Part shown: positions 1 to 44,529 of the stretch, piece after piece
Numbering within the stretch: the stretch's first letter is position 1
How the letters are laid out: each line of letters opens with the position of its first letter
DNA from: a virus
Reading direction: 5' to 3' (one strand)
Length of the DNA stretch: 44,529 bases
Virus record (IMG/VR): IMGVR_UViG_3300045258_000119
Location: 1 to 44,529 of that record
Made by a program: the position numbers and the translations under genes
Notes under the pieces: model-generated
Database searches by the model: none
Told to the model about the DNA's origin: nothing
What the model saw: the letters and a program-made list of their open reading frames with translations, nothing else

Positions 1-1
1 C

Positions 2-205
2 GCCGCCTACGCCGCCACCGCCGCCGCGTACGCCACCACCGCCGCCGCCAAAGCCACCGCCGCCACCGCCGCCGCCGCCGCCGCCTACGCCGCCACCGCC
101 GCCGCCGCCAAAGCCACCGCCGCCGCCGCCGCCGCCTACGCCGTTTTAGCGTCTAAGCTTCTTGATGGCATTGAGTTTGAAGTGCTCGCAGCGGAGGGCG
201 CGTGA
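2..205 (+). CDS. Alanine-rich repeat protein, C-terminal part (continues from the right end)
   Basis: Bases 2-142 continue the Ala/Tyr/Thr/Lys repeat in the same frame as the right end. The frame then reads into a non-repetitive tail (LASKLLDGIEFEVLAAEGA) and stops with TGA at 203-205. The tail is a plausible amphipathic helix. The stop overlaps the ATG of the next gene at 205 (TGATG), so translation is probably coupled. This is the 3' part of the gene starting at 43804, split by the arbitrary contig ends. Confidence 0.8.
   Translation, partial: AAYAATAAAYATTAAAKATAATAAAAAAYAATAAAAKATAAAAAAYAVLASKLLDGIEFEVLAAEGA
20..145 (+). repeat. Terminal direct repeat, left copy
   Basis: By direct comparison these 126 bases equal 44404-44529 exactly. 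The 16 bases at 1-16 also match 44385-44400, but bases 17-19 are ACC here and CAA there (Thr versus Gln codon). The overlap lies wholly inside the Ala-repeat coding array, so it may be an assembly overlap of a circular genome, a collapsed repeat, or both. Confidence 0.9.
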
Positions 206-510
206 TGAATATTAAAGACGCAGCCGACATCTGCCGCCCGCAAAAGTTATCTAACGGCAACCGCGGTGCCCCCGTCAGCAACCCCGGCCGCGAGATCACC
301 GCCGACATCATGCGCGACGTGCGTACCGAGATCGACCGCGTGCGCGGCCTCGGCTGGGTGGACGGCATCCAGGGGCTGGAGCTGGGCTACATCAACGCGC
401 GGGCCTATCTGCGCGGCATGGTGAGCCGCGAAGGCGCGCGTGAAGACCTGATGGCAGCGCGGGCGGCGTGCGCTAAGCTGCTGCTGATTTTGGATGCGGA
501 CGGTGAGTAG
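205..510 (+). CDS. Hypothetical early protein, 101 aa
   Basis: ATG at 205 overlaps the stop of the Ala-rich gene (TGATG); an alternative GTG lies at 202. The protein starts MNIKDAADICRPQKL. Its C-terminal half (GYINARAYLRGMVSREGARE) looks helical. No catalytic motif, membrane segment or known family was recognised. The overlap with the gene in front suggests that the two are made together. Coding status rests on the coupled start, the ordinary composition and the position in a same-strand run of genes. Confidence 0.7.
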   Translation: MNIKDAADICRPQKLSNGNRGAPVSNPGREITADIMRDVRTEIDRVRGLGWVDGIQGLELGYINARAYLRGMVSREGAREDLMAARAACAKLLLILDADGE

Positions 511-577
511 GTTGCCGATGTGGCGGCGCGACCATTCAAAGAGCCCTCTCACTGAAAATGTAACGGAGTAGTGCGCG

Positions 578-994
578 ATGGGAACGCGAGCAGATTTTTA
601 CGTTGGCAAAGGCAAGGACGCCGAATGGCTCGGAAGCATCGCTTGGGATGGCTACCGCGCTGGCATTGACACCGCCGTTCTGCAGGCGACCGACGAAGCG
701 ACGTTTCGCGAGGCCGTAAGCGCGTTCGCAGGATCGCGCAGAGATTGGACATCGCCAGACGATGGCTGGCCGTGGCCGTGGGATGATAGCGGCACGAGCG
801 ATTGCTCCTATTGGTTCTTTGACGGCGAGGTCTGGGATGATCGCAACGGCCACTACATGCCGTGCGCGAAGGCGATCCCCGATGACGACTACAAAAACAC
901 TTCCGGCCTTGAGCCAATCGACTTTCCCGACATGAGCGCCCGCAAGAACGTCACTTTCGGCAAGCGCTCCGGCTTGATCATTCTAGGCGGATGA
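578..994 (+). CDS. Conserved hypothetical phage protein, 138 aa
   Basis: ATG at 578 follows AACGGAGTAG, a reasonable ribosome site. The protein begins MGTRADFYVGKGKDAEWLGS and is rich in Trp, Asp and Gly (DGWPWPWDDSG at about residue 60). I remember similar openings in small phage early proteins but know of no function. It is soluble, with no signal peptide. A 67-bp gap separates it from the gene in front, so it may have some independent translation. Confidence 0.75.
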   Translation: MGTRADFYVGKGKDAEWLGSIAWDGYRAGIDTAVLQATDEATFREAVSAFAGSRRDWTSPDDGWPWPWDDSGTSDCSYWFFDGEVWDDRNGHYMPCAKAIPDDDYKNTSGLEPIDFPDMSARKNVTFGKRSGLIILGG

Positions 995-1061
995 AAAATG
1001 CCGAACCGAACACGCGCCTGACCCAATCGCCAGCGGACCAATGACCGAACGGAGTAAGTAG

Positions 1062-1289
1062 ATGACTGACGAGCAAATCAAACACATGGCCGACCGCTTT
1101 CTCGGCTGGCCGCTGCCAACAGACTTTCGCCCAGACGGAGGCGTCTCTTTCAGTCCAATCATCAATCAAAGCACCGGGCGCCCTTATGAGGGCATGCCGA
1201 CAGGCACCAATGTGTTCAACGCCGACCAAGCCATAGCGATGGTTCGCTACATGATCGAGGGCCTCCCCTCTTCCCCCGGAGCCCCCTGA
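1062..1289 (+). CDS. Conserved hypothetical phage protein, 75 aa
   Basis: ATG at 1062 follows ACGGAGTAAGTAG. The protein (MTDEQIKHMADRFLGWPLPT, ending MVRYMIEGLPSSPGAP) resembles a small phage early family with the theme 'MADRFLxWPLPxDFxPDGGVSF' that I recall from many siphovirus and podovirus genomes; its role is not known to me. Its stop overlaps the next ATG at 1289 (TGATG). Confidence 0.75.
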   Translation: MTDEQIKHMADRFLGWPLPTDFRPDGGVSFSPIINQSTGRPYEGMPTGTNVFNADQAIAMVRYMIEGLPSSPGAP

Positions 1290-1462
1290 TGGCTGAGACG
1301 GAACGCCACTTGATTGATCGCGTCGAGGACGCTGCGCGAGCCATGCACGACAGGACCGTCGATACGTTTGCCGGGCACTTCGGCCCCGGCATTTATTGGG
1401 ATGACCGAGACGACGATGACGCGGTGAAAGCGATGTACCGCGCGCGGGGCCGCCATGCCTAA
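1289..1462 (+). CDS. Small acidic hypothetical protein, 57 aa
   Basis: Starts with ATG at 1289 inside the previous stop (TGATG) and ends with TAA at 1460-1462, past the ATG of the next gene at 1455. The protein starts MAETERHLIDRVEDAARAMH and has an acidic patch (YWDDRDDDDAVKAMY). Mixed codon use, acidic amphipathic helices and coupling on both sides support a real gene. No function is known. Confidence 0.6.
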   Translation: MAETERHLIDRVEDAARAMHDRTVDTFAGHFGPGIYWDDRDDDDAVKAMYRARGRHA

Positions 1463-1640
1463 GCGCGTCGTGACATATGACGAGGCTTGCTACGAGTTAG
1501 CCGAGCGGTTCCTCAGTGACGAACCGAAGATCAACACCGACGCTAACCGCCACGAACTGGCAGGCAACATTCAGCGCGTCATCGAGGACTTCATTGAGTA
1601 CGAGGCGGGCGTGCCAGTCCGCGACAAGGGGAGCACGTAA
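1455..1640 (+). CDS. Small hypothetical protein, 61 aa
   Basis: ATG at 1455 lies inside the end of the previous gene, and the TAA at 1638-1640 shares a base with the next ATG (TAATG). The sequence (MPKRVVTYDEACYELAERFL, then a helix around RHELAGNIQRVIEDFIEYEA) is a credible small helical protein. No family was recognised. Confidence 0.65.
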   Translation: MPKRVVTYDEACYELAERFLSDEPKINTDANRHELAGNIQRVIEDFIEYEAGVPVRDKGST

Positions 1641-1828
1641 TGGGCGAGTGGACGGAAGATGATCAGGCTCTCGCCGATTTCGTGTCTGATCTGGCGTGCG
1701 AGATAAGCGCTGACGAGGACGTTGTCCACGAAGTGCTCGGAGCACTGACGGAGCGCGGTCTGTTCGATGCAAACGCCGCACACGCGACGCTCCTTGCAAA
1801 GGCTAGTGGAGACTTGGAACGTGAGTGA
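1640..1828 (+). CDS. Small acidic hypothetical protein, 62 aa
   Basis: Starts at the TAATG junction with the previous gene. MGEWTEDDQALADFVSDLAC and DVVHEVLGALTERGLFD suggest a compact acidic helical protein of the size of phage anti-host or adaptor factors, but nothing specific identifies it. The next gene's proposed GTG at 1821 lies within its last codons. Confidence 0.6.
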   Translation: MGEWTEDDQALADFVSDLACEISADEDVVHEVLGALTERGLFDANAAHATLLAKASGDLERE

Positions 1829-2315
1829 CGTGAGTGACGTGATCGATCGACACCGCTATGCACGCGCTGCGCGCTCAGCAGGACGCGCAGTCGGCCTACA
1901 ATCGCTCTGGTCGCAGAGCGCATCCAAGCGCGCGCCTTACGCGCGCATGGCATCCAGAAGGCGGCGTCGCGCATCGGCGAAAGCGGTAGTTGAGCGGATG
2001 GCTAAGGGCCAACACAACGAAATCCGCGCGGCCTTCAACAGCGGCAACTACACAGCATACGGATTGGCGCAGCGTTTCGAACTGTCCACCTCAATGATCT
2101 ATGCCGTGCTCACGCGATACATGCCAGCCGACTACGAATGCGCGACTTGCGAACACTGGCAGCGTGGCGAGCCTAGAGTCTGCGGGATTGCGCGCGAATG
2201 TGAGACATGGGCCACCGGCTCGTGCGGGCAGCACACTAGCTATCTGAAACAGGTGGCGAGCGCGGATGAAATGTTCGCCGAAATGGCGGCCATCTCGGCG
2301 GAAACGAAGCGATGA
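1821..2315 (+). CDS. Helix-turn-helix and Cys-cluster DNA-binding protein, 164 aa
   Basis: The frame is open from 1767. I prefer GTG at 1821 because it overlaps the stop of the gene in front; ATG at 1947 (MASRRRRRASAK) is a strong alternative. A basic patch (residues 46-54) is followed by a helix-turn-helix-like stretch at about 76-97 (TAYGLAQRFELSTSMIYAVL). A cysteine cluster follows at about 107, 110, 121, 127 and 135, which could bind zinc. This points to a transcription regulator or small DNA-binding adaptor made early. The 5' end contains a direct repeat (GTGAGTGAC twice) that makes the start uncertain. Confidence 0.65.
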   Translation: MSDVSDVIDRHRYARAARSAGRAVGLQSLWSQSASKRAPYARMASRRRRRASAKAVVERMAKGQHNEIRAAFNSGNYTAYGLAQRFELSTSMIYAVLTRYMPADYECATCEHWQRGEPRVCGIARECETWATGSCGQHTSYLKQVASADEMFAEMAAISAETKR

Positions 2316-2512
2316 CCTATCCAGCTAGAACGTGCCCGCACTGTGGTCATATCGTTTCCAACGACGGTGATGCCGAGGTCGGCGCCCTCTTTCACTTCGA
2401 GCAAGAGCCTATGACTGCGGCGGACGTGGAGGCATGGAAGCAGGAGCGCGTTGAGAACCGCTATGGACCCACCGCATCGGCCCCGCCTGACATCGGCAAG
2501 CAAGGGAGTTGA
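2312..2512 (+). CDS. Small CxxC protein, 66 aa
   Basis: ATG at 2312 overlaps the previous stop (ATGA). The N-terminus holds CPHCGH at residues 8-13, half of a zinc ribbon; no second CxxC is present, so a metal site would need a partner or dimer. The remainder is acidic (AEVGALFHFEQEPMTAADVE). The function is unknown. Confidence 0.65.
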   Translation: MTYPARTCPHCGHIVSNDGDAEVGALFHFEQEPMTAADVEAWKQERVENRYGPTASAPPDIGKQGS

Positions 2513-2514
2513 AC

Positions 2515-2877
2515 GTGGCTGAAACCACCGCGCAAGAACCATGGTGCTGGCGCGACTTTGGCGCTCACCTGATGCTCGTCACGAAGCATCGGGGCGCGAA
2601 GGTCATCCTGGCGCCGAACACCTACGCGCTCCAAACTCGCTGCCAAGAGACTGGCGTGCTTCGCCCTCTTCACGCCGATGACGACGTGGCGCGCGTGATC
2701 GCCGCCGCGCCAGAGGCCGTCTCGCTCGCCCGCATCATCGTCAAAGAGGCGACGCACGAAGAGACCAGCACGCACGTCGCGACCTACTTTGATGAAGACA
2801 TTACGGCGCAGATATTCCGTATGGCCGAACGCATTGTCCAAGCGGTTGATCTCCCCGCATCTGAGGTGAAGGAGTAG
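2515..2877 (+). CDS. Hypothetical early protein, 120 aa
   Basis: The frame allows a TTG at 2509, but GTG at 2515 sits 5-6 bases behind AAGGGAG and is preferred. The protein (MAETTAQEPWCWRDFGAHLM) has a short beta-rich part (LVTKHRGAKVILAPNTYAL) followed by a helical acidic C-terminus. It stands directly before the MazG-like gene and may share its nucleotide-metabolism context, but that is inference from position only. Confidence 0.65.
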   Translation: MAETTAQEPWCWRDFGAHLMLVTKHRGAKVILAPNTYALQTRCQETGVLRPLHADDDVARVIAAAPEAVSLARIIVKEATHEETSTHVATYFDEDITAQIFRMAERIVQAVDLPASEVKE

Positions 2878-2883
2878 AGCCCG

Positions 2884-3342
2884 ATGGGATACATGACGGA
2901 CGGCCTGACGTTCAACACGCTGCGCGGCGGCAACCTCGCGCGGCTCCCGCAATTCAAGGACGCGCAAGGTCGCCTCTCGCACCCCGGTAAGGACGGCGAG
3001 GATTGGTCGCTGAACGATTGGATGACCGCCGTCACCGGCGAGGCGGGTGAGCTTGCGAACTTGCTCAAGAAGGTTCGGCGCGGCGACTTCACGCTCGAAG
3101 AGAAGCGTGGCGACATTGCCGACGAACTAGCCGACGTGGCGATCTATCTCGACATTCTCGCCATGCGCTGCGGCGTCGATCTTGGCCGCGCCATAATGAG
3201 CAAGTTCAATCGCACGTCAGAGCGCGTCGGTAGCTCTATTCGTATCGACGCCGAGGACTGGCACAACGATTTCAACGCCGCACCGCAATGGTGCTCCACA
3301 CCTGCCGATGCGAAGTTGGAAAGCGACGCAGGTGAACATTGA
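2884..3342 (+). CDS. MazG-like nucleotide pyrophosphohydrolase, 152 aa
   Basis: Proteins of the all-alpha NTP pyrophosphohydrolase superfamily (MazG, dUTPase-2) hydrolyse NTPs or dNTPs to NMP and pyrophosphate, or act on (p)ppGpp-related signals. The metal-binding signature is visible: GEAGELANLLKKVRRG (the ExxE helix, about residues 57-72), then ELADVAIYLDIL (about 83-94), giving the EExxD-type acidic set. Phage versions of this length are common, and their proposed roles include adjusting nucleotide pools and blunting starvation responses. ATG at 2884 follows GAAGGAGTAG. It ends on the start of the methyltransferase gene, so the two are probably coupled. Confidence 0.85.
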   Translation: MGYMTDGLTFNTLRGGNLARLPQFKDAQGRLSHPGKDGEDWSLNDWMTAVTGEAGELANLLKKVRRGDFTLEEKRGDIADELADVAIYLDILAMRCGVDLGRAIMSKFNRTSERVGSSIRIDAEDWHNDFNAAPQWCSTPADAKLESDAGEH

Positions 3343-4184
3343 TGCTGCGCGTCTTGGATCTGTTCAGCGGCATCGGCGGGTTTTCGCTTGGCCTTGAGCG
3401 CACGGGCGGATTCAAGACGGTCGCGTTTTGCGAGATCGATCCATTCTGCCGGCGCGTGCTGGCGAATCATTGGCCGGGAGTGAAGTGCTACGAAGATGTC
3501 CGAACCCTTGACGCCCCTACTCTTCAGCGAGACGGAATTGCCGTTGACGCGATCTGTGGCGGGTTCCCCTGCCAAGACATCTCGAGCGCTGGAAAGCGCG
3601 CTGGCCTCGCGGGTGAGCGCTCTGGGCTCTGGGGAGAATACTCGAGGCTCATTGGCGAATTACGACCACGCATCGCAATCGTGGAGAACGTCTCAGACTT
3701 GCGCGCTCGAGGGTTTGGAGACGTTCTCGGAGATTTGGCCGCGCTCGGGTACGATGCTGTCTGGGAAAGCATTCCAGCTTCAGCCCTTGGCGCCCCTCAC
3801 CGACGCGATCGGGTTTGGGTCATTGCCCACGCCAACAGTTGGCGACAGCAAGAGCGCGCGCAATTCAACGGCGCGACGCAACAAGATTCCACCGACCGGG
3901 ATTCACGCCGGCGACACGCTGACGGATTGGGTTACGAAGTGGCCGACGCCGACAGCCAACCGCAGGAGCGGCCTTCAATCGCATGGCCGGAACGCGATCC
4001 TTGGGAGTTTGAACCCGATGTGGGTCGAGTGGCTCCTCGGCTACCCGGCGACGTGGACCGCCTTCGCGGTCTCGGCAACGCGGTCGTCCCGCAAATTCCG
4101 GAGCTGATCGGCAACGCCGTTCTAGCAAGCATGGGCCTCAAGGCAGCGGTTGGCCAAATTGAATCGGATGGAGGTGAGCGGTGA
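3342..4184 (+). CDS. dcm: C5-cytosine DNA methyltransferase
   Basis: Transfers methyl from S-adenosylmethionine to C5 of cytosine in DNA. Motif I is DLFSGIGGFSLGLE (residues 6-19). Motif IV is GGFPCQDIS with catalytic Cys77. Motif VI is ENV (115-117), motif VIII is RRDRVWVIA (154-162), and motif X is GLGNAVVPQ (243-251). At 280 aa it is short but complete, with a small target-recognition region at about 165-240, as is usual in phage orphan enzymes. ATG at 3342 overlaps the MazG stop (TGATG). Likely roles are protection from host restriction or altered gene expression; the recognition site cannot be read from sequence. A second gene-like frame lies inside it at 3496-4107. Confidence 0.93.
   Translation: MLRVLDLFSGIGGFSLGLERTGGFKTVAFCEIDPFCRRVLANHWPGVKCYEDVRTLDAPTLQRDGIAVDAICGGFPCQDISSAGKRAGLAGERSGLWGEYSRLIGELRPRIAIVENVSDLRARGFGDVLGDLAALGYDAVWESIPASALGAPHRRDRVWVIAHANSWRQQERAQFNGATQQDSTDRDSRRRHADGLGYEVADADSQPQERPSIAWPERDPWEFEPDVGRVAPRLPGDVDRLRGLGNAVVPQIPELIGNAVLASMGLKAAVGQIESDGGER
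3496..4107 (+). CDS. Protein encoded out of frame inside the methyltransferase gene, 203 aa
   Basis: This frame is shifted relative to dcm and covers about residues 52-255 of that enzyme. Its translation is not random. It reads AKTSRALESALASRV (26-40), NYDHASQSWRTSQTC (55-69), LETFSEIWPRSGTMLSG (74-90), LAPLTDAIGFGSLPTPT (98-114), WPTPTANR (149-156) and GSLNPMWVEWLLGYPATW (170-187). From memory, these blocks in this order characterise phage proteins encoded beside or fused to cytosine methyltransferases (AKTS…WPRSGTM…LPTP…LNPxWVEWLMGxPxGW). ATG at 3496 has only a weak ribosome site (GAAG), so reinitiation or internal initiation would be needed. Family membership is strongly suggested by the motif string; expression is not shown. 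Confidence 0.7.
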   Translation: MSEPLTPLLFSETELPLTRSVAGSPAKTSRALESALASRVSALGSGENTRGSLANYDHASQSWRTSQTCALEGLETFSEIWPRSGTMLSGKAFQLQPLAPLTDAIGFGSLPTPTVGDSKSARNSTARRNKIPPTGIHAGDTLTDWVTKWPTPTANRRSGLQSHGRNAILGSLNPMWVEWLLGYPATWTAFAVSATRSSRKFRS

Positions 4185-4273
4185 TGCTATTTGCGCTCGG
4201 GCTCATTATCGGCGGGGTCATCGGACTTGTCGCCGGTCATATGGGCTGGCCGTTTTGGACGTGGAAGCCATGA
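4184..4273 (+). CDS. Single-transmembrane peptide, 29 aa
   Basis: ATG at 4184 shares its A with the dcm stop (TGATG), and TGA at 4271-4273 overlaps the next ATG at 4270 (ATGA). The peptide is one hydrophobic glycine-rich helix (MLFALGLIIGGVIGLVAGHM) followed by an aromatic end (GWPFWTWKP). Coupling on both sides and the clean hydrophobic composition argue for a real micro-gene. It could act on the host membrane early in infection; the function is unknown. Confidence 0.6.
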   Translation: MLFALGLIIGGVIGLVAGHMGWPFWTWKP

Positions 4274-4464
4274 CCACGCGAGGCGAAAAGCACTACTCCA
4301 ATCACGGCCCAATCTGCCCGCATTGTGAATATGCGCCGGGGTCGACTGAGCTTTACGACGAAGACCTTTGCAATCTGCGGTGCGAGGCTTGCGACAAGGA
4401 CTATCGGGTGAGCGTTTACGTGTCGTGGTCATGGACAACTTGGAAAGAGGGAGAGGAGCCGTGA
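4270..4464 (+). CDS. Zinc-ribbon protein, 64 aa
   Basis: ATG at 4270 lies in the previous stop (ATGA); earlier in-frame starts would read back through dcm in an unlikely composition. Two CxxC knuckles (CPHCEY and CEACDK, about 22 residues apart) with aromatic residues after them form a classical zinc ribbon, a fold used to bind nucleic acids or proteins. The stop overlaps the next GTG at 4461 (GTGA). Confidence 0.75.
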   Translation: MTTRGEKHYSNHGPICPHCEYAPGSTELYDEDLCNLRCEACDKDYRVSVYVSWSWTTWKEGEEP

Positions 4465-4661
4465 GCATAGGTCCCGATGCGCTCGCCGATTGGCGAAATG
4501 AACCCAAGCACATGGTCTCGGAAGACATTGCCGCCGAGATTGAGAACTTAGAGATGCCCTGGCTTGCCCTGCGAACTAGCGGCGTATCGGTAGGCGGCCC
4601 CGACGATTGGATGATCAGGCGCATCAAGGACCTAGAAACGGAATTGGAGCGCCGCGAATGA
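4461..4661 (+). CDS. Small hypothetical protein, 66 aa
   Basis: GTG at 4461 overlaps the preceding stop (GTGA). It starts MSIGPDALADWRNEPKHMVS and ends in a charged helix (RIKDLETELERRE) that may form a short coiled coil. The C-terminal region (GGPDDWMIRRIKDLETELE) recalls small phage proteins but allows no function call. It ends in an ATGA junction at 4658. Confidence 0.65.
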   Translation: MSIGPDALADWRNEPKHMVSEDIAAEIENLEMPWLALRTSGVSVGGPDDWMIRRIKDLETELERRE

Positions 4662-4924
4662 CCGAAATCAGCGAACTTAACGCTACGCAACGAGCGCGAT
4701 TGATGCACCTCTGCTTTCCGAAGGTGACCGTACACCCTGCAGAATATCCCGTGGACGCCGCACTTGGACTGATCGGGCTCGTGAACCTGCTCAAGGTTGG
4801 CGAAGATAAGGAAGTCGCGTGCGCAAGCGCTGAGGGCCAATATCTCGCGCGCGAAATTCGCAAGCACGGCACACTTGGTACGCCATGCGATTGGGATATC
4901 GATTTCAGCGGAGATCATCAGTGA
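4658..4924 (+). CDS. Hypothetical early protein, 88 aa
   Basis: ATG at 4658 overlaps the stop in front. The protein (MTEISELNATQRARLMHLCF, then PVDAALGLIGLVNLLKVGE) is a soluble mixed alpha/beta sequence with no known motif. The hydrophobic stretch GLIGLVNLL is short and is more likely a core helix than a membrane span. Its stop forms TGATG with the next gene. Confidence 0.65.
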   Translation: MTEISELNATQRARLMHLCFPKVTVHPAEYPVDAALGLIGLVNLLKVGEDKEVACASAEGQYLAREIRKHGTLGTPCDWDIDFSGDHQ

Positions 4925-5085
4925 TGCCAGATATCAGGTGCGATCATTGCGGGCTGGTTCCAGAGGAGCGCGGCGAACGGATGATCGTCGTTGACGGCAT
5001 CCCGCATTGCGAGGAATGCGCGAAGTTCTGGACGGATGCGCGGCTTCTGGGCGCCGAGTTACCCGCAGATCAGGACCTGTCATGA
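4924..5085 (+). CDS. Zinc-ribbon protein, 53 aa
   Basis: ATG at 4924 shares a base with the previous stop. CDHCGL near the N-terminus and CEECAKF around residue 29 form a two-knuckle zinc ribbon with a short beta hairpin between (RMIVVDGIPHCEEC). It is the second full zinc-ribbon protein in this operon, which is notable for such small early genes. The target is unknown. Confidence 0.7.
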   Translation: MPDIRCDHCGLVPEERGERMIVVDGIPHCEECAKFWTDARLLGAELPADQDLS

Positions 5086-5369
5086 TGAAATCACTCACTG
5101 ACACACTCGCCAGCTTGAAAGACTACGCCGATAGCGCGTTTTTAAAGCGCCAGCCTAGGGAGCTTTGCGCCGCTGCATATACTCACCTGCTTGCGACAAC
5201 CGAGGCGCTGACGAATCTTCTAGGCATCTGCGAGCAGGCGGATTTTAAGAACGGCGTTTCGGCAGGCGTCGGCCATCCTGACGAAGGCGAGCATTGGGCC
5301 AGCGTCTACATCGACGCTGCGCGCGCCGCACTCGAAATGGCAGCACGAACGGACGGGAGCAATGGCTGA
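5082..5369 (+). CDS. Hypothetical early protein, 95 aa
   Basis: Starts with ATG at 5082 (ATGA with the previous stop; a second ATG follows at 5085). It is mostly helical (MMKSLTDTLASLKDYADSAF, AYTHLLATTEALTNLLGICE). No motif was recognised. It overlaps the next gene by 8 bases. Confidence 0.65.
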   Translation: MMKSLTDTLASLKDYADSAFLKRQPRELCAAAYTHLLATTEALTNLLGICEQADFKNGVSAGVGHPDEGEHWASVYIDAARAALEMAARTDGSNG

Positions 5370-5583
5370 GATAAACCTGCAGGTCGTTCGGCGTTGGCGC
5401 GCGGAGTTAGCCAAAAACGACGCAAACCCACATCTCGGCGGCTGGACCAGCGTTCTGTCGATGGTGGAAAACGGCGACATCGATCACGACGAGTTCTCTT
5501 CGCTCTTAGAGTTCGCGGAAAATGCCCTACTCGCGCACTGCCTCCCCGCTGCCAGTGATGAGTCAAACGAGGATGGAGTATGA
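5362..5583 (+). CDS. Hypothetical early protein, 73 aa
   Basis: ATG at 5362 lies inside the end of the previous gene. The protein (MAEINLQVVRRWRAELAKND, then EFSSLLEFAENALLAHCLP) is acidic and helical. Its stop overlaps the next ATG at 5580 (ATGA). Function unknown. Confidence 0.65.
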   Translation: MAEINLQVVRRWRAELAKNDANPHLGGWTSVLSMVENGDIDHDEFSSLLEFAENALLAHCLPAASDESNEDGV

Positions 5584-6041
5584 CCGAGACTAAGTTCAGA
5601 GGAAAAGTCTTGGCGGAATGCGATGCGCGCGATTTGGCGGACGCATGGACTTGGGCCGCGCGCGGGATCGGCGCTCTTTATGATCCGGACGGCAAGCGCC
5701 TCGACGGCGAGGATGCGCGCCGTCTTTATGCGGGAGCCTTGGAGCAAATCGAGACCGAAGTCCGCGCCAGATCAATTTGCTTCTGGAGGCCCATTGACAC
5801 GGCGCCCTACAAAAAATGGGTTTTGCTCTGGCTGTATTTGCCGAAGAACCCCAAGGCGTCTGGCGTCATCCAAGGGCAGATCACCGACTCTGAAACCAAT
5901 GTGGAAGATCCCCGAGGCGGCATTTGGGACGGGCACATTGTTCGAACCAATACGGCCACGCACTGGATGCCCATCCCCGACGCGCCGCGGTCCGTCGCGT
6001 TTCAGCCGAGCGAAGGCCCGGATAAGGACCCCTCTCAGTGA
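5580..6041 (+). CDS. DUF551-like protein, 153 aa
   Basis: The C-terminal half follows the small phage DUF551 pattern: FWRPIDTAPYKKWVLLWLY (about residues 63-81), then a loop, GGIWDG, and THWMPIPDAP (about 127-136). DUF551 proteins are common in phage early regions and have no established role known to me. The N-terminal 60 residues (FRGKVLAECDARDLADAWTW) are a separate helical part. This is the last well-supported gene of the rightward unit; it meets the leftward genes about 45 bp downstream. No terminator hairpin could be seen in that gap. Confidence 0.75.
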   Translation: MTETKFRGKVLAECDARDLADAWTWAARGIGALYDPDGKRLDGEDARRLYAGALEQIETEVRARSICFWRPIDTAPYKKWVLLWLYLPKNPKASGVIQGQITDSETNVEDPRGGIWDGHIVRTNTATHWMPIPDAPRSVAFQPSEGPDKDPSQ

Positions 6042-6086
6042 TGCCCGAGCATCCCGAACACGCGCTGCATGATGAAAATGATGGCG

Positions 6087-6251
6087 TTAGTGGGGCACGA
6101 AACGGAAAAGATAGAAGATCGCGACAACGGCAAGCAGAATGAATAGCGCATTTCGCAACCATCCTGGCGAAGCTGGCAGCGGCAGTTTCTCAATGCCAAA
6201 TGCGGCTAGAATGAAAATCGCGATCATAGCGAGTACTTGGAGGGGTTCCAT
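6087..6251 (-). CDS. Two-transmembrane small protein, holin candidate, 54 aa
   Basis: ATG at 6251 sits 7 bases behind a strong AGGAG site. The protein has two hydrophobic helices, about residues 5-20 (QVLAMIAIFILAAFGI) and 33-52 (RNALFILLAVVAIFYLFR), joined by a short Pro-rich turn, and ends FVPH. This hairpin layout suits a pinholin or class II holin. It is the last gene of the leftward unit, downstream of the spanin region. Holin activity is inferred only from size, topology and position. Confidence 0.65.
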   Translation of the reverse strand: MEPLQVLAMIAIFILAAFGIEKLPLPASPGWLRNALFILLAVVAIFYLFRFVPH

Positions 6252-6260
6252 GATTTACTC

Positions 6261-7931
6261 CTACTGTTCAGCCGCCTCCAATAAGCGGCTTTCGTCTGTG
6301 ATTGGGGTGCGGCCGTTGGCGCGGGCGAAGACGGCGGCGAGGCCATCGTCGTGACCTTCAGAGACGTGTTCGTTGCGGTCATCATTGGCGGCGCTGTGAT
6401 CGTCATCCTCTGCATTTGGCTGAGGCTGTTGTTCTTCGCTGGTATCTTCACTCGCCGCTAACAGCGCTGCGGCTTCGTCTTCGTCGGAAATGGGAGGTTC
6501 GGGATGCGTCGGCGTAGGCGGCTCTTCCTCGGCAGCTTGATCTGCGGGTGGAACGCGCTCTTCCATCGCGAGCGAGGCTGGCGGCGTATCTACTGGAATA
6601 GCCTCATCGACTTGTGGCGCACCTAACGGCTCATGCTCTCCATGCAACGCCACTGAGCGCAGCCCGCCGTCGCCGTGGTCGAGCCCTTCGGGCACGCCTT
6701 GTTCGTCTGACGGAATGTCTGGCGATACCATCAGCTTGATCGGCTTGCCGTCCTTGCCGCGCTTCTTGCGCGTATGTTCTTTGACGCGGGACGCGAGGTC
6801 GCCGTCCTTGTCGATGATGACTTCGCCGCTGTCATGGTCGCGCAATTCCGTGCGCTGGCGGTCCATGGGCTGCGCCACCACGGATGCTTCGTCGCGCAAG
6901 TCCTCGATGCGGTGATCTTCCGGCGCCCAGCCAGACAGCGACACATTGTGGCTGTTCATGGCCTCGGCCAAACCCACCCACCACCAGGTTCCGAAGATGC
7001 CGATGATGGTGCAGATCAGCGCTACGAACGGTGGTCTATAGACGTTGGCGTAAGTGGCGAAGGTATCGAGGCCGACGCCCGCGTTATCTGTCACGTGCGC
7101 AGCGACGGCGGCTTGTGTTGGCGCGGCGGCCAACTGCGCGCGCAGCGCGTCACGTCGCGCCACCAGCGCGGCGGCGGCGGCGGCGGCGCCCTCGGCGTGT
7201 TCGATCTGCAATTCATTAGGCGCGTGCTCGCGCTGCGCCGGTACAACATAGCCGTCATGCCATGCGCGAGCGCCGCTTAGCGCGCCGACGCTAGCCGCTT
7301 GTGCCAAGTACGGATTATGATTGTTCATCGCCGTGTTTAGATCGGCGGTCAGGCTGTCAATTCGCCCTTGGATAGCCGAGCGGTTTTGCCCCGCTTGCTG
7401 CTCAACCACCTGTCCGGCCCGCACTTGCTCCTGGCGGTTGGAGTTCATCACAACGGTACCGCTGACGATCACCAGCGCGTTCGCCAGCAAGCCCGCGCAG
7501 ATCATGGTGGTGCGCCGCCAGCGGCCCGTGCCGCGGGCTTTCATCTGGACGGGCAGCCACACCATTGACCACATGACGATCGGCACGGTCGCAGCGACGA
7601 GCCCGATCAGCACCGGAACGCTGCGGATATCGAAGGTGAAATGCCACGCGCCCGATGCGGCTTGCGCGGTGCCGAATGAGACGGCCCAATCGTTATCAAG
7701 TCGCCCTGTCGCCTGAATGCAAAAAAGTACGGCCCAATAGACTTCCACGAACGCAGCGCAAAGCGTCGCGGTCGCGGGGATGGAGAGCAGCCAAAAGCGG
7801 CTATCGTGGCCGCGTTCGCGGAGGCGGCGCAGGCGCGCTTCGGCTTTGCGTTCCTTGCGCTCGTCAAGCCAGGCGCGGGCGCGCGAATATGCGTCTCCCA
7901 ACCCGGAGGTGAAGTCTTCAACGGTGGTCAT
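6261..7931 (-). CDS. Large four-transmembrane protein with acidic tail, 556 aa
   Basis: ATG at 7931 follows AAGAGAGTAACC. The N-terminus is basic and helical (residues 20-43). Predicted membrane spans are at about 47-70, 104-127, 141-162 and 302-322. Between spans 3 and 4 is a Gln/Ala-rich coiled-coil-like segment (165-275), placed outside the cytoplasm if the N-terminus is inside. The last 230 residues are hydrophilic and very acidic (about 480-530 are nearly all Glu, Asp, Pro and Ala). I do not recognise the family. Its place beside spanins and small membrane proteins suggests a role in the envelope, such as lysis control or superinfection exclusion, but nothing proves it. Confidence 0.75.
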   Translation of the reverse strand: MTTVEDFTSGLGDAYSRARAWLDERKERKAEARLRRLRERGHDSRFWLLSIPATATLCAAFVEVYWAVLFCIQATGRLDNDWAVSFGTAQAASGAWHFTFDIRSVPVLIGLVAATVPIVMWSMVWLPVQMKARGTGRWRRTTMICAGLLANALVIVSGTVVMNSNRQEQVRAGQVVEQQAGQNRSAIQGRIDSLTADLNTAMNNHNPYLAQAASVGALSGARAWHDGYVVPAQREHAPNELQIEHAEGAAAAAAALVARRDALRAQLAAAPTQAAVAAHVTDNAGVGLDTFATYANVYRPPFVALICTIIGIFGTWWWVGLAEAMNSHNVSLSGWAPEDHRIEDLRDEASVVAQPMDRQRTELRDHDSGEVIIDKDGDLASRVKEHTRKKRGKDGKPIKLMVSPDIPSDEQGVPEGLDHGDGGLRSVALHGEHEPLGAPQVDEAIPVDTPPASLAMEERVPPADQAAEEEPPTPTHPEPPISDEDEAAALLAASEDTSEEQQPQPNAEDDDHSAANDDRNEHVSEGHDDGLAAVFARANGRTPITDESRLLEAAEQ

Positions 7932-7956
7932 GGTTACTCTCTTTTGGAGCGCGCCC

Positions 7957-8361
7957 TTAAGGGGCGCCGTGGTTCAGCAACGTTGGAATGTTCATCAACG
8001 CCGGCAGAAAGGATGGCAGCGACAATAGGAAAAACAGGATCGCCAACCCGGTAACGAGGCGGCGAAAGAGCGTCTTTACGTCCTCGATGCCCTTTCGAGC
8101 CTCGGCAATGTCAGCGATGCGTTGGGCGGTATCTTCAACGCGGCGGCGCTCAATCGCATCGGACGCCACTTTGATTTCGCCGCGCAAATGCGTGTACTGC
8201 ATCTGCAATTCGGCGCGCAGTGATACAAACTCGCTCTTTATTTCACTGGCGCTACGATCCGCCCTCGCATCGGTGGCGCGCTGGCGTTCCTCCACGGCCC
8301 CCATTTGAAACGTATGTTTAAAGAGCGCGTCACGCATCCAGTCGGTAGGTTCGTCGGTCAT
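7957..8361 (-). CDS. Coiled-coil protein with C-terminal membrane segment, 134 aa
   Basis: I chose ATG at 8361, just behind the stop of the gene in front; the frame extends upstream but there overlaps a well-formed membrane helix in another frame. Residues 1-95 are charged and helical (RATDARADRSASEIKSEFVS, HLRGEIKVASDAIERRRVED), then a hydrophobic span (about 103-120, LVTGLAILFFLLSLPSFLPA). A tail-anchored coiled coil recalls some phage holin-accessory and DUF1515/DUF2730-type proteins, but no firm match was made. Confidence 0.7.
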   Translation of the reverse strand: MTDEPTDWMRDALFKHTFQMGAVEERQRATDARADRSASEIKSEFVSLRAELQMQYTHLRGEIKVASDAIERRRVEDTAQRIADIAEARKGIEDVKTLFRRLVTGLAILFFLLSLPSFLPALMNIPTLLNHGAP

Positions 8362-8362
8362 C

Positions 8363-8698
8363 TCAATGGTGCAGGAAAAACCACATGCCGACCGCCCCAA
8401 GCGAAACGGCGCCGACAACGGCAAGAGCGCGAACAATCTGAGATGTGCCGCCATCGGTTCCGCTGGCGCGACGGTCGAACGCATCCATCATGCGCTGAAT
8501 AGCGAGGGATAGCCCTTGCAGTTCTTGGTGCGGCACTGGCGCGGGGGCAAACGGGGCTCGCACGAGCATGGCTTTGATTTCCGACACGTCAGTACGCAAT
8601 CCAGTCTCCAGTGCTACCAGGCGCTCGCGCACTTCCGAGCTGAGCGAAGCATGCTCGCGGAAGCTTGCGTATCGATCATCCAACTTGTCATCCGTCAT
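8363..8698 (-). CDS. Tail-anchored coiled-coil protein, 111 aa
   Basis: ATG at 8698 overlaps the stop of the micro-gene in front (ATGA). Residues 1-85 are helical and charged (EVRERLVALETGLRTDVSEI), and the C-terminus is a membrane helix (VRALAVVGAVSLGAVGMWFF) ending LHH. It shares layout with the next gene and may pair with it. Part of a 41-bp sequence found again at 41437-41477 lies in its 3' third. Confidence 0.7.
   Translation of the reverse strand: MTDDKLDDRYASFREHASLSSEVRERLVALETGLRTDVSEIKAMLVRAPFAPAPVPHQELQGLSLAIQRMMDAFDRRASGTDGGTSQIVRALAVVGAVSLGAVGMWFFLHH
8430..8470 (+). repeat. 41-bp direct repeat, copy A
   Basis: Identical to 41437-41477. On the - strand it codes within a 111-aa gene (in frame: ASGTDGGTSQIVRA). 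Confidence 0.9.
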
Positions 8699-8784
8699 TT
8701 CCTGCGCCCATTACCCCTGACGATCCAAAACCACACGATCACGGCGCCGACGAAACAAGCGCCGATAATAAAAGCATTAGTCAC
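8695..8784 (-). CDS. Single-transmembrane peptide, 29 aa
   Basis: GTG at 8784 lies inside the end of the micro-gene in front, and its TGA overlaps the next ATG (ATGA at 8698). The peptide is a single hydrophobic helix (AFIIGACFVGAVIVWFWIV) with a basic end (RGNGRRK), giving a predicted N-out, C-in orientation. Two-sided start/stop overlap supports it; the function is unknown. Confidence 0.55.
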   Translation of the reverse strand: MTNAFIIGACFVGAVIVWFWIVRGNGRRK

Positions 8785-8860
8785 GACCGCCCATCCACCA
8801 GCATAGAAGGCCGACGCCGACAGCAAGGAAGCCGGCGAGTAGTAAGACGCCGCCTATCAT
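8777..8860 (-). CDS. Single-transmembrane peptide, 27 aa
   Basis: ATG at 8860 overlaps the o-spanin stop (ATGA). The peptide is nearly all membrane helix (MIGGVLLLAGFLAVGVGLLC) followed by WWMGGRD. It lies in the same coupled chain as the spanins and the tail-anchored proteins. It is possibly a small holin or lysis regulator. Confidence 0.55.
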   Translation of the reverse strand: MIGGVLLLAGFLAVGVGLLCWWMGGRD

Positions 8861-9240
8861 CTGTGCTCACCATTGTGCGCGACGCTCCACGCATTGCACT
8901 GGCGCATCTGTTCGGCCGTCAGTCCGTAAGCGTGTTCGTATGAATCGCGTTCGCCCTGATAGTAGAGCCCGGCCAATTCCGCCCGTTCACGGCGGCGGTC
9001 GATATAGGCCATCCATGCCGGCCAGTTCGCCGCGGTCGGTTGCCCAAGCGGGCGTTCCAGCTCGGGCGGCATCGGCGGGGCGTCGGTCGGGTCAGGGTCC
9101 ACAGGCCCCACCATGCAGGCCGGCGACACGACAAGCGGCTCAGGGAGTGGTGGTGGTTGGAGTGCTCGGGGCAGCGGGATCGTCGCGCAAGCGCCAATCG
9201 GGAGGCTCAGGAGCGTGAGCCAAAACGTTCGCGATTTCAT
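8857..9240 (-). CDS. Outer-membrane spanin-like lipoprotein (o-spanin), 127 aa
   Basis: The N-terminus is a lipoprotein signal: MKSRTFWLTLLSLPIGAC with the lipobox cysteine at residue 18. A proline-rich stretch follows (PLPRALQPPPLPEPL), typical of Rz1-type proteins, and then a longer helical domain. The gene starts inside the 3' end of the preceding gene in another frame (101-bp overlap), the classical overlapping Rz/Rz1 arrangement. O-spanins join the i-spanin across the periplasm and fuse the membranes in the last step of lysis. It is somewhat longer than a typical Rz1. Confidence 0.75.
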   Translation of the reverse strand: MKSRTFWLTLLSLPIGACATIPLPRALQPPPLPEPLVVSPACMVGPVDPDPTDAPPMPPELERPLGQPTAANWPAWMAYIDRRRERAELAGLYYQGERDSYEHAYGLTAEQMRQCNAWSVAHNGEHR

Positions 9241-9949
9241 GGGTCCTCCGTTGTTCTCTTGCCCGGGCCCGCGCTTCTGCGGCGCGCTCGGCGGTGAGCG
9301 CGGTTGAGGCCAAATGAGCGACCTCCGCCGCGTCGATTAAGCCTTGTCTGTAATGCTCGCTTCGCTCGTGCCAATCGTGGGCGGCGCGGTAGTTCTGGCG
9401 GGCCGCTTGACGGGCGCCGTCTAAGTCATGGTGCAAGTGAGTAATGCGCGCCGTCTGGACGCCAAATGCGGCCAGCCCAACGGCGATCCAGGTGATTGGC
9501 GACCCCAGGAAGGCTAGCCACGGAACCCCGCCCAGGAAGCTCGTAGCCACGCCCACGGGACCGAAGTTCGCAAGGGGGCGGGGCCCGTAAGCTTGTGGCG
9601 AGGCTGGCGGATGTAGCAGCGTCAGCGAGCGTTGGATTGACGCCAGCTCGCCCCGTTCCTCGTTGGTCAGTCCGCGATCGGCGCGGTTGCGTTCCAGCAC
9701 CACTTGCCTGCTGACCAGCGTGGCTTCGGTCTGGAGCGCCTGAATACGGTGTTCGTCGTCTCCGTGCTGAGCCGCCATCGCGAGCAGGCCGATTGAGGTC
9801 TGCGTTGTTCTAGCCTGTTCGGCGTGGTTGGCTTGCTCGTTGGCGTGACGATAGGCGCGTCCCCCAGGCAGGTGCGCGCGAGTCCAGGCGACAAGTCGCC
9901 CCCAGCCGCGTTTGATCCGCTCCCAGATCTCGCTAATTTCTGCGATCAT
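9140..9949 (-). CDS. Inner-membrane spanin-like protein with long N-terminal domain, 269 aa
   Basis: ATG at 9949 overlaps the previous stop (ATGA); upstream codons in this frame belong to a neighbour's other frame. A membrane segment lies at about 143-167 (WLAFLGSPITWIAVGLAAFG). After it comes a helical, Ala/Arg/Glu-rich periplasmic part (170-245) and a Pro/Thr-rich tail, which suits an i-spanin (Rz). Unlike usual i-spanins, about 140 residues precede the membrane segment and are predicted cytoplasmic. The overlap with the lipoprotein gene is the main reason for the call; the N-terminal domain is unexplained. Confidence 0.6.
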   Translation of the reverse strand: MIAEISEIWERIKRGWGRLVAWTRAHLPGGRAYRHANEQANHAEQARTTQTSIGLLAMAAQHGDDEHRIQALQTEATLVSRQVVLERNRADRGLTNEERGELASIQRSLTLLHPPASPQAYGPRPLANFGPVGVATSFLGGVPWLAFLGSPITWIAVGLAAFGVQTARITHLHHDLDGARQAARQNYRAAHDWHERSEHYRQGLIDAAEVAHLASTALTAERAAEARARAREQRRTHEIANVLAHAPEPPDWRLRDDPAAPSTPTTTTP

Positions 9950-10317
9950 GGGGCTCCTGGCCCTCCGTGGGGATTGAGCGATGTGCCACTCTCGGGCAGC
10001 GGCGGCTGCGCCATAGGCGGACCGGGAAAAGGGATGCCGCTTGGCGGGATGCCTCTCGCCTGCTGGTCCATCCGTTCGCGGTGGTAGTTCTGAAAAATCG
10101 GGAAGATCTGAGCAAGCGCCGGGATAAGGCACGCCAGCGCCGTCAGAATAGCCGCGATGCCACCGCTCATGTCAGGAACCGACGTGCCGGCCGCCGCGGC
10201 GCGGTCGTAGGCGGTCAACACAGCTAGCCCCAGGCGCACAAAGAAGAACAGCACCAGCACAACGAGGATCACGCCCAGCCACATGAGGGTTGGGCGTGGC
10301 CAGCGTTTGGCGTCCAT
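9946..10317 (-). CDS. Two-transmembrane protein with Pro-rich tail, 123 aa
   Basis: ATG at 10317 shares a base with the stop in front (TAATG). It has two membrane spans, about 10-32 (MWLGVILVVLVLFFFVRLGL) and 53-75 (SGGIAAILTALACLIPALAQ). The C-terminal 50 residues are rich in Pro and Gly (GIPPSGIPFPGPPMAQPPLP). It heads the membrane block before the spanins; a holin or antiholin role is possible, with no specific family recognised. Confidence 0.7.
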   Translation of the reverse strand: MDAKRWPRPTLMWLGVILVVLVLFFFVRLGLAVLTAYDRAAAAGTSVPDMSGGIAAILTALACLIPALAQIFPIFQNYHRERMDQQARGIPPSGIPFPGPPMAQPPLPESGTSLNPHGGPGAP

Positions 10318-11696
10318 TATTCGGGCCAACCCTCTTCGGGATTGAACGCCAGGATCAGCGTGCGGCCGTCCTCGCGGGTATCTTCCGAGCGCATCATGCC
10401 GGCGTAAATTTCTAGTTCCGCCTCGCGCTTGCCAAGGTAAGCGTCGATTCCCGACATGGCCGCCGAGCGTTCGGAGATGGCGAGGAAGCGCGCTTTAGCT
10501 TCCTGGTCGTCTGCCGCTTCGCCGCGATCAATGCGGACGATCAGGTTTTGTAAGGAAGCAAATTCGGCGAGCGTCCATCCCTCTTGCAGGAGAGCTTTTC
10601 GCTCAGTCGCGATTTCAAGCAAGCGGCCCATCTTTGCGAGCCTTGCAACGTGAATGTCATCGCCGAAGTAAACCACGCCGCCGGAAGGCTGTTCGAATGC
10701 GCGCTCATACTCAGGCGGATTGTGCGGCGGCTCTGCCGCTTCGATCAGCGCTAGCTCTTCGCTGTCGTCTCCAACTTCCTCAAAGTCGGCTTCGTAATCG
10801 ACCGGTACGTCACTATCACCCGCCCCATCTTGTCCATCGCCATGGAGAACTTGGAGCCCTCCACCTGCTGCCCGTTCTTCAGCGCTTCCTTCGTCGCCTT
10901 CGGCAACAGTGTCTGCTCCGCTATCGACAATATCCGCGACTGCTTCGGGGGCGTCGTCTGCGGCTTCGCTTTGAAGAACATCTACGGCATCCGTTTGTTG
11001 ATCACTATTTCGTACAGCGGGCTCGCCCTCGATGACTGCATCTGCGGCAGATGCGTGCGGATTTTCTTGGTCCGTTGGTTCATCTGGATTATTCCCTCCT
11101 CCGAGGCGCTGATCGTCCGCCAGATGTTGCGTGTCCGCATTAGTTTCGCCGTGTGTTTCATCGCTCACTCCAAACAGCGCTTCCGCCTCACGGATCGCGC
11201 GTGCCTCTGCGTCGTTACTAGCATTTCCGCCCGTCACATTGAAGACCGGGCTGACGTTAATGTTGACGGAGGGCGCGGCCATGTCGGCTCCTTCTGCGGG
11301 CGCTTCGGCGGGCTCCAGCGACGCCATGGAAAGCGGGTTATCCACCGCCGCCATCGGGCGCGGCTTCACGTGCTCCACAAGCCACGCCGCTGCTTCGTGG
11401 TACGTGTCGGGATAGTCGGCAGGGTCGAGGCCATGAGCCACCGCGTCGGCTTGCGGGAAGGCGCGAAAGTTCTTCACGTATGGCGTGCCGTCTGGGCTGA
11501 CGCCGCCCACCATGCCCGGCAGACAATGCGAGCCGCGCCACGGCGGGCGCACCGTCACGGTCCAGCCCGCCTCGCTTAAGATACGGTTGGCTTCCGCCAT
11601 GTCTGCATCATCGTCCGCAATCACATCGTTCGCCGCTTCTGGAGCCGCCTGCGGCGCAGCGCGTGTGGCGCTCGCCGGTCCTGTAAATTCACTCAT
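10317..11696 (-). CDS. Large acidic hypothetical protein, 459 aa
   Basis: ATG at 11696 overlaps the stop of the fibre-type gene in front (ATGA). The protein starts MSEFTGPASATRAAPQAAPE. It has a folded-looking patch near residues 37-110 (WTVTVRPPWRGSHCLPGMVG), a long Asp/Glu/Ala-rich low-complexity middle (about 190-320) and a helical C-terminus. No enzyme motif was seen. It follows the tail fibre genes and precedes the membrane block, so it could be a virion-associated or assembly protein. Confidence 0.7.
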   Translation of the reverse strand: MSEFTGPASATRAAPQAAPEAANDVIADDDADMAEANRILSEAGWTVTVRPPWRGSHCLPGMVGGVSPDGTPYVKNFRAFPQADAVAHGLDPADYPDTYHEAAAWLVEHVKPRPMAAVDNPLSMASLEPAEAPAEGADMAAPSVNINVSPVFNVTGGNASNDAEARAIREAEALFGVSDETHGETNADTQHLADDQRLGGGNNPDEPTDQENPHASAADAVIEGEPAVRNSDQQTDAVDVLQSEAADDAPEAVADIVDSGADTVAEGDEGSAEERAAGGGLQVLHGDGQDGAGDSDVPVDYEADFEEVGDDSEELALIEAAEPPHNPPEYERAFEQPSGGVVYFGDDIHVARLAKMGRLLEIATERKALLQEGWTLAEFASLQNLIVRIDRGEAADDQEAKARFLAISERSAAMSGIDAYLGKREAELEIYAGMMRSEDTREDGRTLILAFNPEEGWPE

Positions 11697-12724
11697 CCTT
11701 GTGCCTGTATTTGCCAATAAAGAGAATCCGAAACCAGTTTGCACCACGCGCCCGCACGCGCCGGCAGCAGCGGCGTTGAAAGCGAGCCGCCGGCGATCTG
11801 CACCACATTGGCGCTTGCCGAATTGACCGCGTTAGCCGTGACCGATCGCAGCCACAGTTCGCGAAACGCATTGGCGCCCGTAGCACTCGGCAGCGTCACC
11901 GTGCACACGGGCGCGTTGAAGGTCAGATTATTGTCGCTGACGCCCACTGTGTAGGTCGCCGCCGTGACGTTGCCGTAGGTCGTGCCGAAATTGCCGTAAT
12001 ATGTGCGCAGCGGCCCCCACACATCAGCGCCGCCGAGTAGATTGACCGCCGCGTTGAGATCGATGCGCGCCCAGCCCGCGCCAATCTGCACGGAGTCGTC
12101 TATGGTCGCGCCTATCAACTGACGCAGCGTGGCGCCGTCTACAGACTTCGCCTTGATGTATGTGGCGTTCGGCATGCGGATGAAGTCGCCGGTCGGGATA
12201 TGCGCGGCGCCGAAGTCCATCGCACAATCGTTAAGGTAGCCGCCAATCGCCATAAGGCGATCAACATTCATATCCGACGAGAACAATTGCCCGAACTCGC
12301 TAGCGTTACCGAATATCGGATTGTGCGCGAAGTAGAGTGTGTCTGTACCTTTGTTGACCGCGCCACTGCGATTCATATACGTAGCACAGCACACATCCGC
12401 CCACGGCACATCGCCGCCGCGTGGCGTGGTCAGCGCAATTGAGAATGACGCCGCATAACCGACGCCTTTGGTCTGCGGCGTTACATCGTCGCGGTCACGA
12501 TAGTGAAAATGTACGGTTTCCAGGCCGATATATTGCGGCGGGTTTTGATTGCCGACCGCCGGATTACCGCGTCCGGTTGCCACGTAGCGCATGACCGTGC
12601 GGAAATCCGTTGGCGCGTCGGGGCCAATGTCGAAGCTCATTTGACCCGCGTACGGATCAGGGTAGCCGTACATGTCGTCGTCGCCGATGAAGGCCCACGG
12701 GACGGTGCGTGCGGAAGCGCTCAT
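11693..12724 (-). CDS. Putative tail fibre or receptor-binding protein, 343 aa
   Basis: ATG at 12724 follows TAGGAGCAC. It is beta-rich, with short repeating polar/aromatic stretches (DMYGYPDPYAGQMSFDIGPD) and a C-terminal segment (NNLTFNAPVCTVTLPSATGA, ending ALYWQI-type residues) of the kind seen at the trimeric tips of phage fibres and Pgp-like pyocin/tail proteins. Placement right after another fibre-like gene supports a receptor-binding role. No host receptor can be inferred. Confidence 0.65.
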   Translation of the reverse strand: MSASARTVPWAFIGDDDMYGYPDPYAGQMSFDIGPDAPTDFRTVMRYVATGRGNPAVGNQNPPQYIGLETVHFHYRDRDDVTPQTKGVGYAASFSIALTTPRGGDVPWADVCCATYMNRSGAVNKGTDTLYFAHNPIFGNASEFGQLFSSDMNVDRLMAIGGYLNDCAMDFGAAHIPTGDFIRMPNATYIKAKSVDGATLRQLIGATIDDSVQIGAGWARIDLNAAVNLLGGADVWGPLRTYYGNFGTTYGNVTAATYTVGVSDNNLTFNAPVCTVTLPSATGANAFRELWLRSVTANAVNSASANVVQIAGGSLSTPLLPARAGAWCKLVSDSLYWQIQAQG

Positions 12725-12730
12725 GTGCTC

Positions 12731-13090
12731 CTAGGTGTTGGTAATCGTGAAGGGGCCAGCAAACACTTGGCTGGTGGCTATATCGAGAATGGTGATAGTG
12801 GCCGCGCGCGCCGCGCCGGTCAGCTTGAACTGCCCTGTGTGGGTGTCGGTATAGATCGGTGCGTCGCCGTTGCTGACTGCCGAAAACGCGCCGCCATTGT
12901 CGCTAAAGCTGACGTTGGCCGCGCCGGTTCCTGTGATGGTTAACGCTCCCTGCCCCGCATTGCCAGACGGCACAGTGAAGGTCGGCGAATTGGTCGTCTG
13001 CGGTGTCGCGCCCGTGGGTGAGGTGAAGCCTACCGACAGCGACATGGTAGTGGTGGATGGCACGACCGCCACCGCCGCAGCGCCAGTCAT
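12731..13090 (-). CDS. Ig-like or beta-sandwich tail protein, 119 aa
   Basis: I chose ATG at 13090, which overlaps the fibre stop (TGATG); TTG at 13093 is possible. The sequence alternates Thr, Ser, Gly and hydrophobic residues (SFTSPTGATPQTTNSPTFTV-type composition, GALTITGTGAANVSFSDNGG), as in Ig-like or other beta-sandwich decoration domains. It lies between two fibre genes and probably belongs to the tail tip. Confidence 0.65.
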   Translation of the reverse strand: MTGAAAVAVVPSTTTMSLSVGFTSPTGATPQTTNSPTFTVPSGNAGQGALTITGTGAANVSFSDNGGAFSAVSNGDAPIYTDTHTGQFKLTGAARAATITILDIATSQVFAGPFTITNT

Positions 13091-14244
13091 CAATACACCC
13101 GCACTGAAAACGTCTCAGCGGTGTCAGTTCCGATGATCGTATAGCGTTTGTACTGCGCCACGGTCAAGTTGGCGTTCGTACCTGTGGAATCGGCGTAGGT
13201 AACACCCGCGCCGCGCGCGATTGTCAACGCGCCAGCGCCGCCGTTGTAACCTGTAATGAATTGTCGCTTACCGGACCCGCTGCCAATGATCCCGGTGTTG
13301 TGCGTAAACGTATGCGTCGAGCCGCTGTTGTGGTCGATCGACTTGCCTTGGTCGGCGGCGACAAACGTATAATCCGCTGTTTTGGCCGGCTGATCTCCCA
13401 GGCCACGAGAGCCTGCGCTGAGATCAGATGTGGGCGCCGCCGTAGGGATCACCACATCGATGGCATAGAGGTAGCGCGTCGCATTCCAGTCGCGCACCTT
13501 CACGCCGTTGATGGCGTCGGCGAAATTGTTGGTGCCGATGCGATACCATCCGGAATTGTTTTCCGTTGTGTTGGCGGTGGCCGGCGCACTGACCGAGCCG
13601 TCATCAAAAAGCATTGGCAGTTTGGCCTGTATGCGGCCCGTATTCATGTAGAATCGCGCCACGCCAGCGGTGGAAATAGCCCACTCCCCGCCCGCTATAT
13701 ACACACCCCAATTGGTGGCGCTGAAGAAGCTGTAGGCCGGTGCACTGACTGACCCGTCGCCCATGGCCAGTACGGAAGTGAGCGATACCGTGTCCGCCGC
13801 CGTGAACTGAATCACCGGCTTGCCGGATGACCATGAAAGCGCGGCGAGGGCGTCTAAAGTTGCGTCGCCTAGTTCGCCCAGCAGTTGGAACTGCGTCCCG
13901 TCATAAGCGACGCGATAAATGCGCCCGCTGACGATGTCGCCGCTCACGGTCGCCGCTGTGCCGCTCTTGGTAATGTTCTTCGCGCCGAGCCCATCCACGT
14001 TCAGCGTGGCCGGGGCATTGCTCGTGAAACTCGCTTTGATCCAGAAGCCCTGCCCGTTGGCGTACGCCGTAAGCGATTGTCCGCTAGTGAGTGTATAAGC
14101 GGCGCCCGAGCCGCCGGTAGTGATCGCACCGAGCAGTTTGTCTAGGCTGTCAAAGTCGGTGTTGAGTTTGCCGCCCCACGTGTCGCTGGAGGCGCCTACC
14201 TCTGGCTTCGTCAGGAGGTAAAGCGCGGTCTGTGCATCAGCCAT
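13090..14244 (-). CDS. Tail fibre protein, 384 aa
   Basis: The N-terminus ([20 protein letters not shown], then [19 protein letters not shown]) matches the anchor seen in many podovirus and siphovirus fibres. The repeating middle ([40 protein letters not shown]) is the common fibre theme in which default field values are rendered as a beta structure. The C-terminus is a beta-rich tip ([20 protein letters not shown]). It probably sets host range with the two genes behind it. The ATG at 14244 directly follows the stop of the ejection-protein gene, and a terminator sits just upstream. Confidence 0.8.
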
Positions 14245-16308
14245 CTAGTGAGCGCCCATAAAAAAAGCCCCGCGAGGGGCTGTGCGTGTCGGTTGTCTCT
14301 GCGTTCGTCGTCGCGGCAGCTCGCTCAGCCCCACGCCCAGCGCCGCCGCCCCGAGCGGTGGAAGCGCGCCGCCGTTAGGCGGTGCTTGGGTGCGGCGCAA
14401 TTCAAACGCACCCGGCGCCGTTTCGCGGAATGCGAAGCCATGCTGCCCCGCGCCCTGACCCAACATCCGATAGATTGGCTGATGCGCCATATCCCCAGAA
14501 AAACGGTACACGTCCTGGCCAAACCGCGAAGCATCATAGCGAAGCGCTTCTTGCGCACCGCGCACTGCCTGCAAACCAAGACTCGCCCGTTGCGTGGTCG
14601 ATTGCTGGTGCGCGCCAGCCCAATTCGGTAGCCGCCAATCCACTTCGCCATCGGCGCCCACACGCATGGTCGCCGACTGCCCGCCTTCTAGCGGAATGGA
14701 GTACAGGCGCGCGGTGTTTGCGCCGCCTTGCCGCAAACGGAAGCGCTCGCCATCCGCCGCCGCGCTCGGATTGTCGAACGTGGCGAAATCCCCAGGCGAG
14801 GCCGCGCCAGTATAGAGCGGCTCGTCGGTGCGAAAGCCGTGTGCCTGTAACGCTGCAGCGCCTTGGGTAGGAAGTGTTTGGGTTGAGCGCGTGCTAACGC
14901 GAAACTCTGGCGTCAGTTCACCTTGCCAGCGTGTGACTTTGTACCCACGGCGCTCCAGCGCATCATAGATACGACGCGCGTCCGCCGAAACATAGCCGTC
15001 GCTTTGCACGGTCTGGACGCCTGCTTCGCGAGCGCGGCGCAGCAATTCTTCGTATAGCGCGAGTCCGCGTCCCGTGCCTCGCTGCGGCTCATCCACGAAG
15101 GAAGACGCCACGCGCCAGCTACCTTCGCCACCTTCGCTCGGCCGATAATCAAGGTTGCCAGCGCCATCCGACAGCGCAAGGCGGCGCGCGCCACCCTGAC
15201 GCGGCAATTCGCTATCAGTGAAGCGCTCACCCGCGCTTCCATCGGATAGCGGAACGGCCTCAAAACGCCGAGGTCCAGCACCTCCCGCGTCGGGCGCGCG
15301 CGGCGGCGGTGCGTCCTGCGTGCCGAACATCGGCCACCGCGCATCCGCTCTCCCCGCCATGCGCTGCGGCAATTCAGGCAGCGGCGTGAAGCCGGGGCGC
15401 GGTGTGTTGGCGAGCGGGTCTGCGCCGATGTTGGGGGTGCCGAGGAGCGGCGAAGGATCGGCGCGGCCAGTGAGGCTGTATGGCCCAAGTTCACCATGCA
15501 GAACTTCCCTCAAGAATGCCGGATCGTCACGGCCTAGATTGATGAGGTCGCTGATATTCGCAAAATGCGGGTCTTCGACGTTGCCTGTGTTGATCTCAGG
15601 ATCGGCGGCGAGGATGCGTCCCTCGATGCGATTGGTTGCGTCATGCGCGCGCTGTCTCGCCACAAGCGGCGGCAAGTCTTCACCAGCCATGTCAAAGCGC
15701 GCCGTGGGACTGTAGGCTGGGTCCATGTGCTGCGTCAGCGCCATGCGATGCTGGAAGCGCGGATCGTTCCAGATGTGGTCTGGTGTTAGTGGGCGATTTA
15801 GAAACTCCTGCGGCGTCGAAAGCTGGCCCGTGTCCGTGAACAGGTTGTCGAAGTCTGCTGGCGTCGCGTTGCTTGGCATACGCGGCAGTGGCGACTCAGG
15901 CGCATCGCGCGCCAAGCTGCCTTCCGCCGCCATACCCAGCACGAGCGCCAACAGACCCGGCCCGCCCTGCATCACTTCTGGCAACGCCGCGCCCAATTCA
16001 TTGCTGCGCGTGCCGAGGTCGTCGGTGGTCGCCGCGTTCGCCACATGCTGAATGCCACGCTTGAGCGACGGTAATCCGCTCGCTTCCGCGATGTCGCTGC
16101 CGATGTAGCGCCCGCCCGGTTGCGGCGCGTAAGCGCCCGCCATTTGGTCCTGTGCGTTGCCTTGCGGACCTGACGCGGCGCCGTTCACAGGCAGCATCAC
16201 GTGCGGATTGAGCCATGGCGTGCGGCGTGCGGCCTGCACTGAGAGTGGCGCGCTCGCGGCGCTGGGGCCGACGATTTGCGCGATCAAGTCGCCTAGCGTG
16301 TCGGTCAT
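14245..16308 (-). CDS. Ejection/internal virion protein with GNAT-like domain, 687 aa
   Basis: ATG at 16308 overlaps the previous stop. Most of the protein is low-complexity and polar (Pro, Gly, Ala, Arg), usual for proteins packed in the head and ejected with DNA. Around residues 390-460 is a compact domain with the acetyl-CoA-binding signature of GNAT acetyltransferases: SSFVDEPQRGTGRGLALYEE (Q/R-x-x-G-x-G followed by a helix), then YVSADARRIYDALERRGYKV, the usual final strand-helix pattern. If active, it could acetylate a host target on entry or a virion partner. The domain call is by motif only. Confidence 0.65.
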   Translation of the reverse strand: MTDTLGDLIAQIVGPSAASAPLSVQAARRTPWLNPHVMLPVNGAASGPQGNAQDQMAGAYAPQPGGRYIGSDIAEASGLPSLKRGIQHVANAATTDDLGTRSNELGAALPEVMQGGPGLLALVLGMAAEGSLARDAPESPLPRMPSNATPADFDNLFTDTGQLSTPQEFLNRPLTPDHIWNDPRFQHRMALTQHMDPAYSPTARFDMAGEDLPPLVARQRAHDATNRIEGRILAADPEINTGNVEDPHFANISDLINLGRDDPAFLREVLHGELGPYSLTGRADPSPLLGTPNIGADPLANTPRPGFTPLPELPQRMAGRADARWPMFGTQDAPPPRAPDAGGAGPRRFEAVPLSDGSAGERFTDSELPRQGGARRLALSDGAGNLDYRPSEGGEGSWRVASSFVDEPQRGTGRGLALYEELLRRAREAGVQTVQSDGYVSADARRIYDALERRGYKVTRWQGELTPEFRVSTRSTQTLPTQGAAALQAHGFRTDEPLYTGAASPGDFATFDNPSAAADGERFRLRQGGANTARLYSIPLEGGQSATMRVGADGEVDWRLPNWAGAHQQSTTQRASLGLQAVRGAQEALRYDASRFGQDVYRFSGDMAHQPIYRMLGQGAGQHGFAFRETAPGAFELRRTQAPPNGGALPPLGAAALGVGLSELPRRRTQRQPTRTAPRGAFFMGAH
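14260..14281 (-). terminator. Rho-independent terminator inside the end of an ORF
   Basis: On the - strand the sequence is AGCCCC, loop TCGC, GGGGCT, then seven Ts: a 6-bp GC stem and a U-tract. It lies inside the last codons of the 687-aa gene (encoding APRGAFF) and ahead of the tail fibre gene, so it would reduce transcription into the fibre genes. Confidence 0.75.
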
Positions 16309-18614
16309 TGCGTGTCGGTATTGCGCCTTGGCAACGATGCAGCGGCGCCGCCAGCCACACGAGACGCAGCTGCCGCGCGCGCGCGCGCGCTTTGCCGCTG
16401 CCTTAAGATGCGCGCCACCTCATCCGTGAACGCTTTACTATCGCCGCTGTCGATACGCGTCAGTAGCGCGCTGCCAATTTGATTATTGCCGCGCTCCACT
16501 GCACCGGCCGTCACCGTGTTCAGTACGCGATGCCCAAAGCGTCCAGCCGCGGCCATTGGCCCACCAGCATGTCCAGCGGATGCTGTATCGCCAAGAATCG
16601 ACATGGCGCTGTCGTCACCATGCGCCATGTTAGCGAATGTGGAAGACCCGCCTCGCCATTGCGAGGCATTTTCCATGAGCCGATATTGTGTGTTTACCGT
16701 TCCTTCAAGGTACTGCGCCGCCTGCTGCGGATTATCGAACAGCACCCGAATGGTTTGTTGCAGTTCTGGATCGTCCAACGCGCGCGCCACGTTCACGTTA
16801 CGGTTAACGCCGCCGCGTGTGGCGTGGCGGATTTCGTCAACGAAGCCGATGCGGGCGTGGTCACGCTCGAATGGCGTCATGCGCGAAAATGTTTGCCGCA
16901 CGCTTTCCGGCGATTGGCCGACGAACTCAGCGCCAGTGTCTAGCGCTTCTTCTGCATTCGCCAGCCCACCCCAGCGCGCGCGCGCTTGCGCGTATCCAGG
17001 AATGTGCGCGTCCATCGCTTGCAATAGTCGTCCGCGCAATTGCATGACGCCGCGAAGCGCCGTTGCCTGCATACCAGTTGGATTACGACGCTCAGCGCCA
17101 ATGGCGTCATCTAGACCCATTTTTAGGTAATGCATGAACCGCGGCAGGCTATCGTTGATTTCACCACTCACCTCGCCGTTGGCGCGGTCCACCTCAAATA
17201 GCCCTTCCGCACGCCGCCGCGCTTGGCGCATAATCGGCAGCTTCATATCGGTTTCGCCGATGTCGCGGCTCAGGTTCGCAGCCATCTCCGGCGTGGTCGG
17301 CTGGTTAAGCGTCGGACCGTAATTCTCGGCGCTAGCGCGCGAGTATTCACCGTTAAGCCGATCAAGCGCCTGCGTGCGGGTTTCGCCCACGTTAAGCCCT
17401 CTCTGCAAACCGCCGATAATGCGGCTGTGCGCCTGCTGAAAGCGGTCTCTGATAAAGTGCTGCGCCTCGGTTCCAGTCTCGCCCGGCGCCTGCACAATCG
17501 GCCGCAGCGCCCGTGTGCCGGCGTCGCCGAATATGTCAACCACGGCTTGGCCCTGTGGATTGGCGCGCGCATCGTTTGCAGCCTGCTCAAAATCCGCCGC
17601 CGACATCCGTGTCCGCTGTGCCAGGCTGTCGATTGCATTGATGGCAGCGCCCGGAATCTGCGGACGCCCGTTATTGCCGCCAGATGCAAGGCGAAGATTG
17701 CCGCCCAGGGCGCCCACGGTGCTTGGTTCTGGAATAGGCAAGTTACGCCACAGCGCCCGCCCACTTTGCGCAACCGCCCCGGCAACAGGTCGCGCAAGGT
17801 TAATGGCTGTTGGAGCGACGGCGCCTAAAGTCGCGCCAACCTCCGCGCCCCGTCCGGCGCTTTGCAGCCGTTCCGGTAGATCGCCGTCGCCCGCGTTGAA
17901 GCCATAAGCGCCGCCACCAATAGCGCCGCCCTCGATGCCTTGCGCGGTTTGCGCGAGCCATGCCGACAAGCCTTTGCCTGCCGCTGCGCGCGTCAGCATA
18001 CCGCCAAACGGCAGCCGACTCACTAATGGCCCCAGCAAGCGATTGGCTGGCGACATCACGCCGCCCGCCAATTCAACGCCAGTTGCTTCACCAGGATTCT
18101 CGCGACGATATTGCGCGATGTCACCGCGTACTTCGTTGGCGACGTCTTGGTAACCACTCCGAAATCCCCGCGTGAGTCGGGCCGGCAGATCATCGCCAGG
18201 GCCTAGAGACGGCTCACCAGCCGCCTTCAGTGCGTCAATCACGCCACCGGCCACGCCGGTCAGCTCATCTTGTAGACCAAATGTTCCGCCGTGCGCGAAA
18301 GTCGCGATGCGCGCTCGGTTGCGATAATAGTCTGGATTGCTCGCCCATTGCTGACGGCGATCGAGTTCTGCGGCGGCAGCCGGAGCATGGCCGCCATCTG
18401 GGCCGTCTCTTGCTAAAGATGCCATGACCGGCGACTGAAAGTTATTAACGCCGCCAGGCACGAGCGGCGTATTGTTGCGTGGCTGTTCTAACGTACTCGG
18501 CGGGCGAGCACGGCGAGCCAATTCCGCACGTGCTTGCGCCGGCGTGACGCCGCCCTGAGTAGGTGCGGCGGCTCGCCTTGCTAGCTCCGCTTGCGCCTCT
18601 GCGGCCGTCACCAT
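16305..18614 (-). CDS. Large internal virion / DNA ejection protein, 769 aa
   Basis: ATG at 18614 directly follows the stop in front. The N-terminus carries a duplicated short motif (AQAELARRAAAPTQGGVTPA, then ARAELARRA). Residues about 190-260 hold glycine/alanine-rich helices (GIEGGAIGGGAYGFNAGDGD) that could insert in membranes. The rest is long amphipathic helices. This is the composition and size of podovirus ejection proteins (P22 gp16/gp20, T7 gp15/gp16 type), and it sits with other likely ejection proteins. No lytic transglycosylase motif was seen. Confidence 0.65.
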   Translation of the reverse strand: MVTAAEAQAELARRAAAPTQGGVTPAQARAELARRARPPSTLEQPRNNTPLVPGGVNNFQSPVMASLARDGPDGGHAPAAAAELDRRQQWASNPDYYRNRARIATFAHGGTFGLQDELTGVAGGVIDALKAAGEPSLGPGDDLPARLTRGFRSGYQDVANEVRGDIAQYRRENPGEATGVELAGGVMSPANRLLGPLVSRLPFGGMLTRAAAGKGLSAWLAQTAQGIEGGAIGGGAYGFNAGDGDLPERLQSAGRGAEVGATLGAVAPTAINLARPVAGAVAQSGRALWRNLPIPEPSTVGALGGNLRLASGGNNGRPQIPGAAINAIDSLAQRTRMSAADFEQAANDARANPQGQAVVDIFGDAGTRALRPIVQAPGETGTEAQHFIRDRFQQAHSRIIGGLQRGLNVGETRTQALDRLNGEYSRASAENYGPTLNQPTTPEMAANLSRDIGETDMKLPIMRQARRRAEGLFEVDRANGEVSGEINDSLPRFMHYLKMGLDDAIGAERRNPTGMQATALRGVMQLRGRLLQAMDAHIPGYAQARARWGGLANAEEALDTGAEFVGQSPESVRQTFSRMTPFERDHARIGFVDEIRHATRGGVNRNVNVARALDDPELQQTIRVLFDNPQQAAQYLEGTVNTQYRLMENASQWRGGSSTFANMAHGDDSAMSILGDTASAGHAGGPMAAAGRFGHRVLNTVTAGAVERGNNQIGSALLTRIDSGDSKAFTDEVARILRQRQSARARAAAASRVAGGAAASLPRRNTDTQ

Positions 18615-19541
18615 TTACCGGCCGCCATTGGCGATGCGCCGCAGTTCTGCGTCGCTCATTTGCTGGACGCTACGCGCCGTAGGCGCCGCCTGTCCTTGCT
18701 GCGCGCCATGTGGGGGTGACGCTCGGCTATTTCCGTGCGGTGAAGAAAAATCACCGTCGCCACGAAGCAGGCTGGCAATGCCGCGAATAGATGTTTGCAG
18801 TTCGGGCAAATCAAAGTTCGCGCCATTCGGCAACACCACGCGCGTGCGATAGCGTTCCGGGTGCTCAAACTCCGACGCATCGGTTGGCAATTGCGAGCGA
18901 AGCTGAACCGTGTAGTCCGTTGCGTTCATGCCTGTCGCCGGATCAACGGCGTTCACATCACCATAACGACTGCGCCACGCTTGCCGCACACGCGCCGCCA
19001 GCAGATCGCCAATGACTTGCTGGGTGATGTAGTTGACGTTTTGCCGATTGGTCGGCGCATCCTTATCAATGCCGAAGAGAGAATTACGGAGCGATTCGCG
19101 CGATGCCTGGTCGCTTTGCCCGCTGCCTTGACCCTGCATGACGTTCGCCATGAGGCCAGACACTTTTTCCAGGGTGCCGAGGCGCTCAACGTCGTAGTCG
19201 TTTGGAATGCCAACATAGCCCTGCGCCCACGGCGCACTAATGTGCGCTTGTCGGCCGATGGCCAGCGCTTCCGGCGCGAGCGGTCCGGTCGGTGCGCCAC
19301 TATCGATGATCCGCCGCGCTTGACCAAGACCATGCAAAAGCTGCGCCTGGCCGCTCACGTCGCCAATTTCTTCGGCGCCGCTTTGCTCTTGACGCTGCTG
19401 AACCCGAGATGCGCCCTGCGCCTGCGCGCGCTGACCCCACGCCCCTTGCACTTGCGTGCCACGCTGGGCGAGTGATTGCGGAGGCGCAGGCGATTGTGGA
19501 GCCTGAGTTTGTTGAGCGGCGTATCTATCCCACGGCGGCAT
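18615..19541 (-). CDS. Gln/Ala-rich virion protein, 308 aa
   Basis: ATG at 19541 lies two bases after the previous stop. The N-terminal 65 residues are dominated by Gln, Ala and Pro (RYAAQQTQAPQSPAPPQSLA). A helical central region follows (DYTVQLRSQLPTDASEFEHP). It lies in a run of four genes with similar bias, which together look like the DNA-ejection set. No enzyme motif. Confidence 0.65.
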   Translation of the reverse strand: MPPWDRYAAQQTQAPQSPAPPQSLAQRGTQVQGAWGQRAQAQGASRVQQRQEQSGAEEIGDVSGQAQLLHGLGQARRIIDSGAPTGPLAPEALAIGRQAHISAPWAQGYVGIPNDYDVERLGTLEKVSGLMANVMQGQGSGQSDQASRESLRNSLFGIDKDAPTNRQNVNYITQQVIGDLLAARVRQAWRSRYGDVNAVDPATGMNATDYTVQLRSQLPTDASEFEHPERYRTRVVLPNGANFDLPELQTSIRGIASLLRGDGDFSSPHGNSRASPPHGAQQGQAAPTARSVQQMSDAELRRIANGGR

Positions 19542-19542
19542 C

Positions 19543-20253
19543 TTATCTCACTCGCGACCAAGAGTTAGGGTCGGCGGGATCGCCGCCGTTGTAACGGTAG
19601 CCCTCCTCAATTGAGCCAACCGCGGGCGGTGCAACACCAGCCGGGTTCGGTGTGAAGGCGCCTCCATCCGTGCCATTACCCATCATTGCCGCTGGCGGAT
19701 GATAGGGGTTCTGCTGCACGTTATATTCGCCCGTCGCTGGGTTCACTTGCACGACCGTCCCGGGCTGGAAGCCAGCAGCGCGAACCTCTTGCGGCGACAG
19801 CGTACGCATCTGCGGGTGAAGTGAAGCGCCTAGTATTCCGGTCGCGTATTCGTGCGGCGCCACATGCGCAAATGGACGAATGCTTTCTGGCGCTTGATCA
19901 GCGAGCGCGCCCTCGTCCTGCGTCTGCTGATCCTGTTGCTTCCACTCGCCCAGCTGATGCTGTTGCAGCGTCTGCTGCCACGCGGCCTGCGTCTGTTGCT
20001 GGCGCTCTTGGTCCAACTGCGCGAGGAGGTCGTCTAAGCTGTTGGCTTCGGGGTGCGAGATTTGGCGCAGCGCCGCGCCGATGATGCGGAGATTGCGGCC
20101 ACGGTTCTGATCATTGAACATGCCGCCGAGCGCGCCAAGCATGCCGCCTTGGGGCTGCGTGGGCTTGTAGCCGTACGCGCCCTGCAATGTGTTTAGCCCA
20201 GCGGATGGCGCCACGGGCGCCTGTGGCTGCATCATCGCGCCAATCGTGCCCAT
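19543..20253 (-). CDS. Gln-rich virion protein, 236 aa
   Basis: ATG at 20253 shares a base with the stop in front (TAATG). The middle is a Gln-rich coiled coil (LLAQLDQERQQQTQAAWQQT), and the C-terminus is Pro/Gly-rich. Composition and operon position place it with the ejection/internal proteins or a tail-needle-type structural part. I do not recognise the family. Confidence 0.65.
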   Translation of the reverse strand: MGTIGAMMQPQAPVAPSAGLNTLQGAYGYKPTQPQGGMLGALGGMFNDQNRGRNLRIIGAALRQISHPEANSLDDLLAQLDQERQQQTQAAWQQTLQQHQLGEWKQQDQQTQDEGALADQAPESIRPFAHVAPHEYATGILGASLHPQMRTLSPQEVRAAGFQPGTVVQVNPATGEYNVQQNPYHPPAAMMGNGTDGGAFTPNPAGVAPPAVGSIEEGYRYNGGDPADPNSWSRVR

Positions 20254-21131
20254 TAGCCTTTACCCAACGCGAACGGGTTGCCCGACATGCCGCCAAAAGC
20301 CGAAAACAATGTGCCGAGAATGTCACCAAGCCCCGGCGACGTGCTTGTTTTGCTGGTCTGATCCGCCGTACCGCGACTGCCCGCATACATGGCCGGATTC
20401 TGCCCGAGCAGACTTTGCAGCGCCTGCATGAACGATAGCCGTGCCACGTTCGGATTGTTCTGGCTGTTGATGGCGCGCTCCTGTGCGCCGAGGTCGGCTT
20501 GCTGCGCGATGTTGGCCCGGCTGTTTTCCGACGCCGCACCCGCGGAGCCCAGCCGCAATGCAGCAGCGTTCTGCGCTGCGGACTGGTTGCCTTGCGCCAC
20601 ATTGTTGCGGGTTGCTGCGTCTTGGCCGGCAGCACCTTGCGCCTGACTGAAGTTGGCGCTGTTAAGCCCCGCCAGCGTTGAGGCGAGCGTTCGCATGTTG
20701 TCACTGGTCAGCTGACCTTCCGCCACGCCCTGTCGCGAACCGTTGAAGGCGCCAGTCGGCGTCGATGATCGCAACTGATTAAGCCCCAACGCATTGCCTT
20801 GGCCGAATTGGTTCAACGTCGCGTCCGTCACTTGGCTCTGAAACGGGTTCATGTACGGCGACAAATCCGTGCCCGCGATGGTTGCCGGATCGACTTGCTG
20901 GCCCTGCCAATTGGTCAGGTTTTGCATCGCCGCAGTGCCTGGATCGGGCTGCCCTGCGGCGGCGAAAGCGGCGGTCTGATTGCCTGTTGCGGGCGTCGTG
21001 TAGTTCGACGGGTCGTTCGAGAGCCCGCCGACTTGGGCATAATAATTCTGGAACGGCGTTTGCTCCCACGACGGCACTTGTGGCGTAGTCGAGGTGGTCG
21101 CGTGCGTCGATTGTCTGGTTGAGCCGCCCAT
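20253..21131 (-). CDS. Asn/Gln/Ala-rich virion protein, 292 aa
   Basis: ATG at 21131 lies just behind the previous stop. The protein has a central helix with regularly spaced Asn, Gln and Ala (SAQNAAALRLGSAGAASENS, ANFSQAQGAAGQDAATRNNV) and a glycine-rich end (GLGDILGTLFSAFGGMSGNP), the latter a typical short amphipathic or membrane-active ending of phage internal proteins. It is probably an ejection or internal core protein. Confidence 0.65.
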   Translation of the reverse strand: MGGSTRQSTHATTSTTPQVPSWEQTPFQNYYAQVGGLSNDPSNYTTPATGNQTAAFAAAGQPDPGTAAMQNLTNWQGQQVDPATIAGTDLSPYMNPFQSQVTDATLNQFGQGNALGLNQLRSSTPTGAFNGSRQGVAEGQLTSDNMRTLASTLAGLNSANFSQAQGAAGQDAATRNNVAQGNQSAAQNAAALRLGSAGAASENSRANIAQQADLGAQERAINSQNNPNVARLSFMQALQSLLGQNPAMYAGSRGTADQTSKTSTSPGLGDILGTLFSAFGGMSGNPFALGKG

Positions 21132-21132
21132 T

Positions 21133-21510
21133 TTAGTCCAACAGCTTTCTGACGATGGTTGCGTGTTCTTCGTAGCCGCTCGCAGTCAGTGCACGGACCC
21201 AGCCCCGGCGTCCGTGCACCTGCACTTGCGTGCAGCCCTCAGCGCGCGCCCAGGCTTCCATGTGCGGCAGCGCTTCCATGATCTCATCGAGGTCGCCAGC
21301 GGCGGGGCCGACTTGGGCCACGCGCTCGCCGCTGCGTTCGTAATCCTCAATGGTCACGTAAATCACCGAACGCGGCGTGGTCAGGCAATGCCCCTGGCTT
21401 GCTGCGATCTGCGCGCGCATGTCGTCAATGGTCACCAGCGAGCGCGGCCCCAGCGACAGCTTCAGCGCCGTCACCGCGCGCTCGAAGGGTTCGTCTGCTG
21501 CGTGGCTCAT
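21133..21510 (-). CDS. GNAT-like small virion or tail protein, 125 aa
   Basis: ATG at 21510 overlaps the stop in front (ATGA). The C-terminus (HGRRGWVRALTASGYEEHAT) follows the final strand pattern of GNAT folds ('…GR.GW.R.L…GY…'), and a beta strand (PRSVIYVTIEDYE) precedes it; the Q/R-x-x-G-x-G loop is not evident, so catalytic activity is doubtful. Similar fold-like proteins without activity occur in podovirus tail operons. A related ending is seen in the product of the gene at 23429-23908. Confidence 0.6.
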   Translation of the reverse strand: MSHAADEPFERAVTALKLSLGPRSLVTIDDMRAQIAASQGHCLTTPRSVIYVTIEDYERSGERVAQVGPAAGDLDEIMEALPHMEAWARAEGCTQVQVHGRRGWVRALTASGYEEHATIVRKLLD

Positions 21511-21713
21511 GCGATCGGCGTCAACACCCAAGCGCCAGAGGCGATGGTGATCACGTAAAATTGGCCGGTAACCGTGTCCTGCAGCTCAAACCGCACCGGC
21601 CGCACCACGGCACGGCGCTTCCAGTTCTGGTCGTCCGCCTCTTGCAACCGGTTGCGCGTCGATTGTTCGTTGGTCGCGTCGTACTTGTCAGGCGCGCTCG
21701 GGAGGTTGTTCAC
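21507..21713 (-). CDS. Small tail-region protein, 68 aa
   Basis: GTG at 21713 overlaps the previous stop (GTGA). It starts MNNLPSAPDKYDATNEQSTR and ends with a beta hairpin (ELQDTVTGQFYVITIASGAW). The string 'RNRLQEADDQN' is familiar from short phage proteins that sit between tail genes, but its role is not known to me. Confidence 0.65.
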   Translation of the reverse strand: MNNLPSAPDKYDATNEQSTRNRLQEADDQNWKRRAVVRPVRFELQDTVTGQFYVITIASGAWVLTPIA

Positions 21714-21955
21714 GAGCCGTAAGTCCGCGGCACGTAGTCGGCGCCCTCGGCAATCACTTCCGGCTCACGCGCAATGTCCGCCGCCAGTTGCCGGTGAAAA
21801 GCCGAGCGATCCTTGACCAAATGCAGCATGCCGTCGGCGTTCTTCATCACCGTCGCCCACGCATCGTTGCTGTTGCCGACGCGGCGCAGCAGGATGCGGT
21901 CAGGCATGTCGCGCACGTCCCAATCGGCGGCTTGCAGTTTCTCAACATAAGTCAA
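21710..21955 (-). CDS. Small tail-region protein, probably TTG start, 81 aa
   Basis: The frame extends upstream into the nozzle gene. The best-placed start is TTG at 21955, overlapping the nozzle stop (TTGA), giving a protein that starts MTYVEKLQAADWDVRDMPDR. The sequence is a normal soluble alpha/beta composition (VMKNADGMLHLVKDRSAFHR). Its stop overlaps the next GTG. The start codon is the uncertain point. Confidence 0.55.
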   Translation of the reverse strand: MTYVEKLQAADWDVRDMPDRILLRRVGNSNDAWATVMKNADGMLHLVKDRSAFHRQLAADIAREPEVIAEGADYVPRTYGS

Positions 21956-23445
21956 TAGCGATATGCTCCCGGTTGCGTATCCGCGCGCAGCGTACCCCAG
22001 CGCCCACTGCCGGACTGAAACGTCACCATCATGCGCAACTTGCGCGCTGCGATGCGGCAATCGACCAGGTTCGGCGACGAGTAAGGCCCGTATGTCGTCT
22101 CCGATTGCTGTGGAAAATTCGAACCGTACACCGTCACCGTCACGTCGCCTTGCGTACCTTCATCGAACGCCAGCGTGTTCACCCGCATGAGCCGGTCGCC
22201 ATTGCCAAGCTCATAAGGTCCGCTAGTCGCGTAGGGCTGTGTTCCGTCCCAAGTCGTGCCGGTTTCGTGGTCATAGAGCAGCCCATCCGTGCTCGACGCC
22301 ATGATCGGGTTGGCGAACACGTTACGGTGGGTGATCGCGGTACGCTCCAGCGCATGCATCGCCCAGGTGTTTTCAAGGTGATTGTAGACTACGATGGTGT
22401 CGTTTTCTGTCGATGCCGACGACGGGTACGCCCACCAGATTTCATTGAACTTCGGATTGTCGCCGGCGATGATCTTCGATCGCTGCGTCGCATTCATGTT
22501 CTCGAACACCGCCGAGTAAATCTCGCACGGGATCACCTGCGCTGAGCCGCCATCCCACATGAAGAAGTTAGCATTACCCATCCACCAGGCGCGACTGTCG
22601 CGGGTCACCACAGCGCCGCGACTGATGATGCCGGCGTTTTCTGCCTGCCGGTCCACTGTGTAAACGTAGGGCAGGCCGACATATTGCATCACATATACGT
22701 CTAGTTCGGTGAATATCAGCGAAATCGAGCGCGTCGATATTCCACACATCAGCCGCGATTGGCTCTGAATGTTAACGTCGCCCGCCTGGTTGATCGAAGT
22801 CGGCGTCCAGGTCGTGTCGTCGCCCTGGTCGCACCACTGCACCTTGCGCGGATCGCCGCCGGCGCCGAGCAGCACCACGAAATTCTCCGGCGTCACGAAC
22901 AACGCCGAATTGCCCGTGGGCGCCCCCGAGATAGCCGCGGCCGGTGTCGGCGTGCCAGTATCAAGATGCCATTCGTAAGCCTTGCCGTCGTCGCTCATGC
23001 AGCCGACGAGGTATTGGCCGAAATTGTCCAGCGTCCACATGCTGGCGTCTTGGATACTCACCGAGTCGGTGCGCGCCGTGCCATAAGTGCCGACGCCGTA
23101 AAGCCCAGAGCCGTAACCCGCCGCCGCCGTGGCGCTGGCGCGGCCTGTGGTGAAGCCCGCGGGCGTGATGTCCACCATCGCCGTCAGTGACGGCGTAGCC
23201 GCGTAAAGCTTCTGCTCAGTGCCGACCGCGATGTAACGGGTCGAGTTGTTGTCGCGCCACGTGTGCATGGCGCGTGGCTTGCCGGTCATCGGCGTGGCGA
23301 TGCGCGCCGCCCAGCCGCCGATCGGCTGCATGTTGCCCTGGTTCCAGCGCACGAAATTGGACGCATACCAGCGTCCCGCCGTCTCGTAGAGCGTGCCTGG
23401 CCGCGCCAGTCCCGGCGGCAGTTTCAGTTTAACTAGCTGGGACAT
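21952..23445 (-). CDS. Tail nozzle / DNA stabilisation protein, 497 aa
   Basis: The ATG at 23445 lies inside the end of the preceding gene. The opening (KLPPGLARPGTLYETAGRWY, then SNFVRWNQGNMQPIGGWAAR) is the theme of P22 gp10-like packaged-DNA stabilisation proteins and of podovirus nozzle proteins. A beta-propeller-like series of Trp/Asp-rich repeats fills the middle (LYDHETGTTWDGTQPYATSG). It closes the connector and forms the lower tail tube below the adaptor. Order with the adaptor gene upstream fits. Confidence 0.8.
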   Translation of the reverse strand: MSQLVKLKLPPGLARPGTLYETAGRWYASNFVRWNQGNMQPIGGWAARIATPMTGKPRAMHTWRDNNSTRYIAVGTEQKLYAATPSLTAMVDITPAGFTTGRASATAAAGYGSGLYGVGTYGTARTDSVSIQDASMWTLDNFGQYLVGCMSDDGKAYEWHLDTGTPTPAAAISGAPTGNSALFVTPENFVVLLGAGGDPRKVQWCDQGDDTTWTPTSINQAGDVNIQSQSRLMCGISTRSISLIFTELDVYVMQYVGLPYVYTVDRQAENAGIISRGAVVTRDSRAWWMGNANFFMWDGGSAQVIPCEIYSAVFENMNATQRSKIIAGDNPKFNEIWWAYPSSASTENDTIVVYNHLENTWAMHALERTAITHRNVFANPIMASSTDGLLYDHETGTTWDGTQPYATSGPYELGNGDRLMRVNTLAFDEGTQGDVTVTVYGSNFPQQSETTYGPYSSPNLVDCRIAARKLRMMVTFQSGSGRWGTLRADTQPGAYRY

Positions 23446-23908
23446 TCACCATGCGCTCGAAGCGGATTTCGCGTTCGAACCAACCGCGCCCCAGGAATGG
23501 ACGGAAGCGCGGCACGCCGGTGATCGCCACCCGCTCGCAATGCCCCCCGCGCGCGATGCTCTCGAACATCGGCAGAAATTCCGCCATGTCCTCGATGTCA
23601 GGCCCCACCGTGCGGATGTCGAACACACCGTCACGCACTTCGCTCACGGCGATGCACTTCAATGTGGCGTCCTTGGCTTCCATGACGCCCCACAGGCGGA
23701 AACGGCCGCTGACCAGCCCCGAGGCCACATCGTTTACGGTGAGGCTGCCGAAGCGCTTGGCGCTCTTGGCGCAAGCGTCCTGCACTAGCTTCATCACGAG
23801 GCGCGCAAGCTGCGCGTTGTCTTCCATTGATTGCCGGGTGATTTCGCCGAAGATGCGTTTCGGGGCGGTGTTGACTGGCGCTTCTGCTGCCACTTCTGCG
23901 ACGCTCAC
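23429..23908 (-). CDS. Conserved tail-region protein with GNAT-like ending, 159 aa
   Basis: GTG at 23908 overlaps the adaptor stop (GTGA). The protein contains a helical N-terminal half (MEDNAQLARLVMKLVQDACA) and a beta-rich C-terminus ending GVPRFRPFLGRGWFEREIRF, similar in pattern to the product of 21133-21510. Phage proteins of this type are usually called hypothetical; an N-acetyltransferase-like fold without a clear acyl-CoA loop is my best guess. Confidence 0.6.
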   Translation of the reverse strand: MSVAEVAAEAPVNTAPKRIFGEITRQSMEDNAQLARLVMKLVQDACAKSAKRFGSLTVNDVASGLVSGRFRLWGVMEAKDATLKCIAVSEVRDGVFDIRTVGPDIEDMAEFLPMFESIARGGHCERVAITGVPRFRPFLGRGWFEREIRFERMVNVPAS

Positions 23909-24564
23909 ACCACCACCCTCGGCCTTGCCACTTGCCGCGCGCCCGATGCGCGCGCTTGCTTGTCATTGAGATTGAGCGCCCGAATCGCCGCCGCGAACTT
24001 GGTGCGGAACGCCGCTTCGCGGTCGTCGTCAGTGTAAGCGCAAGCGTGCATCAAGCAGCCGTTGAGATACACCTGCGGCGCGTTCAAGATGATCCAGTCG
24101 GTGTCGCTGTCGGCGCTCACCGCCGTGAACTTCTCCAGCCACTTGATCTTGATCGGCCCGACCGATGCCGGCGCCAACGAAAGCTTGTCGCCCTCGATGG
24201 TGTAAACGTATTGCGGGCTGGTGGTGTCGGCGAGCGCGTTGGCCATTTTGCGGAACTGCCACGGCTCCACATAATTCAGCGACGAACTGCCACTCGCTGT
24301 CGGCACAAGGTCGATGAACTCCAGCCACGTTGTGGATATGCCCGTTGAGATCGTGATGACACCGCCGCTCGCAGGCGTCACCGTCGATTCGTTTTCCATG
24401 GCGCGGATGCGCAGCGGCTTAATGTCCTGCCCGTCGCCGTAATACATCTGCGACTGCACTTGCGGGAAGAAGTCCGTTCCCACCAGCGCCGCGGTGACGC
24501 CGCCGCCGGTGTAGGCCCAACTTGCCACGGCTGATTTGAGAGTCCCAAAAGTGGAGAGGGTCAC
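23905..24564 (-). CDS. Head-to-tail adaptor protein, 219 aa
   Basis: GTG at 24564 overlaps the previous stop. The sequence pattern (FFPQVQSQMYYGDGQDIKPL, PWQFRKMANALADTTSPQYV, then WIILNAPQVYLNGCLMHACA) matches the phage adaptor family (P22 gp4-like without lysozyme, SU10-type), in which a helical bundle sits under the portal. The helix with YLNGCLMHACAYTDDD and the following basic helix (KFAAAIRALNLNDKQAR) is characteristic. It connects portal to nozzle. Confidence 0.75.
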   Translation of the reverse strand: MTLSTFGTLKSAVASWAYTGGGVTAALVGTDFFPQVQSQMYYGDGQDIKPLRIRAMENESTVTPASGGVITISTGISTTWLEFIDLVPTASGSSSLNYVEPWQFRKMANALADTTSPQYVYTIEGDKLSLAPASVGPIKIKWLEKFTAVSADSDTDWIILNAPQVYLNGCLMHACAYTDDDREAAFRTKFAAAIRALNLNDKQARASGARQVARPRVVV

Positions 24565-25202
24565 GCCGCCTTCTCCGCTGCTTCGTCAGTGCGCCAATGG
24601 CGCGCGATCCAGCCAACATGCATCAGTTCATGTGGTTTTCCCAATCCATGAAAGTACACAATGCGCGTATCGTCAGTGAGCCCATCGCGCTTGATAGCAC
24701 CTTTCCACGAGCAAACCTGCCCCGGAAAAATGTCGTCGATCACCGCCACGTCCTGCCGGCGTATCCATTCCATGTCGTTGCCGCCTTTGAAGTCATCATA
24801 AATGCGGCGGCAGCCGTGCGGCACCAGCGCCACGCCATTGCAGACTTTCTCAGGGAAGAACGGGTCGCGCGGCACGGCCAGCTTCTTGCCGCCGATAGCG
24901 TAGGCAGCGAGGTGATCGCAATTGCCAACCACGATGGTATCGAGGCCCACCAGGATCATCGGCTCGCCCAGTTTGTACGGCTCAATACAACTTGCATAAG
25001 ACGGCTCACCTTCGAGCCATTGCGTCTCGATGCCTGGGCTGAATATGCGTGCGCGATCGGTGAAACACACGAAGCGAAATGGAAGCGTAAGGTTGCGACG
25101 GAAGCCTGCATAAAGCTTCTCCACCCATTCGTCGGTGTAGCAACGGGAGAAGCTGAAGCTCTCTGGCGTCGCGTCCCACAGCAGCGTCGCGATGGTGATC
25201 AT
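24561..25202 (-). CDS. GT8-like glycosyltransferase, 213 aa
   Basis: ATG at 25202 overlaps the stop in front (ATGA). The fold is GT-A type: a first beta-alpha unit (MITIATLLWDATPESFSFSR), then MILVGLDTIVVGNCDHL with Asp-Thr at the position of the DxD metal site, then FHGLGKPHEL, which matches the HxGxxKP motif of family 8-like retaining glycosyltransferases. Such enzymes transfer a sugar from a nucleotide sugar to a glycan or protein. The strict DxD is reduced (LDT), so the metal ligand set is uncertain. It is part of a three-gene glycan cassette between head and tail genes. Confidence 0.7.
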   Translation of the reverse strand: MITIATLLWDATPESFSFSRCYTDEWVEKLYAGFRRNLTLPFRFVCFTDRARIFSPGIETQWLEGEPSYASCIEPYKLGEPMILVGLDTIVVGNCDHLAAYAIGGKKLAVPRDPFFPEKVCNGVALVPHGCRRIYDDFKGGNDMEWIRRQDVAVIDDIFPGQVCSWKGAIKRDGLTDDTRIVYFHGLGKPHELMHVGWIARHWRTDEAAEKAA

Positions 25203-25837
25203 CGCTCTTTCACACCCAGCACTGCATCTTTGGCAAAAATACTGAAGCTGTTTACTGGATCGCGAATGCTCTCGGCCCATGTCGGTGTTCGCACCAGATC
25301 GGACGCAAACCGCATGCGCTTCTTTTGGCTCTCGTCGCCAATCGGAAACACCGTGCCGTTGGACAACAGCATATGCCCATCCGGCACGTCCTTGGCGCAC
25401 ACCGCGCCCGCTGGGATCATCGCACCCTTACCGATGTGCACGCCCGCCAGCACCACTGCGTTAGCGCCCACGCTTGCGCCATCATCAATGATGATCGCCC
25501 ATTTACTGCCTTCCCACCCGCCATCGAACGCGTCTGTGTCGAAACCGTCTTTGTTAGCGCGCGGCCAGGCGTCATTCGCTAGCGTTACGTTCGGCCCAAT
25601 GAAGACATCGGACCCGAGCTTGAAACCGGGACCCGCAGCCAAGTTGTGACAGAGGATGGTGCGATCACCTGCGACGCTACCGTCAAAACAGGCACCAGAA
25701 GCCACCACGCAATCTTTTCCAAGTCGCGCCCCACGTATAATCGACGCGAACTGCCAGATACGCGTACCATTACCAATCTTGCAGTCATCATGCACCACTG
25801 CCATGGGGTGGATAAATACGCCGGGGCGTTCGATCAT
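25199..25837 (-). CDS. Hexapeptide-repeat acyltransferase, 212 aa
   Basis: ATG at 25837 overlaps the preceding stop (ATGA). Left-handed beta-helix repeats ([LIV]-G-x-x-x-x pattern) are clear: KIGNGTRIWQFASIIRGARL, RLGKDCVVASGACF, GSDVFIGPNVTLAND and GASVGANAVVLAGVHIGKGA. A loop with HNLAAGP replaces the more common catalytic loop. This matches WbbJ/LpxA-type O- or N-acyltransferases, which acetylate nucleotide sugars or glycans. Substrate not readable; operon position suggests the same glycan as the two flanking glycosyltransferases. Confidence 0.8.
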   Translation of the reverse strand: MIERPGVFIHPMAVVHDDCKIGNGTRIWQFASIIRGARLGKDCVVASGACFDGSVAGDRTILCHNLAAGPGFKLGSDVFIGPNVTLANDAWPRANKDGFDTDAFDGGWEGSKWAIIIDDGASVGANAVVLAGVHIGKGAMIPAGAVCAKDVPDGHMLLSNGTVFPIGDESQKKRMRFASDLVRTPTWAESIRDPVNSFSIFAKDAVLGVKER

Positions 25838-27309
25838 GCGGCGGCCTTCAATTGCATCTGCGCCAGCGCCACCGACACGCGCTTGATCACGTTGCTCCAA
25901 TCGCCGTCCTCGTCGCCGCGTTGGCGGAACGTCCGCACGCTTTCGTAAAACCACATGGCGTCTTGACTAGCGGGCGCTGCCGCATCGCTGTAGCGCCACG
26001 GCGGATTGTGCGGCACCAGCGCCCAGGTCGGCACGCCGAGCGCGCCGGCCATGTCCGCCGTCGAATTGGTCGCCGTGATGATCAAGTCCAGCGACGCTGT
26101 GAGTGCCGCCAAATCATCCATGTCGGCGCCCTTCTTGGTCGCCCAATGCGGGTTTAGCACTTGCGGGAACGCTTCTAGCTCCTCACGGCGGTCTTCGTAT
26201 TCGAGGTTTACCCAAGTGACGTTGGGGTGATCGGCGATGATTTTTGATGCCAGGTCAAAAGAGAGCGTCCGCTTGGAGCGCCCTGTCGCCCAAGTTCCGC
26301 CAGTCCAGCTAATTCCCACTTTTTGCCGTCCCACACCTTGAGCGCGCCCGTGCGGTGACTCACCGCCAATTCGCCTAGCGCTATCGGACCCTCGTTGTGA
26401 AAATTGCGCGGATTCATTTGCTGCAAGCCAAGCGCGCCAAGCGGCGCAACGAGCGGGATCAGCGGTAAGGAAGCCGCTCCGAGCAAAAGGTTCCTGCGCG
26501 AAATACTCACCCAATCCTCCCATCTCAATGTGGTAGTCCGCTTTTTCCACAAGCGGCCATTCAATGTAGTTCTGTAGCAGCGTCCCGTAAACCTTGGCCT
26601 TCGGAAACGACCGTTGCAAGATGCCGTCCATGCGCGGTGAGCACTCGATGACGCCGTCGAAGTCCGCCGGGACCATCGACATGAACATGATTTCGTCGCC
26701 CACGCCCTGTTCGCCGTGGATGATCAACTTACAGCCCTTTTGCCCCTTCCAGCGCGGCAGATCGTAGCTGCGTGAGGTTTTGGGGCGAACCTCTTCATTG
26801 CCCGCTGTCGATTTGTAGAGCGTCCACGCCTCATCCCAGCGTCCCAGGTGTAGCATGGCGAAGGCGCGGTTATGGGCTGTGTCCCAGCCCTTGCCGGCCT
26901 TCTCGGCCCAATCCAGCGCCTCGCTGTGGCGGCCGATCTGCGAGGCCACGTTGCACAGATTGTCGTACATGCCCGCCGGCGCATCGCCGTACTTCAGCGC
27001 TTCCTTGAAGGCGCGGTAGCTTTCCTCGGGCTGATAGTTCTGTAGCGCAAAGCCGATATTGTTCCAGATCGCGCCAAGCTTGATCTTGTCGTTGGTGGCG
27101 CAACGCGCCGCGTTGAGCAGGATGCATGCGAGCCCCTCCTGGCCGCCGTGCAGCATCGCCGTTCCCGCCACGAACATGGCGTCCACATTGGCTGGCTCGC
27201 GGCGCAGGATTTCGTCGGCGCTGGTCAGCATCTTCATAGTGTCGCGCGCTTCCGAGGCGCGCTGCATCAGCTCGACCAGCTTTTCGGTTTCGGTGCGGAT
27301 TTTCTTCAT
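25834..27309 (-). CDS. TPR repeat protein fused to a glycosyltransferase-9-like domain, 491 aa
   Basis: Residues 1-170 are tetratricopeptide-type helix pairs (IWNNIGFALQNYQPEESYRA, AFAMLHLGRWDEAWTLYKST). From about 190 the sequence follows a GT-B architecture: KLIIHGEQGVGDEIMFMSMV, then KVGISWTGGTWATGRSKRTL, and TNSTADMAGALGVPTWALVP near the end, the ADP-heptose/GT9-like signature for nucleotide-sugar binding. A stretch at about 310-330 (SARRIGGESPHGRAQGVG) looks like an insertion. TPR-GT proteins usually modify proteins or surface polysaccharides. Confidence 0.75.
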   Translation of the reverse strand: MKKIRTETEKLVELMQRASEARDTMKMLTSADEILRREPANVDAMFVAGTAMLHGGQEGLACILLNAARCATNDKIKLGAIWNNIGFALQNYQPEESYRAFKEALKYGDAPAGMYDNLCNVASQIGRHSEALDWAEKAGKGWDTAHNRAFAMLHLGRWDEAWTLYKSTAGNEEVRPKTSRSYDLPRWKGQKGCKLIIHGEQGVGDEIMFMSMVPADFDGVIECSPRMDGILQRSFPKAKVYGTLLQNYIEWPLVEKADYHIEMGGLGEYFAQEPFARSGFLTADPARCAAWRAWLAANESAQFSQRGSDSARRIGGESPHGRAQGVGRQKVGISWTGGTWATGRSKRTLSFDLASKIIADHPNVTWVNLEYEDRREELEAFPQVLNPHWATKKGADMDDLAALTASLDLIITATNSTADMAGALGVPTWALVPHNPPWRYSDAAAPASQDAMWFYESVRTFRQRGDEDGDWSNVIKRVSVALAQMQLKAAA

Positions 27310-27402
27310 GCTAAACTAGCCGTCCGCTACGACGCCCTGACTGGCGAATATGGCGTAAGAACATGTGCAGCCGTCCGCACGCGATTTGACGGTCTAGGCC
27401 AG

Positions 27403-27777
27403 TCACTTGAAGTTCACCGGCGCCGTTTTCAGCTTGCGGTAATCCGCGTCATTCCAGCGGCCATACATGAAACACTCCCACTCCTCATTCTCTTCGAGAA
27501 ACGAATAAATCTTGTCGGCAGGCGCACGCGACGCGTTGAACTCATTGAGCCAACGCTGCAACTCGGTCAACGGCACGCGCCCTACATGCCAGAAGTCATT
27601 GTCGTCGCCGCGCCAGGTGGCGTCCTTGGCCATGCCCTGGTTGTAGCTCGCGGCGTTCAGATCGAGGATGGCGTCCACGTTCTCCGTGCGTGTGATCGTG
27701 TAGCTCTTTTCCGCCGCGTTGTAATCGAACGTCTCCACCGCGCCGGTCAGCGGGCAGATGTCGAAGAGGATGGTCAT
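27403..27777 (-). CDS. Conserved hypothetical protein, 124 aa
   Basis: ATG at 27777 follows AAGGGAGACGAC, a good ribosome site after the capsid terminator. It starts MTILFDICPLTGAVETFDYN. The content is Trp/Asp-rich (ATWRGDDNDFWHVGRVPLTE) and reminiscent of small head- or capsid-associated proteins in podovirus operons. No motif was recognised. A 93-bp gap follows before the TPR-glycosyltransferase gene, with nothing seen in it beyond a short repeated GCGGACGGCT. Confidence 0.7.
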   Translation of the reverse strand: MTILFDICPLTGAVETFDYNAAEKSYTITRTENVDAILDLNAASYNQGMAKDATWRGDDNDFWHVGRVPLTELQRWLNEFNASRAPADKIYSFLEENEEWECFMYGRWNDADYRKLKTAPVNFK

Positions 27778-27788
27778 GTCGTCTCCCT

Positions 27789-27827
27789 TAAAAACCCAAA
27801 TCGGGCGGCCATCGCTGACCGCCCGAT
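27789..27827 (-). terminator. Rho-independent terminator behind the major capsid gene
   Basis: On the - strand: ATCGGGCGG, 10-base loop, CCGCCCGAT, then TTTGGGTTTTT. The 9-bp perfect stem and T-rich tail form a classical terminator 30 bp behind the capsid stop. It would keep capsid mRNA high relative to the genes behind. Confidence 0.85.
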
Positions 27828-27858
27828 ACTCAGCATTTCTGCCGAGTGGTCAACCTCG

Positions 27859-28848
27859 TTACGAAGACATATCCGCAATCTTCGCGGACGCCGCCTGGTT
27901 CTTGGAGCACAACGTCGCCTCGGCCAGAAGCTCTCGCTTCTCGGCGTCGCCGGTTTGCGCCAGTTCGAACACCCTGAACGGCCGCAGATAGTGCAGCGAC
28001 CAGTATTCGGGGTCGATGATCATCGCCGTGCGTTCCCGCGAGAAGCGGTTCGGCACGACCCTGAGCTTGCCAAAGTCCGACAAGTAGAGATCGGCCGCCG
28101 CAACGATGGTCAGCACGGAGGGCGTCGCCGCGTTGCCGAAGTCGCTGTACTTGGTGGTGATGCCGGCGAAGGCCGAGATGCGCTGCTTGTTGCGCGGCCC
28201 GACCATGATGATGGACGGTTGCCCGCCCGCCACCCACGCCAGCTTGATTGCCGACTTCAGGATAGCTTCCGTGATGGTGCGCAGATTCGAAGACGAACCG
28301 TCGACCGCCGCGGTGACCGTGCCGGCCGCCGTGAAGCCGCCGTTGGCGCCATCGGTGATGCCCGCCGTGCCGCCATAGATCGAGTTGGCGGTGATCCAGG
28401 CCTCGAACCCGGCCGACTTGCGGCCCGCTGCGGAGGTGCCGGCCGATGAGGCATAGTTGCCGCACAGGTTGGTCTCCATGTCGCGCTTGATTTCCTTGCC
28501 GCGCTTGGCAATTTGATACGCCAATTCCTGTTCGCGGCCGGCAGTGGTCACGGCGTTCGCCGTGCCCGACACGTTGATCGCCTTCGCCCAAATCTGCGTA
28601 TAGTTGCGCAGGCGAGTGGTCGGCGTGAACGTCAGCGCGGTCGGGTCAGCGCCTTCGACCGCCGCATTGGTGCCGGACGCCGACGCGAGCGCATCGGTCT
28701 GCCATTCAATGAAGCGGTTTTTGGCGGCGGCGCCTTTGCGAAGCGACGTGAAGAACGGCACTTCCATCGGCGTAATGTCGTAAATTTCGTCGCTCAGGTC
28801 CTCGCGGATACCGATCTGACGATAGGTCTGTGTTTGGGTAGTAACCAT
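27859..28848 (-). CDS. Major capsid protein, 329 aa (DUF5309-like)
   Basis: The opening (TQTYRQIGIREDLSDEIYDI, then TPMEVPFFTSLRKG) is characteristic of the DUF5309/SU10-type major capsid family, an HK97-fold head protein. The later parts (LRNYTQIWAKAINVSGTANA, LYLSDFGKLRVVPNRFSRER) fit the same family. It is preceded by a scaffold-like gene and a hairpin and followed by a strong terminator, as expected for the most highly expressed gene. ATG at 28848 is followed by MVTTQTQTY. Confidence 0.85.
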   Translation of the reverse strand: MVTTQTQTYRQIGIREDLSDEIYDITPMEVPFFTSLRKGAAAKNRFIEWQTDALASASGTNAAVEGADPTALTFTPTTRLRNYTQIWAKAINVSGTANAVTTAGREQELAYQIAKRGKEIKRDMETNLCGNYASSAGTSAAGRKSAGFEAWITANSIYGGTAGITDGANGGFTAAGTVTAAVDGSSSNLRTITEAILKSAIKLAWVAGGQPSIIMVGPRNKQRISAFAGITTKYSDFGNAATPSVLTIVAAADLYLSDFGKLRVVPNRFSRERTAMIIDPEYWSLHYLRPFRVFELAQTGDAEKRELLAEATLCSKNQAASAKIADMSS

Positions 28849-28867
28849 GGCGTCCTCATAAGCGAGG

Positions 28868-28887
28868 GCGCCCGTATTTCAGGGCGC
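28868..28887 (-). promoter_or_regulatory. Intercistronic hairpin upstream of the capsid gene
   Basis: GCGCCC and GGGCGC flank an 8-base loop in the gap between the scaffold stop and the capsid ribosome site. There is no T-tract. It could stabilise the capsid mRNA 5' end after processing or slow polymerase; function is inferred from position only. Confidence 0.5.
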
Positions 28888-28889
28888 GC

Positions 28890-29972
28890 TCAGCGTTGCT
28901 TGAGAGCGCCAGATTTCAGGAGATAATTTGCGAACGCGTCGGTCGATCCAGTGTCACGCAATTCCTTGCGCGCTTCGTTTATGAATTGCCCATTCTTTGC
29001 CCGAGGTGGTGTCGGCGCTTGGCCGTTGACCATCTTCGGCGCCTTTTCCTGAATGGCTTTCTTCACCTCAACCGCCTTCACTGGGGCCTTTTCCGCCTTG
29101 ATGAGCTTGTCGAGATTGACCATCAGCTTGTGGTGAAACGGCATCTTGGCCAGCACTTCGGGCGGGATGCCGAGCACTTCCTCGGCATCCTTGATGAGTG
29201 CGGTAGCGCGCGTTTCGCGCTTGGCGCTGTCCTTCCAATCCTCCCACCCCTTCACACGAGAAAGCCGCTCGTGCTCGCGGGAGTTCTGGATTTGGTCAGC
29301 CACCGTTAGCGCTTCCGCCTTTTGCTTCGAGGCGTCGGCATGGGCTTGTTGCACCTGCTTGATCACATCGACCTGACGGTCATAGTTGATCTTTTGCAGG
29401 TGGTACTGTTCTGGATTGTAATATTGGCTATTGACGTCCAGCAACGCCTCGGACGGCATGAGCGGGCGCGGCATCATCTTTAACGCCGCCTCCGCTCGTG
29501 TGATCACTACGTCATGCGCCTTAGCAATCTCGTCGATGATCGTGTCCTGCTCTTGCTGGTACTTCGCCTCAGCCTGATTGATGACGTTCGCAATGTCCCC
29601 TTGAATCTGGCGTTGTGCTCGAATCGCCGCGATGGCTTCGGCCTTAGTCATCTTGACCGGCTCGTCGCCTTCCTTCTCGGCTGGCAATTCGAAAATCTCG
29701 TCTCCCTCAGCATCGGCCTTCGCGCCGTCTTCGCCATCAGGCTCCGTCTTCTCGGCGGTCTGATCTTCCCCCGCCTTCGCATCGGCCGCTTCCCCCTCCA
29801 ACTGCTCCAAATCGGTAGAGCCGTCGTATTCGGTTGCGTCCGCATTCGCGCTATTCTTGCGCGTATCTTCTTTCGCAGGCGCTTGGCCGCCCGTTAGTTT
29901 CGCTGTGATTTTGGCGACAGCATCATTTAACGCGCCGTCGCTTTCATCAAAGATTTCGGTGTCCATCGACAT
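28890..29972 (-). CDS. Scaffolding protein, 360 aa
   Basis: The protein is acidic and highly helical, with a disordered acidic N-terminal third (DLEQLEGEAADAKAGEDQTA) and long coiled-coil segments (QAEAKYQQEQDTIIDEIAKA). The basic C-terminus (KAIQEKAPKMVNGQAPTPPR) could bind the capsid interior. Position directly before the major capsid gene is the classical place of a scaffold. ATG at 29972; a second ATG at 29966. Confidence 0.75.
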   Translation of the reverse strand: MSMDTEIFDESDGALNDAVAKITAKLTGGQAPAKEDTRKNSANADATEYDGSTDLEQLEGEAADAKAGEDQTAEKTEPDGEDGAKADAEGDEIFELPAEKEGDEPVKMTKAEAIAAIRAQRQIQGDIANVINQAEAKYQQEQDTIIDEIAKAHDVVITRAEAALKMMPRPLMPSEALLDVNSQYYNPEQYHLQKINYDRQVDVIKQVQQAHADASKQKAEALTVADQIQNSREHERLSRVKGWEDWKDSAKRETRATALIKDAEEVLGIPPEVLAKMPFHHKLMVNLDKLIKAEKAPVKAVEVKKAIQEKAPKMVNGQAPTPPRAKNGQFINEARKELRDTGSTDAFANYLLKSGALKQR

Positions 29973-29985
29973 TGGCTTTTGCCGC

Positions 29986-30300
29986 CTATCTCACGATTTC
30001 GATCGGGTTCTTTTTCCGACCCTCAAGAACGTCCAGCTCATTTGTCAAACCGGACTCAGTTTTGGTTGCGTGCTCGATCGCCCGGCGCGCATGCCGCGCG
30101 GCCTCAATAGCGATCTGCAAGCGATAACGGTTGATGTCGTCGGCGGCCTCGCACTTCAGCATCCGCTCGATCAGTTCGCGTTCGTACAAATCCCATGCCT
30201 GCGCCCACATCGTGGTGGTGGACATGGTGCGGGCGTCAGCGACCAGCGCCAGCGCTTCGCTAAGTTGGGCGATGCGGTCGGCCCGCGTGGGGTTATTCAT
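29986..30300 (-). CDS. Small helical protein between portal and scaffold, 104 aa
   Basis: ATG at 30300 overlaps the portal stop. Helical throughout (RADRIAQLSEALALVADART, WAQAWDLYERELIERMLKCE) with a basic C-terminus. Small genes at this place in P22-like phages are of unknown function. Confidence 0.7.
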   Translation of the reverse strand: MNNPTRADRIAQLSEALALVADARTMSTTTMWAQAWDLYERELIERMLKCEAADDINRYRLQIAIEAARHARRAIEHATKTESGLTNELDVLEGRKKNPIEIVR

Positions 30301-32680
30301 CTAACGCACCCCCAGGGCGGTTCTTCTTGATCTTGGCGTCCGCCGCGACCTTGGTCTCGTTCATCGACACGGTGGCGTCGATTTTCTCGCTGTGCATTTC
30401 GGTCTGCGCGTCCAGCTGCTCGGCATGCATCTCACGCTTCTGCTGCAATTCCAACATCGCGATCTCGCGCTTCATGGCCAGCTCACGCAGCGCCAAATCG
30501 TACTGACGGTCGGCGGCCTGCTGCGCCAATGCGGCTTCCGCCGCTTGCTGATTTTGCGCCAGTTGCAGTTCGGCGGCGGCCTTTTCTTGGGCTAGCTGTT
30601 GTTGCTGCGCGAACGCTGCGGCGTCCTGCTGCAACTTCATCTTGGCTTGCTTGTCCGACAGGATCAGCGTGGCCGTCGTTTCCTTGTTCTTCAGCTCCAA
30701 CTGCGCCGCGGCCGTCTGTGCGTCCTGCTGCTGCTTGGCCTGGTTGGCCGCCGCATCCGCCTGCACCTTGGCCATCTGCGGGTCCAGCCGCGGCGGCGGC
30801 TGATACGGTTGCATCTTCGGCTGCCCGGTCTGCGGATCAACCTGCGGCTGACCGTCCGGCCCCATCACGGGCTGATCCGGCACGTCAGTGAAGTACGGCG
30901 CCGCCGACTTGTAGCCGGCCTGGCGCGTCAACTCTTCCTGGTAGGCGTAGCGGTTCTTGACCGTGACGTTGGGATTGCCGGCGCCGGCGAACGCTAGCAC
31001 CTTGTCCTGCTCCATGCCGATCATTTGCAGGCCCACCAGCGTGTGCTCCCGATTCACGCCGCCGGCGTACACCGACACGCTGAGCCCTGCGTCCCATGCG
31101 CGCGGATCGAAGGTGCAGTACTTGCCGCCCACCCGCGCCTGTTTCGGCTGGTTCTGGTGGCGACACACCATGCGGTACATTTTGTTAAAGAGGCCAGCGA
31201 GGCCGTCGCCAATGTTGCGCGCCGTCATTTCCTTTTGTGCATCGGCGTTGATCTGCAGTTTGGACAGCGCCACGCCGCTGTGAGTGTCGTTGAGCGCTTC
31301 GCTGTCGAGGCCGCGGGTCTCACGCGACGAGCCGGTGCGGTCGCCAACCCGCTCCTTGACCAGCTGGAGCATCGCCATAGCCGATTCCGCCGGGCCGTTG
31401 CTCGCCACCAGCGGCATGATCGAATCACCCGGCGGACCATCGACGCCCACCTTAGCGCCGCTGTACGTGGCCAGCAGCGACTCCAGGTCCACCTTGTTCT
31501 TGTCGTACGCTTCGCGGACCACCACGCCCTGATAGGTCGCATCGAGTGCAGCCCGCATCATCACAGTGCTGATCCGCTGCAAGTCAGCCGCGATATCGTG
31601 CACCGAGAGCCCCATGAACCGATGCGGCACGGGGCGATAGCTGCACACCGCGAACGGGTTTTCCTCTACTTCTTCTTCTTCCAGGATGGTGTTCTGAATG
31701 CGATAGGCGCGGATCACTTCAGGATAGCCGTCATCATTTAAGTCGAGGCGGATGTACTCCTCAAGGACTTCAATCTCCGTTGAGGCAGGGTCTGATGGCG
31801 TTTTGTAGTCGTTGCGGTCGTCTTGGAAACGCTCTTGTCTAACGTCGTCACTGCGACGGATATTCCCGTCCGCAGCGCCACCAGCCGATGACGCTCCATA
31901 GATTTCGTCCTCTTTGTCTGGCCACAGCCGGCACGCCTCGCCGCGCAGCATACGCAGCACCCGGCCCACGTAGCGCGCCTTATCGATCGAGACGGCGCGG
32001 CCGTTGAGCCGCATGTCCTCCGGCGCAATCGCCGTGATCTCGACGCGGGCGGCTTTCTTGACGCGCTTTACAACCAGGTCGATGCCGCCAGCCTCGGTTT
32101 CCTTGTCGAAGTCGTGCGCCACAATCTCGATGGATTGGTCCTGCTGCAATTGCATGACCTGGGCGATGTTCAGCCCGCTCAGCTTTTGCGGGGCGCTGTA
32201 TTCGCTGTCGCGCCAATAGCACGCGAGGTAGCCGACCCGGTGCAACATCGCATCGGTGCACACGTCGCGGAGGATTTGGTAACCGGGATTGTCGCTGAAG
32301 AATATCCAGAACAGATAGTCCGCGGCTTGGCGCGCGTTCTCTTCCTGGTCGGGGCTGTTGGCTTCCAGCGTGACGACATTGCCGCCTTCGCTGAACACGC
32401 GAAGGTAATCCGGCAGCTGCCAATTGATGACCTCGAACACTTCGCGGGTCGTCACCTGGCTGCGGCCGTCTTCCTCGTCGCCGTACGTTTCGCCGAAATA
32501 ACGCTGCAGCGCCTCGATCTGCTGCGTCACCACTTCGGATTGGTGGAATCCGAGCGCGTCGTGTTCTTCCAGTTTCAGCGCACGCAGCAGCTTGTCTTCG
32601 CGTTCCGCTTGGTCCGACGCGCTGCGCTTCTTGCCGCCGTCTTCCGCGTGCGACGATGGAGCGTCGTAGGCTAGAGCCAT
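30293..32680 (-). CDS. Portal protein, 795 aa
   Basis: Twelve copies form the ring through which DNA enters and leaves the head. The N-terminal half follows the P22 gp1-like portal pattern: QIEALQRYFGETYGDEEDGR, VFEVINWQLPDYLRVFSEGG and FWIFFSDNPGYQILRDVCTD. It has the usual core (PFAVCSYRPVPHRFMGLSVH, DLQRISTVMMRAALDATYQG). The last 200 residues are an exceptionally long Gln/Ala-rich helix (LAQEKAAAELQLAQNQQAAE) that would form the barrel reaching into the head. ATG at 32680 follows the preceding stop directly. Confidence 0.9.
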   Translation of the reverse strand: MALAYDAPSSHAEDGGKKRSASDQAEREDKLLRALKLEEHDALGFHQSEVVTQQIEALQRYFGETYGDEEDGRSQVTTREVFEVINWQLPDYLRVFSEGGNVVTLEANSPDQEENARQAADYLFWIFFSDNPGYQILRDVCTDAMLHRVGYLACYWRDSEYSAPQKLSGLNIAQVMQLQQDQSIEIVAHDFDKETEAGGIDLVVKRVKKAARVEITAIAPEDMRLNGRAVSIDKARYVGRVLRMLRGEACRLWPDKEDEIYGASSAGGAADGNIRRSDDVRQERFQDDRNDYKTPSDPASTEIEVLEEYIRLDLNDDGYPEVIRAYRIQNTILEEEEVEENPFAVCSYRPVPHRFMGLSVHDIAADLQRISTVMMRAALDATYQGVVVREAYDKNKVDLESLLATYSGAKVGVDGPPGDSIMPLVASNGPAESAMAMLQLVKERVGDRTGSSRETRGLDSEALNDTHSGVALSKLQINADAQKEMTARNIGDGLAGLFNKMYRMVCRHQNQPKQARVGGKYCTFDPRAWDAGLSVSVYAGGVNREHTLVGLQMIGMEQDKVLAFAGAGNPNVTVKNRYAYQEELTRQAGYKSAAPYFTDVPDQPVMGPDGQPQVDPQTGQPKMQPYQPPPRLDPQMAKVQADAAANQAKQQQDAQTAAAQLELKNKETTATLILSDKQAKMKLQQDAAAFAQQQQLAQEKAAAELQLAQNQQAAEAALAQQAADRQYDLALRELAMKREIAMLELQQKREMHAEQLDAQTEMHSEKIDATVSMNETKVAADAKIKKNRPGGALDE

Positions 32681-33460
32681 TTAGTACGGCAGGAACCGCA
32701 ACAGCACGCAGCCGTCCGCGCCATTCGCGCCCGCGCCATTCTGACCGCCACCGCCGCCACCTGCGCCGTAAGACGTTGAGGCTGCCGCAATACCGGGGTT
32801 CGCTGTTGCGCCGCCAACGCCGCCCTCACCGTATACGGAGCCCCCGCCTGCGCCACCGCCAATATTTGCTCCGCCAGCCGTTACGGCGGTTGCGCTAGTG
32901 AAATTGCGCGCTGCACCGCCGCCGCCGCCGCCGGTTCCCGCACCACTTCCGCCAGAACACGACGCCGGAAATTGCGCAGTGTTTGTCCACGCCGCGCCAA
33001 TGGCGCCGGCCGCTGCGCCGCCAGCGCCGCCGGAAGACTGACCGCTGCCCGTGCCGGGGTTGGTTGTGCCGTTGCCGCCGTTGCCGCCATTTACAGCAGC
33101 GCCTGCCGTAGGAACGGTGGCAATTCCTAAGGCCGGAATCGCATCAAGCGCACCAGTAATGGTCGTAGCGCCAGACTGCCCGCCAGAAGCGCCAATTGCG
33201 CCACCCGTTCCCTTGGCGCCGACTGTGACCGTAAGTGTTGCGCCGGGTGTGACGCGAACGCGATAGCCTTTCATAAACCCGCCAGCCGCGCCGCCGCCGC
33301 CGCCGCCGCCAGTCGCGTGTCCGCCCGCGCCGCCTTGACCGCCAGAGATGGCGTCAATCTCAACTAGGTTGGCCCACGCCGGAACGGTGACGCTGTTAGC
33401 ACCTGGCGTTGTAACGAGTGTGGCGGCGGTTGGCGGCGCCACAAATCTAGAAAGCGGCAT
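32681..33460 (-). CDS. Glycine-rich protein, possible adhesin tip, 259 aa
   Basis: ATG at 33460 overlaps the stop in front (TGATG). The N-terminal part is beta-rich (VTVPAWANLVEIDAISGGQG), and the rest is dominated by Gly, Ala, Thr and Asn with poly-Gly runs (up to seven Gly), ending CVLLRFLPY. Glycine-rich lattice proteins with this ending occur as phage adhesins (T-even gp38-like) and 'glycine-rich domain' tail proteins. Its place between packaging genes and the portal, far from the fibre genes, is unusual. Confidence 0.65.
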   Translation of the reverse strand: MPLSRFVAPPTAATLVTTPGANSVTVPAWANLVEIDAISGGQGGAGGHATGGGGGGGAAGGFMKGYRVRVTPGATLTVTVGAKGTGGAIGASGGQSGATTITGALDAIPALGIATVPTAGAAVNGGNGGNGTTNPGTGSGQSSGGAGGAAAGAIGAAWTNTAQFPASCSGGSGAGTGGGGGGAARNFTSATAVTAGGANIGGGAGGGSVYGEGGVGGATANPGIAAASTSYGAGGGGGGQNGAGANGADGCVLLRFLPY

Positions 33461-34053
33461 CAGGTGAACTCCGTCACGCGCACCGCGCCGGACTGGTCGG
33501 ACGCCCAGATGCCAGTAATCAATCCGGTGTAAACGCCGCGCTTACCGTTGTCGGGCAACTCATAGAACTCATCTGCGCCAAGCTTCACGCTGCACGAGGT
33601 CGCTGTCGCTGTGCCGCCGCTCAGATCAAGGTACAGAACCGCAGTGGAATCGTTCCAGAACGTCGCGCCTTTGCGTGCGGCGTTCGCCGCGAGGATGGTG
33701 ACGCTCGAGGCGCCGTCATTGACGTTGGATTTTGTGCCCGTCGAAGGCGGTGCGAAGCTGATCGGCGTGGTTGAGTCCACCTCGTACATCGAGGTTTTGA
33801 CGTTGCCCTTAAGGTCCGCCTCCAACGCGCTCTGCTGCCCGTCAGTGCGCGACGCCGACGTGGTGTGGCTGATCGTGCCTGCCAACTCGGACTTAGTAGC
33901 TGTCGCTGTGGCGGGCGCCACGGGCGCTTGCACTGCGGTCTGATTGCCTGCCGTCGAGCCGCTGGCTTCTGCGGCGGGCACCTGCCCATCCAACCCAACC
34001 GTGATGACCTTCTCGGCGACTGAGCCGTCGGTCAGATTTACTTGCGTGCCCAT
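33460..34053 (-). CDS. Thr/Ser/Ala-rich virion protein, 197 aa
   Basis: ATG at 34053 lies behind AGGGAC. Composition (GSTAGNQTAVQAPVAPATAT, LYLDLSGGTATATSCSVKLG) and the C-terminal beta strands (KRGVYTGLITGIWASDQSGA) suggest a decoration or tail-tip protein. The C-terminal 90 residues ('FWNDSTAVLYLDLSGGTA … YELP … ') recall a small phage structural domain, unnamed. It is coupled to the glycine-rich gene that follows. Confidence 0.65.
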   Translation of the reverse strand: MGTQVNLTDGSVAEKVITVGLDGQVPAAEASGSTAGNQTAVQAPVAPATATATKSELAGTISHTTSASRTDGQQSALEADLKGNVKTSMYEVDSTTPISFAPPSTGTKSNVNDGASSVTILAANAARKGATFWNDSTAVLYLDLSGGTATATSCSVKLGADEFYELPDNGKRGVYTGLITGIWASDQSGAVRVTEFT

Positions 34054-34062
34054 TATTGTCCC

Positions 34063-34260
34063 TTAGCCCTGCATTCGTTTCACGCCCGCACGCACCGCGT
34101 TGACGACCGCCTCGAAATTGTTGCCAGCGTTGTCCACGGCCTCCCAATCGATCGCCGTGACGATGCGCTGGATTGTGGCGCTGCGGTCCTTCGACTTGCG
34201 CAGCTTATCGTTAACCACGACCAGCTCGGGCAGCAGCGCTTCAGCTTGCTCTCTTGTCAT
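34063..34260 (-). CDS. Small hypothetical protein behind terminase, 65 aa
   Basis: ATG at 34260 overlaps the large terminase stop (ATGA). The protein (MTREQAEALLPELVVVNDKL, then IDWEAVDNAGNNFEAVVNAV) is small and helical. Function unknown; possibly a packaging accessory factor. Confidence 0.65.
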   Translation of the reverse strand: MTREQAEALLPELVVVNDKLRKSKDRSATIQRIVTAIDWEAVDNAGNNFEAVVNAVRAGVKRMQG

Positions 34261-35573
34261 GCCATCGTCCCAAAGCGTGGACGGGGCTGCTGCGTGGTAT
34301 GCGCCACAGGCGACTTGTACTTGATCGCCATCAGCCCGAATGCGTCCGCGTCGTGGCTGTAATCATCGTGATTCGGGCCGAGGTCATTTCCATCCTTGTC
34401 ATATTTTGGCGCATACCAGCCGAGCGAGCGGCGCAGCACTTCCGTGGTGTCTTCGTTGAACCACATAATCGGGAACAGCCGTCGCGCCGCTTCGATCCGC
34501 TGCGAGGGCGCTTGCGCCACGCCGTCGCCAACGCCGCGTTGCGGCTCGGGCGTGTCGAAGCCCGCGTCCCGCCAGTGTTGGAAATAGCGCTTGCCGACTG
34601 TGTTGTCGTGGTCGCCGCCGTCATGCGGCAAGATGATCTGTGCCGCCTCATAGCGGCGCTTGCGCATCCATGCAACATGCTCAGCGATCGGCTGGCCGCG
34701 CGCGCTATAATGATCCAGAATGCGGATTTCGCGGGCCACGAATTGCACGGCGATGATCGAGTAGAGATCAGCCTTGGCGCCGGTCCCGCCGATGTCGTGG
34801 AACGTGCGTATCGTCAGCAGCGGATCGCGCGACACGCGACCAATGCGCCCCTCTTCCTTCGCCAGCATGAGCGCGGAGGCGTAGTAGGCGCCCTTTTGCG
34901 CTGTGCGATAAGCGCCTTCCCAGATGTGTTCGTATTGGTCGGGGCGCTCGCGCTTGTCGCGTAGCCGGTCTTTCTCCAGAACGCTCGGGAAGAACTCGTT
35001 GTCCCGATAGTTCATTTCGAGGCAGCGCACGTCGGGCTCGACAGACTTGCGGAAGCGCTTGTCTACTTCGCTATTGTGGCGCTCTGGGTTCCACGTCACC
35101 CAAATCTCTGAGTCGTCTTCGCGGACGGTTGGGATCAGCTTTTCCCATGCCTCTTCAGAGACCGGATCAGCCTCGTCCACCCAGCACAAGATAACCTTGG
35201 CCTTAGATTTGATGCTGTCCACGTTATGGCGCAGGCCAGCGAACTTGAACGCTACGCGACCATCGCGGGTGCGCACATACTTCTCGCCCACCTCGTAAAC
35301 CGCGCTCAGCCACTCGTCGCTGTGAATGGCCGCCTTGACCTCTTGGAGTGACGAGTCGTCCAGGCTGTTCATGTAGTCGCGGCAGCAGAGAATGATGCCC
35401 TCGCGCCCCTCCTGCGCCGCCTTAGCCCCGATCACTGCGGACATTTTGGCGAAAGTGCGCGTCTTGGCCGAGCCGCGCCCGCCGTAGGCACAGCGAAAGC
35501 GCGCCGGCCCTAGAAACAGCGGTATCAGCTTTTTGGGGATGACGACCTTGTGTTCGCCGCCTTCAAACGCCAT
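34257..35573 (-). CDS. terL: Terminase large subunit, 438 aa
   Basis: ATPase motor and headful or site-specific nuclease for DNA packaging. I chose ATG at 35573 (TTG at 35585 extends it). The ATPase part has Walker A GGRGSAKT (31-38) and Walker B ILCWVDEAD. The C-terminal RNase H-like nuclease has acidic residues at DIGGTG, HDGGDHD and HDADAFG. The order TerS-TerL-portal is standard. The ends of the linear DNA cannot be determined from the window alone; if the genome is circularly permuted, headful packaging fits. Confidence 0.92.
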   Translation of the reverse strand: MAFEGGEHKVVIPKKLIPLFLGPARFRCAYGGRGSAKTRTFAKMSAVIGAKAAQEGREGIILCCRDYMNSLDDSSLQEVKAAIHSDEWLSAVYEVGEKYVRTRDGRVAFKFAGLRHNVDSIKSKAKVILCWVDEADPVSEEAWEKLIPTVREDDSEIWVTWNPERHNSEVDKRFRKSVEPDVRCLEMNYRDNEFFPSVLEKDRLRDKRERPDQYEHIWEGAYRTAQKGAYYASALMLAKEEGRIGRVSRDPLLTIRTFHDIGGTGAKADLYSIIAVQFVAREIRILDHYSARGQPIAEHVAWMRKRRYEAAQIILPHDGGDHDNTVGKRYFQHWRDAGFDTPEPQRGVGDGVAQAPSQRIEAARRLFPIMWFNEDTTEVLRRSLGWYAPKYDKDGNDLGPNHDDYSHDADAFGLMAIKYKSPVAHTTQQPRPRFGTMA

Positions 35574-35847
35574 CGCCGCCCACAAGCTGGATTTTCGTAA
35601 CCATCTTGAGGTCGCCGCCGTCTGGCCCGCTCACTTCAACGGCTTTGGCGTGCATGTAAGGCGCAGCGCCGATCGCCATCTTGTCGCGTCGGTCTGATTC
35701 TTGGCTGCTGTCACGCATCACACGCAGCATGTATTCGAGCGGCGTTTCGCCCTCGCCTGCGCGCTTGATCGCCTCTTCGGTGACAACCGACTTAGCGCCC
35801 CTCGGTCGGCCGCCGCCGGGCCTCGCGCCCCCATGCCCGTTCGCCAT
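35563..35847 (-). CDS. terS: Terminase small subunit, 94 aa
   Basis: The opening GGARPGGGRPRGAKSVVT is the Gly/Arg/Pro-rich start found in many small terminase subunits, here followed by helices (EYMLRVMRDSSQESDRRDKM). It overlaps the large-subunit start by 11 bases, consistent with a TerS-TerL pair. TerS recognises the packaging site and regulates TerL. Confidence 0.7.
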   Translation of the reverse strand: MANGHGGARPGGGRPRGAKSVVTEEAIKRAGEGETPLEYMLRVMRDSSQESDRRDKMAIGAAPYMHAKAVEVSGPDGGDLKMVTKIQLVGGDGV

Positions 35848-35876
35848 CTTGGTTTCTTGATAAATTCCAAGGCGGT

Positions 35877-35975
35877 TCAGTACTTCGCCCGCTTCGTCTT
35901 CGGCGCACTCTGCTTCATCGGCTGCCGCTTCGCAGGCGCGGACACATGCGACGCGGGAAGTTTGGTGGATTTCAT
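35877..35975 (-). CDS. Small basic peptide, 32 aa
   Basis: ATG at 35975 overlaps the stop of the gene in front (ATGA) and has a strong AGGAGG site. The peptide (MKSTKLPASHVSAPAKRQPM, then KQSAPKTKRAKY) is rich in Lys, Ala, Pro and Ser, like a histone-H1 tail. It may bind DNA or be packaged. It lies immediately before the small terminase gene. Confidence 0.6.
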   Translation of the reverse strand: MKSTKLPASHVSAPAKRQPMKQSAPKTKRAKY

Positions 35976-36157
35976 TGTTGGCCTCCTGAGTAAAGCGTAT
36001 CTCGCGCTAGTTTTTCCCATTCTCGTTTTTGCTTAAATTGTCTCATTCGATAAAAGCGCGGCAATGCGGCGAGTCGGCGGTCCACCCTTTCGATCTGACG
36101 AACAAAATTCTCGCCATCAGGATAGCCATTTATCAGAAGCCCCGGCGGTTGCTTCAT
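35972..36157 (-). CDS. Small hypothetical protein, 61 aa
   Basis: I chose ATG at 36157 because it overlaps the preceding stop. MKQPPGLLINGYPDGENFVR is followed by a basic, helical half (DRRLAALPRFYRMRQFKQKR). A DNA- or RNA-binding role is possible. Coupled at both ends. Confidence 0.6.
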   Translation of the reverse strand: MKQPPGLLINGYPDGENFVRQIERVDRRLAALPRFYRMRQFKQKREWEKLARDTLYSGGQQ

Positions 36158-36609
36158 TGCTGGCCTCCTGGGCACACGCGCCCGTCGGACAAATGCTCAC
36201 CCGGCATACAACGCTGCGGCGGGTTGAGCTGCTGCGTCACTGCGCCCGTAATCGCCATCTCGTGGCCATACGTGGCGAAGTTGGTGGAGTACGTAGCGAG
36301 CCACAGGGCGCCGGCCGCGAGCATCAGCGCTGCGCCTGCGATCAGCCCCACGGCCACGCCGAAATTGCGGGCGCCGTGTTGCGCGTGACGCATGGCCTCG
36401 GCGGTTGGGGCGTTCTTGTTGATGGTGCGCAAGTGCGCGATCTCTGTCGCCTCTTCGGGCGAACGCACACCTAGCGCTTTGCACCAATCGGCTGCTTCGA
36501 GCTTGCGGCCTTGGCCTATGTAGTTCGCCTTGATGCCATCAGCGCGCTGCTTCTCGGCTGTGGTAAGCGGGCGGGATGCGCTAGGGAGTGGTGTGGCGTT
36601 ATCTGTCAT
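36154..36609 (-). CDS. Hypothetical protein with a transmembrane segment, 151 aa
   Basis: ATG at 36609 is chosen next to the preceding stop. The N-terminal half is helical (EKQRADGIKANYIGQGRKLE); one clear membrane span lies at about residues 83-104 (FGVAVGLIAGAALMLAAGAL); the C-terminus (CMPGEHLSDGRVCPGGQQ) has two cysteines that could form a disulphide outside the cytoplasm. Function unknown. Confidence 0.65.
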   Translation of the reverse strand: MTDNATPLPSASRPLTTAEKQRADGIKANYIGQGRKLEAADWCKALGVRSPEEATEIAHLRTINKNAPTAEAMRHAQHGARNFGVAVGLIAGAALMLAAGALWLATYSTNFATYGHEMAITGAVTQQLNPPQRCMPGEHLSDGRVCPGGQQ

Positions 36610-36610
36610 T

Positions 36611-36967
36611 CTACGCACGGCCCCGCTTCCTGTCATATAAATCGGACCAACACGCTGGCGGCGGGTGTCGCGCTATAGTTTTTGCCGCCCAAATAAGCTC
36701 GCGACACATGCGCCCGAAAATATCGATCTGCTCGTCATCAACATCATCAAAATAGCGGCTTACTTGCTCAAACGCCTCGCTAACCACCTGACGCTCCAAC
36801 CCGATGGCATCGCCTATCTCAATAACCCCCATGCCAAATTCAACTTTGAGCAAGTGAATCAACAGGCGCCGCGCGAAATGACGGGCGTTGCTTTTCCTGT
36901 CATTCAGCGGATGAACCCCACTCACGATCTGCGCGGCCAACGCGCACTTCTCCACAATCGGGCTCAC
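36611..36967 (-). CDS. DnaA-domain-IV-like helix-turn-helix protein, 118 aa
   Basis: GTG at 36967 overlaps the previous stop. Its core resembles the C-terminal DNA-binding domain of DnaA and its relatives: DRKSNARHFARRLLIHLLKV, then FGMGVIEIGDAIGLERQVVS, the helix-turn-helix with the EIGxxxG turn; the exact DHTTV signature is replaced by ERQVV. No ATPase domain is present. A small protein with this fold might bind DnaA boxes or the phage origin. The assignment is by pattern, moderate certainty. Confidence 0.6.
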   Translation of the reverse strand: MSPIVEKCALAAQIVSGVHPLNDRKSNARHFARRLLIHLLKVEFGMGVIEIGDAIGLERQVVSEAFEQVSRYFDDVDDEQIDIFGRMCRELIWAAKTIARHPPPACWSDLYDRKRGRA

Positions 36968-37047
36968 GCCAGCACCACAAACGCAAACAGCGCCAGGAAC
37001 GGCGACAGCGCCAGCACAGCGAGGCTGAGGCGCTCCACGCGGGTCAC
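36964..37047 (-). CDS. Single-transmembrane peptide, 27 aa
   Basis: GTG at 37047 overlaps the previous gene's stop (GTGA) and its TGA overlaps the next GTG. The peptide is a short basic start (MTRVERLSLAV) and a hydrophobic helix (LALSPFLALFAFVVLA). Function unknown; coupling makes it credible. Confidence 0.5.
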   Translation of the reverse strand: MTRVERLSLAVLALSPFLALFAFVVLA

Positions 37048-37148
37048 AGCGGCATCATTCCGATAATCACCATGACCAGCAACAGGAGCGCTCCCAGCGT
37101 GAGCCAGAAGCGCTCCGAGCGCGGCGGGTGATAACTGGGGATGGGCAC
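37044..37148 (-). CDS. Single-transmembrane peptide, 34 aa
   Basis: GTG at 37148 is about 7 bases behind AGGTGA. The peptide has a basic/aromatic N-terminus (MPIPSYHPPRSERFWL) and a membrane helix (TLGALLLLVMVIIGMMPL). It begins a coupled chain of two membrane micro-peptides and the DnaA-like gene. Confidence 0.5.
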   Translation of the reverse strand: MPIPSYHPPRSERFWLTLGALLLLVMVIIGMMPL

Positions 37149-37216
37149 GTCAGCTCACCTGGTCAGCTTCGTAAACGGCAATACGCCGCTCTGCGTCCCG
37201 CAATTCCCAGGCTCGT

Positions 37217-37300
37217 CTAGCGCACCTTGGCGCTCTTGCTGGCGTGCTTCACGGTCTTCGCTGCGGCCTTGCGGATTTTCTTCGGTGTCTTGCGAGCCAT
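37217..37300 (-). CDS. Very basic H1-like peptide, 27 aa
   Basis: The second of two ATGs (37300) is 8 bases behind AAGGAG and is preferred; the first (37309) touches the ribosome site. The peptide (MARKTPKKIRKAAAKTVKHA then SKSAKVR) is 40% Lys/Arg with Ala, a histone-H1 or HupB-tail composition. It may coat or compact phage DNA or bind host nucleoid. The next 68 bp (37149-37216) could hold a TTG-start fragment but is not called. Confidence 0.55.
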   Translation of the reverse strand: MARKTPKKIRKAAAKTVKHASKSAKVR

Positions 37301-37692
37301 TTTTTTCATCTCCTTGGTTAGGGTCCAGTGACGCGCGGAGCATTGGGGGAAAGCGCTGCGCTGGCGAGTCCGCTGTGAATGGACGCTCGCCGTGTCGGGG
37401 TCGAACACGCAGCACTTGGGGCGCGCGCCACTGGATGGTTGGGCAGGAGCGCCGCGATAAGTGGCCAAGCTTGCGGCATCCCGCAACCTGAGTCGCGGAA
37501 TAGCGGCGTTCCTGCTTGGGTTTTCAGGCGGCCGGTCGGCACGGACTGGCGGGTTGATCATGGGGGTTGTGCCACCCGAACGCCGGTCGCCGGTCGCCTG
37601 AAACGCGAAGCGCGCCGCTCCGTTTCCGAAGGGCGCGCAAATCCATTAGGCCAATTTGCTGCCCGTAAGTTAGGTATTTTGTCAAGCGCCAA
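37301..37692 (-). other. Gene-free stretch of about 390 bp, candidate promoter/origin region
   Basis: No convincing gene on either strand; frames are open only because of high GC. On the - strand a TTGACA lies at 37685-37680 behind the last replication gene, and TTGATT-N18-TAACTT is a second weak promoter candidate. The stretch also has a tandem GGCGACC-type repeat (about 37570-37590) and palindromic GCGC clusters. It separates replication genes from late genes, so it may hold a late promoter or a replication origin. Confidence 0.4.
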
Positions 37693-38277
37693 TCAACGAA
37701 CGCCGCCTAAACGTTCGCGGTTCCGCTCGTCCTGTGATTTTTCTGCAGGGCCGTAACCGGCGTCCATGGCGGCCCAATAGGCGTCGATCACGTCCAGCAG
37801 CGCCGAGACACGTTCGCAGATACGGGTGGTATGCCCGCCGCCATTGAGGATGATTTTCCATGATGGCGACGGCAACGCGAATAAACGGTCGTACAGGCGC
37901 ATTCGCGCTTTGGTGGTCAATGGGGCCGCCGCGACCCACGAACGCGCCCCTTGGGCAGCGCTGCGCGCTGTGGCGCGCTTCCAGTGCCTGGAGACGCGAT
38001 CCATCTCCGTGGCGAAGGTGAGGTCCCAACCCGGATGCACCTGGGTTGGGGCGCTGCCTGGCAGGTGTGGGGGTTCGCTGGCGGCGACGATCGCCGCGGC
38101 CAGCCGCTCGGCGGCGGTGTGCTGGTTTGCCGTGATCTGACCGGTGTCGAGCAGGTGGTCGATCGCCCACTTGGAGCGGCGGCGCTGCCGCGGCTCGGCG
38201 CGATCGGCCCAGGCTTGCTGGCGCTTGGCTTCGTTCTCGCGTTCGATGCGAACCGCCAACGCTGACTGTGATCTCAT
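37693..38277 (-). CDS. Hypothetical protein, 194 aa
   Basis: ATG at 38277 overlaps the previous stop (ATGA). It has a basic N-terminal helix (ERENEAKRQQAWADRAEPRQ) and a helical C-terminal half (RMRLYDRLFALPSPSWKIIL, then RICERVSALLDVIDAYWAAM). The second half is faintly like a DUF6456-type domain of Alphaproteobacteria, which I cannot confirm. It is the last gene of the replication cluster. Confidence 0.65.
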   Translation of the reverse strand: MRSQSALAVRIERENEAKRQQAWADRAEPRQRRRSKWAIDHLLDTGQITANQHTAAERLAAAIVAASEPPHLPGSAPTQVHPGWDLTFATEMDRVSRHWKRATARSAAQGARSWVAAAPLTTKARMRLYDRLFALPSPSWKIILNGGGHTTRICERVSALLDVIDAYWAAMDAGYGPAEKSQDERNRERLGGVR

Positions 38278-38618
38278 GCCGCCCTCCGCTTATCCGCATC
38301 GTATTTCCAAAGTCTCACCCGAACCGTGCTCGAGTTCATGCCCAGCTTTTGGGCGATGAGCAGGTAAAGGTTGGTGTGGCGGCCCATAGCCAATAGCCGC
38401 GAGCGTTCAGCCACGAGGCACGCGATTGGAATGGCGTAGTGAGTGGGCGATCTGCGCATGCGCTTGGGAACGTCGGGATCATCAGCGCGCGCGGCGGACA
38501 GGGTTTTGCGCACCGTGGCGCGCGAGCAGCCTATCTCGGCCGCGATCGAGGCGATGCATACCGGGATTTTGGCGAGCGCGATGATGCGCGCATTGCGGGC
38601 GATGGTTTCCGGCCTCAT
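38274..38618 (-). CDS. Protein with two helix-turn-helix motifs, 114 aa
   Basis: I chose ATG at 38618, which overlaps the resolvase stop. Two HTH-like segments are visible: IASIAAEIGCSRATVRKTLS (about 22-41) and LLIAQKLGMNSSTVRVRLWK (about 87-106). The protein could bridge two DNA sites or bind a direct repeat, as replication or transcription regulators do. No ligand domain. Confidence 0.7.
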   Translation of the reverse strand: MRPETIARNARIIALAKIPVCIASIAAEIGCSRATVRKTLSAARADDPDVPKRMRRSPTHYAIPIACLVAERSRLLAMGRHTNLYLLIAQKLGMNSSTVRVRLWKYDADKRRAA

Positions 38619-39118
38619 GCCGCCACCCCTAAGCGCCCGAGATGTGTTCGTTGGGCGTACAAGGCCAGCAGGGAGGCTTCCGCGCGTCCGTCGTCCTTGA
38701 CCCTCGCCCAATAGTGCGCGTGCTCTGGAAGCAGCTGGGATGCTCTAGCGCGGGCGCCGTCCTTGGCCTTCGGGCACGCCATTTCGCGCTTCCATAGCGC
38801 AGGCGCGACAGTCTCTATCACCACAAATTGTGCGGCCAACGCGCCGTACGCGATGCCGAAATTCTGCCCGCATTGAAACGCCTGCATGATGCCAGCGGTG
38901 CCGGGGATGGTTTGCGCTTGCTCGATCACTGCGAGCGTGACGCGGCTGCATTGGATGTCGAGTAACCGCGCCAGCTCGATCGCATTGATTTCGCGCCGTA
39001 GCTTTTTTCCCCGCTTCAGCGCGAGCGTCGGCATGTCGATGACATCTAATTCGCGGAGCGCAGGCTGGTAGAACGCCAAGGCGCCATTCAGCCCAGGGTC
39101 GATGCCGAGAAAAATCAT
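38615..39118 (-). CDS. RuvC-like Holliday junction resolvase, 167 aa
   Basis: ATG at 39118 overlaps the stop in front (ATGA). RNase H-fold nuclease: first-strand GIDPGLNGALAFYQ with the catalytic Asp (residue 6), IEQAQTIPGTAG with Glu, and the terminal KDDGRAEASLLALYA with the last two acidic residues. Phage RuvC-like enzymes resolve branched DNA before packaging. The length is near that of RuvC. Confidence 0.8.
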   Translation of the reverse strand: MIFLGIDPGLNGALAFYQPALRELDVIDMPTLALKRGKKLRREINAIELARLLDIQCSRVTLAVIEQAQTIPGTAGIMQAFQCGQNFGIAYGALAAQFVVIETVAPALWKREMACPKAKDGARARASQLLPEHAHYWARVKDDGRAEASLLALYAQRTHLGRLGVAA

Positions 39119-39936
39119 GCCTGCCCTCCTGTTGGCGGCGGCCCCCACGTCGGATGCCATGTGCCGTCGTGCTCAAACAGCGCGCGCCGCCGCCGCTGCT
39201 CCTTGGCGTCTGGAACGGATGCGCGTTCGTCAGGCGTGAGGTATTTGCCCTCAAGGATTTTCGCCGCGCCCGCCTGGCTCACAAAAAAATCGAAGTCCAT
39301 GCGCCAGCCGCGATCATTGGCCCCGCCGAGGAAGCTCTGCCGCCGCGCCTCGGCGACTAAGCGAAGCCATCCGTCCTTACCACCTAGCCGTCGCCACGCT
39401 GCTCGCGCCTTGATGCGCCGGTTCTCGGTAAATTCTCGGAGGTGAACCCAACCACATCGCTCAGCGGCCTCATTGTAGCTCTCGATGGCTTCGGGGAGAT
39501 TGGGTGGCCGCTCGGCCACTATTCCCTGACGGTTCTTAGTGTTTGGTTCGAACGTAGTGGGATAGGACAGATTGGCCGCTGGCTCGGTCGTATTTGGCCG
39601 CTGGTCAGATTGTCCGCTGGTCAGATTGTCCGCTGGACCACCATCGGCCAAATTGTCCTCTGGCGCGAGAGGCATCGCGAACTGAATAGAATCAGTTGCG
39701 TAAGACCCATTTTGGCGCCGCCGGTCGCTCCGTACGAGCACGCCATCCTCCTCTAAGTCAGCCAAAGCGCGCCGCACGGTACGGTCCGAGCACTGCGCCT
39801 CCCGTGCTGTCAGTTTTTGCGAGGGCCAACCAAAGCCGGTTGGGTCCATGCGGTTCGCGAGTACGAGTAAAACCGCCTTATGTGTAGCGCTCCTTACGCG
39901 CCGTTTCAGCGCCCAGGTGATGGCCTGCACGCTCAC
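39115..39936 (-). CDS. Replication initiator/O-like protein with winged helix, 273 aa
   Basis: GTG at 39936 overlaps the helicase stop. An N-terminal winged-helix domain is clear (SATHKAVLLVLANRMDPTGF, AQCSDRTVRRALADLEEDGV), typical of phage replication protein O and its relatives that bind the origin. A polar linker and a C-terminal domain (NEAAERCGWVHLREFTENRR) likely contact the helicase. Directly before the DnaB helicase, as usual in lambda-like and P22-like phages. Confidence 0.75.
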   Translation of the reverse strand: MSVQAITWALKRRVRSATHKAVLLVLANRMDPTGFGWPSQKLTAREAQCSDRTVRRALADLEEDGVLVRSDRRRQNGSYATDSIQFAMPLAPEDNLADGGPADNLTSGQSDQRPNTTEPAANLSYPTTFEPNTKNRQGIVAERPPNLPEAIESYNEAAERCGWVHLREFTENRRIKARAAWRRLGGKDGWLRLVAEARRQSFLGGANDRGWRMDFDFFVSQAGAAKILEGKYLTPDERASVPDAKEQRRRRALFEHDGTWHPTWGPPPTGGQA

Positions 39937-41294
39937 GACGCCTCTCCCCAGATCGCGCCGGTGGGAACGTCCATCCAGATTTTGACGTGGCTGCGCTGGC
40001 CGCTACGGGCCTTGTCCACCACCAAAGTGCACTCCCGCGAGCGCATGGCGAACAGGTCTTCTTCCGAGCGCAAATGCGCCGGTTTTCGCTCGGCGTAATA
40101 AGCCTTACGGTGCAGCAGAATGACCACCGACGCGGCTTGGGAAATGGCCCCGCCATAGTTCAGATCGGTGGCGTTAGGGAGCCGGTCGTCGCCATCGGCA
40201 CGCGCCCCTTCTTTAGTGATTTGGGAGAGCGCCACAACCGCCACGCCAAGGCGTTTGGCGAGGCTCAGGAGCCCTTCGGAGCGGGCGTTGGTGCGCTCTA
40301 GCTGGCTAGGGAAACGCGCGCCCTGCTCGGCCGCTATAAGCCCCTCGTGGTCGATAATGAGTGCGCCGGGCTGAATGCCTTCGCGTTGCATCTTGCGGAA
40401 TAGGCGTCGCGCCGCCGCTTCGATCTGGGAGAGCGAGCGACCGGGGCGGGCGTCGATGTAGATCGGCAGCGTCGCCGATGCTTTGGCGGCGCCGCGGAGC
40501 TTGTCCCATTGCGCCGGTTTCAACTCGCCGCGCTGGGCGGTCAGATAGTGAGGATTATCGGCGCGGTGATCGACATCGAAAGCCAGCGCCGTGGCGGTGC
40601 GCAGGCCGATTTGCAGGCGGTCCATCTCAAGATGCACTTCGCCGACACCCACGCCCTGCGTGGCGACGGCGCGCGACAGCGCCGAGCCGAACAGGCTCTT
40701 GCCCATGGAGGTTGCGCCGCCGATGACCCAAAGCGTACCGGGTTGCAGGCCGCCAGTGACGCGATCGAGGTCTGCAAAGCCTGTGGATAATCCGCGCGCT
40801 TCGCCCAATTCGGCGCGCTCGATCGATTCGCAGGCGTCCACCCCAAGCTTTTCCCAAGCGTCGGCGTCAGCGTCGCCCTGGGCGATTTCCTGTAAACGCA
40901 CCTCCAACGCCGCGAGCGGGTCGGCCTCTTCGCCGCCGGCAAGCGCGATGGCGTCTTGTGCGGCGATGATGACGGCGCGACGCCGCGCCAGCGAACGCAA
41001 TAGCTCGGCATAGCCCTCAATCTGGCGGGCCAGCGGCGCGGCTTCGGTGTAGAGCCGCATGAGATAGCTGACGCCGCCGATCTCGGAAAAATAGCGCTCG
41101 GCCCATTCGCGCAGGGTCTGCACGTCGATCAGCCGCTGGGCGCGATGGCGAGCCAGCATCTCGTCCCAGAGCGCGCCATGCGGACCCTCGCTGAAATGCT
41201 CAGCTCGCAGCGACAGCCGCTCAACCCAGCGCGGGTCGAATAGCACGGCGCCCAGAATCGCTTGCTCGGCCTGGAGGTTCTGGGGGTCGCTCAA
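39933..41294 (-). CDS. dnaB: Replicative DNA helicase, DnaB type, 453 aa
   Basis: The family opening (QNLQAEQAILGAVLFDPRWV) requires the TTG at 41294, which overlaps the previous stop. The N-terminal helical domain is followed by a RecA-like ATPase: Walker A GGATSMGKSLFG (192-203), Walker B region LIIDHEGLIA, and the DLNYGGAISQAASVVILLHR motif with the arginine finger region. Ring helicase for phage replication; with the O-like protein it should load host polymerase. No phage polymerase or primase was seen. Confidence 0.92.
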   Translation of the reverse strand: MSDPQNLQAEQAILGAVLFDPRWVERLSLRAEHFSEGPHGALWDEMLARHRAQRLIDVQTLREWAERYFSEIGGVSYLMRLYTEAAPLARQIEGYAELLRSLARRRAVIIAAQDAIALAGGEEADPLAALEVRLQEIAQGDADADAWEKLGVDACESIERAELGEARGLSTGFADLDRVTGGLQPGTLWVIGGATSMGKSLFGSALSRAVATQGVGVGEVHLEMDRLQIGLRTATALAFDVDHRADNPHYLTAQRGELKPAQWDKLRGAAKASATLPIYIDARPGRSLSQIEAAARRLFRKMQREGIQPGALIIDHEGLIAAEQGARFPSQLERTNARSEGLLSLAKRLGVAVVALSQITKEGARADGDDRLPNATDLNYGGAISQAASVVILLHRKAYYAERKPAHLRSEEDLFAMRSRECTLVVDKARSGQRSHVKIWMDVPTGAIWGEAS

Positions 41295-41503
41295 TGGACG
41301 GCCCGCTCGCGCAGCGGCTCTTCTGGAAACGCCCGCATAATCAAGGGCCAGCGTGGCGCAAACGTCCCATAGTGCGCAGCGAGTGATGCGGGAAATCTCG
41401 GCCTCGTCGCAGCCCGAATTCGTGCAGCGCCAGGATCGAACAATCTGAGATGTGCCGCCATCGGTTCCGCTGGCGCGGCGAGAATCGTTTCGTCAGGAAG
41501 CAT
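41291..41503 (-). CDS. Small hypothetical protein, 70 aa
   Basis: ATG at 41503 lies inside the end of the GcrA-like gene. The protein (MLPDETILAAPAEPMAAHLR, then SLAAHYGTFAPRWPLIMRAF) has no motif. A 41-bp stretch of it (41437-41477) is identical in DNA to 8430-8470, where it is read in another frame. Confidence 0.6.
   Translation of the reverse strand: MLPDETILAAPAEPMAAHLRLFDPGAARIRAATRPRFPASLAAHYGTFAPRWPLIMRAFPEEPLRERAVH
41437..41477 (+). repeat. 41-bp direct repeat, copy B
   Basis: Identical to 8430-8470, but read in a different frame (APAEPMAAHLRLF) in the 70-aa gene. The same DNA in two frames at two distant sites suggests a DNA-level function or recent transfer. Confidence 0.9.
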
Positions 41504-41843
41504 TGCGCGCCTCCCAGCGCTCACGCCGGCGCGCGAGCCGCAGCGCGTGCTGGACCTCAGCCAACGACAGCCCGGTTTCGTTCATCGCCTCTTCAAAGGC
41601 GTCCATGACGATAGCAGCGGCGAGCACGCTTTCCGGCGCTGGCTCTTTGGGGGCCGACTGCTTGGGGCGCATGCAGTCGGGGTTGCGCTCGCGCGCCCGA
41701 TACATTGCCCCGATGACAGCATTGCGCCCGCCGTCCGGGTAGTCGGCAAAGCACCCCAATTGGGTGGCGATCTCGCCGTAAGAATAGCCTAATTCGTGTA
41801 AGTCCAAAGCGCGCGTTAAGCGCTCGGCTGGCCAAGACACCAT
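41493..41843 (-). CDS. GcrA-like cell-cycle/transcription regulator, 116 aa
   Basis: ATG at 41843 follows GGAGGGCGGA. The N-terminus (MVSWPAERLTRALDLHELGY, SYGEIATQLG, then GGRNAVIGAMYRARER) matches the DNA-binding helix-turn-helix of GcrA, whose consensus is 'W..ER...L..LW..G.S..QIA..LG.VTRNAVIGK.HRL'. An extra eight-residue insert (CFADYPDG) lengthens the turn. GcrA is an alphaproteobacterial sigma-70 cofactor that acts at methylated GANTC promoters. The C-terminal part (MDAFEEAMNETGLSLAEVQH) is different from cellular GcrA. A phage copy could redirect host cell-cycle transcription. Confidence 0.75.
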   Translation of the reverse strand: MVSWPAERLTRALDLHELGYSYGEIATQLGCFADYPDGGRNAVIGAMYRARERNPDCMRPKQSAPKEPAPESVLAAAIVMDAFEEAMNETGLSLAEVQHALRLARRRERWEARNAS

Positions 41844-41938
41844 TCCGCCCTCCGTCAAAAGCAAAACGTATGGGCGCCCCCGCGCCCGCAGCAATTGCTA
41901 GTCCCTACCTGTTCGCTTCGCGCGTCAAGACCAAAGCG
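41844..41938 (-). promoter_or_regulatory. Intergenic control region with GC hairpin upstream of the GcrA-like gene
   Basis: A hairpin of GGGCGC and GCGCCC with a four-base loop (41872-41887) is followed on the - strand by TTTTGCTTTT, like a terminator or attenuator. Upstream is TTGACG with a weak -10 about 19 bases on (GACTAG). The region would separate the NinB end from the GcrA-like start and could set their relative expression. Confidence 0.5.
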
Positions 41939-42295
41939 TTAAGATTTCGTTTGTATACGCACCGATTCCAGCAGTGACAGCGGCAGCGCTTTGAACTTGA
42001 CCCCGCGCGTCTCGCCAAAAATCTCGATGAAGGTCTGAAACTCGGCCATTTCGGCAACCCCCATGGAGCGGGTGCGCGAGCCGACCAGCACGAAGCTGGC
42101 GCCATCCTCGCCCATCACCATGCGCTGTTCGCGCTTGAAGGTGGCTGTGAGAAAATCCTTCCATTCGTATTTGTTCATGGTGATCTGGCGCCGCTGCCAA
42201 TCCTGCCACGGCAGTTGCTCGGAAATGTCGGCAAGGAGCGACCACATGCGCGCGTTTTGTTCGATTGAGCGCACGGACGCCTTCGGGGGCGTCAC
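41939..42295 (-). CDS. ninB: NinB-like recombination protein, 118 aa
   Basis: GTG at 42295 overlaps the annealing-protein stop (GTGA). The core (SIEQNARMWSLLADISEQLP, QITMNKYEWKDFLTATFKRE and MVMGEDGASFVLVGSRTRSM, then AEMAEFQTFIEIFGETRGVK) follows the NinB (lambda Orf-type recombination mediator) family. NinB/Orf binds single-stranded DNA and helps recombination proteins. Next to the annealing protein, as usual. Confidence 0.85.
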   Translation of the reverse strand: MTPPKASVRSIEQNARMWSLLADISEQLPWQDWQRRQITMNKYEWKDFLTATFKREQRMVMGEDGASFVLVGSRTRSMGVAEMAEFQTFIEIFGETRGVKFKALPLSLLESVRIQTKS

Positions 42296-43128
42296 GCTCG
42301 CTCTAGCTCTTCGATACGATCGAGCGCCGCCTCGAAATGCTCCTCGGCTTCGTCCTTGAACACCCAGCCCGCAACCCAGGCCGCCACTGTCGCCTCGGTG
42401 AACCAGAACTTGAGGCCGTCCGCATCGCGCGCTTCGACAAAGCCTTGCACCTTGTCGGTGAAGCGCCCCCATTCGGGCCGCTGGTTGCGCGCGTTCTCGG
42501 TGTCGATCTCGCGCCCGGTTTTGGGATTGATGACGACATTGCTTCGGCGATCAGTGTGCGGGCGAGACGCAGGGGGTTGGGGGAACGTCTCGCCCGCTTC
42601 CGGCGCTGGGCTGGGGATAGCGGAGGCGCCTGGAATGGTTTCAATCTCGGTTTCGTCAAGCAGCCCAAGCCCGCAGATCGACAGCGTGGCGCGGCGCTTG
42701 GCCTTGGTGGAAGCCTTCATAATGGCGTTCGCGCGGTCGTCGCCTTTCTTGCCGGCGATGGTGACGGAGCCGATGTCCATGTCGGTGCGGCCTTCACCGT
42801 TTTGCACCTTGACCGTCACCGAAAAGATGCCCTCGACCTCCTCTTGATCCATATCCACGACGCTGATTTTGTGGATGGCGCGCAGCTGATCGGTGCAGGC
42901 TTTCTTGGCGTAGAGCACCAGCTTGCCGCTTAAGCTTAGATACTCAAACGGCTGCGTCAGCGGGTTAAGCCCCGCCATCTCGCAGAGGCGCAGGTAGTAG
43001 GTGTTACGCTGCTCGGGCGAGAGCGCCTTCAGGTCGCCTTTCACCAAGATTTGCTCAATTGCCGAAGCCGCGCTCACCGGCGCGACGGCAGTGCGTTCAG
43101 CGCGCTTGGCCGCTAATTCACCTGTCAT
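42292..43128 (-). CDS. RecT/Red-beta-like single-strand annealing protein, 278 aa
   Basis: ATG at 43128 overlaps the stop in front. The N-terminal domain has LSPEQRNTYYLRLCEMAGLN then PLTQPFEYLSLSGKLVLYAK, like Bet/RecT proteins ('..R..GLdP....I…'), then DQLRAIHKISVVDMDQEEVE and AIMKASTKAKRRATLSICGL. The C-terminal third is Pro/Ala-rich and ends in helices. These proteins anneal complementary strands for phage recombination. No Red-alpha-type exonuclease was recognised beside it. Closest family is uncertain (RecT, Bet or ERF). Confidence 0.7.
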   Translation of the reverse strand: MTGELAAKRAERTAVAPVSAASAIEQILVKGDLKALSPEQRNTYYLRLCEMAGLNPLTQPFEYLSLSGKLVLYAKKACTDQLRAIHKISVVDMDQEEVEGIFSVTVKVQNGEGRTDMDIGSVTIAGKKGDDRANAIMKASTKAKRRATLSICGLGLLDETEIETIPGASAIPSPAPEAGETFPQPPASRPHTDRRSNVVINPKTGREIDTENARNQRPEWGRFTDKVQGFVEARDADGLKFWFTEATVAAWVAGWVFKDEAEEHFEAALDRIEELERA

Positions 43129-43253
43129 TTTCGTTCTCCCATTTGCCAGCGGCGCAGCCATGCGCGGAGCGCCTGCAATGGCGCAAAATCACGATCTGTC
43201 AGTAGTTCGGATGGCCGCCGCAGATCGCGGGCGGTCAGCAAGTCGGTTTTCAT
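43125..43253 (-). CDS. Small basic protein, 42 aa
   Basis: ATG at 43253 follows GGGGAGG. The protein (MKTDLLTARDLRRPSELLTD, then FAPLQALRAWLRRWQMGERK) is a basic helix pair. Its stop overlaps the annealing-protein start (ATGA). Overlaps the 58-aa gene in another frame. Function unknown. Confidence 0.6.
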   Translation of the reverse strand: MKTDLLTARDLRRPSELLTDRDFAPLQALRAWLRRWQMGERK

Positions 43254-43365
43254 GATTGCCTCCCCTGTAGAATAATTCCCACGCATACCCGTAGCCGTGG
43301 CAGCGCGGGCAGTATTGTTCGCGGCAGCATTTGATGCGGGCGTAGGGAATGGTGGGTTGGATCAT
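43189..43365 (-). CDS. Small Cys-rich protein, 58 aa
   Basis: ATG at 43365 overlaps the previous stop (ATGA). A zinc-type motif (CCREQYCPRCHGYGYAW) is near the N-terminus. The second half overlaps the 42-aa gene in a different frame and looks less like protein (RPRSAAAIRTTDRS), so the true gene may end earlier or the overlap may be genuine. Confidence 0.5.
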   Translation of the reverse strand: MIQPTIPYARIKCCREQYCPRCHGYGYAWELFYRGGNHENRLADRPRSAAAIRTTDRS

Positions 43366-43559
43366 GGTTGATTTGCCACATCTCGCGGAGGCGGCTCAAC
43401 AATAAACACCTGCACTTCTTCACGGTTCAGGTGAAACAACGGGTCCGCAGGACCGAATCGCCCGACGCCTGAGCGGACTTCGCCCTCGATGTAGTCGCGC
43501 ATTTCCTCCGCATCTACGCGGCTTGGTAATTCGCACTCGACTGTAAACTTCGCTCTCAT
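43362..43559 (-). CDS. Small hypothetical protein, 65 aa
   Basis: I chose ATG at 43559, overlapping the RHH stop (ATGA). It starts MRAKFTVECELPSRVDAEEM and ends HLNREEVQVFIVEPPPRDVA, a plausible small ferredoxin-like alpha/beta protein. The same frame extends upstream to an ATG at 43721 with a perfect ribosome site; see the findings. Confidence 0.6.
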   Translation of the reverse strand: MRAKFTVECELPSRVDAEEMRDYIEGEVRSGVGRFGPADPLFHLNREEVQVFIVEPPPRDVANQP

Positions 43560-43699
43560 TTCCCGCGCCCTTTCTCCACAGCCTCGGCCATAGCCCGCTG
43601 TGTAAATCCCTGCACTGTCATCCCTCGCGCCGCTGCTGCCGCTTTGATCTTGGCTTTGAGGGCGGCAGGCACGCGTGTGGAGAAAATAACAGTCTTCAT
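43556..43699 (-). CDS. Ribbon-helix-helix repressor-like protein, 47 aa
   Basis: ATG at 43699 follows AAGGTG. The protein (MKTVIFSTRVPAALKAKIKA, then ARGMTVQGFTQRAMAEAVEK) fits the RHH/MetJ-Arc pattern: an antiparallel strand (residues 2-9), helix 1 (10-24), a turn with GMTV and helix 2. Such dimers bind inverted repeats in front of their own genes. It is the first gene of the leftward unit, 32 bp from a 27-bp inverted repeat. Confidence 0.8.
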   Translation of the reverse strand: MKTVIFSTRVPAALKAKIKAAAAARGMTVQGFTQRAMAEAVEKGRGK

Positions 43700-43730
43700 A
43701 GGCGCACCTTAGCCGCCACATTTACCTCCT

Positions 43731-43757
43731 GTCAACAATAGTTATAAAGTTGTTGAC
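43731..43757. promoter_or_regulatory. 27-bp inverted repeat, probable RHH operator
   Basis: GTCAACAA and TTGTTGAC are perfect 8-bp arms with an 11-base spacer. It lies between the divergent RHH gene and the Ala-rich gene and overlaps the -35 region of the rightward promoter (TTGACG at 43753-43758), so binding would block that promoter. On the - strand it spans TATAAC, a possible -10. Confidence 0.75.
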
Positions 43758-43781
43758 GTGTGTTTCGGGTTGGCGTAACGC
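43753..43781 (+). promoter_or_regulatory. Candidate promoter of the rightward unit
   Basis: TTGACG, a 17-base spacer and TAACGC (weak -10) precede the GGAGGA ribosome site and ATG at 43804. The -35 region overlaps the right arm of the inverted repeat. Confidence 0.5.
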
Positions 43782-43803
43782 TTCCTTAATTGGAGGAGCC
43801 CGT

Positions 43804-44529
43804 ATGTCCATAACCGAACTGACCAGCCAAGAAGCATCCGCCCGCGTGCTGGCGTTTCTGAAAGAGGATCGTCTGATCCAAGGCATGTGGCACAGGCACA
43901 ACGGAGGCGGGCGCGAATTGGCCTGCCTGATCGGTTCGATCGATCCCAGCATTCAGTTGCCCGAGCAATGCCCGTCCGGCGTCATGCCGCAATGGCTGGC
44001 GCACGTCACGGTGACGCTATTCGACGGTCAGAGCAAAGCCGACGCGCTCGCCTGGACGGCGCGCTACGCCGATCTGATGGCGCGCTGGCATGTGTTGGAT
44101 GACGCGGCGTGGAAGCGTTGCGAAGTGCGTTTCAAGATTGCGTGTGTGCGTTCCGCAGTCGCGTCCGCCGAGCCTGTTTGTCACAACAAAGATTACTGGC
44201 CGAAGGTGACCAAAGCCGCGCAGCTCGTGTGCGATGCGCTTGAAGGTAAGGGCGATTTGAAAGCCGCCGCCTACGCCGCCCAAGCCGCCGCCGCCGCCGC
44301 CGCCTACGCCGCCCAAGCCGCCGCCTACGCCGCCCAAGCCGCCGCCTACGCCGCCGCCGCCACCGCCGCCACCGCCGCCACCGCCGCCGCCTACGCCGCC
44401 CAAGCCGCCGCGTACGCCACCACCGCCGCCGCCAAAGCCACCGCCGCCACCGCCGCCGCCGCCGCCGCCTACGCCGCCACCGCCGCCGCCGCCAAAGCCA
44501 CCGCCGCCGCCGCCGCCGCCTACGCCGTT
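43804..44529 (+). CDS. Alanine-rich repeat protein, N-terminal part (runs off the right end)
   Basis: The frame opens with ATG at 43804 after a GGAGGA ribosome site and stays open to the last base (242 codons). Residues 1 to about 153 are an ordinary mixed-composition domain (starts MSITELTSQEASARVLAFLK) that I do not recognise. From 44263 it becomes an Ala-rich array with Tyr, Gln, Thr and Lys at intervals (units such as AAAYAAQ and TAATAAT), which should form a long helix. Alanine codons are mixed before 44263 and almost only GCC after it, so the array looks like a recent microsatellite-type expansion. The frame continues at bases 2-205; joining at the 126-bp overlap gives about 261 residues. 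It is the first gene of the rightward unit, next to the operator. The existence of the gene is secure; function and exact repeat number are not. Confidence 0.85.
   Translation, partial: MSITELTSQEASARVLAFLKEDRLIQGMWHRHNGGGRELACLIGSIDPSIQLPEQCPSGVMPQWLAHVTVTLFDGQSKADALAWTARYADLMARWHVLDDAAWKRCEVRFKIACVRSAVASAEPVCHNKDYWPKVTKAAQLVCDALEGKGDLKAAAYAAQAAAAAAAYAAQAAAYAAQAAAYAAAATAATAATAAAYAAQAAAYATTAAAKATAATAAAAAAYAATAAAAKATAAAAAAYAV
44263..44529 (+). repeat. GCC-rich codon repeat array
   Basis: Imperfect tandem array of GCC codons broken by TAC, CAA, ACC and AAA codons, with a repeated 21-bp theme of TAC GCC GCC CAA plus GCC codons. It continues at bases 2-142. All units are multiples of 3, so slippage would change protein length but not frame. 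Short-read assembly probably cannot fix the copy number. Confidence 0.85.
44404..44529 (+). repeat. Terminal direct repeat, right copy
   Basis: Exact copy of bases 20-145. If the ends are joined here, the circle is 44,403 bp and the Ala-rich frame passes through without a shift. Confidence 0.9.

Follow-up and report, generated by a model that had tools for sequence, protein, structure and literature searches.

A phage dcm gene read in two frames, very probably for the catalytic and recognition subunits of a cytosine methyltransferase

The window analyzed here is a phage record of 44,529 bases, in which portal, terminase, and DnaB genes are present. Its dcm locus very probably encodes, in two frames, a heterodimeric C5-cytosine DNA methyltransferase, in which one frame would provide a catalytic subunit (A) and the other a recognition subunit (B). 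Subunit A (positions 3342–4184, plus strand, as for all features below) is a Dcm-like large domain of 280 aa with motifs I–VIII and X, in which motif IX is absent. Subunit B (3496–4107) is a nested ORF of 203 aa that opens with ATG, and it is the proposed small subunit, responsible for target recognition and carrying motif IX. The comparisons below indicate that the nested gene is real and functional.

In the scheme that we propose, frame 0 supplies the catalytic large domain, with AdoMet binding and catalysis (motifs I–VIII) and the closing helix of motif X. The ATG at 3496 would start the +1-frame product internally, and this product would be the small domain, in which an N-terminal core is followed by two exchangeable target-recognition cassettes and then by motif IX. 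The two chains would pair, with B picking the DNA sites and A flipping and methylating the cytosine; the methylation presumably masks the phage DNA from host restriction. We take B to be the missing domain of A because motif IX occurs in B where A lacks it and is absent from B where A has it.

The two products and their shared DNA

Subunit A matches Pfam DNA_methylase with an E value of 1.8e-40, and a profile search places it in phrog_363 (E 1.4e-78). A preliminary description of this DNA had stated that dcm keeps motifs I, IV, VI, VIII, and X in its own frame, and all five were located: motif I is DLFSGIGGFSLG (aa 6–17), motif IV is GGFPCQDIS with the catalytic PC (aa 73–81), motif VI is VENV (aa 114–117), motif VIII is GAPHRRDRVWVIA (aa 150–162), and motif X, RLRGLGNAVVPQ, begins at aa 240. 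The PC of motif IV, the ENV of motif VI, and the large-domain fold identify A as a C5-cytosine methyltransferase. Of 258 unique loci, only 3 show a canonical motif IX pattern in the A frame. The AlphaFold2 model of A has a mean pLDDT of 78.6, with residues 1–175 ordered and motif X forming ordered helices, while residues 180–234 have pLDDT values <50 and are read as disordered. The best PDB fold match of the model is HhaI (E 2.9e-15 over 171 columns), and HhaI and HaeIII are the closest solved folds, at ∼171 columns and a TM-score of ∼0.55 by query length. In the model, the disordered gap sits where canonical enzymes hold the small domain. Immediately upstream, the stop codon of a MazG-like pyrophosphohydrolase gene (2884–3342) overlaps the dcm start (TGATG), and translational coupling of the two genes is likely.

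The 203-codon ORF that had been described in another frame over dcm residues 52–255 is confirmed, in the +1 frame of A and wholly within it. Its product belongs to phrog_1008 in a profile search (E 6.9e-24, 85.8 bits). No match to B was found in Pfam or NCBIfam, or in a PDB sequence search with the B profile, and AlphaFold2 models B alone poorly (pLDDT 57.7). The conserved N-terminal core of B (YDHASQSWRTSQ ... FSEIWPRSGTMLSGKAFQL; 3661–3780) is read from the same DNA as the stretch of A between approximately motif VI and motif VIII. Between this core and motif IX, members of the family carry modules, mostly one to three, that start with [W/L/F]PTP.

The B of the window has two such modules, each shared with different relatives. 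Cassette 1 (LPTPTVGDSKSARNSTARRNKIPPTGIHAGDTLTDWVTK; 3823–3939) is 83% identical to gp81 of Arthrobacter phage Linus in a stretch that A does not overlap, and its matches at 77–83% comprise the Phycisphaerales contig L090 (77%) and the Arthrobacter phages Linus and KBurrousTX. Cassette 2 (WPTPTANRRSGLQSHGRNAILGS; 3940–4008) is 90–95% identical to loci L015, L089, L108, and L002, and none of these four is a good match to cassette 1. In the Arthrobacter phages, the cassette is located downstream of the A gene in DNA that is not common to A, and the conservation of cassette 1 therefore does not come from Dcm. Discordant sharing of modules is the behavior of target-recognition domains, and we thus infer that the cassettes are exchangeable recognition modules.

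The C-terminus of B (LNPMWVEWLLGYP) is conserved and has the layout of motif IX, the element that organizes the recognition domain in canonical C5-methyltransferases. This block (LNPMWVEWLLGYPATW; 4009–4056) is near-invariant in the B family, with ∼9% of loci lacking an IX-like core in B by a loose pattern. When the B profile was aligned to single-chain enzymes with hhalign, the sole match fell on their motif IX, with an E value of 0.37 that is not significant alone. The two frames are complementary in this respect. A short A frame without motif IX, as in Salmonella, Porphyromonas, Paenibacillus, Bacteroides, Nodularia, and Klebsiella phages, is accompanied by an IX-like sequence in the +1 frame; where A carries LTPREC-RLQGFPD, as in the single-chain enzymes of Streptococcus, Lactococcus, and Roseobacter phages, no motif IX is present in the +1 frame. 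In the window, the predicted-disordered linker between motifs VIII and X of A (residues 181–234; 3882–4043) shares its DNA with the cassettes and motif IX of B, and motif X of A (RLRGLGNAVVPQIPELIG; 4059–4112) overlaps the end of B.

Selection on both frames and the start of B

To measure how much of B follows from the Dcm sequence, dcm was recoded synonymously, keeping the protein and its own codon usage. The nested frame stays open in 28 of 300 such trials. Against B profiles built without the scored locus and its close relatives, the B of the window scores 207 bits versus 74 ± 11 after dcm recoding, where the maximum is 107 (z 11.7); in ten loci, z ranges from 7 to 14. The signal extends along the protein: the N-terminal block of the window scores 122 bits versus 58 ± 10 after recoding of A (z 6.5), and z is 7.7 for the cassettes and 7.9 for motif IX. 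Across the ten loci, only one region of B, the middle of L003, is near chance. In the converse test, in which B was recoded synonymously, z is ∼10 for motifs IV–VIII of A (10.2 in the window) and 2.7–13.3 for motif X (13.3 in the window), and the linker between motifs VIII and X is weakly selected, with z of 2.9–5.1 (2.9 in the window).

Codon-position substitution patterns, which the preliminary description had proposed as a check, agree with these scores. Among related loci, the ratio of differences at codon position 3 to those at position 1 is 0.79–1.23 in the overlap versus 2.1–3.1 in the upstream, A-only part, that is, ∼1 inside the overlap and ∼3 outside it, as for two selected frames. 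These ratios hold for overlap divergence up to 0.40; beyond that, the A-only ratio falls to 1.46, where saturation is likely. Taken as sequence evidence, the recoding and codon-position results are signatures of two frames under selection.

An ATG is present near the family start of B in 215 of 258 unique loci, at a median A codon of 53. SD-like sites precede 35% of B starts versus 18.5% of control positions, and an ATG lies within 9 nt in 134 of 224 loci versus 106.5 ± 6.6 in recodings. In the window, the start codon of B is the ATG at 3496–3498; the upstream sequence ATCATTGGCCGGGAGTGAAGTGCTACGAAG was scored SD-negative, with no good Shine-Dalgarno site before this start. A start-marker test revealed no GAT enrichment at D-V codons able to create the ATG of B. 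On the family-wide patterns, internal initiation of B is likely.

Alternative readings and known systems

The least probable alternative, to which we assign almost no weight, is that the nested frame is an untranslated by-product whose similarity arises from the amino acids and codon usage of Dcm. It is true that dcm recodings still score 74 bits on the B profile and that the +1 frames of single-chain enzymes score 18–47 bits. However, the real sequences lie above all recodings in every one of the ten loci, the position 3 to position 1 ratio is near 1 in the overlap, and cassette 1 is strongly conserved in an ORF stretch free of A. The synonymous recoding and codon-position tests led us to reject a passenger frame. 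Very unlikely as well is a reading in which there is no internal start and ribosomes shift from A into the +1 frame to give an A–B fusion. Such a shift would fit the weak SD that precedes B in the window and the existence of phages with two split, overlapping methylase annotations. Against it, the B frame remains open and conserved over ∼100 codons before the recognition cassettes begin, and its ATG recurs at much the same place (A codon ∼53) with a frequency above that in recodings. The N-terminal core of B would not be under selection if the frame were entered by a shift near motif VIII.

Two further alternatives accept B as a protein and concern what it is. B might have an independent function, for example in anti-restriction or regulation, and merely share DNA with the methyltransferase without being a subunit of it, and the lack of detectable similarity of B to solved structures or Pfam families is compatible with this. 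Yet the complementary occurrence of motif IX in A and B argues against it, as do the relatives of B that carry motif IX followed by motif X, and phrog_116 and the Gordonia phage Gudmit, in which A, the cassettes, IX, and X form one chain; we consider an independent function unlikely. The preliminary description had favored an overprinted second family that became separate in other phages. A wholly new family that arose on dcm and later moved out would be consistent with the mostly separate ORFs of actinophages, which form one clade inside the nested diversity and may have moved out. This reading is nonetheless improbable in that form: the C-terminal half of B is the recognition and motif IX domain expected in every such enzyme, and single-chain relatives have that domain in the A frame, with no motif IX in the +1 frame. 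What survives of the overprinting claim is, probably, the N-terminal ∼105 residues of B, read from motifs IV–VIII, together with the disordered A linker between motifs VIII and X; the C-terminal half would be the enzyme's own missing domain. For the heterodimer, the likely origin is therefore a single-chain enzyme whose recognition and motif IX segment came to lie in the +1 frame; both frames would then have gained overprinted sequence, the N-terminus of B on A and the linker of A on B.

Two-polypeptide methyltransferases, which the preliminary description did not name and which leave its reading incomplete, provide the closest comparison. M.EcoHK31I consists of two polypeptides, with motifs I–VIII and X in the larger and IX alone in the smaller, and its predicted recognition domain is assigned to the larger subunit (PMC3404938). 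The window likewise has I–VIII and X without IX in A, and IX in the small subunit B. The recognition cassettes, in contrast, are assigned here to the nested subunit, and the window gene belongs to a phage, whereas M.EcoHK31I is part of a bacterial restriction-modification system and acts on YGGCCR; beside the window locus, no gene for a restriction enzyme was recognized. The frame layout appears to be alike as well, since B is coded in another frame (+1) wholly inside A, and the small polypeptide of M.EcoHK31I was reportedly found by Lee, Kam and Shaw in 1995 to be coded in another frame inside the large one. Searches of E. coli genomes and enterobacterial plasmids for the EcoHK31I locus gave no match. 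By analogy of motif and frame layout, we assign the window locus to the M.EcoHK31I kind. M.EaeI is another two-polypeptide C5-methyltransferase.

Other systems share single features with the locus. M.AquI alpha/beta is also a C5-methyltransferase split into two polypeptides, and its arrangement is matched by Peaches, phiBT1, Catdawg, and Klausavirus, in which A comprises motifs I–VIII and the second ORF (B′) the recognition region, IX, and X; the window differs in having motif X in A and B wholly inside A. Multispecific phage C5-methyltransferases of the M.SPRI type have tandem recognition domains, comparable to the variable number of exchangeable modules in B, but they are single chains without two-frame coding. 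The ShiLan insertion, a hidden HNH endonuclease in phage methylases, is similarly an out-of-frame protein within a phage DNA methylase gene (PMC11855218); it is, however, mobile and inserted in the third methylase frame, whereas B is an integral and universal partner in the +1 frame. The families phrog_1008 and phrog_363, to which B and A belong, are both labeled DNA methyltransferase, although the library keeps them as separate families without mention of two-frame nesting. A literature search, with most subscription journals outside it, gave no paper on the nested arrangement as widespread in phages. The kind is already known from M.EcoHK31I, and its breadth, the two-frame constraint, and the shuffling of cassettes appear to be undescribed.

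Distribution, variants, and annotation

The motif chain noticed earlier in the nested product is present and marks a conserved family. A tblastn search with the nested product returned 315 phage records, and 526 viral-contig relatives of B were found. In all 240 loci read, B is in the +1 phase of A; these comprise 80 viral contigs and 80 bacterial genome contigs selected by B and 80 viral contigs selected by A, the last set being not fully independent, as EPDVGRVA, one of its two DNA patterns, lies over motif IX of B. The expectation that ∼612 bp are shared by two conserved protein families, with homologues inside Dcm-like frames, is thereby borne out. The hosts span several bacterial phyla, and cyanophages and an archaeal plasmid are also represented. 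Judged from these searches, the arrangement is widespread among phages and prophages, and most annotations miss it or record only half of it. On balance we favor a broader view, in which short Dcm enzymes of phages and prophages across many phyla would normally be split over two frames, cassettes would recombine between phages though readable in two frames (as a recognition module in B and a tolerated disordered linker in A), and few conserved nested gene pairs in dsDNA phages would be as widespread as this one.

A common phage gene has seemingly been read in one of its two frames only, with annotations that give A alone, B alone, or an enzyme called possibly inactive. Codon optimization of a synthetic dcm of this type would abolish the second subunit, and the resulting enzyme would probably be dead. 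In addition, the family offers hundreds of natural replicates for the co-evolution of mutually binding proteins on the same DNA, and it suits the study of recognition-module swapping under a two-frame constraint; its interest lies in this prevalence and module shuffling.

The layout of the window recurs in Mycobacterium phage Nitzel, for example; the split is not identical throughout. In mycobacteriophages Peaches and Catdawg, the Klausavirus phages, and phiBT1, A ends after motif VIII and a +1 ORF carries the cassettes, IX, and X; the N-terminus of this ORF still overlaps A, in an M.AquI-like split. In Klausavirus and actinophage relatives, the cassettes, IX, and X are in a downstream, largely non-overlapping ORF. 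Motif X is in the small subunit in L004, L170, L173, and L174, while in the window it belongs to A. A tree of the A catalytic region groups the split-ORF variants in one clade (100/98) inside the nested type, in a topology where several deeper forks are weak. In Gudmit (L006, 2290–3672), frame 0 encodes the single-chain enzyme with cassettes, IX, and X, and in the +1 frame a conserved N-terminal part of B persists, together with cassettes, and ends at 3079; the locus may represent an intermediate, a sequencing indel, or a frameshift site.

Existing annotations vary accordingly with the half that was called. The annotation of the phiBT1 product gp9.1 describes a DNA methylase that "may be inactive"; at this locus (L173, 1808–2308 and 2136–2855), the +1 frame contains an unannotated ORF with cassettes, motif IX, and motif X, and we identify this frame as the missing half of gp9.1. 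In Vibrio phage 1.236.O (L175, 1839–2537), L005 (2432–3112), and L001 (392–652), B alone is annotated, as a hypothetical protein, and the overlapping Dcm frame has no gene call. Kagunavirus annotations list both frames, as "C-specific methylase" and "Mte8-like protein". In L104 (2913–4705), the nested A/B pair occurs twice in tandem, and the A frame of the second copy is degraded. In L065, L121, L131, and L139, both frames move by the same offset partway through the gene, which is what one indel would produce, whether it reflects a sequencing error or an inactivated gene. Finally, the B′ ORF of Arthrobacter phage Linus (L170, 1362–2762) has an exceptionally long series of PTP-type cassettes ahead of IX and X, which suggests a highly multispecific enzyme.

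Follow-up and report, generated by a model that had tools for sequence, protein, structure and literature searches.

A GcrA-like phage protein without a detectable sigma-binding domain, encoded upstream of dnaB

The locus at 41493..41843 (minus strand) of a 44,529-base virus record, the whole of which is here called the window, raises the question of whether a phage protein of 116 residues (P0001) imitates the regulator GcrA or competes with it. A sequence-only reading had proposed both possibilities. Passages of a review describe GcrA as a DNA-binding domain (DBD, residues 1–45), a linker, and a domain termed SID (residues 108–173) that binds sigma region 2 (PMC7403470). From the reading frame, Pfam, and profiles of the DBD and SID, we assign P0001 as a protein with a GcrA-type DBD and no SID. 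Phage-borne GcrA as such cannot be claimed as novel, given that homologues have already been published: one is described in the phiCbK group (gp222), in print since 2012 (PMC3556154), and others in Agrobacterium phage Atu_ph08 (PMC6630229), brucellaphage Y17 (PMC11836647), phiLM21-like prophages (PMC12429752), and a coral-associated phage (PMC11309003). In the same passages, Gill et al. suggest that phage GcrA may change the replicative state of the host, and phage GcrA has so far been read as an activator that pushes the host into replication (PMC3556154). The main-text passages of the literature searched contained no mention of a phage GcrA without a SID. What is unusual about P0001 is the missing SID half, whereas phage GcrA genes were already known.

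The gene appears intact. Its frame is open throughout, from an ATG start codon at 41843 to a stop at 41493, and a ribosome-binding-site-like GGAGG precedes the ATG in the sequence (41849..41853, minus). Its codon composition is coding-like, with GC contents of 0.66, 0.51, and 0.76 at the three codon positions, compared to 0.72, 0.48, and 0.77 for dnaB and 0.63, 0.52, and 0.65 for ninB. Upstream, separated by a gap of 95 bases, lies a gene for a NinB/Orf-type recombination protein identified by profile matches (41939..42472, minus). Downstream, a 77-residue frame with no assigned function (41291..41524, minus), whose ATG at 41503 falls inside the 3′ end of P0001, overlaps both P0001 and the gene for a DnaB-type replicative helicase (39933..41294, minus; Pfam PF03796 and PF00772). 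These successive overlaps uphold the proposed location in the replication operon. The gap between ninB and P0001 contains a GC-rich hairpin followed by a T-rich stretch (41872–41887); terminator-like sites around P0001 were no commoner than in shuffled sequences.

Several comparisons link the N-terminus of P0001 to GcrA. The PF07750 profile (positions 2–67) and the AlphaFold helices delimit a GcrA-type helix-turn-helix domain at approximately residues 1–53 (41685..41843, minus), and this N-terminal part ends RNAVIGAMYRAR. The reading had named a profile match to GcrA as a check, and one was found: Pfam PF07750 scored 27.5 bits against a cut-off of 26.9 (E = 4.6e-6; residues 3–73 on profile positions 2–67 of 155). 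In the genome scan the same model gave 25.5 bits, just below the cut-off, and P0001 therefore sits at the edge of the GcrA family by Pfam score. A DBD profile made from 12 GcrA-type DBDs, with P0001 left out, scored P0001 at 21.1 bits, compared to 6.4 for the best of 2000 P0001 shuffles; across the 875 six-frame segments of the window with at least 30 residues, the P0001 frame was the sole clear match (20.5 bits; next 6.3). By pairwise alignment, P0001 reached 79 at best, whereas 200 shuffles scored with the same set peaked at 57; this set was mostly picked by the motif RNAVIGKVHR and so favours a recognition-helix match. The claim that the N-terminal 60 residues match the GcrA DBD holds for roughly the first 55.

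The NCBI curated equivalog model for GcrA (NCBIfam NF050816) has a cut-off of 280 bits; P0001 scored only 14.1, and three tested phage GcrA proteins with SID missed the threshold as well (56–137 bits). The best PHROG match was weak (16311; E = 0.0018), and this PHROG is also the best match of the full-length GcrA of viral contig L003 (58.9 bits). A weak Sigma70_r4_2 match (17.3 bits; cut-off 25.7) falls within the helix-turn-helix at residues 12–31. Searches by tblastn at E values up to 0.1 found no whole-protein relatives among 50,697 phage and 72,556 plasmid records. Likewise, no relative emerged from a genome-contig scan with P0001 or with the DnaB alignment, no viral contig matched the motif RNAVIGAMYR, and a phmmer search of PDB sequences returned nothing. 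We discounted a weak match between the P0001 tail and L002, since the shared MDAFEEAM was itself a search pattern. On these sequence comparisons, we read P0001 as a true but distant homologue of GcrA in one domain only.

We also compared this domain with that of Caulobacter crescentus GcrA (PF07750; PDB 7ye1, 5yiu, 5yix). Both proteins have an N-terminal helix-turn-helix with an RNAVIG recognition helix, but the Caulobacter protein has 173 residues, a SID, a turn shorter by six, and the residues K39, V40, and H41 in the recognition helix, whereas P0001 has 116 residues, no SID, and A, M, and Y at these positions (counted by eye on the alignment). Profile alignment and a survey of turn lengths locate a six-residue insertion at residues 31–36 (CFADYP; 41736..41753, minus), in the turn before the recognition helix; the insertion reported earlier is real, but measures about six residues by profile alignment rather than eight. 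In the survey, a simple pattern was applied to 75 sequences, of which 16 were unparsable. Among the 59 parsed GcrA-type sequences the turn had three to five residues in 53 and eight or nine in five (two of these proteins being identical), and that of P0001 was the longest at ten. The long-turn proteins are those of Synechococcus phage Ssp-JY42, Caulobacter phage DMCA, and viral contigs L060 and L024/L067. A long turn is thus unusual, yet common to the GcrA proteins of Ssp-JY42 and DMCA. Unlike P0001, the Ssp-JY42, DMCA, and L060 proteins keep the SID by profile and the L024/L067 protein keeps a Cys/His-rich tail by eye. The insertion may alter or abolish the DNA specificity of P0001.

The SID itself was not detectable. 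We built a SID profile from 11 SID-bearing proteins, and the scores of 61–104 bits for these same 11 are as expected; the low scores are the informative ones, namely −1.2 bits for P0001, −1.4 for Phaeobacter phage MD18, and 0.3 for Brevundimonas phage Kikimora. Among the 875 frame segments of the window (at least 30 residues), no SID match exceeded 5.6 bits, which argues that the gene is not split and that the SID is not encoded elsewhere in the record; we therefore rejected a split gene with its SID in a neighboring frame. The earlier statement that the C-terminus differs from the sigma-binding domain was correct as far as it went, but understated the matter. In place of the linker and SID of GcrA, AlphaFold models predict a C-terminal helical hairpin (residues 70–90 and 94–115; 41499..41636, minus). 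Pfam, PHROGs, and NCBIfam gave no match between the tail and any protein known to bind RNA polymerase, and the hairpin would most likely serve self-association or contact with a phage partner.

A first AlphaFold model, for which no alignment was used, had low confidence (pLDDT 64.5). The second, which rests on three aligned sequences, including two selected as relatives, has helices at residues 6–17, 22–28, and 39–53, with mean pLDDT of 80–91 in blocks of residues 1–50. The insertion forms a short helix (31–34) in an otherwise ordinary three-helix domain, which is followed by the two-helix hairpin (70–115, mean pLDDT 79). Foldseek returned no match at E ≤ 0.001 for either model. By VIA-align, the best structural row was the small terminase of phage G20c (Z 7.1, 50 residues, 2.3 Å, 26% identity), in an alignment that covers the helix-turn-helix alone. 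GcrA 7ye1, seen in VIA-align alone, aligned over 46 residues at 41% identity with Z 5.5, ranking 26th among helix-turn-helix chains, with 25 other rows having higher Z.

The position of P0001 is shared by full-length GcrA proteins in related phages. Two viral contigs found through the helicase gene (L003 and L004; helicase 68% identical) have the order methyltransferase, GcrA, Mom-family protein, dnaB, with one gene between GcrA and dnaB as for P0001. Their GcrA proteins are 100% identical, and that of L003 matches PF07750 at profile positions 2–152 of 155 (62.2 bits) with a SID present. The recombinase gene led to 41 viral contigs. Within the stretch available for each, L090, the recombinase of which is 60% identical, was the sole contig with a strong GcrA match and also the sole one with a DnaB match; L090 encodes a 145-residue GcrA with SID (62.4 and 26.0 bits) adjoining the DnaB match (35% identity), and two other contigs in this group gave weak DBD matches only. 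GcrA lies four genes upstream of dnaB in DMCA and two genes upstream in Ssp-JY42; Rhizobium phage RHph_Y1_10, with a terminase 51.6% identical, has a GcrA with SID near its replication genes. P0001 therefore resembles the GcrA proteins of phiCbK-like phages, Ssp-JY42, DMCA, RHph_Y1_10, and Atu_ph08 in being phage-borne and GcrA-type, and those of DMCA, Ssp-JY42, L003, and L090 in lying upstream of dnaB. In contrast to P0001, the members of this group examined here keep the SID, that of Atu_ph08 being known from passages of published text alone. Because L003/L004 and L090 have a SID-bearing GcrA at the corresponding place before dnaB, P0001 appears to stand in the GcrA slot and its lineage most likely lost or swapped the SID. 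The inferred orthology with the L003 and L090 proteins rests on position, sequence identity alone being insufficient.

Two side observations concern these contigs. In both L003 (1002–2867) and L004 (810–2675), the genes leading up to dnaB are those for an N6/N4 methyltransferase, a SID-bearing GcrA, and a DNA-modification protein of the Mom family, the last assigned (PF25680) from a Pfam run on L003 alone. A Mom-family gene also occurs in L002, where it follows a small gene resembling a helix-turn-helix.

We then surveyed how often phage GcrA proteins lack the SID. Caulobacter GcrA matched 34 of 50,697 phage records at E ≤ 0.01, including 26 Caulobacter phages, and at least 80% of the query was covered in 23 of the 34. 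An exact scan for RNAVIGKVHR, which favors canonical DBDs and gives redundant counts (L024 and L067 are the same protein), recovered 61 viral contigs and 59 proteins with a 3′ end. The SID scored at least 15 bits in 53 of these 59; three below this score (L024, L062, L067) still show a Cys/His-rich tail when inspected by eye, while the remaining three (L051, L055, L072) have neither. Together with MD18 (QJA43130.1, 124 residues) and Kikimora (USN15340.1, 173 residues), which like P0001 have no SID, this gives five SID-less GcrA-type proteins besides P0001. The MD18 and Kikimora proteins also resemble P0001 in having a DBD above the Pfam cut-off (66.6 and 45.9 bits), and differ from it in that their turns are of ordinary length and their tails are unrelated to its own. 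The MD18 tail (residues 54 or 55 to 124) is 75–83% identical to proteins in viral contigs L085, L086, and L087 (around position 2001) that have no GcrA DBD in frame. This finding indicates that domain exchange happens, with the DBD joined to other phage modules, and the MD18 protein (L008, 2495–2869) resembles a fusion of a GcrA DBD and a phage protein.

Further records bear on phage GcrA more broadly. The L051 record carries a second DBD match. In MW202785.1 (L007), an unannotated full-length GcrA with SID occupies 4010–4546, where a hypothetical protein is annotated on the opposite strand instead. Sulfitobacter phage pCB2047-A (L020, 15353–15850, minus) has two helix-turn-helix repeats with a DBD score of 19.3 bits and no SID match. 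The two-profile search gave 25.7 bits for the DBD and 30.2 for the SID in a Rhizobium phage and a best match of 10.8 bits, hence no clear GcrA, in a Paracoccus phage; Pseudomonas phage LUZ24 had no DBD match at E values up to 1.

The suggested comparison of GANTC site counts with expectation revealed depletion: the window contains 60 GANTC sites against 155 expected under a second-order model, and this ratio of 0.39 is the lowest among the 16 palindromes of that form. In a small control comprising one phage each of Sulfitobacter, Paracoccus, and Rhizobium together with L003 and LUZ24, the same test gave ratios of 0.34 (second lowest), 0.02, 0.31 (lowest), 0.51 (9.2 kb, 12 sites), and 0.92, respectively. 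Paracoccus phage vB_PmaP_KLEP18-1 (L021), with three sites against 136 expected, showed the strongest avoidance among the phages compared. Since this phage has no clear GcrA, GANTC depletion says nothing about P0001; it supports the host assignment rather than the mechanism. Outside frames the sites were not enriched (3 against 4.1 expected, using a rough greedy gene set), and we rejected the idea that GANTC sites mark phage promoters. There were none in the 95-base gap upstream of P0001.

Relatives of other genes bear on the host. For the terminase, the top record is from a Microcystis phage and the other eight of the best nine are from Sulfitobacter (six), Rhizobium, and Paracoccus phages; these are among the best 15 of 1330 records, most of which have lower identity and come from phages of Pseudomonas, Vibrio, and Salmonella. 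The host is probably an alphaproteobacterium, and GANTC depletion and the terminase relatives are together suggestive, though not proof, of GANTC methylation in it. Support for this part of the reading is indirect and runs against the portal relatives listed, which are mostly from Pseudomonas phages or unassigned, with seven Sulfitobacter and five Rhizobium phages among 289 records. Two GcrA-carrying phages whose recorded host is Synechococcus likewise count against it. The window does encode a DNA methyltransferase as claimed (3339..4184, plus; PF00145, 139.8 bits; PHROG 363), but the enzyme is of the C5-cytosine type and not CcrM-like, leaving a partnership with the GcrA-like protein unsupported. 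The frames scanned, a part of all frames, contained no other methyltransferase.

The explanation we favor, while holding it tentatively, is that P0001, a SID-less GcrA-type protein, serves either to regulate through DNA binding or to compete with host GcrA, and cannot recruit sigma-70 in the manner of GcrA. P0001 would bind DNA, possibly at methylated GANTC sites; being unable to bring in sigma-70 the GcrA way, it would act during phage replication as a local DNA-binding regulator or host-GcrA competitor. Imitation of GcrA is correspondingly weakened, given that P0001 lacks the sigma-2-binding domain that GcrA works through. It would require the C-terminal hairpin to make a new contact with RNA polymerase, and we consider such an activator quite unlikely. 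Phage GcrA proteins more often have the SID than lack it (23 of 34 records and 53 of 59 proteins, as above), which makes activation likely ancestral, but P0001 lacks the SID, its tail resembles no known polymerase binder, and the weak Sigma70_r4_2 match falls in the helix-turn-helix. A possible, though still unlikely, alternative is that P0001 is a DNA-binding accessory of the replication module, for example in origin or helicase placement, that borrowed a GcrA-type domain and has no link to GANTC or sigma-70. The tight overlap with the dnaB operon and the lack of GANTC at its own start are consistent with this role, and a new specificity could arise from the insertion and the altered residues of the recognition helix; the SID-bearing GcrA proteins that related phages hold in the slot suggest instead a transcriptional ancestor.

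Decay offers another account of the missing half. The weak family score, the odd insertion, and the want of a conserved whole-protein relative would fit a GcrA gene that is drifting after loss of its 3′ portion, but the intact frame, the GGAGG, the coding-like codons, the overlap with the next frame, and the predicted hairpin make such a remnant improbable. Chance resemblance is highly improbable: although only about 45 residues match, 25 helix-turn-helix rows outrank GcrA by Z, and the NCBIfam score is low, a generic helix-turn-helix converging on GcrA would have to account for the RNAVIG recognition helix, the leading SW, the shuffle and pairwise controls, and the presence of GcrA in the same slot in relatives. 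Least credible is a small-terminase-like protein. Small terminases likewise combine a helix-turn-helix with a helical hairpin, and the G20c protein gave the highest Z, yet that alignment spans the helix-turn-helix alone, and GcrA 7ye1 aligns at higher identity despite its lower Z. Moreover, no terminase profile matches P0001, and some 6 kb separate it from the large terminase, while a likely small-terminase gene, named from its position just upstream of the large terminase (35563..35847, minus), shares 71% identity over 72 residues with the L003 gene at the equivalent position. We rejected P0001 as the small terminase on these grounds.

Returning to the favored reading of P0001 as a regulator or competitor, a broader form of it is conceivable but doubtful, namely that alphaproteobacterial phages repeatedly detach the GcrA DBD from the SID and join it to other modules, yielding readers of methylated GANTC that occupy host cell-cycle promoters without activating them. 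On this equally doubtful view, such DBD-only readers would be naturally occurring dominant-negative factors acting on the GcrA/CcrM switch, in the present case placed in the replication operon. If a recurrent SID-less form is real, some phages would block or redirect the GcrA switch instead of activating it. The SID-less proteins also provide a natural set of DBD-only variants, one with a long turn, for asking which part of GcrA determines methylation-dependent binding.

Two minor observations concern the wider records. To our knowledge, GcrA is an alphaproteobacterial protein; Synechococcus phages PP438432.1 and OM868079.1 carry it, with the long turn seen for Ssp-JY42, and the recorded Synechococcus host of such phages may not be the true one. 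At the end of the window (43750–44529), an open frame with long Ala/Tyr-rich, AAAYAAQ-like repeats runs past the end of the record.
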